Below are positions 1 to 32,997 of a DNA stretch of 32,997 bases, piece after piece. The stretch's first letter is position 1, and each line of letters begins with the position of its first letter. The notes under the pieces were generated by a model, which saw only the letters and a list, made by a program, of their open reading frames with translations, was not told the DNA's origin and searched no databases. The position numbers were made by a program, and so were the translations under genes. Origin of the DNA: Lentisphaerota bacterium (lineage in GTDB: Bacteria; Verrucomicrobiota; Kiritimatiellia; CAIQIC01; Lenti-01). Location: assembly GCA_012511885.1 (NCBI GenBank), contig JAAZFE010000086.1, positions 1 to 32,997 on the forward strand, read 5' to 3'.

Positions 1-210
1 ATTCATCAACATGGATGAAAACATCTTTACTTATTGTTGCACTGCATGATGCGGATATTTGGATAAAAAAAATTATTTTTCATCCCTGTTGCCCTTCGGC
101 GCGACGATTCCAACCCGTCTGCGGCGTTATTCGGGGCTCGCAGTATGTCCATACCGCTTCGCCCCACCTGCCTTGCATCCGGGCCGGACTTGTCGCGTGA
201 ATGATCCAGG
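1..210. repeat. Intergenic TIR-type repeat element, copy A (left end truncated by the window edge)
   Basis: Left-end motif ATTCATCAACATGGATGAAAACAT (1-24) matches copy C (20809-). Right-end 27-mer CCGGACTTGTCGCGTGAATGATCCAGG (184-210) aligns without gaps to 8266-8292 and 20866-20892. Confidence 0.7.
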
Positions 211-313
211 ATAAGCGGATTTGCCCCCGGAAATGGCACGGGAATAGGTTTGATCCGCTTTTGCATGGGGAGTATTATAAAGCATTCAGGACAACCATCC
301 GGAGGACCAGTTT

Positions 314-1744
314 ATGAAACCGCTCATTTTTCTACTCGCAGTGCTGCCCCTATCGGCGCTGGCGGCGGGGCCGCAGATCACGATTTACAACGACGGATTT
401 GCCACGGTGAAGGAGGAGCGCGTGCTCGAGCTGACCGAGGGGGTGGCCGAGGTGCGGGTGACGGACATGTCGCGGAGGCTTGAGCCGGATTCGGTGATGG
501 TGCGCGAGCTGGGCGAGGAACCCTTCGGGCTGCAGATCCTCGAGCAGAGCTTTATCAACGACCCGCTCACTCAGGGTTTGCTGCTGCATCAGCTCGAGGG
601 TCAGACGGTGCGCTTCGAGGAAAAGCGCCGCGACGGCACGATCAAGGAGCATCTGGGCAAGGTGATCCGCAGCGGCTACATTCCGGGGGGGGGCAGCGAG
701 CAGCCGATCATCGAGACGGATGGCGCGGTGCGGTTTTCTTTGCCCGGCGAGCCGGTGTTCGAGGGGCTGGATCCGGCGGCGTTTTTGAAGCCGTCGCTGG
801 TGTGGCGGCTGGCCTCGCAGCGGGTGGGGGTCTGCCCGGTTGAGGTGGCCTATGTCACCGAGGGCATGAGCTGGGAAGCGACCTACAATCTGGTCATGCC
901 CGTCGAGGGGGGCGACACCTTTGACGTTTCCGGCTGGATTTCGCTGCGCAACGACACCGGCAAGGATTTTGCCGATACGGAGGTCAAGCTGATCGCGGGC
1001 GACGTGCAAAAGGTGCGGTCTCGTCACGAGCGGCCTGAGGGACTGATGCTGCGGGCCAGAATCGCAAGCATTCCCGACGCGATGCCTGAGGAGCGTTCTT
1101 TTGACGAATTCCACCTTTACACTCTACCGCGGCCGGTGCAGGTGCGGAACGGCGAACTCAAGCAGGTGGAGTTTCTGCGAGCCAGTGGCGTGCGGGGCAC
1201 CCGCTATTATGTCTATAATCCGCTGGTTGGTTTCGGGTTCGCCCGACGGACCAACACCGACTCCGATTATGGTCAAACCGCCAGCAAGAAGGTTGGCGTG
1301 CGCATCGAGATTGACAACCGCGAGGACAACCAGCTCGGGGTGCCTCTGCCCAAGGGGCGCATGCGCCTTTACCGAACGGACTTGGATGATCGGCGTGAAT
1401 TTATTGGCGAAAATGATCTCGACCACCTCCCCAAAAACGAGAAGCTCAAGCTCGAAATGGGCAGCGCCTTCGATTTGGTGGGCGAGCGCAAGCAGAAGGC
1501 GTTCAACGTGGACAGCACCGCCAAGCGCATGACCGAGACCATCGAGATCAAACTGCGCAACCGCAAGGAAAAGGAGGACGTGGAAATCCGGGTGATCGAG
1601 CCGCTCTATCGCGCGACCAACTGGAAGATCAGCGACGCCAGCGCCGAGTGGACGCCATACGACTCGCATACCATCGAGTTCCGCGTGCCGGTGCCGGCGG
1701 ACAGCGAAGCGGCGCTGACTTATCAGGTGACCTATTCATGGTGA
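314..1744 (+). CDS. Secreted DUF4139-like (mucoidy-inhibitor-A-like) protein
   Basis: 476-aa ORF with N-terminal signal peptide (MKPLIFLLAVLPLSALAAG). The YNDGFATVKEERVLEL start and VEVAYVTEGMSWEATYNL...LRNDTGKDF...VKLIAGDV segment are typical of DUF4139 proteins. Confidence 0.8.
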   Translation: MKPLIFLLAVLPLSALAAGPQITIYNDGFATVKEERVLELTEGVAEVRVTDMSRRLEPDSVMVRELGEEPFGLQILEQSFINDPLTQGLLLHQLEGQTVRFEEKRRDGTIKEHLGKVIRSGYIPGGGSEQPIIETDGAVRFSLPGEPVFEGLDPAAFLKPSLVWRLASQRVGVCPVEVAYVTEGMSWEATYNLVMPVEGGDTFDVSGWISLRNDTGKDFADTEVKLIAGDVQKVRSRHERPEGLMLRARIASIPDAMPEERSFDEFHLYTLPRPVQVRNGELKQVEFLRASGVRGTRYYVYNPLVGFGFARRTNTDSDYGQTASKKVGVRIEIDNREDNQLGVPLPKGRMRLYRTDLDDRREFIGENDLDHLPKNEKLKLEMGSAFDLVGERKQKAFNVDSTAKRMTETIEIKLRNRKEKEDVEIRVIEPLYRATNWKISDASAEWTPYDSHTIEFRVPVPADSEAALTYQVTYSW

Positions 1745-1753
1745 GGAAGGTGG

Positions 1754-1880
1754 TTTTCCACGGCGTGGAAAGAAAGTTTCCACAGTGTGGAAAATAATTT
1801 TCCATAGCGTGGAAAAATCCAGAAAAAGTTTTCCATAGCGTGGAAAAAATGGGAAAAAAGTTTCCATGGCGTGGAAAAAA
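1754..1880. repeat. Array of five imperfect palindromes, consensus TTTTCCAYRGYGTGGAAAA
   Basis: Units at 1754-1771, 1777-1794, 1798-1817, 1829-1849 and 1861-1880, read directly. Confidence 0.9.
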
Positions 1881-1891
1881 GCGAGTAGAGC

Positions 1892-2830
1892 ATGAAGGCG
1901 CATAGACAACTGACAAGTTTGCTGCTGGCGGTGCTGCTGTCGGCCGCGCCGGGTTTCGGCGCGCCGGTGATCCGGCATGAGCCGGCCAAGGTGGCCGAGA
2001 AGGGGCAGCCGCTGGGGGTGCGGGTGACCGTGCGCGACGCGGCGGCGCGGGTGGAATCGGTGTGGGTGCTGTACACGCCGTCGCGGGGCACCACGCCGTT
2101 CCGGCAGACGCTGACCAGCTCGGGCGCGGGAATCTGGTATGGATCAATCCCGGGGCACATGATCGGGCCGGGCAAGCAGCTACTGTATTACATTCAGGCG
2201 GAGAACGCGGACGGGGAGTCGGCGGAGACGGAGTGGCACACGGTGCGCGTCGAGGAGAGCGGCGTGGCGCCGGAGGCCATCCCCGCGGCCAGCGCGGTGG
2301 CCGAGCAGGCTCGCCGCCAAGCCCAGACGCCCGCTCCAGCACCCGCCCCCGCCCCGGCGGCCAGCACGCGCAGCAAGTATTTGATCCCCGGCGCAGTGAT
2401 TGTCGGTGGAGCGGTGGCGGTGGGGGGGGCGCTGGCGATTTCGCACAGCAGCAGCAGCAGCGGGGGCGGCGGCCACGCGGCGGTGACGAATGCCAACTTC
2501 GGAGGCAACTACGCGTTTTGCTTTAGTCCGACCGCCACGGAAACGAACGTGGCGCAGGTGTGCGACAGCGGCCTGGTGAATGTCTATGTGCGCTCGGGCG
2601 TGGTCGAGGTGGTCGGGCTGTGGGCGGCGGAAATCTGGTCCACCCCGCTCAACGGACATGTGTTTTCCGTGGCGAAGACGGTGCCGGCGCGGGGGGATTT
2701 TCCGGAGTCCTATGTGATTTTGACGGGGGAGATTCGCGGGGAACGCTGCACGGTGATGGTGAGCGGTTATTCGCGGGACCCGGACGCGCCGGGCAACTAT
2801 CAGGGGCAGCTGGATACAACCATGAGATAG
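1892..2830 (+). CDS. Hypothetical secreted/membrane-anchored protein with a Pro/Ala linker and one internal TM segment
   Basis: 312-aa ORF with signal peptide (MKAHRQLTSLLLAVLLSAAPGFGA), low-complexity TPAPAPAPAPAAS linker, and hydrophobic YLIPGAVIVGGAVAVGGALAI. Confidence 0.75.
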   Translation: MKAHRQLTSLLLAVLLSAAPGFGAPVIRHEPAKVAEKGQPLGVRVTVRDAAARVESVWVLYTPSRGTTPFRQTLTSSGAGIWYGSIPGHMIGPGKQLLYYIQAENADGESAETEWHTVRVEESGVAPEAIPAASAVAEQARRQAQTPAPAPAPAPAASTRSKYLIPGAVIVGGAVAVGGALAISHSSSSSGGGGHAAVTNANFGGNYAFCFSPTATETNVAQVCDSGLVNVYVRSGVVEVVGLWAAEIWSTPLNGHVFSVAKTVPARGDFPESYVILTGEIRGERCTVMVSGYSRDPDAPGNYQGQLDTTMR

Positions 2831-2837
2831 GGAAGAG

Positions 2838-3365
2838 ATGACGACGAGCTTTTTGAAATTGGCGGAACAGCGGCGCAGCGTGCGGGCCTACAAGCCGGAG
2901 GCGGTGCCGGAGGAGTTGTTGCAGCAGGTATTGGAGGCGGGCCGTTTGGCGCCGTCGGCGGTCAACAAGCAGCCGTGGCGTTTTGTGGTGGTGCGCGAGG
3001 AGATGAACCGGCGGGCGCTGGGCGCGGCCTACGCGCGCGAATGGTTCTGGAAGGCGCCGGTGATCATCGTGGTGTGCGTCCTGCCGGACGAGGCTTGGCG
3101 GCGGTCGTTCGACGGCCAGAACTACGCGCTGGTGGACGGGGCGCTGGCGATGGACCACATGCAGTTGGCGGCGGCCGAGCTGGGCCTGGGCACCTGCTGG
3201 ATCGGCGCGTTTGATCCCGAGGCGGTGCGCACGATTCTGGGGCTGCCCGACGGCGTGAAGGTGGTGGGCATGACGCCGCTGGGCTATCCCGATGTCGAGC
3301 CGAATCCGCGTCCGCGTTCGCGCCGCCCGCTGGGCGAAACGGTGCTCAAGGAGCGCTGGTCCTAG
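2838..3365 (+). CDS. Nitroreductase family protein
   Basis: RRSVRAYKPEAVPEELLQQVLEAGRLAPSAVNKQPWRFVVV motif, plus ALAMDHMQLAAAELGLGTCWIGAF. Confidence 0.92.
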   Translation: MTTSFLKLAEQRRSVRAYKPEAVPEELLQQVLEAGRLAPSAVNKQPWRFVVVREEMNRRALGAAYAREWFWKAPVIIVVCVLPDEAWRRSFDGQNYALVDGALAMDHMQLAAAELGLGTCWIGAFDPEAVRTILGLPDGVKVVGMTPLGYPDVEPNPRPRSRRPLGETVLKERWS

Positions 3366-3399
3366 GCGCGGGGCGCCGCGCCCAGGAGGGAGCAAGGCT

Positions 3400-5457
3400 A
3401 TGGCGGAGTTCCAGCTCATCTCGTCTTTTCAGCCGACGGGTGATCAGCCCGAGGCGATCGAGGCGCTGGTCGAGGCGTTCCGCTCGGGCCGGCGGTACCG
3501 CACGCTCGAGGGGGTGACCGGCTCGGGCAAGACCTTCACCATGGCCAATGTGATTGAGCGGCTGGGCCGTCCCACGCTGGTGATCAGCCACAACAAGACG
3601 TTGGCCGCACAGCTCTACGCGGAGCTCAAGGAGTTTTTCCCGAACAACGCGGTCGAATATTTCGTGAGCTACTACGACTATTATCAGCCCGAGGCGTACA
3701 TTCCGCAGACCGACACCTATATCGAGAAGGATGCCAGCATCAACGAGGAGATCGAGCGGCTGCGGCTGGCGGCCACCAACTCGCTGATCCACCGCGAGGA
3801 TGTGATCATTGTGGCCTCGGTGTCGTGCATCTACGGCATCGGGTCGCCCGAGGATTACCGCGGGATGCTGGTGGCGCTGCGCAAGGGCGAGGAGCACTCC
3901 CGCGATGAGATCATGCGCAAGCTGGTGGATGTGCAGTATCACCGCAACGACATCGCCACCCTGCCCGGCACGTTCCGCGCGCGCGGCGACACGCTGGACG
4001 TGTTCCCGTCCTATACCAAGGACGGCATCCGCATCGAGTTTTTCGGCGACACCATCGAGGGGCTGCGGCGGATTGATCCGCTGACCGGCAAGACCCTTGA
4101 GACGCTCGACCATGCCACGGTGTCGCCCGCGCGGCACTTTGTGATGCCCGAGGAAAAGTTGGCGCCAGCCATTGTCCGCATCGAGAAGGAACTGGAGGAA
4201 CGCGTGGCCGAGCTCGAGCGCGGCCAGAAGCTGCTCGAAGCCCAGCGCCTGCGCATGCGCACCACCTATGACCTCGAGATGCTGCGCGAGGTCGGCTATT
4301 GCAGCGGCATCGAAAACTATTCCGGGCCGCTCTCGGGGCGACCGCGCGGCTCGCGGCCGAGTACGCTGATGGACTTTTTCGGCGAGGGCTTTTTGACGAT
4401 CATTGACGAGTCGCATGTGACGCTGCCGCAGATCCGGGGCATGTTCAACGGCGACCAGGCGCGCAAGCACACGCTGGTGGAGAACGGTTTCCGGCTGCCG
4501 TCGGCGCTGGACAATCGTCCGCTGAGCTATGACGAGTTCATCCAATTGGCCGGGCAGGTGCTGTTCACCTCGGCCACGCCGGGGCCGCTGGAACTCGAGC
4601 TGGGCGGCAAGCCGGTGCGGCAGATCATCCGGCCCACCGGGATTTTGGACCCCGAGGTGGACGTGCGTCCGCTCGAGGGTCAGATTGACGATCTGATCGA
4701 GGAGGTGCGCCAGTGCGCCGCCCGTCGCGAACGGGTGCTGGTGACCACGCTGACCAAGCGGACGGCCGAGGACTTGGCGACCTATCTGCAGGACATCGGT
4801 ATCCGTTGCAAGTATCTGCACTCGGACATCACCGCGCTGGAGCGGGTGGGCATTCTGCGCGGGCTGCGCAAGGCGGACTTCGACTGCCTGATCGGCATCA
4901 ACTTGCTGCGCGAGGGTCTGGACCTGCCCGAGGTGGCGCTGGTGGCCGTGCTGGACGCGGACAAGGAGGGTTTTCTGCGCAGCGAGACCTCGCTGATCCA
5001 AACGGCCGGGCGCGCCGCCCGCCACCTGCGCGGCCGGGTGATCCTCTACGCCGACCGGGTGACGGATTCGATGCGGCGCATGATGGAGCTGACCCGCGAG
5101 CGCCGGCTGCAGCAGGAGGCCTACAACCTGGCCAACCACATCACGCCGCAACAGATTGAAAAAGCGATCAGCGAGAGTCTGGCGCAGGATGAAAAGGCGC
5201 GCGAGGCCGAGGATTATGTGGTGCGCGAGGGGGCGGAGGACTTTGACGTGGCGCAGGCCATTGCCGAGATGGAGCGCGAAATGTTTGAGGCCGCCGAGTC
5301 TATGGAATTCGAGCGCGCGGCCATGCTGCGCGACCAAATTTTTGAGCTGAAGCAGGCGGAAAATCCATTCAAGGGACTGCACCAGTCCAAGCCGCGCAAA
5401 CCGACGGTGTACAAGATCAAGAAAAAGCCGCGGTTTCCCCGGCGTAAAAAACGGTAG
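3400..5457 (+). CDS. uvrB: Excinuclease ABC subunit UvrB
   Basis: Start chosen at MAEFQLISSFQPTGDQPEAIEAL with upstream AGGAGGG. Walker A GVTGSGKTFTMAN, beta-hairpin YYDYYQPEAYIPQTDTYIEKD, and the C-terminal UVR motif are present. Confidence 0.98.
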   Translation: MAEFQLISSFQPTGDQPEAIEALVEAFRSGRRYRTLEGVTGSGKTFTMANVIERLGRPTLVISHNKTLAAQLYAELKEFFPNNAVEYFVSYYDYYQPEAYIPQTDTYIEKDASINEEIERLRLAATNSLIHREDVIIVASVSCIYGIGSPEDYRGMLVALRKGEEHSRDEIMRKLVDVQYHRNDIATLPGTFRARGDTLDVFPSYTKDGIRIEFFGDTIEGLRRIDPLTGKTLETLDHATVSPARHFVMPEEKLAPAIVRIEKELEERVAELERGQKLLEAQRLRMRTTYDLEMLREVGYCSGIENYSGPLSGRPRGSRPSTLMDFFGEGFLTIIDESHVTLPQIRGMFNGDQARKHTLVENGFRLPSALDNRPLSYDEFIQLAGQVLFTSATPGPLELELGGKPVRQIIRPTGILDPEVDVRPLEGQIDDLIEEVRQCAARRERVLVTTLTKRTAEDLATYLQDIGIRCKYLHSDITALERVGILRGLRKADFDCLIGINLLREGLDLPEVALVAVLDADKEGFLRSETSLIQTAGRAARHLRGRVILYADRVTDSMRRMMELTRERRLQQEAYNLANHITPQQIEKAISESLAQDEKAREAEDYVVREGAEDFDVAQAIAEMEREMFEAAESMEFERAAMLRDQIFELKQAENPFKGLHQSKPRKPTVYKIKKKPRFPRRKKR

Positions 5458-5614
5458 AAGTTTTTGCTGGGCGATAACTGGTCGGGCTGGATTCCGCGGG
5501 GGAGGGGGGGTAGGATGCAACGAGCGAATGTGGATTGTTGCCGGCAGTGCGCCGGCGGAACAGGCGTGCCGCGAGTTGGCCGAATGTGACGATCCGGGAG
5601 TGGAGAGAAGAATC

Positions 5615-6493
5615 ATGAGCGAGAATGTGCTGCCCCTTGAACAACAGCCGGATGTGCGCGAACTGATCGAGCGCGAGCTGCGCGAGGATGTGGGGCCGGG
5701 CGATGCCACCACGCTGGCGCTGGTCGAGCGGAATGCCAAGGCCACGGCGCGGATTGTGGCGCGCGAGGAGCTGGTGCTCGCGGGCGTGAAAGTGGCGGCG
5801 GAGGTTTTCCGTTTTCTGGATCCGCAATTGCAGATCACCCTCGATCTGGCGGATGGCTGCCGCGCGCGCGCCGGCGACCAGGTGCTGACGGTGTCCGGCC
5901 CGGCGCGGGCGATCCTTTCGGCTGAGCGCACCGCGCTCAACCTGCTGCAGCGGCTCTCCGGCATTGCCACGGCCGCGGCCTGCCTCGTGCGGATTGTCAG
6001 CGACTACGGCACGCAAATTCTGGACACGCGCAAGACCGCGCCGGGGATGCGCCGGCTGGATAAATATGCGGTGGCCTGCGGCGGGGGGACGAACCATCGG
6101 GCCGGGCTGCACGACGCCATCTTGATCAAGGACAACCATCTCGCGTTCTGGACGCGCGGCAGCAAGGGCAGTCTGGCCGACGCCGTGCGCGCGGCGCGAG
6201 CGGCTTATCCGGGGTTGCTGGTGGAGATCGAAGTGGACACCCTGACCCAGCTCGAGGAGGCACTGCCGGCCCAACCCGACTGGGTGCTGCTGGATAACAT
6301 GCCTCCCGGGGATGTGGCCGAAGCGGTGGCTCTCTGCTCCGGGATTTGCCGCACGGAGGCGTCGGGCGGAATTACCTCGGCCAATGTGCGCGAGTACGCG
6401 CGGACCGGCGTCACGGCCATTTCGATCGGCGCGTTGACCCACTCGGTACGGGCGGTGGATCTGGCGCTCGAACTGGATGCGGCCGGAAGTTGA
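5615..6493 (+). CDS. nadC: Nicotinate-nucleotide pyrophosphorylase (carboxylating)
   Basis: ILDTRKTAPGMRRLDKYAVACGGGTNHRAGLHDAILIKDNH and VEIEVDTLTQLEEAL...LLDNM motifs. Start at MSENVLPLEQQPD preceded by GGAGAGAAG. Confidence 0.96.
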   Translation: MSENVLPLEQQPDVRELIERELREDVGPGDATTLALVERNAKATARIVAREELVLAGVKVAAEVFRFLDPQLQITLDLADGCRARAGDQVLTVSGPARAILSAERTALNLLQRLSGIATAAACLVRIVSDYGTQILDTRKTAPGMRRLDKYAVACGGGTNHRAGLHDAILIKDNHLAFWTRGSKGSLADAVRAARAAYPGLLVEIEVDTLTQLEEALPAQPDWVLLDNMPPGDVAEAVALCSGICRTEASGGITSANVREYARTGVTAISIGALTHSVRAVDLALELDAAGS

Positions 6494-7177
6494 ATGGGCG
6501 GTCGTTTGGCCACTCCGTCAATTCATGCCTCGCGTTTTCCGGATCATGACACGATGACCATGGGGGGGGCGTTGACGTTTGGCATTCCGCGCCGCTGGCT
6601 GGCGGTGACGGGCTCGACGAACGACACGGCTCGGGATTGGGCGCTAGTCGGCGCGCCGCAGGGGGCCCTGATGGTGGCGAGCGAACAAACCCGCGGGCGA
6701 GGTCAGCAGGGGAAACCCTGGAGTTCGCCGCGGGGGAAGGGGCTGTACGCATCGGTGGTTCTGCGGCCGGACTGGCCGGCGGAGCGCGCCGCGGATTTGA
6801 CTATTTTGGCGGGCATGGCGGCCTATGGCGCGTTGCGCGAGCTCGGCGTGCCGGAGTTGAGCGTCAAACGACCCAACGACATTCTCAGCGGCGGCAAAAA
6901 GCTGGCGGGCGTGCTGGTCGAGTCGCGTGTCGGGCGCGGGGGCATGGACTTCGCCATTGCGGGCATCGGGATCAATGTTGCGCAAACCATGGAGGAGCTG
7001 CCGGCCGACGTGCGCGAGAGCGCGACATCGTTGGCGCTGGTTGGCGCGCGGGTTTCCGTTGACCATGTGCTCGACCGCCTGCTAGCTTCATGGAGTGCGG
7101 TGGTCAATATGCCGCCGGCGGCTTTGCGCGAGGGCTGGAGCGCGGCGGGCGCACGGGAAAAAGAGGCGAGGCAATGA
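6494..7177 (+). CDS. birA: Biotin--[acetyl-CoA-carboxylase] ligase, catalytic domain only
   Basis: GSTNDTARDWA, QTRGRGQQGKPWSSPRGKGLYASVVLRP, VKRPNDILSGGKKLAGVLVES and GIGINVAQ. The start codon is uncertain; downstream ATGs at about 6554 and 6560 are alternatives. Confidence 0.92.
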   Translation: MGGRLATPSIHASRFPDHDTMTMGGALTFGIPRRWLAVTGSTNDTARDWALVGAPQGALMVASEQTRGRGQQGKPWSSPRGKGLYASVVLRPDWPAERAADLTILAGMAAYGALRELGVPELSVKRPNDILSGGKKLAGVLVESRVGRGGMDFAIAGIGINVAQTMEELPADVRESATSLALVGARVSVDHVLDRLLASWSAVVNMPPAALREGWSAAGAREKEARQ

Positions 7178-7917
7178 ACATCATGGTGGTGAATATCGGG
7201 AATTCCCGCACGGCGGCGGGCTGGTACCGGCGCGACAAGATCCGGCGCTCCGCCTGGACCGAAACCGAGACGCCAGTGATTCTTGAGGCGGTGGCCAACG
7301 GCGAAGTGCCGGACGTGATTTTTTTGAGTTCGGTGGTGCCGAAAAGCAACCGCGCCTGGACCCGGCTGCTGCGCGCCACATTTCCGCGCGTGCCGCACAT
7401 CTGGATGGACCACCGGCTGGACATGGGGATCAAGGTGGATTTGAAGCGCCCGGACCAGACCGGGCACGACCGCTTTGCCAACGCGGTGGCGGGGGCGGAC
7501 CTGGTGGGCGCGCCATGCATCATTTGCGACTTCGGCACGGCCACCACGTTCAACGTGGTTCTGCCCCGGCGCGGTTTTGTGGGCGGGGCCATCGTGCCGG
7601 GCTACGGACTGTGGTTCGAGGCACTGGGCGGGCTGGCTCAACTGCCGCACCTGACCCCGCGCAAGATCCAGGTGGCCACCGGCCGCAACACCGAGGAAGC
7701 CATCCGGCTCGGCGCGCAGTGGGGCTACCGGGGCATGATCATGGAGGTGCTGCAGCGCCTCAAGCGGGCCTGCGGCCGCAATGAACCGAACCTGTGCGCC
7801 ACGGGGGGCCATGCCAAGGCAGTCATGCGCCACACCGGGCTCAAGATTCCGGTCAGACCGGATCTGACCCTGCACGGGCTGGCCAAAATTTGCGAGCGCA
7901 ACGTCGTGGAGGTGTAG
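7174..7917 (+). CDS. coaX: Type III pantothenate kinase
   Basis: VNIGNSRTAAGWY, PDQTGHDRFANAVAGADL, DFGTATTFNVV and GGAIVPGYGLWFEAL. ATGA overlap with birA stop (7174-7177). Confidence 0.93.
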   Translation: MNIMVVNIGNSRTAAGWYRRDKIRRSAWTETETPVILEAVANGEVPDVIFLSSVVPKSNRAWTRLLRATFPRVPHIWMDHRLDMGIKVDLKRPDQTGHDRFANAVAGADLVGAPCIICDFGTATTFNVVLPRRGFVGGAIVPGYGLWFEALGGLAQLPHLTPRKIQVATGRNTEEAIRLGAQWGYRGMIMEVLQRLKRACGRNEPNLCATGGHAKAVMRHTGLKIPVRPDLTLHGLAKICERNVVEV

Positions 7918-7955
7918 TCCCGGGGCGCGGCCCCTTCGGGCGGCACGCGGACCAG

Positions 7956-8292
7956 CCTGAATAATTCACCAGCCTGGTTGAAATAATCTTATACCTCGGA
8001 GCATCTGGTGAAGGTATTTGGCAGGGCTGATCGTGTGAATGCACGTGAGAAATTTATTCTCACTTATAATAAGTGAGAATATGAGAATACATATCTTACT
8101 TGAAACCAATATATTACAACTATTACATTTAGTAAAACCATTCTCACTTATTATAATATATGAGAATGGATTTGTTTTTTGACGTGGCGTTTTCAGCTCT
8201 TCGACGGAGCATTCGGGCGTACAAAATATACCCAGCAGGTTTGCCCCGCATGTCTTGAATTCTGATCGGATTTGACGCGTAAATTATTCAGG
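7956..8292. repeat. Intergenic TIR element, copy B (337 bp, AT-rich core)
   Basis: Left CCTGAATAATTCA (7956-7968) is an inverted repeat of right TAAATTATTCAGG (8280-8292), differing at one position. The right 27-mer aligns with copies A and C. Confidence 0.75.
8045..8169. repeat. Cluster of GTGAGAA/TTCTCAC palindromes in an AT-rich island
   Basis: GTGAGAA-ATTTA-TTCTCAC (8045-8063); ATTCTCACTTAT-A-ATAAGTGAGAAT (8056-8080), a perfect 12-bp inverted repeat; CCATTCTCACTTATTATAATATATGAGAATGG (8138-8169) with 16-bp arms and 2 mismatched pairs. Confidence 0.9.
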
Positions 8293-8297
8293 TATGT

Positions 8298-8325
8298 TGC
8301 GGCTTCCATCGGCCGCATTGTTTTT
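8298..8325 (+). terminator. Putative intrinsic terminator
   Basis: TGCGGC-TTCCATCG-GCCGCA hairpin followed by TTGTTTTT on the + strand. Confidence 0.5.
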
Positions 8326-8333
8326 CCAAGGCT

Positions 8334-10187
8334 CTATTTAGCCTTGAGGATCAACGTGGGGGGCGGGAAGCGGCCGGCATCCTCGATGGAGGTGAATCGC
8401 CAGCCGTTTTTGTGATCGGTCTCGGTGTCGCCGGTCAGCACGAGGGTGATGGTGTCTCCGGCGGAGTCGCGAATGAAGTCCAACAGGGGACGCGACACGA
8501 TTTGCATGCGGTCGCCGATGTCGGGATTGGCCGGGATGTCGTAGGTGGTCAACAACGTGGCCTCCGCCGCATTCATTTGGCTGGCGCTGGCGGGATCATT
8601 GCCGGGGGCGGTGTCCCAGTTGAGCCCTTCGAGCCAGTCCGGAGATTTTTTCAAGGCCCACACAAAGAGCTGATACGGGTTGGCTTTGGTTTTCATGCGC
8701 CCGCGCCGGCCGGCGGTCAGTTGGAGCGTGGCGGACTGCAGACGGGCGCGGTCCACATCCTTGAGCGAGAACATCAGATAGATTTTGGAGACGTCTTCGG
8801 GGGGGGCTTCGGTGCCGGCGCAAAGGGTCAGGATGTTACGCTCTTTGGCGGCCGCGCCGTCCCGGCGCAACTCGGCGTTGTGGGTGGCGGCCAGGTTCCA
8901 CTCGTTGACCTGCCGGGCGGCGACGGGCGCGGCGGCGGCGGTCGGCTGGGCCTCGGCCGCGCCCTTGGCCGGGGTGGGGGTGGGGGCCTCTTCGGTCGTC
9001 ACGCGCACCCACTGGAGGCGGCCGTCGCGGAAGACCTGGCGCACACGGCCGGCGGCGCGGTCGGCCTCGAACTGGGCGGCTTCCTCGGCGCGTTTTTTCT
9101 GCTCGGCGCGGTGATCCTTGAAGATGGTCCAGCCAAACACCGAGCCGGCAATCACCAGCACCAGCGCGATCAGGCCGAAGACAACAGGCACGACCGGATT
9201 CTGCTTTTTGACCGGCTTTTTGCCGGACTTGGCTTCCAGCAATTGCGCCAGGGAATCGGAGAGGTCCTTGTGGAGCGACTCGTAGGTGGGGTAGCGCGCA
9301 AAGGAATCCATCTCGAGCGTGCGCATGAGAATGGCCGACGTCTTGGCGCTGAGGCCGGGTTTGAGGCTGCGGGGATCGGGGGGGGGCTCCTGGAAGCGCA
9401 GCAGGACAGTGTCGGTGACGGTTTCGGCGTTGAAGGGGGGCTCGCCGGTCAGGACGTGATAGAGGGTGCCGCCGAGCGAATAGATGTCGGAGCCAGCATT
9501 GGGCGCCTGCCCTTTGACCACCTCGGGGGCAATGTAGTAGGGGGTGCCCCAGATTTCGCCGGGCTTGGGTTTTTCGCCCTTGAAGCGGGCCAGGCCGAAG
9601 TCGGCCACCTTGGCGTTGCCGTCGCGGTCGTAGAGGATATTGGCGGGTTTGATATCGCCGTGGGTCATGTGGGCGGCATTGGCGGCTTGCAGGCCGCGGA
9701 TCACCTGCAGGGAGGTTTGCAACACGAAAGTTTCGTCAAGCGCCTTATGTTTTTGCTGGATGTGGTCGAGCCGGCCGCCGTCCACCAGCTCCATGACAAT
9801 GTAGGGCTGTCCGTTTTCTTCGCCGTAGTTGTAGATTTGGACGATGTAGGGGCTGTTGATGGCGGCCAGCGCCCGGGCCTCCTGCAGGAACTGTTCGACA
9901 AAGTCGCGGTCTTTGCCGATGGACTGCTGCATGACCTTGATGGCCACGGTGCGTCCGAGGGTTTCGTCGTAAGCCTTGTAGACCGCGCCCATGCCGCCCT
10001 TGCCCAGTTCATCCAGCAGCAGAAAATTGGCGAAGCGGGCGGGCACGCGCATTTGCGTGCCGCAGGAGGGACAGAGGATTTGCGTGAGCGGCACCACCCC
10101 GGTAGTCAGGATGGGCTGAGAACAGTTCCCGCACGAAACTTCGTCAAAAGCTTCGAGCAGAATGTCGCCTGTGCGGACTAGACTCAT
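8334..10187 (-). CDS. Membrane-bound eukaryotic-like Ser/Thr protein kinase with N-terminal zinc ribbon and C-terminal DNRLRE/CBM96-like domain
   Basis: CGNCSQPI...CPSCGT; GKGGMGAVYKAYDETLGRTVAIKVM; HGDIKPANILYD; DFGLARF; TM PVVFGLIALVLVIAGSVFGWTIF; C-terminal AELRRDG...KIYLMFSLKDV...LQLTAG...TLVLTG...WRFTSIED. Confidence 0.92.
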   Translation of the reverse strand: MSLVRTGDILLEAFDEVSCGNCSQPILTTGVVPLTQILCPSCGTQMRVPARFANFLLLDELGKGGMGAVYKAYDETLGRTVAIKVMQQSIGKDRDFVEQFLQEARALAAINSPYIVQIYNYGEENGQPYIVMELVDGGRLDHIQQKHKALDETFVLQTSLQVIRGLQAANAAHMTHGDIKPANILYDRDGNAKVADFGLARFKGEKPKPGEIWGTPYYIAPEVVKGQAPNAGSDIYSLGGTLYHVLTGEPPFNAETVTDTVLLRFQEPPPDPRSLKPGLSAKTSAILMRTLEMDSFARYPTYESLHKDLSDSLAQLLEAKSGKKPVKKQNPVVPVVFGLIALVLVIAGSVFGWTIFKDHRAEQKKRAEEAAQFEADRAAGRVRQVFRDGRLQWVRVTTEEAPTPTPAKGAAEAQPTAAAAPVAARQVNEWNLAATHNAELRRDGAAAKERNILTLCAGTEAPPEDVSKIYLMFSLKDVDRARLQSATLQLTAGRRGRMKTKANPYQLFVWALKKSPDWLEGLNWDTAPGNDPASASQMNAAEATLLTTYDIPANPDIGDRMQIVSRPLLDFIRDSAGDTITLVLTGDTETDHKNGWRFTSIEDAGRFPPPTLILKAK

Positions 10188-10194
10188 GCAGACC

Positions 10195-11142
10195 CTATCC
10201 CATGATCCTGCCTGAAGCGCGCAACAAAATCAAGAGCAAAGCCTTGTGCATGTGCATCCGGTTTTCGGCTTGATCGAACACCACCGATTGCGGGCCATCC
10301 ATCACCTCGGCGGTCTGTTCCATGCCGCGGATGGCCGGCAGGCAGTTCATGAAGACGGCATCCGGGTGGGCCAGGCGCATCAGGTCGGCGGTGACCTGGT
10401 AGGGGGCGAAGATGCGCTCGCGTTCGGCGGCCTGTTCCTTGGGGATGTGATAACTCATCCAGGAGTCGGTATAGACCACGTCGGCGTCGCGGGCGGCCTC
10501 GGCGGCGTCGTGGGTGATGAGGATGCTGGTGCCGGCGGCCTCCGCCGCGGCTCGGGCGACGGCCAGCACGGCGGGATCCGGCTCGTAGGCCTTGCCGGGG
10601 GGGCAGGCGACGGCCAGATGCATGCCCGCCTTGGGGCAGCCGAAGAGCAGCGAATGGGTCACGTTGTTGAAGCTGTCGCCGAAATAGGCCAGCTTGAGCC
10701 CGGCCAGGCGGCCCTTGTGCTCCTCGATGGTTTGCAAGTCGGCCAGAATCTGGCCGGGGTGCGAGTAATTGGTCAGTCCATTGATGACGGGCACGGTGGC
10801 GTGGCGGGCCATTTCGAGGAGGTCCTCGTGCTTGAACAGGCGGGCCATGATGATGTCCACATAGCGGCTCATGGTGCGCACGGTGTCGGCAATGGTTTCC
10901 TTGCCGGCTCCAATGGGCGAGGTGGAGGTGTCATAGTAGATGCTCTGGCCGCCGAGCTGGTTCATGCCCGCTTCAAAGGAGAGGCGCGTGCGCAGCGAAG
11001 GCTTCTCGAAAATCATGCAGAGGGTCAGGCCGCGCAGGGTGCCGGCATAGGCTTGGGGGTCGGCCTTGACGGCGCGAGCCAGGGCGATGGCTTCCGCGAT
11101 GTCCGCGGGGCTCCAGTCTTCCAGCGACAGCAAATGTCTCAT
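10195..11142 (-). CDS. argF: Ornithine carbamoyltransferase
   Basis: Start at MRHLLSLEDWSPADI. FEKPSLRTRLSFEAGMNQLGG, NGLTNYSHPGQILADLQTI, YFGDSFNNVTHSLL and FMNCLPAIRGMEQTAEVMDG. The ORF-track extension to 11592 is not supported. Confidence 0.96.
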   Translation of the reverse strand: MRHLLSLEDWSPADIAEAIALARAVKADPQAYAGTLRGLTLCMIFEKPSLRTRLSFEAGMNQLGGQSIYYDTSTSPIGAGKETIADTVRTMSRYVDIIMARLFKHEDLLEMARHATVPVINGLTNYSHPGQILADLQTIEEHKGRLAGLKLAYFGDSFNNVTHSLLFGCPKAGMHLAVACPPGKAYEPDPAVLAVARAAAEAAGTSILITHDAAEAARDADVVYTDSWMSYHIPKEQAAERERIFAPYQVTADLMRLAHPDAVFMNCLPAIRGMEQTAEVMDGPQSVVFDQAENRMHMHKALLLILLRASGRIMG

Positions 11143-11238
11143 GCGTGTTCCTTCATTGACTAACCCGGCTATCCTACTCAAAAAACCTTCCCGTGGAAAC
11201 CATTTCATTTTGCGGCTGAATCGGCTACATTGGAGCCC

Positions 11239-12366
11239 ATGAAGGTGGTATGGTTGATGCAGGACACGCGCGCGCTCTATGGCGCGGAGCAGGCCACGCT
11301 GCGGATGGTTGCCGGGCTGGCCGCCGCCGGGGTGCACATCCGTGTTCTGCTGCTCAAGGAGACGCGGCTGGAGGAGGGCGAGAGCCCGCTCGCCGCCGCT
11401 TTCCGGCAGGTGGCCGCCGTCGAAGACATTCCCGTGGCCGGCCGCTTTTCCCGGGCAGCGGTGCGGCGCATCCGCGACGCGATGAGCCGGGAGCAGGCCG
11501 ACGTGCTGCACTCGACCGGCTACAAAGCCGACTGCCACGCCGCCTGGGCGGCCGGGCGCGAGCCGGCCTTTCCCGTGGTCAGCACGGTCCATGGCTGGCT
11601 GTTCCGCCGCGACCTCAAAGAACGCCTGTTTCAGGAGCTGAATCTGCGGGCGTTGCGCGGATTCTCACGCGTGATCGTGTTGAGCGGGTTCTATGAGAAC
11701 TATTTGCGCGGTCGGGGCTTCACGCCGCTGCAACTGGCGCGTATCCCCAACGGGGTGGTACCGGATGAGCTGGCTGCCGCGGAAGATGCCGCCGCCCTGT
11801 GGGAGGCGGACGAAGGATGCTTCACCTTTGGCATGATCGGTCGCCTCAGCTCGGAGAAGAATCACCGCCTGCTGCTCAAGGCGGCGGCAAGGCTGGCGCG
11901 CCGGTTGCGCACTTCTCCGCGTTCCTGGCGCATCCTGATTGCCGGCGAGGGTCCCCTGAGGGACGTTCTGATCCGCCAGGCGCGGCGACTGCGCATTGAC
12001 GACCGCATCGAGTGGGCCGGCTGGATGTCCAGCCGCGACTTCTTCCGGCGGGTCCACGTGCTGGTACAGTGTTCCAAGGTCGAAAACCAGCCCATGAGCG
12101 TGCTCGAGGCCATGGCCTGGACCCGTCCGGTTCTGGCCACGCAGGCGGGGGGGCTGCCCGAGCTGGTGGCGGACGGCCGGACCGGCCGCCTGGTGCGCGG
12201 CAACAATTCCCGGGCACTGGCCGCCGCCATGCGCGACTATCTGGCCGTGCCGGCGCAGGCTGCGGAGGACGGCCGGCGCGCTCGCGCCAAACTGGCCCGG
12301 GACCTTCCGCTCGAGCGCATGATCGAAGACCAGCTCGGCGTCTATCGCACCGCCTGCGGGAGATGA
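11239..12366 (+). CDS. Glycosyltransferase family 4 (GT-B) protein
   Basis: Start at MKVVWLMQDT. GMIGRLSSEKNHRLLLKAAARL, LIAGEGPLRDVL, VLVQCSKVENQPMSVLEAMAWTRPVLATQAGGLPELV. Confidence 0.93.
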   Translation: MKVVWLMQDTRALYGAEQATLRMVAGLAAAGVHIRVLLLKETRLEEGESPLAAAFRQVAAVEDIPVAGRFSRAAVRRIRDAMSREQADVLHSTGYKADCHAAWAAGREPAFPVVSTVHGWLFRRDLKERLFQELNLRALRGFSRVIVLSGFYENYLRGRGFTPLQLARIPNGVVPDELAAAEDAAALWEADEGCFTFGMIGRLSSEKNHRLLLKAAARLARRLRTSPRSWRILIAGEGPLRDVLIRQARRLRIDDRIEWAGWMSSRDFFRRVHVLVQCSKVENQPMSVLEAMAWTRPVLATQAGGLPELVADGRTGRLVRGNNSRALAAAMRDYLAVPAQAAEDGRRARAKLARDLPLERMIEDQLGVYRTACGR

Positions 12367-12457
12367 ACAAAATAAGCGGAGTTGACAAACGCGCCTGAAA
12401 GCGGCATGTTGCCGACTCAATATTTGCAAATCACCCTTTGAAGTTGGAGCGAGTCCC

Positions 12458-12613
12458 ATGTCCATGCATCGTAGTTTGAAGGCCGGCAGCAAAATTTCCA
12501 CCCGGCGCAACGTGTTGAAGCGGTTCGAGCGCATCGAAGTGCTCAAGGAAGAAGGCAAGTGGAAAGAAGGCGACCGCGGCCGCGGTCTGCCCAAGACCAA
12601 GCCGCCGGTCTAA
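12458..12613 (+). CDS. Small basic protein of the Verrucomicrobia/Chlamydiae type (TIGR04137-like), 51 aa
   Basis: Translated by hand: MSMHRSLKAGSKISTRRNVLKRFERIEVLKEEGKWKEGDRGRGLPKTKPPV*. Below the length cut-off of the supplied ORF track. Upstream GGAGCGAG; strong terminator immediately downstream. Confidence 0.9.
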   Translation: MSMHRSLKAGSKISTRRNVLKRFERIEVLKEEGKWKEGDRGRGLPKTKPPV

Positions 12614-12631
12614 GCCGCGCGCCATCCCCCC

Positions 12632-12664
12632 AAAAAGCCCTTGGGTCCGCCCAAGGGCTTTTTT
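12632..12664 (+). terminator. Intrinsic terminator of the small basic protein gene
   Basis: AAAAAGCCCTTGGG-TCCG-CCCAAGGGCTTTTTT. Confidence 0.95.
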
Positions 12665-12665
12665 G

Positions 12666-12892
12666 ATGCAAATGCACACGAAAATGCCGAAAAACGGGTC
12701 AAAATTGAGCAAAATCGACCGAAAACAGGCCCAAAACGGGCAAAAAGCACCTGCAAACGGTGCAAAACGACGAAAAATGCGTAAACATTTCGCACTGAAT
12801 CGGTCTTCTGTAGCCGGTCTCGTTGAGGCCGGATTCCCAAGGGCGGAACGCATCGCCGAGGCGTCCGATGTTTTTTTGCCGAGCTGGGGCTC
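12666..12892. repeat. Composite intergenic repeat, copy 1: phased A-tracts plus GC-rich modules
   Basis: A-tract starts at about 12670, 12681, 12690, 12701, 12711, 12722, 12733, 12742, 12755, 12764, 12773 and 12783. Module at 12807-12832 is shared (inverted) with 17732-17757; 12848-12866 and 12871-12892 are shared with the right window end. Confidence 0.8.
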
Positions 12893-12967
12893 AGCGTTCC
12901 CAGGGGGCGCTGATGCGCCATGGCCACGGCGGAGCACAGCCGGCAACTGCCGACGAAGAGCGGAAGG

Positions 12968-13001
12968 CGAGTATTACGATTGTGCACAATCGTAATACTC
13001 G
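12968..13001. repeat. Perfect 34-bp palindrome
   Basis: CGAGTATTACGATTGTG|CACAATCGTAATACTCG is identical to its reverse complement. Confidence 0.97.
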
Positions 13002-13013
13002 ATGGGGGGGATC

Positions 13014-13042
13014 AAAACGCCCTTGGCGAGGAGCCAAGGGCG
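13014..13042 (-). terminator. Intrinsic terminator of the GH57 gene
   Basis: CGCCCTTGGC-GAGGA-GCCAAGGGCG with AAAA on its + strand 5' side, which is the T-tract on the minus strand. Confidence 0.8.
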
Positions 13043-13065
13043 TGTGGCGGCAGGGGTGCCGTGGG

Positions 13066-16000
13066 TTACTCGATGCCGATGCGGTAGAAGTTGACGGGGA
13101 GGAGGGTGTTGGTGATGGAGAGGTCCACGGGGCCGCCGGTGCCGGGCTTGTCGCTGCCAGTCACCTTTTGCCAGTTCTGGGTCGGGAAGAGCGTGGGGCT
13201 GGCCCAGATGGTGTAGGTGACACCAATCTGGCTGGAGGGGATGGATAGGTCCAGGGAGCCGCCGTCCATTTGCGGGGTGATGTTGGAAATCTCAGGGGCG
13301 GCGCTGCCGGTCTGGCGGGTGACGATGACGCTGTCAGAGTAGAAGGCGGGTCCGCCTTCGCCGAGGCCGGTGATCTTCATGGCACCGATGAAGTAGTCGC
13401 GGTTCTCATTCTGACCGTCGTCGGTGCCGTTGCTGTAGGACCAGGCGCGGAACCGGGCGATATCGCCGGTGAAGGTTCCGGTGTAGGTGCGCTTGGAACC
13501 GCCGACAGGCGTCACATCCACGGAGTAGTTGCCGGCGGAGGTGACGGTGAAGACGATGTCAATGCCTGCGTCGGTCCAGCCGATATCCGTTGTATCGCCA
13601 GTGATGCTGTAGAAGTCATCGCCACCGTTGAAGTAGAACTCCCAGAGCGTATCGCCGGAAGCATTCTGGAGGGCGACGCCGATGCCACCACCGATTTCCC
13701 AAATCCAGCCGTTCTTCATGTGGACATGGAAAGACTGGCCGACCGCGAGGGCGGAGGGGAAGGGGCGGATGGATTCGGAGAGGTGGCCTTCGTGTGACCA
13801 CAGGCCCCAGAGGTTTCCATTGACGAAGTGGCCGCTGGTGTCTTCTTCTGCGTTCAGTTGCCAGGCGCTGAAGCCGGTGCCGCCGTTGTTGCCGGAGTTC
13901 CAGCCGTCGGAGTAGGCGGTGTCGGTGGCGATGTCGTAGGCGTTGGTGACTTCGCCGCTGGCGACGACATTCGATCCGTTGACCACGATTTCGTTGGCGC
14001 CGACATTGAGTTCGATGCCGGGGACGGACCACGGCGAGGCCGCCGGGATGGAGCCGGAAGCATGGGTCAGCTTGTTGGTCCACTCGAGGTTGCCGGTCAT
14101 GCCGTCCGCCACGCCGGAGAGGGTGATGGTGGCGGTGGCATTGGGAACGGTGCTGACCGGCGCGGGGCTGGTGATGGCGAGGCCGGTGGGGATATCCGGG
14201 CATTCGGTGATGTCGAAGTTCCAGTTGGCGTCGTTGTTGTTGTCCCAGGTGACGGCGCCATCGTTGAAGACCATGTTGATATTGGTCGTGCCGGGGAGCG
14301 GAGTGTATTGATAGGTCCAGTTGGCGCCGGACTTGGTCATGCTCGGGTTGGGCAGAATGACATCCTGCCAGCCGTTGCGTCCGATGTGGATTTTGACCGG
14401 GTTGGCGCCTTGGAGATTTCGTCCGGAGGGGTTGTAGGTGATGGTGATGGGCTCGCAGGCGGCGGCGGAGCTGATGGAAACCGCGCCGACCGGTTCGGGC
14501 GGGGCGTCGCCACAGCCCGTGACATTGACATGCCAGTCGGCGCCGTTGTTGTTGTCCCAGATTCCGCTGCCATTGTTGAAGACGACATCAATGACGGTGG
14601 TATTGGTTGGAGGGGAGTAGGTGTATTCCCAGAAATAGCCGTTTTTGGTCATCGCGGGGTCGGGGTCTATGACGTCCTGCCATCCGTTGCGTCCGATATG
14701 AATCTGGATGGCGGAGGCATTCTGGAGGGGGCCTTCGTTGGGATAGTAGCGGATGACGACGGGGTCGCAACTGCTGGGGGCGGCGGGATCGAAGGTTGCG
14801 CTGGAGGGGCCGGTGGGGGAGTCGCAGTCGCGGATGGCGACCTTCCAGTTATTGTCGCCGTTGTTCTCCCAGTTGGAGCCGTCGTTGAACGCGCACTCGA
14901 ATTGCGGCGCGTTGTCGGGGACGGTGTTGAAGGTATAGGAGAAGGTGTTGGTTCCGGTGCGGGTCATGACCACGCTGTCCCAGTCGTTGGTCTCATGGGA
15001 GAAGTGGTAGAACAGGTTGACCGTGGAGGCGCTGGCCAGAACGGAAGTGGCGGCGTTGAAATTGACGGTGAGGGGTTCGCAGTCGCTGGGCGCGGCGGGG
15101 TCGAACGTAACGGAGGGGGCGGAGCTGCTCTGGCCGCCGTCGTGCTCGACGAACACGTGTTGAATGTCGCTCTTGGCGACATTGCCTTTGCCGTCGGTGG
15201 CTTCGACATAGTAGTCGAGGAGTTTGCCTCGGAAGCCGGGGACATTGAAGTCGGTGATTTTGGCGAAATAGTAATCGGCAATGACGGGGTTGGGCCAGTA
15301 GGCGGGGTCGAAGACGACGTAATCAATCTGTCCGTTATCGGCCTTGGTGTTGAGTTCGGTGCGGGTCTTGGGCAGAACGCGCTTGGTCATGGGGATGGTG
15401 ATCCACGAACCGACATCGGAGCCGCCCGCATAGGTTTCGTTGTGGGTGTTCGCCATCGAGTTGACGCCGTCGTTGTCCATGCGGACCTTCACGCTGATGT
15501 CGCTGATGCCGTTGACATCATAGGCGTGGGTCCAGACGTAGAACTCGGAGTCCATCTTTTTGAGGAAGCGTTCGTCCTGTTGAGGCACGCGGTTGTACCA
15601 TCCGAAAGTGTATCCGCCGGGGTTGTAGGGGAAGCGCTGGGGTTTGAGCAGCGTGGGCGGGGTGGTGTCCTTGTGCATACGCGTGGACATGAAGCTTTGC
15701 AGTTTATCAATGGCGTTTTTGGTGGCGAGGGCGGGTTTGACTTCGTCGTCGTTGCCGAGTCCGCCGTAGTAGTTGAAACCGGAGTCGAGGCCGGCGAGAT
15801 AGATGTGCCACGCGAGTTCGACATCGTTGGGGCTGGTCCATTGTCCGTCGCCGAGGTTGTTGTACGGGTCCTGAATCTTCCACGATTGGACGCTGCCGCC
15901 TTCATCCTTGAGGATTTGCTCGGCGGTGATGACCCAGTTGGCGCCCGCCATCAACGGGGCGTAGCTGAAGAACTTGAGGGCGAAGCCGGGGGTTTCGAGG

Positions 16001-17337
16001 TCCACCATGGTGTTGGGGTAGCACGAGGCGATGTTATTGGGATTGACGGGGGGCTCAATCCACTTGAGGAAATTGGGCGAGCCGTAGTCCATTTCGGGGA
16101 AAATCCAGGCGCCGTCCTCGACGTGGGTGAGGGGCGCGTTTGCTTTCGCGGCGTTGACGAATCCCTGCGGCGTGTTTTTGACATAGCCGGCGTTGGCGGA
16201 GTCGTTGAAGAACTGCGGCGTGGCTTCCTGCCACGAGCTGTGGCCGCCGCCCCAGGCGTTATCGCCGTCGGTGGAGGGCATGACAATAACGGGGCGGGTG
16301 GGATCGGTGGCATAGGGGGCGATGTTGTCTTGGATTTTGCCGATGCCTTCGTTGGCGTAGCCGAAGCGGTAGCTGAGGACGTCGTCGGAGGGGACGACAT
16401 AAATCTGCTTGGTTGCGCCGCTCTCGGGATTGACCCACTGGGCTTTGTGGAGCTGATAGGCGAAGGGGGCGACGTTCCAGGCGGCATTGCCGGGGTTGGG
16501 TTCGCTGTACCACCAGCCGGAGGTGGGCGAGGGGCCGAGGAGGTCGGCGCGGTTGGGGGGCGTCGAGAAAATGCCGTACTGGCCGGCGTCGAGATTGAAC
16601 TGGTCGAAATAGGTCGGGCAGGTGCGGCTGAGGTGGTGGCTGGCGACGATGGTCCATTCGTAGCCTTCGTCCACGAGCACATCAATCAGCGACTGCGAGA
16701 ACGCCATTTCCGTCGGGAAAAATCCTTTCGAGTGGTCGCTGAGGTCGGAGTTTCCGCCCCAGGCTTTCCACCAGGCCTGCTTGAAGACTTGGATTTCCTT
16801 GCGGAAGACTTCCTTGGGCAGGAGGGGGGCGAGCGAGTGGTGATGGGTGAAGCCGAGCATGTCGAGGCGGCCGCCTTGGCGCGAGCCGGTGTAGTTGTTA
16901 TTCCAGCCGCTGTGATAGCCGAGGTTGCCGCCCTTGCCGAGCTGGTTGACATTGTCGATGAGCGAGCCGGAATAGGACATGGCGAAGCCGCCGCCGCTGA
17001 ACGAGTTCAGTGAATCGGTCGCGCGGGATTGATAGGAGGTGCGGCGGTCGTCGAGTCCGAAGATGTCGGTGAGGTTGTTTTCCGGGTGGTTGGCGGGGCT
17101 GAGACCGCCGAAGGTTTGTCCGCTCTTGAGGGTGATGGAGTCCCACGCGAATTGCACGCGCGAGTTTTGTCCGCCGGTGTTATTCCACTCCGGCCAATAG
17201 ATGGGCTGGTGGTTGTGCCAGAAGCGGCTCACATGGACATTGCCATTGGCGAGGACGCCGACGGCGGGAATGAGCAGCATGGCGGCCAGGATGAGACCGA
17301 TGAGTTGCGGGCGGGGGCGGGGGCGGGATGTTGTCAT
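13066..17337 (-). CDS. Secreted glycoside hydrolase family 57-like protein with three tandem CBM25/53-like starch-binding modules
   Basis: Signal peptide (LIGLILAAMLLIPAVGVLA), then HVSRFWHNHQPIYWPEWNN (GH57 HxHQP signature). Three repeats of (F)DPAAPS.C(E/D)P...W...F.DGS..W.NN...NW. C-terminal ...NFYRIGIE. Confidence 0.88.
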   Translation of the reverse strand: MTTSRPRPRPQLIGLILAAMLLIPAVGVLANGNVHVSRFWHNHQPIYWPEWNNTGGQNSRVQFAWDSITLKSGQTFGGLSPANHPENNLTDIFGLDDRRTSYQSRATDSLNSFSGGGFAMSYSGSLIDNVNQLGKGGNLGYHSGWNNNYTGSRQGGRLDMLGFTHHHSLAPLLPKEVFRKEIQVFKQAWWKAWGGNSDLSDHSKGFFPTEMAFSQSLIDVLVDEGYEWTIVASHHLSRTCPTYFDQFNLDAGQYGIFSTPPNRADLLGPSPTSGWWYSEPNPGNAAWNVAPFAYQLHKAQWVNPESGATKQIYVVPSDDVLSYRFGYANEGIGKIQDNIAPYATDPTRPVIVMPSTDGDNAWGGGHSSWQEATPQFFNDSANAGYVKNTPQGFVNAAKANAPLTHVEDGAWIFPEMDYGSPNFLKWIEPPVNPNNIASCYPNTMVDLETPGFALKFFSYAPLMAGANWVITAEQILKDEGGSVQSWKIQDPYNNLGDGQWTSPNDVELAWHIYLAGLDSGFNYYGGLGNDDEVKPALATKNAIDKLQSFMSTRMHKDTTPPTLLKPQRFPYNPGGYTFGWYNRVPQQDERFLKKMDSEFYVWTHAYDVNGISDISVKVRMDNDGVNSMANTHNETYAGGSDVGSWITIPMTKRVLPKTRTELNTKADNGQIDYVVFDPAYWPNPVIADYYFAKITDFNVPGFRGKLLDYYVEATDGKGNVAKSDIQHVFVEHDGGQSSSAPSVTFDPAAPSDCEPLTVNFNAATSVLASASTVNLFYHFSHETNDWDSVVMTRTGTNTFSYTFNTVPDNAPQFECAFNDGSNWENNGDNNWKVAIRDCDSPTGPSSATFDPAAPSSCDPVVIRYYPNEGPLQNASAIQIHIGRNGWQDVIDPDPAMTKNGYFWEYTYSPPTNTTVIDVVFNNGSGIWDNNNGADWHVNVTGCGDAPPEPVGAVSISSAAACEPITITYNPSGRNLQGANPVKIHIGRNGWQDVILPNPSMTKSGANWTYQYTPLPGTTNINMVFNDGAVTWDNNNDANWNFDITECPDIPTGLAITSPAPVSTVPNATATITLSGVADGMTGNLEWTNKLTHASGSIPAASPWSVPGIELNVGANEIVVNGSNVVASGEVTNAYDIATDTAYSDGWNSGNNGGTGFSAWQLNAEEDTSGHFVNGNLWGLWSHEGHLSESIRPFPSALAVGQSFHVHMKNGWIWEIGGGIGVALQNASGDTLWEFYFNGGDDFYSITGDTTDIGWTDAGIDIVFTVTSAGNYSVDVTPVGGSKRTYTGTFTGDIARFRAWSYSNGTDDGQNENRDYFIGAMKITGLGEGGPAFYSDSVIVTRQTGSAAPEISNITPQMDGGSLDLSIPSSQIGVTYTIWASPTLFPTQNWQKVTGSDKPGTGGPVDLSITNTLLPVNFYRIGIE

Positions 17338-17590
17338 GGTTTAACCTCGGGAAGGGTAAGGGGCCATTGGTTGTCGCTGGAATACTACTCTCGAACGATT
17401 GGTTTGTCATCCTAATGTAAAGCGTTCTACCTCGACAAGAATTATTTGCACTGTGTTAGATTTTGTTGCGGGCTGATTTTGATGGGACCAATGGGACAGA
17501 TGGAAATTGCGTGATTGCGTCACGAGCAAGGGAAGCGCGTGGAATTTTGTGACTGCGCGAGTGGGGGAACAGTCGGTTGTTTTTTGAGCC

Positions 17591-17757
17591 GCGAATGCAC
17601 GCGAATGTTGCTGGAGAAGGGCGAAAATGGTCCGAAATAGGGCAAAAACGGATGAAAATTGGTGAAAACGGGGCGAAATTGGCGGGGAATGGGTGTGTTT
17701 TCATGTTTTTGGGGTGTTGGGGATGGAATGCCCGGCCTCACCGAGACCGGCTACAGA
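17591..17757. repeat. Composite intergenic repeat, copy 2: phased A-tracts plus shared 26-nt module
   Basis: A-tract starts at about 17624, 17635, 17644, 17655, 17665 and 17676. CCGGCCTCACCGAGACCGGCTACAGA (17732-17757) matches the reverse complement of 12807-12832 with one mismatch. Confidence 0.75.
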
Positions 17758-17784
17758 AAACGGGCAAAGGGCGGGGGGGGGGAC

Positions 17785-17816
17785 GCAAAAACGCCGTTCG
17801 CGGGAGCGAACGGCGT
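17785..17816 (-). terminator. Intrinsic terminator of the aldolase gene
   Basis: ACGCCGTTCGC-GGGA-GCGAACGGCGT (11-bp perfect stem). The preceding GCAAAAA gives a T-tract on the minus strand. Confidence 0.9.
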
Positions 17817-17836
17817 GATGGGCGAATGGCAGGAGG

Positions 17837-18787
17837 TTAGGGGTTGGCCTGGAGGTATTCGCGGACGCTGTCGAGCTGTCCGGCGCTGCCGAGCAGGACG
17901 TTCTTGGCGGCGATGAAGTTGGCGTATTCGGGCATGAAGATTTTGCCGGGATCGCGCAGGTCGAATTTTTCGGGGTGATCGCGGAAGAGTTCGCGGTGGA
18001 CGCGGCACCAGACGAGGCGTCCGTCGGTATCAATGTTGATTTTGGTGACGCCGAGTTTGGCGGCGCCGAGAAACTGGGAGGCATCCACGCCCGAGGCGCC
18101 CTGGATGTTGCCGCCGGCGGCGTTGATGCGGGCGACTTCGTCCTGGGGCACGGAGGAGGAGCCGTGCAAGACGAGGGGGTAGCCGGGGAGGCGGCGCTGG
18201 ATTTCTTCGAGGATGTCGAAGCGCAATTTTTGGTCGCCTTTGAACTTGAAGGCGCCGTGGGAGGTGCCGATGGCGGCGGCGAGGCTGTCGCAGCCGGTTT
18301 CCTTGACGAAGTATTCGGCTTCCTCGGGCTTGGTATAGACGTGTTCGGCGGCAACGATGTCTTCCTCGATGCCTTTGAGCTGGCCGAGTTCGGCTTCGAC
18401 GACGATGCCCTTGGCATGGGCGGCGTCAACGACCCGCTTGGTGATTTCGATGTTCTTTTCGAGGGGCTCGTGGGAGGCATCGATCATGACGGAGGAATAG
18501 ACGCCGGAGTTGATGCAGTCCATGCAGGTTGCCTCGTCGCCGTGGTCCAAATGGATGGCGAAAATGGCGTCGGGGAAGATTTCGTTGGCGGTTTGCATGA
18601 GGGCTTCGAGCATGAGCTTGTGGGTGTAGGAGCGCGCGCCGCGCGAGAGCTGGACGATGAAGGGGGCCTTGCTCTGCACGTTGCCCTGGAAGAGGCCCAT
18701 GGTCTGCTCGAGGTTGTTGATGTTGTAGGCGCCGATGGCGTATTTGCCGTAGGCGTGGGCGAAGAGCTGCTTGGTGGTGACGATCAT
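17837..18787 (-). CDS. fba: Class II fructose-bisphosphate aldolase
   Basis: GAYNINNLEQT, FAIHLDHGDEATCMDCINSGVYSSVMIDAS, VVEAELGQLKGIEED, PLVLHGSSSVP, VTKINIDTDGR. Confidence 0.95.
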   Translation of the reverse strand: MIVTTKQLFAHAYGKYAIGAYNINNLEQTMGLFQGNVQSKAPFIVQLSRGARSYTHKLMLEALMQTANEIFPDAIFAIHLDHGDEATCMDCINSGVYSSVMIDASHEPLEKNIEITKRVVDAAHAKGIVVEAELGQLKGIEEDIVAAEHVYTKPEEAEYFVKETGCDSLAAAIGTSHGAFKFKGDQKLRFDILEEIQRRLPGYPLVLHGSSSVPQDEVARINAAGGNIQGASGVDASQFLGAAKLGVTKINIDTDGRLVWCRVHRELFRDHPEKFDLRDPGKIFMPEYANFIAAKNVLLGSAGQLDSVREYLQANP

Positions 18788-18876
18788 GGCGGGGTCTCCT
18801 GGTTTACGGTTCGATGAGTGTCCTCCGGCGGGGCCGGGTCAAGTTTTCCTTATTTTGAGGACAAGCGCCTTAAAGG

Positions 18877-20589
18877 TCAAATGGATTCGTCCTCGTCGGC
18901 GGTTTCGTCGTCGTCCTCGTCGTAGGTCACGCGCTGGAAGTCTTCGAAGCGCTCGGGCGAGATGAGCGCGGTCTGCCAGTCCTGGAAGAGGTTGCGGGCG
19001 CGGCTTTGGCGGATGGATGCGGCGATTTCCTCGCGGTAGGCGTCGAAGGCTTCTTCTTCGGCGGCGGCGCGCTCGATCACATGGGCCACGAGCAGGTTAT
19101 CAGCCAGGCCGATGGGTTCGGTGATCTCGCCGGGGTTGTAGGAGCCGACCTGGCGCACGAGGGCGAGAAGGCTTGGGTCCTCGTTATTGGCGCCGCTCAG
19201 GCCGGTGAAGGGGTCGGGGGAGATCACTTCCAGGCCGAATTCTTTGGCCACGGCGGCGAAGGAGCCGTTGGCCGCGAGGGCGTCGCCGGCCTTTTCGCGG
19301 ATTTCCCCGGCGCGGGCCAGCATGGCGTCGGCCACGGCCTTTTCGCGGGCGGCGGCCATGACTTCCTTCTTCACTTCTTTGTATTCCGGCAGGCGGGCGG
19401 GCCGGATTTTGATGAGATAGAGGACATAGACATTGTCCTGCCCGGCGAAGGGCATGCTGACGCGGTCGTAGGTGTCTTCTTCGAGGCCGAAGGCGGCGAG
19501 GGTCAGCTCGCGGCCGCCATCCTCGATGGGGATTTGGTCCACGGTGAAAGGTTCGAGGGGCCGGGCGGGCCGGCCGAGGGTCTGGGCGACCTGCTGGAAG
19601 TCGGGGATGCCGCCGTCGCGGTCGGGCATGGCCTGCACGACCAGATCGGTGGCGGCTTCCTGGGCCTGTTGCAGGGCATCGGTCCGGCGCAGGGCGGTCT
19701 CGATATCGCCGCGCACCTCTTCGAGATCGGCCACGACGGTGCGGGTTTCGCCGTCCTCGGTTTCTTCCAGGCTGGTGTAGTCGTCAATGTTCAGCTCGTA
19801 GTAATCGAGGACATCATCTTCGGAGACTTCGGCGTTCTCGTCGAGGAAGTCGGCCAACGGGAAGGTGCTGACCAGGATTTCGCGCTCCTCGGGCAGGGTG
19901 AAGCGCGCGGGGTCCTCCTCGAAGAAGGCCCTGGCTTGGGCGGCGGTGATTTTGACATCTTTTTCGAAGTCGGCGGCGGTCAGTTGGACATATTCCACGC
20001 GGTGTTCGTCGAGCAGGGTGTTGAAGGTCTGGCGCACTTCGAGGGGGGTGACATAGGCCTGGCGTCCGATCAGGTTGCCCAGCTTCTGGATGGCGATTTC
20101 GTTGCGCAGGTATTCTTCAAATGCGCCCATATGATAGCCCAGGGGTTGGATGCGCTGGACCAGGAAGGCGTTGTAGAACTCCCGCGAAAAGTGGCCGTGG
20201 TCGTCGGCAAAATTCGCGCGGATGGATGCGGCCACATCCTCGTCGGAGACGGAGATGCCGATTTTTTTGATCTGGCGCATCACGGCCAGGCGCTGCCAGG
20301 CCATGTTCCGCAGCAGGTCCTGATAGTTGGGAAGAGTGTGGAGTTCATTGCCCAGGTTCAGGGCGATGGACAGGGAGGCCATCACATGGGCCGCGCGGAA
20401 TTCGCCATGCGAGACCAATTCGCCATCCAGGCGTCCCGCGGAGTTCATGGTCTCGTTTTCGCCGCGGCCGGAGGGCCAGACCATGCCCCAGATGACAAAC
20501 GAAAAGACAATCATGACCAGAATCGCGCCCCACAGCAGGCGGGACTGAATCAGTCGATAAAACTTGGAAATCATCATGGTCATGGACAC
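18877..20589 (-). CDS. PpiD/SurA-like membrane-anchored periplasmic chaperone (SurA N-like domain; parvulin domain not clear)
   Basis: N-terminal TM (LLWGAILVMIVFSFVIWGMVW), then LDGELVSHGEFRAAH...NMAWQRLAVMRQIKKIGISVSDEDVAASI, followed by a coiled C-terminal half. Confidence 0.8.
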   Translation of the reverse strand: MSMTMMISKFYRLIQSRLLWGAILVMIVFSFVIWGMVWPSGRGENETMNSAGRLDGELVSHGEFRAAHVMASLSIALNLGNELHTLPNYQDLLRNMAWQRLAVMRQIKKIGISVSDEDVAASIRANFADDHGHFSREFYNAFLVQRIQPLGYHMGAFEEYLRNEIAIQKLGNLIGRQAYVTPLEVRQTFNTLLDEHRVEYVQLTAADFEKDVKITAAQARAFFEEDPARFTLPEEREILVSTFPLADFLDENAEVSEDDVLDYYELNIDDYTSLEETEDGETRTVVADLEEVRGDIETALRRTDALQQAQEAATDLVVQAMPDRDGGIPDFQQVAQTLGRPARPLEPFTVDQIPIEDGGRELTLAAFGLEEDTYDRVSMPFAGQDNVYVLYLIKIRPARLPEYKEVKKEVMAAAREKAVADAMLARAGEIREKAGDALAANGSFAAVAKEFGLEVISPDPFTGLSGANNEDPSLLALVRQVGSYNPGEITEPIGLADNLLVAHVIERAAAEEEAFDAYREEIAASIRQSRARNLFQDWQTALISPERFEDFQRVTYDEDDDETADEDESI

Positions 20590-20808
20590 TTACTCCGGGG
20601 GTTCAGGCTCACAACTGCGTCCATCTGTCCACGATGGAACACTTTCGCGGGAGGATAGGGGGCGGCCTTCTGTTCGACAAGCGCGAATTTTTCTGAATTG
20701 GCACATCAACATGCGTGAAAAGGCCGCATTTCGCCGCCGGGCGGCTTGCCGGGGCGAAGCGGGGATTGAATATGCGGGCGAATGCGATACACTACCCCAT
20801 TGGCCTAA

Positions 20809-20892
20809 CCTGGATTATTCATGAACATGGATGAAACAATGTTATTTGCTGCGGAGCAGCATGAACCGGACTTGTCGCGTGCATCATCCAGG
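20809..20892. repeat. Intergenic TIR element, copy C (84 bp, compact form)
   Basis: CCTGGATTATTCA ... TGCATCATCCAGG (inverted repeat, 2 mismatches). Internal GCTGC-GGA-GCAGC hairpin. Flanked on both sides by CTAA. Confidence 0.8.
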
Positions 20893-20914
20893 CTAACCTG
20901 ACTTATTCAATCAG

Positions 20915-23900
20915 ATGGAGTTATCAACGGACATTTTGCGCGACTGGGGCGGGGATACGGTCTTTCGGGACAGTCTCTCGCTGTTGGAGCGGGTCGAGGT
21001 GCTGGATGCCGAATTCGACCTGCCGATGCTGCGCGGGACGCTGTCCTGGGGCACGCGCTCGATCAAGACGGCCGCGCGGGTGCTGCCGGACATGACCTGC
21101 GAGAGCCTGTGTCCGTGCCGGGACAATGTCGAGCGCGGCGTGATTTGTCCGCATGTGATCGTGCTGGGGCTGACCTGGCTGGCGCGGCGGGGCGATGCGG
21201 GGCGCGGGCGGGTAACATCCGCTAAGGGGCGGGGAGATTGGCGGCTGGCCGAGGGGGCTGAGGACGCCTTGCATCTGCATGTGCCGCCGGGGACACCGGG
21301 CGCGCGCGAGGCCGTGGTTGTGGCGGGTCTGACCGGGAACTGGCGCGAGCGGGCGGCCGCGGGAAGGCTGTCCATCGAGGTGGCTCTGGCGCTGGATGGG
21401 GCGGAAGCCCAGCCCATCAGCGAGACGCCCCCGCGCACGGCGCTGGGGCTGAGCGCCCGCCAGGAGCGGCTGCTGACACTGCTGGAAAACGCGGCGGAGG
21501 GGCCAGTGCCGGACGCTCTTGAACTGGAGGGCGAGGACGCGGTGGCTTTTCTCGAGCTGCACCGGGGGCAGGCTCTCGAGGCGGACGGCGGGAAGCTGGC
21601 GGTGAATGCCGCGCCGGTGTCGGGCGGGGCGCAGGTGAGCCTGGACCATGCCAGCGGGGAATTGAAGGTGGCGCTGGAGACGGGGGATGCTGAACTGACG
21701 CGGGGGGCGGCGGGCTATCTGATCCATGGTCAGCGCGGATGGCTGGCGGGGGCGGATGGTTTTTGGCCCCTGACTCAGGTGGCGCCGGAGGCCTGGCATG
21801 AGCTTTACCGCGGGCCGGTGGTGGTGCCGCGGACGGCGGTGCCCCGCTTTTTGCACGAGGACCTGCCCCGGCTGCGCGCGCGCCTGCGGGTGGTGACGGA
21901 AGTGACCGAGGATCTTTTCCATTTCGACCCGGAAGCACCGGAGTTCCGTTTGAACGTGCGCGGCAGCCCGGCCAGCCTGGCGATGCAGTTGCTGGCGGTC
22001 TATCAGGATATTGAGGCGCCGGCCGGCCAGGAGCTGCCGCGCGAGCGGTTTGCCCATCCGGACCCCGGCGATATTCTGCGCTATACGATCCGGGATCTGT
22101 CCGCGGAACGGCGCGCGCTCGAGCTGCTGGCCCGGTTCGGGGTGGGGGGGCGTCATGGCGGCGCGCTGGCCGGCATGGTGGGAATCCGCGAGGTGCTGAA
22201 TTTTCTGGGGCGGGCGGCGCCGTTTTTGCGCCGGCAGGGCTGGCGGCTGGCATGGAGCGGACGGATCGGCGACTGGCAGCGGCAGGCGGTGTTTGCCCAG
22301 CCCCAGGCGCGCATCGAAACGGATGAGGCGGACGGCTCGTGGTTTGACGTGGCCTTTGACTATGACGACGGGGAGGGGGGGCGGATCTCCGCCGTGGAAA
22401 TTCAGCGGGCGCTCGAGCGGGGCGACTCGTTTTTGCGGCGCGGCGAGCAGACCATCCTGCTGGACGCGGAGGCGCTCGAGGAGCTGCACGGGTTGTTCCG
22501 CGACTGCGCGGCGGGGGAGGGGCGGCATCCGGGCGGTTTCCGGCTGCCGGCGATTTATACCGCCTATGTGGCCAGCGCGTTGCAGGCGCTGGAGGGGGCG
22601 TCGGTGCGGGCCCCGGCCACGTGGTTCGAGACCGCCGCGCGGCATAACCGGCTCGAGGAACTGCCGGCGGAGCCTTTGCCCGGGGAATTCGACCACCTGC
22701 TGCGGCCCTATCAGCGGGAGGGGGTGCAATGGCTGCGTTTTTTGCAGCGCAACGGATTCGGCGGCATTTTGGCGGATGAGATGGGGCTGGGCAAAACCCT
22801 GCAGGCGCTGGTGTGGCTGGCGATGGCGCACCGGGGGGCGGCGGAGGGTGGCGGCCCGGCGCGGCCGTCACTGATTGTGTGCCCGACCAGCCTGACGGAG
22901 AACTGGATTGCCGAGGGCGCGCGTTTTACGCCGGGTCTGCGCATGGTGGCCATGACCGGCAGCGAGCGGCACCGGCACCTGGAGAATCTGCAGGAGGCGG
23001 ATGTGCTGGTGACGTCCTACGCCCTGCTGCGCCGGGACATCGAGCGGTTCGCGCCGCTGGACTTCATGGCGGTGGTGCTGGACGAAGCGCAGCACATCAA
23101 GAACCGGCATACCAGCAACGCGCAGGCGGCCAAACGGCTCAAGGCCGCGCACCGCCTGGTGCTGACCGGCACGCCCATCGAAAACGGCGCGGGCGACTTG
23201 TGGAGCATCATGGATTTTCTGATGCCCGGCTACATGGGGGGGCAGGAGGCGTTCCGGCGCGGCATCGAACAGCCGATTGCCCAGGGCGGTCTGGCGCGCG
23301 AGCTGGCGCAATGGAAGCTGCGCCGCAAGCTGCGGCCCTTCCTGCTGCGCCGGATGAAGAAGGATGTGGCCCGGGAGCTGCCGCCCAAGATCGAGCGGGT
23401 GGCGGCCTGCGCGCTCAGTCCGGACCAGCAGCGGGTCTATGGCGCGCTGATCCGCGACGCGCGGCGGCGCATCACGCGTCTAGTGGCCGAGCAGGGGTTC
23501 GCCCGCGCCAAGTTCCAGATTCTGACCATGCTGCTGCGCCTGCGGCAGGTGTGCTGCCATTTGGATTTGCTAGGGAACAAGGAGCTCAAAGCGCGGCGGC
23601 CTTCGGCCAAGATGGAGCTGTTTTTCGAGCTGCTGGACGAAGCCCTGGACGCGGGGCACCGGGTGCTGGTGTTCAGTCAGTTTGTATCCATGCTGTCTAT
23701 CCTGCGGCAGGAAATCCGGCGGCGGGGCCTGCGGTTGTGCTATCTGGACGGGGCGACCCAGGACCGGTTGAGCATTGTGCAGCGGTTCAACCGCGACCGT
23801 TCCATTCCGGTGTTTTTGATCAGTCTGAAGGCCGGGGGCACGGGGCTGAACCTGACCGGCGCGGACATGGTGATTCATTATGATCCGTGGTGGAATCCGG

Positions 23901-24118
23901 CCGTGGAGAACCAGGCCACGGACCGGGCCTATCGCATCGGGCAGGAGCGCACGGTTTACAGCGTGAAGCTGATCGCGCGGAATTCGATCGAGGAGCGCGT
24001 GCTGGCGTTGCAGCGCAAGAAGCAGCAGCTCTATCACGCGACGCTCGACGACGCGGACGGCGTGGCCGATGTGCGCGACCTGACCTGGGAGGATGTGCAG
24101 GAACTGATCACGCTGTAG
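20915..24118 (+). CDS. SNF2-family DEAD/DEAH-box helicase with N-terminal SWIM-like zinc finger
   Basis: LCPCRDNVERGVICPHVI (SWIM-like); GGILADEMGLGKTLQALVWLA; LDEAQHIKN; LTGTPIENGAGDLWSIMDFLMPGYMG; SLKAGGTGLNLTGADMVIHYDPWWNPAVENQATDRAYRIGQ. Confidence 0.96.
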   Translation: MELSTDILRDWGGDTVFRDSLSLLERVEVLDAEFDLPMLRGTLSWGTRSIKTAARVLPDMTCESLCPCRDNVERGVICPHVIVLGLTWLARRGDAGRGRVTSAKGRGDWRLAEGAEDALHLHVPPGTPGAREAVVVAGLTGNWRERAAAGRLSIEVALALDGAEAQPISETPPRTALGLSARQERLLTLLENAAEGPVPDALELEGEDAVAFLELHRGQALEADGGKLAVNAAPVSGGAQVSLDHASGELKVALETGDAELTRGAAGYLIHGQRGWLAGADGFWPLTQVAPEAWHELYRGPVVVPRTAVPRFLHEDLPRLRARLRVVTEVTEDLFHFDPEAPEFRLNVRGSPASLAMQLLAVYQDIEAPAGQELPRERFAHPDPGDILRYTIRDLSAERRALELLARFGVGGRHGGALAGMVGIREVLNFLGRAAPFLRRQGWRLAWSGRIGDWQRQAVFAQPQARIETDEADGSWFDVAFDYDDGEGGRISAVEIQRALERGDSFLRRGEQTILLDAEALEELHGLFRDCAAGEGRHPGGFRLPAIYTAYVASALQALEGASVRAPATWFETAARHNRLEELPAEPLPGEFDHLLRPYQREGVQWLRFLQRNGFGGILADEMGLGKTLQALVWLAMAHRGAAEGGGPARPSLIVCPTSLTENWIAEGARFTPGLRMVAMTGSERHRHLENLQEADVLVTSYALLRRDIERFAPLDFMAVVLDEAQHIKNRHTSNAQAAKRLKAAHRLVLTGTPIENGAGDLWSIMDFLMPGYMGGQEAFRRGIEQPIAQGGLARELAQWKLRRKLRPFLLRRMKKDVARELPPKIERVAACALSPDQQRVYGALIRDARRRITRLVAEQGFARAKFQILTMLLRLRQVCCHLDLLGNKELKARRPSAKMELFFELLDEALDAGHRVLVFSQFVSMLSILRQEIRRRGLRLCYLDGATQDRLSIVQRFNRDRSIPVFLISLKAGGTGLNLTGADMVIHYDPWWNPAVENQATDRAYRIGQERTVYSVKLIARNSIEERVLALQRKKQQLYHATLDDADGVADVRDLTWEDVQELITL

Positions 24119-24199
24119 CCTGTGGATACCTCAGTTTGGGTGAGGACGGCCCCCGCCCGGGTCGCATGTGAGCCGGACTTGCCGCGTGAACGGTTTGGC
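24119..24199. repeat. Degenerate TIR element, copy D, filling the convergent SNF2/LptF-G intergenic gap
   Basis: CCGGACTTGCCGCGTGAA (24173-24190) matches the conserved right-end core of copies A and C with one mismatch relative to A. The left end CCTGTGGATACCTCAGTTTGGGTGA is only weakly similar. Confidence 0.5.
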
Positions 24200-25296
24200 T
24201 AGCGGATGCGGCGCAGCATGACCAGGCCAAGGGTCAGGAAGACGCCGGGGGGCAGCCAGCCGGCCACCACGGGAGTCAGCAGTCCGCGCTTGCCGTAGGC
24301 CAGGCAGACCCCCATAAGAATATAATACCCGAAAAAGGTCATCAGCGCCAGGAGGATGCCCACACCCATGCCGCGGCGGCCGGTCTGCATGCCGAAGGGG
24401 ATGCCCACCAGAATCACGATGATGCACAACCAGGGCGCGGCGAGCCGATAGTGGAAGTCCACCATGTGGCTGTTGCGCTGCCGCTTGGAAATGCCCGGAT
24501 GGGCCTCGATGAAGCGCAGGATTTCGCGGGCGGAGCGCTCGGAGGAATCCTTGATCTCGTTGATGAAGTCTTGGGGCGTTTCCGAGAGCATGGGCATATC
24601 GAGATTGGGGGTGATTTCCACCGCACCCTTCGGGGCGTTGCTGGCGGTGAAGTATTGGGTTTCCACGTTTTCGAACCACCAGCAGCCGTCCAGCCAGCGT
24701 CCGCGGGCGGCCTTCATGGTGAATTCCTGGGTGGTGTCGGCGCGCTGCTGGGTCAGGCGCACGCCGCGCATTTCGTAGGAGGTGGCGGGGCGCGGGTCGA
24801 AGGTGTCGATGCTCCAGATGCGCCGGCCGGCGACATGCTTGTAGGCCAGGTTGGTGGCGAGGCTGGCGCGCTTGTTGCGGGCGGCGCCCTGCGTAGCGCG
24901 GAACTGCTGGGTCCAATAGGTGGCCCAGGGGTTGAAGCGCTCATTGACGGCCAGCAGGACCAGCGCCGAGATGACGCCCACCATCAGATAGGGGGCGATC
25001 AGTTGGGCGAGGCTCATGCCGCAGGCGCGCATGGCGGTGATTTCCGCGTTTTTGCCCAGTTGCCACATGGCATAGAGCAGGCCCAGCAGCAGGGAGACCG
25101 GCAGGAGATAGGGCAGATAGGTCGGCAGCAGGATCGCGTAGTAGAGCAGCACGTCGCCGGGGGGGGTGCCCGCCTCGACGAAATCCACGAAGTTGGAGAA
25201 CAGGTCAACGAGGATGACGATCAGCGAAAAACCGATGATGACATAGAGCCAGGGCCGCCAGAGATTCGAGAAGAGGTACTTTCTCAGGATCTTCAT
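24199..25296 (-). CDS. LptF/LptG family lipopolysaccharide export permease
   Basis: 365 aa. SNLWRPWLYVIIGFSLIVILVDLFSNFVDFVEA; LPYLLPVSLLLGLLYAMWQLGKNAEITAMRACGMSLAQL; C-terminal TM cluster. Confidence 0.92.
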   Translation of the reverse strand: MKILRKYLFSNLWRPWLYVIIGFSLIVILVDLFSNFVDFVEAGTPPGDVLLYYAILLPTYLPYLLPVSLLLGLLYAMWQLGKNAEITAMRACGMSLAQLIAPYLMVGVISALVLLAVNERFNPWATYWTQQFRATQGAARNKRASLATNLAYKHVAGRRIWSIDTFDPRPATSYEMRGVRLTQQRADTTQEFTMKAARGRWLDGCWWFENVETQYFTASNAPKGAVEITPNLDMPMLSETPQDFINEIKDSSERSAREILRFIEAHPGISKRQRNSHMVDFHYRLAAPWLCIIVILVGIPFGMQTGRRGMGVGILLALMTFFGYYILMGVCLAYGKRGLLTPVVAGWLPPGVFLTLGLVMLRRIR

Positions 25297-25356
25297 GGGA
25301 TCAGATGGTCCGGCTTGGCCGTGCCATGAGGGCGGGTCGTCCGCCTGGGGCGGGGG

Positions 25357-25683
25357 TCAAGGCGTCTTCGGCTCGTTGACGGGCTGCGGAGTGGGGCCGG
25401 GATCAATGCGCGTATCCACCCAGATGGAACCCTTGCCGCCGCAGCGGATGCATTCATCGCGGGCGGGCGGCTCGTTGTTGCAGCGGGGGCAGACGAGCTT
25501 TTCATAGTACTGCATGCTGCCGGCTGGCTTGTGGTCGAGGCGGCCGCTGGTGTGGAGATACCAGAAGAACAAGCCCAGAGCCAACGCCACGCCGGTGACG
25601 CCCCAGCGGTAGCGGAACTCCCGCCTGACTTTCGGCCGGCGGCGCAACTTGGCACTTGGAGATGTCGCAGTTGTTTCGGGCAT
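25357..25683 (-). CDS. Hypothetical membrane protein with CxxC...CxxC zinc-ribbon-like motif
   Basis: 108-aa ORF: TM WGVTGVALALGLFFWYLHTS, then CPRCNN...CIRCGGKG. Confidence 0.65.
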   Translation of the reverse strand: MPETTATSPSAKLRRRPKVRREFRYRWGVTGVALALGLFFWYLHTSGRLDHKPAGSMQYYEKLVCPRCNNEPPARDECIRCGGKGSIWVDTRIDPGPTPQPVNEPKTP

Positions 25684-25838
25684 GTCGGAGCCTCCTGGTT
25701 AGCTGGCGATAGAATCCGTAGTTGAGGGTGGGAAAGTCAAGCGCTATCCCGCTGTGGACCAAAATACTTTGGCCTGAATAAGTTATCCGGGTTGGGCACC
25801 ATGACAGGAGGCGGCGGGCTGCAGGCGGCCAAAGGCGC

Positions 25839-26435
25839 TCAGGGGGTGACGCGGATGCGCCAATCCTGGCCGTCGAATTCCTCGGAGGCCGACCAGATTT
25901 GGCCGAGTTGATTGGTGCGCGAGAAGTCGCCACCGGGGTTTTTGAGGAGATAGCGTTCGATGGTTTGATCGTCCTGGAACCCCTTGAGCTGGATGGCATA
26001 GAAGTTGTCGCCGGGCCGGGTGATTTGGGGGGGGATATCAATCCGCCAGAGGTCCAAGACCCGCGTGCCGGTTTCCGGATGGCCGCGGAAGGGGAGGGTG
26101 TCGGCATTGAGGTCGATGTTTTTGACCCAGGCGCCCATGATCCAGTTGGCGCGGGAGCCGTCCCACCAGCGCGCAAAGATTTGTTCATCCATGTCGCCCG
26201 CGAAATCCTTGTCGGTCAAGACATAAAGAGTGACGGTTGCGGAGGAGGAGACGGTTTCGACGCCGTTGGCCAGAAAGAACATGGTTTCGCCGGGAACCCG
26301 TTCGGTCATGCGCGCGGTATTGCCGGCGGAGTGATAGGCCCACTCGATCCGGATGTCGCCCGCCGGGGCCGGGAGCGTTGCGGCCAGCAGGATGGCGGTC
26401 AGCAAGAGCGTGGGTTTCAAGGATTTCATGGGCAC
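25839..26435 (-). CDS. Hypothetical secreted protein
   Basis: 198-aa ORF with signal peptide (LKPTLLLTAILLAATLPAPAGD). No family recognised. Confidence 0.7.
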   Translation of the reverse strand: MPMKSLKPTLLLTAILLAATLPAPAGDIRIEWAYHSAGNTARMTERVPGETMFFLANGVETVSSSATVTLYVLTDKDFAGDMDEQIFARWWDGSRANWIMGAWVKNIDLNADTLPFRGHPETGTRVLDLWRIDIPPQITRPGDNFYAIQLKGFQDDQTIERYLLKNPGGDFSRTNQLGQIWSASEEFDGQDWRIRVTP

Positions 26436-26485
26436 CTCCGAACGCTTTTCATCTTAGGGGCGGGGCTCCGCCGGGTCAAGTCCGG

Positions 26486-26533
26486 CCTGAACGGCTCATC
26501 AGCTTGGATGAAGGCGGCGTCACATGATGCAGG
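26486..26533. repeat. Short degenerate copy of the TIR element
   Basis: CCTGAACGGCTCATCAGCTTGGATGAAGG...CACATGATGCAGG. The left end aligns with CCTGAATAATTCACCAGCCTGGTTGAA; the right end resembles TGCATCATCCAGG. Confidence 0.4.
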
Positions 26534-26540
26534 GGGGGCA

Positions 26541-27302
26541 TCAGGCGCTTTGAGGCAGGGCGGGGCGGATCACTTCAAAGTCGCAGATCAGGGGCAGATG
26601 GTCGCTCAGGCGGACATCGCGGGCGACCTCGAAGTGGGTCACGCGGATTTCCGGCGAGTGCAGGATGAAGTCCAGTTGCCAGCGCGGCGAGCGGCTGGGG
26701 AAGGTGGGGGTGTTCAGGCCGTTGGCGGTGGCCAGGCCGAGGGCGTCCATGAAGTCTTGCAGTTCGACCCTGCCGCGGAAGGCGTTGAAGTCGCCGGCAA
26801 TCAGGTAGGGCTTGCGGGCGTTTTTGGCGAGGCGGGCGAGGTCGGCCAGTTGGGCCCGGCGGGTGCGCCGGCCGAGGGCGAGGTGAACGATAAAAATGAC
26901 CACATCCTCGAGCTCCAGCTCCATGACGAGGCGTTTGACGCCCTTGCGCAGGAAGTGGGTGCGCTCGCGGATGACGGGGCAGCCCGAGACGCAGGCATTG
27001 GCCTGCTGGCGCATGATGGGCAGGCGGTTCCACCAGGACCAATAGCCGTATTTCGAGCGGCAGTAGGAGCGTTTGCCCAGTTCGCGGGCGATGGTGTCGG
27101 CCTGGGAGCGGTGTTCGGCCCGGTAGGAGCCGGAGTCAATTTCCACCAGGCCGAGGATATCGGCGCGCTGCTCGCGGAAGAATTCGATCAGCGAATCCAG
27201 GTTGCGGCTGGTGCGGCGGAAAAAGCCGCCAAAGGGGAACGGCAGATGAAACCGGAATCCGCTTCCGGTGGCATAGCGCATGTTGTAGAGCATCAGTCGC
27301 AT
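26541..27302 (-). CDS. Endonuclease/exonuclease/phosphatase (EEP) family protein
   Basis: MRLMLYNMRYATG; ILGLVEIDSGSYR; IAGDFNAFRG; LDFILHS; LSDHLPLICDFE. Confidence 0.9.
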   Translation of the reverse strand: MRLMLYNMRYATGSGFRFHLPFPFGGFFRRTSRNLDSLIEFFREQRADILGLVEIDSGSYRAEHRSQADTIARELGKRSYCRSKYGYWSWWNRLPIMRQQANACVSGCPVIRERTHFLRKGVKRLVMELELEDVVIFIVHLALGRRTRRAQLADLARLAKNARKPYLIAGDFNAFRGRVELQDFMDALGLATANGLNTPTFPSRSPRWQLDFILHSPEIRVTHFEVARDVRLSDHLPLICDFEVIRPALPQSA

Positions 27303-27571
27303 GGTTGTCCCCGCATCAATTGGCCGACAACCTATCGCCTTTTGCCCGGGAGTGCAAGCGTTTTACCAACTTTTTCCGGGCAACACACTCAACCTCATGG
27401 AGGAGATAGCCGTAGGAGATAAAACAAAAGAGAAAAAAGGGTTGCAATCGCACCCCGGTTGTTATAGGAAAGGTTGTCCACACCGGGTTGTGCGGCGCTT
27501 GGCGCTGTCAGGACCGGCGGGCGTTCGTTTGTGATCGGGCGAAACGAGTTGATTTGGGTTGGAAAGGACTG

Positions 27572-28402
27572 ATGATGAAAACAGGTCATGCTGGCAAAAG
27601 AGCCGAAGCCGCGTTGGGGGCGTGGATTCTGATCGGGCTGTTGGCGGCGCTTTGTCCCGCCGGGGCGTGGGCGCAGGGCGCGCCGCCGGAGGTGATGCCG
27701 CTCGAGCTGGCCCGCTACATCGCTTTGGAGCATGTCCACGCGAACAACCAGCCGTTTGCCTGGGAGCAGGCGGCGCACCGGGTGCTGGTGGACATCGAAG
27801 GCCAGCCGACGGCCCATGCCTTCCTGTTTGCCAAGGCGGGGGGAGTATTGAGCGGTGCGGATTCGTTGGCCGGCCACGTGGCGGCCAAGGCGGATGCTGA
27901 TCCCGACGAGCTTTATGCGTTCAACGATGTGGCCACGGTGATTACTGGCGCCACGGACGATTCCGCGCTGATTCTGCGCCACTTCCGGGGAATCCCGGAG
28001 TTCTGGGTCGAGGCCATCCGCCAGGATGCCGCCCGCGGCGCCGGTTCGCGTGAAAGTACGCAGGTGATCATGGTGACGCCGATGGATTTTCGACTGGTGG
28101 CGGTGGAGGCCGGACCCGGCGTGAAGGCGATGGCACCGGCGGGGCGTCCGGAGCCGGTGGCGCTCGCGAAACAGGCCACGACGGTGGAAACCCATTCGGG
28201 CAAGAAAGAGAAGGTAGGCGCGCTGCGCCAACAGGCCATGAAGCGGGAGGCGGCCGACCAGAAATGGCTGGCCGCGGCGGACCCGGAGCTGCGCGGCGCC
28301 ATGCGTGCGGCGGCAGAAGAAGCCGCCGCCGACCGGCGCTCCCGCTGGCAGGCCAAGCGCGATGCCTGGGAAGCCGCCCAATCGCAGGGAGGCACGCCAT
28401 GA
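27572..28402 (+). CDS. Hypothetical secreted protein
   Basis: 276 aa from MMKTGHAGKRAEA. Signal-peptide-like GAWILIGLLAALCPAGAWAQG. ATGA overlap with the next gene. Confidence 0.7.
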   Translation: MMKTGHAGKRAEAALGAWILIGLLAALCPAGAWAQGAPPEVMPLELARYIALEHVHANNQPFAWEQAAHRVLVDIEGQPTAHAFLFAKAGGVLSGADSLAGHVAAKADADPDELYAFNDVATVITGATDDSALILRHFRGIPEFWVEAIRQDAARGAGSRESTQVIMVTPMDFRLVAVEAGPGVKAMAPAGRPEPVALAKQATTVETHSGKKEKVGALRQQAMKREAADQKWLAAADPELRGAMRAAAEEAAADRRSRWQAKRDAWEAAQSQGGTP

Positions 28403-31260
28403 AACGCTTCCTCTTCACCACCCTGCTGCTCGCAGGCGTTTGCGCCGGTGCGTTGAATGCTGGCGCGACGGAATACAAGCGCGACTGGCAAACCGCCGGC
28501 ACATCCTCCATCACTATGCCCATGGGTGCGCACAAAACCCAGGTGACCGGTTTCAATCTTCCACGCGTCACGAGCTATCAAGTCGAGTGGTTTGTCAGCT
28601 ATGATGGCGTCAACTGGACACATGTCAAAACCTCGAGCCTGGGCATAACCCTTGCTTGGGGAACCCTCGAAATAGACTGGGATGGATACCGCTTCCAAGT
28701 CACAGGCGACGACTATCTGTATAACCTCGATGACCATAAAATTTATGTCGCCGCCGACGTCTATAAAAGCGGCGCATTCGATAAAGAACACATCTGGGTC
28801 ATCCAAGGCCAAGCCCTCGTAGACGCCTATTGGCTGATGCCGCTGGATGTTTCCGACGGCGATTTGGTCACCATGCGCGTGGAGACGGTCGGCATCCCGG
28901 TTGGTACTTATTGCTCCTTCGAAATCTATGAGGACGACGGCTGGTTGTTTGACGACAAGGTGGACGGCACTTTTTACGGACAGGTCTATCAGGCGGGCGA
29001 CGGCAAAACCTATGCCGACGCCACCTGGGTCGCCGAATGGCAGGAGGACCAGTGGGGCGATCCTGAATTCTATTTCAAGGTCTCCTACGGCGACATGGAA
29101 ATCACCTCCTCCAAGGACGACAACAAGGAGCTGATCGTCCGCAAAAACCGCCAAACGCCCAGCACGCAGCACGGCGATTTCTATTACTCGACCGGCGCCG
29201 CCACCGCCAAGGCCGCGCTCACCGACGAGCGCATCCCGCTGATCCTGATTCACGGCGCCAGCGGCGACTCCAAAACCAATTCGCTCAACTACTGGTATGG
29301 CTGGGCCAACGGCGACATGAGCCCCGCAAACGCGCAGTTGGGCCTGCTCAACCAATCGGGCATGAACAGCAAATTCCGCGTCTATCGCTACGTCTATGAC
29401 TCGCGCCGACCCATTTCAGCCAACGGCACGGAGTTCGCCCAATTCGTCAACAACTTCTGCGCGAACAATCCGGCGTTCGCGGAGCGGCAGGTGGTGGTCA
29501 TGGCGCACAGCATGGGCGGACTCGTCAGCCGATACGCCCTCAACACCAACCCCGATTTCCGCGCGCGCGTCCACCGTCTCATCACCCTGGGCACCCCGCA
29601 CCACGGTTCGCCGCTCGCCAACCCCTCGTGGGTCAAACAAGCCGACACCAGCGGCATCATCGAAAACATTGTCTCCAGCTTCTATCACTCCAACTTCGGC
29701 GGCACCGAAGGCGACTTCGACCTCGCGTGGTACAAAGCCACCGATTTGCCTGTTTCCGCGCGCTACGGCAACTCCGACTACCAGTGGGTCGTCGACAAAG
29801 GCTATTTCGTCAAAACGCTGCTCGACAACAGCCTGACGACGCCCTTCACCGGCAGTGCCCCCATGATGGCAACCAACGCGGATCCGAAAATCATCGCCTA
29901 CTCCGGCAGTTTCACTTCGGAGGTGTCAGGCGAAGGCAAGAACTGGCCCGACGCGGTGAAGAGCGATGTCACCCAAGTCACCAAGTCCGACCACTACGGG
30001 CTGTATGTTCTCAAAAATGTTCTCGGCGATATGCAGTGGAGCAACGGAGTTGCCATTGGCGCCAACGACGGAATGGTCACCGTGAACAGCGCTCAATTGG
30101 CCGGGCATTCTCAGGTCGAAAATATTCATTTCGATCCCAGTGTTGAACCCGTGGATCACGCCTCCTATCTCGATGTGCCCTCGACCATGGACTATGTGGC
30201 GCAGCGACTGCTCACGATGGCCAAGGTGACCATCTCCCCTGCCAACGCCATCAACGCAGGGGCGCGCTGGCGCATTGCGGGCGGCGCTTGGCAAAAATCG
30301 GGCGTGAGCCTCAACGCGCTCAAACCCGGCACCTATACCATCGAATTCAAGGAGGTGGCCGGCTGGGTCAAGCCTGCCAACCGCTCTATCACGGTCTCCC
30401 ACAACGAAACCACCAGCCTGAATGGTAACGCGGCTGCCTACCAGCTTGCGCCCGTGATCAGCGTCACACCCGCCAGCCTCAGCTTTGGCAGCGTGGCGGT
30501 AGGGGCGACCAAGGACCTCTCGTTCACCGTGCAAAACACCGGCGGCAGCACCCTCACCGGCATTGCCACCGTCAGTGCCCCCTTCTCCGTCGTGTCCGGC
30601 GGCTCCTATTCCATCGCGGCAAACGGTTCGCACACCGTCACCATCCGCTACAGCCCGACGGAGGCCGGCTCGCACAGCGGCAGCGTGAGCTTCACAGGCG
30701 GCAACGGCGCCACGCGCAGTGTCAGCGGATCAGGCATTCAGCCCGCGGTTCTCGAGGTGACGCCGGACAGCCTGGACTTCGGCATAATTGAAGTGGGCGC
30801 CAGCGCGGAGCTGACCTTTACGGTGAGCAATGCCGGTGGAGCTCCACTATCTGGCGGCGCGAGTGCGAGTCCTCCGTTCTTCATTGTGTCGGGCAGCCCA
30901 TACAGTTTGGGGGCAGGCAGCAGCCAGTCGGTTGTAGTGCGTTACAGTCCACAGACTGCGGAGCCGCACCAAGGTGGTGTGACGTTTGCCGGGGGTAACG
31001 CCACCATCAAGATGGTGTCTGGCCGGGGGGTGCGTTCGGTTGGGCTTAGCGCGGACAGTCTCGTGGAAAACGGCCAGGGCATTGCCATCAGTTGGCCCAG
31101 CGAACCGGACCGGCGCTATACCCTGCTGTGTTCGAGCAATTTGCTGGAAGGGTTTTATATCCGCGCCACCAACATTGCGGGCGACGTGAGCTCGACGACC
31201 TTCTGGGACGATTTTGAGGATCACGACCAGCTTTACTGGCGCATCGTGGAAGAAGAGTAG
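28399..31260 (+). CDS. Secreted PGAP1/lipase-like alpha/beta hydrolase with C-terminal HYDIN/choice-of-anchor-like Ig repeats
   Basis: Signal peptide MKRFLFTTLLLAGVCAGALNAGA; IPLILIHGASGDS; VVVMAHSMGGLVSRYAL; TLGTPHHGSPLA. Two tandem repeats of the type (I/L)xVTPxSLxFGxxxVGAxxxLxFTVxNxGGxxLxG. Confidence 0.85.
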   Translation: MKRFLFTTLLLAGVCAGALNAGATEYKRDWQTAGTSSITMPMGAHKTQVTGFNLPRVTSYQVEWFVSYDGVNWTHVKTSSLGITLAWGTLEIDWDGYRFQVTGDDYLYNLDDHKIYVAADVYKSGAFDKEHIWVIQGQALVDAYWLMPLDVSDGDLVTMRVETVGIPVGTYCSFEIYEDDGWLFDDKVDGTFYGQVYQAGDGKTYADATWVAEWQEDQWGDPEFYFKVSYGDMEITSSKDDNKELIVRKNRQTPSTQHGDFYYSTGAATAKAALTDERIPLILIHGASGDSKTNSLNYWYGWANGDMSPANAQLGLLNQSGMNSKFRVYRYVYDSRRPISANGTEFAQFVNNFCANNPAFAERQVVVMAHSMGGLVSRYALNTNPDFRARVHRLITLGTPHHGSPLANPSWVKQADTSGIIENIVSSFYHSNFGGTEGDFDLAWYKATDLPVSARYGNSDYQWVVDKGYFVKTLLDNSLTTPFTGSAPMMATNADPKIIAYSGSFTSEVSGEGKNWPDAVKSDVTQVTKSDHYGLYVLKNVLGDMQWSNGVAIGANDGMVTVNSAQLAGHSQVENIHFDPSVEPVDHASYLDVPSTMDYVAQRLLTMAKVTISPANAINAGARWRIAGGAWQKSGVSLNALKPGTYTIEFKEVAGWVKPANRSITVSHNETTSLNGNAAAYQLAPVISVTPASLSFGSVAVGATKDLSFTVQNTGGSTLTGIATVSAPFSVVSGGSYSIAANGSHTVTIRYSPTEAGSHSGSVSFTGGNGATRSVSGSGIQPAVLEVTPDSLDFGIIEVGASAELTFTVSNAGGAPLSGGASASPPFFIVSGSPYSLGAGSSQSVVVRYSPQTAEPHQGGVTFAGGNATIKMVSGRGVRSVGLSADSLVENGQGIAISWPSEPDRRYTLLCSSNLLEGFYIRATNIAGDVSSTTFWDDFEDHDQLYWRIVEEE

Positions 31261-31347
31261 GGGAGGGCAGGCGGGGGGCGTTGGTGATGCGCGGCGGGGG
31301 GGGGAAATAAGACTGGCGGCAGTGGCGGGGGCGTCTATACTGGGCGC

Positions 31348-32790
31348 ATGGAATTGCAGGAGCAGACGGCGGAGCCGGGGCCGGCCGGGCGCGCGTGGCT
31401 GGAGTCGCTGCCGCGGGCGGAGGCAGAGGCCGCCGCAGCGGCTTTGGCGGCGCTGCCCCGTGATGCGGCCGGAGCGGGGGAGTCGCTGCCGCTGGTGATT
31501 GCGGCGTGGCGGCTGGTGGATCCAGCGCGGGCGGCGGCGTTGTTCGAGGGCTGGCTGGACACCATGAACGAGGCGGGCCTGTTGTCGCCGTCGTTTCCGG
31601 TGGTTTGCCAGTGGGCGGAGCAGATTCTGGAGGCGCACCCCGACGCCGGGGAGTTGCGCCAGCGCTGGCTGCCGAAGCTGGCGCGCTATCTGGAGGGAGC
31701 CTTCGACTATTATGACGCGAGCGGCACGGCGCTGCCCCGCTGGCCGGTGGCGGCGGAGGCGCTGTTCCCCGAGGAGGTCGCGCCGGGGCGGATTACCGTG
31801 GATTTGGCCGTGCTGCTCTGGAATGAGACGGAGTCGTTTTGTTGTCTGGCCCGGGAGGATGAAGACGCCTATGCCAAGACCTTTGATCTGGCGGAGGGGG
31901 AGCAGCGCGAGCTGACCCTTTGGCTCAATGAAACCTTCTGGAACAGCGAGACGCTGCAATTTCACCGGGCGGAGGACGGGCGCAACCTGCCGGATGAGTC
32001 TCTGTGCGGGATCGTGCCGCTGGTGTGGGGGGGGCGTTCGGCGGAGGTAAGCGAGGGACTGCGCGCGCGGGTCAGCGACTGGGACGCGGCGAACTGGAAC
32101 GCCCGGGCGCAAATCCTGTTTTGGGCGCTGCTGCTGCGGACACCACACAATACGGTGCTGGGGCGGCTGATGCGAGACGACCTGGCGGAGGGGGCGTCAG
32201 AGGTGGAGCGGGCGGTCTGGCGAATTATGGTGGCGGGGCTCGAGGGGGCGCGGGGGGGGGCGGTCGCGCCGATTCCGGCGTCGGCGCGCTGGCTGGACCG
32301 GCACGGACGGCGGATTGCCCTGGGCGCGGCGGGGCTGGCCTTGGTCTTGACGCTGGTGCTGCTGGGACGGGGGCTGGTGCTGCGCGAGCAGACGGCGGGG
32401 CGGGATCTGGCCCTGCTCGAGCGCGAGGCCCGCGAGCTGGCCGCGGCCGGCCAGCACGAGCGGGCGGCGGTGCGCTACGGCTTGGCGGCCAAGCAGGGGC
32501 GGGCGGCCTATTTCCGTTACCGGCAGGCGGGGGAGTGGCTGCGGGCGGGGCATCCGGCCGAGGCCGAACGGGTGTACCGGCGGTTGCTGGCAGAGAGGGC
32601 GGAGTCGCCGAATGTGCGGATGAATCTGGCGCTAGCGGTCTGGCGGCAGGGGCGGCGCGGTGAGGCGCTCGAGCTCTACCGCGCGTTTGTGGCGGATCCA
32701 GCCATGGCGGAATATCCGGGCCTGATCGAGCGGGCGCGTCTGGCGGCGGTGCTGGCGGAGCGCCAGCTCGAGCTGGACCGGACAGAATAG
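31348..32790 (+). CDS. Membrane protein with C-terminal TPR-like region
   Basis: 480-aa ORF. Single TM RIALGAAGLALVLTLVLLGRGLVL, then helical repeats (AAAGQHERAAVRYGLAAKQGRAAY...HPAEAERVYRRLLAERAESPNVRMNLALAVWRQGRRGEALELYR). Confidence 0.75.
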   Translation: MELQEQTAEPGPAGRAWLESLPRAEAEAAAAALAALPRDAAGAGESLPLVIAAWRLVDPARAAALFEGWLDTMNEAGLLSPSFPVVCQWAEQILEAHPDAGELRQRWLPKLARYLEGAFDYYDASGTALPRWPVAAEALFPEEVAPGRITVDLAVLLWNETESFCCLAREDEDAYAKTFDLAEGEQRELTLWLNETFWNSETLQFHRAEDGRNLPDESLCGIVPLVWGGRSAEVSEGLRARVSDWDAANWNARAQILFWALLLRTPHNTVLGRLMRDDLAEGASEVERAVWRIMVAGLEGARGGAVAPIPASARWLDRHGRRIALGAAGLALVLTLVLLGRGLVLREQTAGRDLALLEREARELAAAGQHERAAVRYGLAAKQGRAAYFRYRQAGEWLRAGHPAEAERVYRRLLAERAESPNVRMNLALAVWRQGRRGEALELYRAFVADPAMAEYPGLIERARLAAVLAERQLELDRTE

Positions 32791-32863
32791 GCGAGCGGCC
32801 AACACACGGCGATGGAGCATGGCAAGAGTGCGGGAATGCGTGATGGGGCGGTTGTTTTGGCGG

Positions 32864-32997
32864 AAAATAGTGAAAAACGGGCTGAAAATGGGCGAAATTT
32901 GGTGGTTTTTGGTGATTTTGGGACGATATTTGTCAATTTGCAAGGGTAAGGACGCCTCGGCGATGCGTCTGCTGCTTTTTTTGCCGAGCTGGGGCTC
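32864..32997. repeat. Composite intergenic repeat, copy 3 (runs off the window): phased A/T-tracts plus modules shared with copy 1
   Basis: A/T-tracts start at about 32864, 32873, 32885, 32895, 32906, 32916, 32928 and 32936. GGACGCCTCGGCGATGCGT (32950-32968) is the exact reverse complement of 12848-12866; TTTTTTTGCCGAGCTGGGGCTC (32976-32997) is an exact direct copy of 12871-12892. Confidence 0.8.

Follow-up and report, generated by a model that had tools for sequence, protein, structure and literature searches.

The 32,997 nucleotides of Lentisphaerota DNA analysed here (the window) contain several short intergenic repeats that share their ends and carry no transposase gene. The questions raised by this locus are how such repeats are moved, and whether the sequence between their ends matters. 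The genome of origin is represented by a Kiritimatiellae-type MAG of 2.49 Mb in 166 contigs with 62% G+C. For the nhmmer scan of the window, 69 full copies of the element were combined into a profile HMM. The three main copies of the original prediction (1–210, 7956–8292 and 20809–20892) are all present and match the profile. Three further copies had been listed as degenerate. One of them is supported as a right-arm remnant, whereas the match at 26486–26533 is not significant (E 0.29) and segment 25773–25808 has no profile match. The scan also located one left-end remnant that was absent from that list. The features of the window are given below, where arm B denotes the right-hand hairpin of the element.

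1–210, + strand: MITE copy (nhmmer E 6e-67; right end an exact match; right flank ATAA)
100–199, − strand as the better-supported folded strand: arm B of copy 1–210 (R2 covariance model and strand test)
7956–8292, + strand: diverged MITE copy (nhmmer 7956–8021, E 3.6e-5, and 8179–8292, E 1.3e-9)
8056–8169 (approximate), no strand assigned: second palindromic repeat inside the 7956 copy, of the TTCTCACTTAT..ATAAGTGAGAA type, which recurs at several other sites in the genome
20691–20777, + strand: degenerate left-end remnant (nhmmer E 2.7e-4)
20805–20808, no strand assigned: CTAA, target duplication on the left of the compact copy
20809–20892, + strand: compact 84-bp MITE copy (nhmmer 20809–20865, E 2.5e-10, and 20862–20892, E 1.8e-5)
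20893–20896, no strand assigned: CTAA, target duplication on the right of the compact copy
24119–24199, + strand: degenerate right-arm remnant (nhmmer 24132–24196, E 2.9e-5)

The copy at positions 1–210 has lost its left part at the contig edge, and its arm B, in + strand numbering, scores 89.4 bits with the R2 covariance model (E 1.6e-22). The copy at 7956–8292 is flanked by CCAG and TATG, and its target duplication is no longer present. Its 337-bp length results from the unrelated second palindromic repeat nested within it. This second repeat is AT-rich (CCATTCTCACTTATTATAATAAGTGAGAATATGAGAATA ... CATTCTCACTTATTATAATAAGTGAGAATGG), is dispersed in the same genome, and was also seen in loci L131, L134, L136, L153 and L193. 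The compact copy has kept its two ends and lost most of arm B. The right-arm remnant starts immediately 3′ of the stop codon of the open reading frame at 20915–24118. Elsewhere in the window, the gap between two genes at 1744–1879 contains five imperfect repeats of about 30 nt (TTTTCCAYRGCGTGGAAAA), each unit of which is a small palindrome.

The usual element is 217 bp long and intergenic, lacks a transposase gene, and has inverted ends of about 13 bp. The original prediction described the two ends as inverted repeats of each other; this is correct for the outer ~13 bp, which form the terminal stem (CCTGRATNATTCA / TGNATNATYCAGG), and farther inward the sequences differ. Between the ends lie two arms, arm A on the left (CAACATGGATGAAAA ... 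TTTTCATCCATGTTG) and, on the right, arm B, a hairpin of some 100 nt (CGCGACGATTCC ... GGACTTGTCGCG). Folding extends over the whole element, with z-scores of −7.3 for one strand and −9.4 for the complement. The right-end motif occurs three times in the window, compared with 0.04 occurrences expected. A genome-wide scan, which the original prediction had proposed, recovered many further copies, with 132 right ends at up to three mismatches (0 in the backwards control) and 133 occurrences of the shared left end. The element count is 138 in this genome, 6 and 1 in two genomes of the same genus, and 0–4 elsewhere in the family. The relatives carrying the right end are, where named, Kiritimatiellae and Verrucomicrobiota MAGs. 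Many contigs of the genome (L124–L222) stop about 100 bp within a MITE copy. The repeat is probably a main cause of the fragmentation of the MAG, including the left edge of the window.

The flanks of the copies record their insertion. A perfect 4-bp target duplication borders 43 of the 89 paired copies, whereas shuffled flanks gave 6.4 of 89 on average and 14 at most in 1000 trials; about half of the paired copies have no perfect duplication. The consensus target is YTAR, and no duplication length other than 4 bp stands out. Two copies are nested within other copies, with the duplications CTAC and GGAT, and at one site a 22-bp remnant made of the two 13-bp ends only is flanked by CTAA repeats. 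The orthologues of the gap that holds the compact copy at 20809 lack the element in two relatives (G002 and G011); the original prediction had called for empty sites, and these gaps are too diverged for the exact empty site to be read. The nested insertions and the absence at this site show, as judged from genome comparison, that the element is mobile.

A probable source of the mobility is present in the same genus. Genome G001 contains two insertion sequences of 1620 bp, mutually 90% identical, that encode an IS1380-family transposase (501.8 bits with PF13701; 385 bits with NCBIfam NF033539, whose curated cutoff is 180). Their ends, CCTGAATAATTCATCAAC, match the left end of the MITE at all 18 nt, and the flanking duplications, CTAA and TTAG, are likewise of the YTAR kind. 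The right end of the MITE has only about 13 bp in common with the IS end. The transposase-bearing copy of full length that the original prediction had called for exists in a same-genus genome, and an end of such an IS is present at a contig break of the genome studied here (C74:6267–6389), where the match to the G001 IS end extends beyond the TIR with a score of 46 (shuffled 11 ± 4.4, maximum 26). A profile search of this genome's assembly found no intact IS1380 transposase. A multi-copy IS was likely dropped from the fragmented MAG, and a short-read assembly broken by repeats may hide autonomous copies. The IS1380-family transposase would recognise the common CCTGRATNATTCA ends. The only PF13701 match in the genome, an IS1634-family transposase (L031, 557 aa, contig C39), was considered as the partner and rejected; its ends are unrelated to those of the MITE.

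The MITE and the partner IS have the ends alone in common, and arm B is absent from loci L048, L054 and L049. Since the interior is unrelated to the IS, derivation of the MITE from it by internal deletion was rejected. The MITE interpretation put forward in the original prediction is upheld by more than 130 copies, 4-bp duplications, nested insertions, variable presence among relatives, and the existence of an IS of the IS1380 family whose ends and duplications are the same. Mobilisation in trans, which it gave as a possibility, is likely in view of the end and the duplications shared with the same-genus IS and of the IS end at the contig break.

The element appears to insert with little damage to genes. 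In stretches of the genome totalling 1.26 Mb, genes were called by a simple codon model, and none of these genes is interrupted by a copy. Of the 80 full copies whose flanks sufficed for the comparison, 25 (~31%) have a stop codon exactly at the element boundary, against a background of 139 of 1071 (13%) non-coding YTAR sites outside elements (p 1.7e-5). Because YTAR contains TAG or TAA, insertion at a stop codon would recreate the stop and leave the gene whole, and such insertions would therefore survive in a genome with 62% G+C. The copies are about two to one co-directional with the neighbouring genes (left gene 60:27, p 5e-4), and between tandem gene pairs the numbers are 22 for ++ and 6 for −− (p 0.004). 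Selection and replication direction are candidate causes of this orientation bias. The stop-codon bias, the conserved fold and the phylum-wide spread were missed by the original prediction.

The fold and the spread both concern arm B. RNAalifold gave a poor consensus on the whole-element alignment owing to inserts, and arm-B alignments were used in its place. Two covariance models were built, R1 from 60 arm-B sequences and R2 from 31 diverse ones. Among 347 genomes of the class, R1 has matches in 41, which represent 25 genera. R2 was run on a sample of 390 genomes from the phylum and gave matches in 53, of which 23 lie outside the class; many of the 53 contain at least ten matches. In the genome studied here, every R2 match that was compared overlaps a MITE copy, and these matches include all weak ones on the listed strand. 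Elsewhere, arm B resides within elements that have other ends, one kind being the CCTTAATTTTGCA type. Carriers of the CCTGATCTATTCAT type have CTAA or CTAG duplications, and genome G072 contains two near-identical copies of this type at different sites. In some genomes, arm B stands alone right after a gene. A lone arm-B hairpin was seen directly 3′ of the apparent purH stop codon in two genomes of another family (L238 in G120 and L240 in G112); this conserved position may reflect either a function or an old insertion. In genomes G128 (L258–L264) and G027 (L265–L269), arm B is located in GC-rich multi-arm repeats resembling three-way junctions, in which arm B is joined by an outer stem and a second, small hairpin. 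The window has no match to Rfam 15 at the gathering threshold, and only weak, chance-level matches were found in L002 and in eight loci of relatives. A search for the core motif in viral contigs, plasmids and the text of papers returned nothing useful. An integron attC reading was set aside, as the RYYYAAC / GTTRRRY ends generally associated with attC sites are missing.

In the class-wide alignment of arm B, 29 of 34 pairs have changed on both sides. The both-side change cells number 244, compared with 67 in shuffles, and the signal is lost when partners are slid. Base pairing kept by such matched changes suggests a function for the folded strand. An A·C mismatch corresponds to G·U (or G·T) when read on the opposite strand, and G·U should exceed A·C on the strand that folds. 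On the + strand, A·C outnumbers G·U by 70 to 25 in the class-wide set and by 132 to 90 in the set from the genome studied here, in which 59 of the 90 G·U come from a single pair. The excess of A·C over G·U on the + strand therefore assigns the conserved fold, most likely, to the opposite strand. The complement gives the better fold in 26 of 31 and in 52 of 60 sequences, and its loops are purine-rich, with a symmetric tandem G·A motif, GCAGAUGC ... GCAGAUGC. A reading of the hairpin as a DNA-only structure, based on the scarcity of G·U, was dropped because A·C is about three times as common, which makes the complement the better fold. Selection would act on a single strand in its folded form, either RNA or single-stranded DNA, and this strand would be the complement of the + strand. 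We tentatively propose, as a possibility that falls short of an even chance, that arm B is a phylum-wide, undescribed structured module, probably a small RNA or single-stranded DNA signal from the complement strand. Several unrelated small transposons would have taken it up and spread it, with their ends serving as interchangeable carriers and the module as the conserved unit.

Alternatively, the matched changes could arise without any selection for a folded product, if template switching at quasi-palindromes corrects the palindrome at the DNA level. Nearly all of the pair changes in arm B are from one Watson–Crick pair to another, as template switching would give, and arm B resides in repeats that multiply as DNA. 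However, such correction predicts neither the excess of A·C over G·U, nor the better fold of the complement, nor the phylum-wide asymmetric loops with their tandem G·A motif, and we consider it an unlikely explanation, although one to be taken seriously.

Much less probable is the alternative raised in the original prediction, that the elements are REP- or REPIN-like hairpins moved by a RAYT, a Y1 HUH transposase acting on a folded single strand. The conserved loops and strand asymmetry of the hairpin arm would suit such a mechanism, Y1 transposase genes are common in the class, and REPs are likewise abundant intergenic hairpins, whose termini often supply stop codons to flanking open reading frames (PMC3733652). 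REPs, however, are palindromes of 20–40 bp tagged by GTAG or CGTC, and RAYT genes lie near many GTAG families (PMC3733652), whereas the elements described here are 217 bp long, with clear TIRs and 4-bp target duplications. Furthermore, arm B was found near the Y1 gene in none of 16 sampled loci; a single contig-edge MITE lay at a distance of about 10.8 kb. Since Y1 genes were detected in 288 of 347 genomes, both with and without arm B, their co-occurrence with it is uninformative. Slightly less credible still is that the copies are fixed, vertically inherited 3′-end elements such as terminators, mRNA stabilisers or small RNA genes: their stop-codon positions, mostly co-directional orientation and very stable whole-element folds fit this, but the uneven counts among same-genus genomes, presence and absence in relatives, target duplications and nested insertions do not, and the strand that folds better usually lies antisense to the gene upstream.

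In our main reading, to which we give a probability of roughly 85%, this element, whose body holds arm B under apparent one-strand selection, is a MITE: a non-autonomous transposon that most likely relies on an IS1380-family DDE transposase supplied in trans. It constitutes a new MITE family of a known kind, and its novelty is the shared folded arm. In the open-access literature, to which the search was confined, no paper on IS1380 MITEs or Kiritimatiellae MITEs was found; a prior description in subscription papers or preprints is possible.

ERIC insertions have been reported at the 3′ ends of genes, and to our knowledge no phylum-wide arm is common to ERIC or Correia elements with unrelated ends. 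The sequences, ends and hosts of the ERIC and Correia elements differ from those described here. The likeness is that they are also short and intergenic, fold over their full length, and can be co-transcribed with genes (PMC10969869). Prokaryotic MITEs derived from or moved by IS are similarly short, free of open reading frames, bounded by TIRs and target duplications, intergenic, present in high copy number and matched by a cognate IS with the same ends, and folded transcripts are known for them (PMC10969869). In contrast to these, the present family has a phylum-conserved arm B common to elements with different ends, a strong stop-codon bias, and an interior unrelated to the partner IS. Compared with the IS1380 family (NF033539, PF13701), the MITE has the 18-nt left end and the YTAR duplications of the G001 copy, but it lacks the transposase gene and the IS interior, and its right end retains only about 13 bp of the TIR. 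The piggyBac elements also use 4-bp TTAA-like targets, with TTAG, CTAA and GTAA variants reported, and IS1380 transposases served as the outgroup in the same paper (PMC10813416). However, piggyBac elements are eukaryotic, and the target preference is an analogy only.

The stop-codon bias suggests that a TA-centred target preference could allow more than 130 copies to persist in a G+C-rich genome with little gene damage. The interiors of bacterial MITEs are usually treated as expendable filler. In this element, no part is conserved more widely than the interior, where one folded arm, with its conserved loops and covarying stems, recurs between differing ends in many families of one phylum. Arm B is thus a candidate structured RNA or single-stranded DNA element that spreads on transposons.
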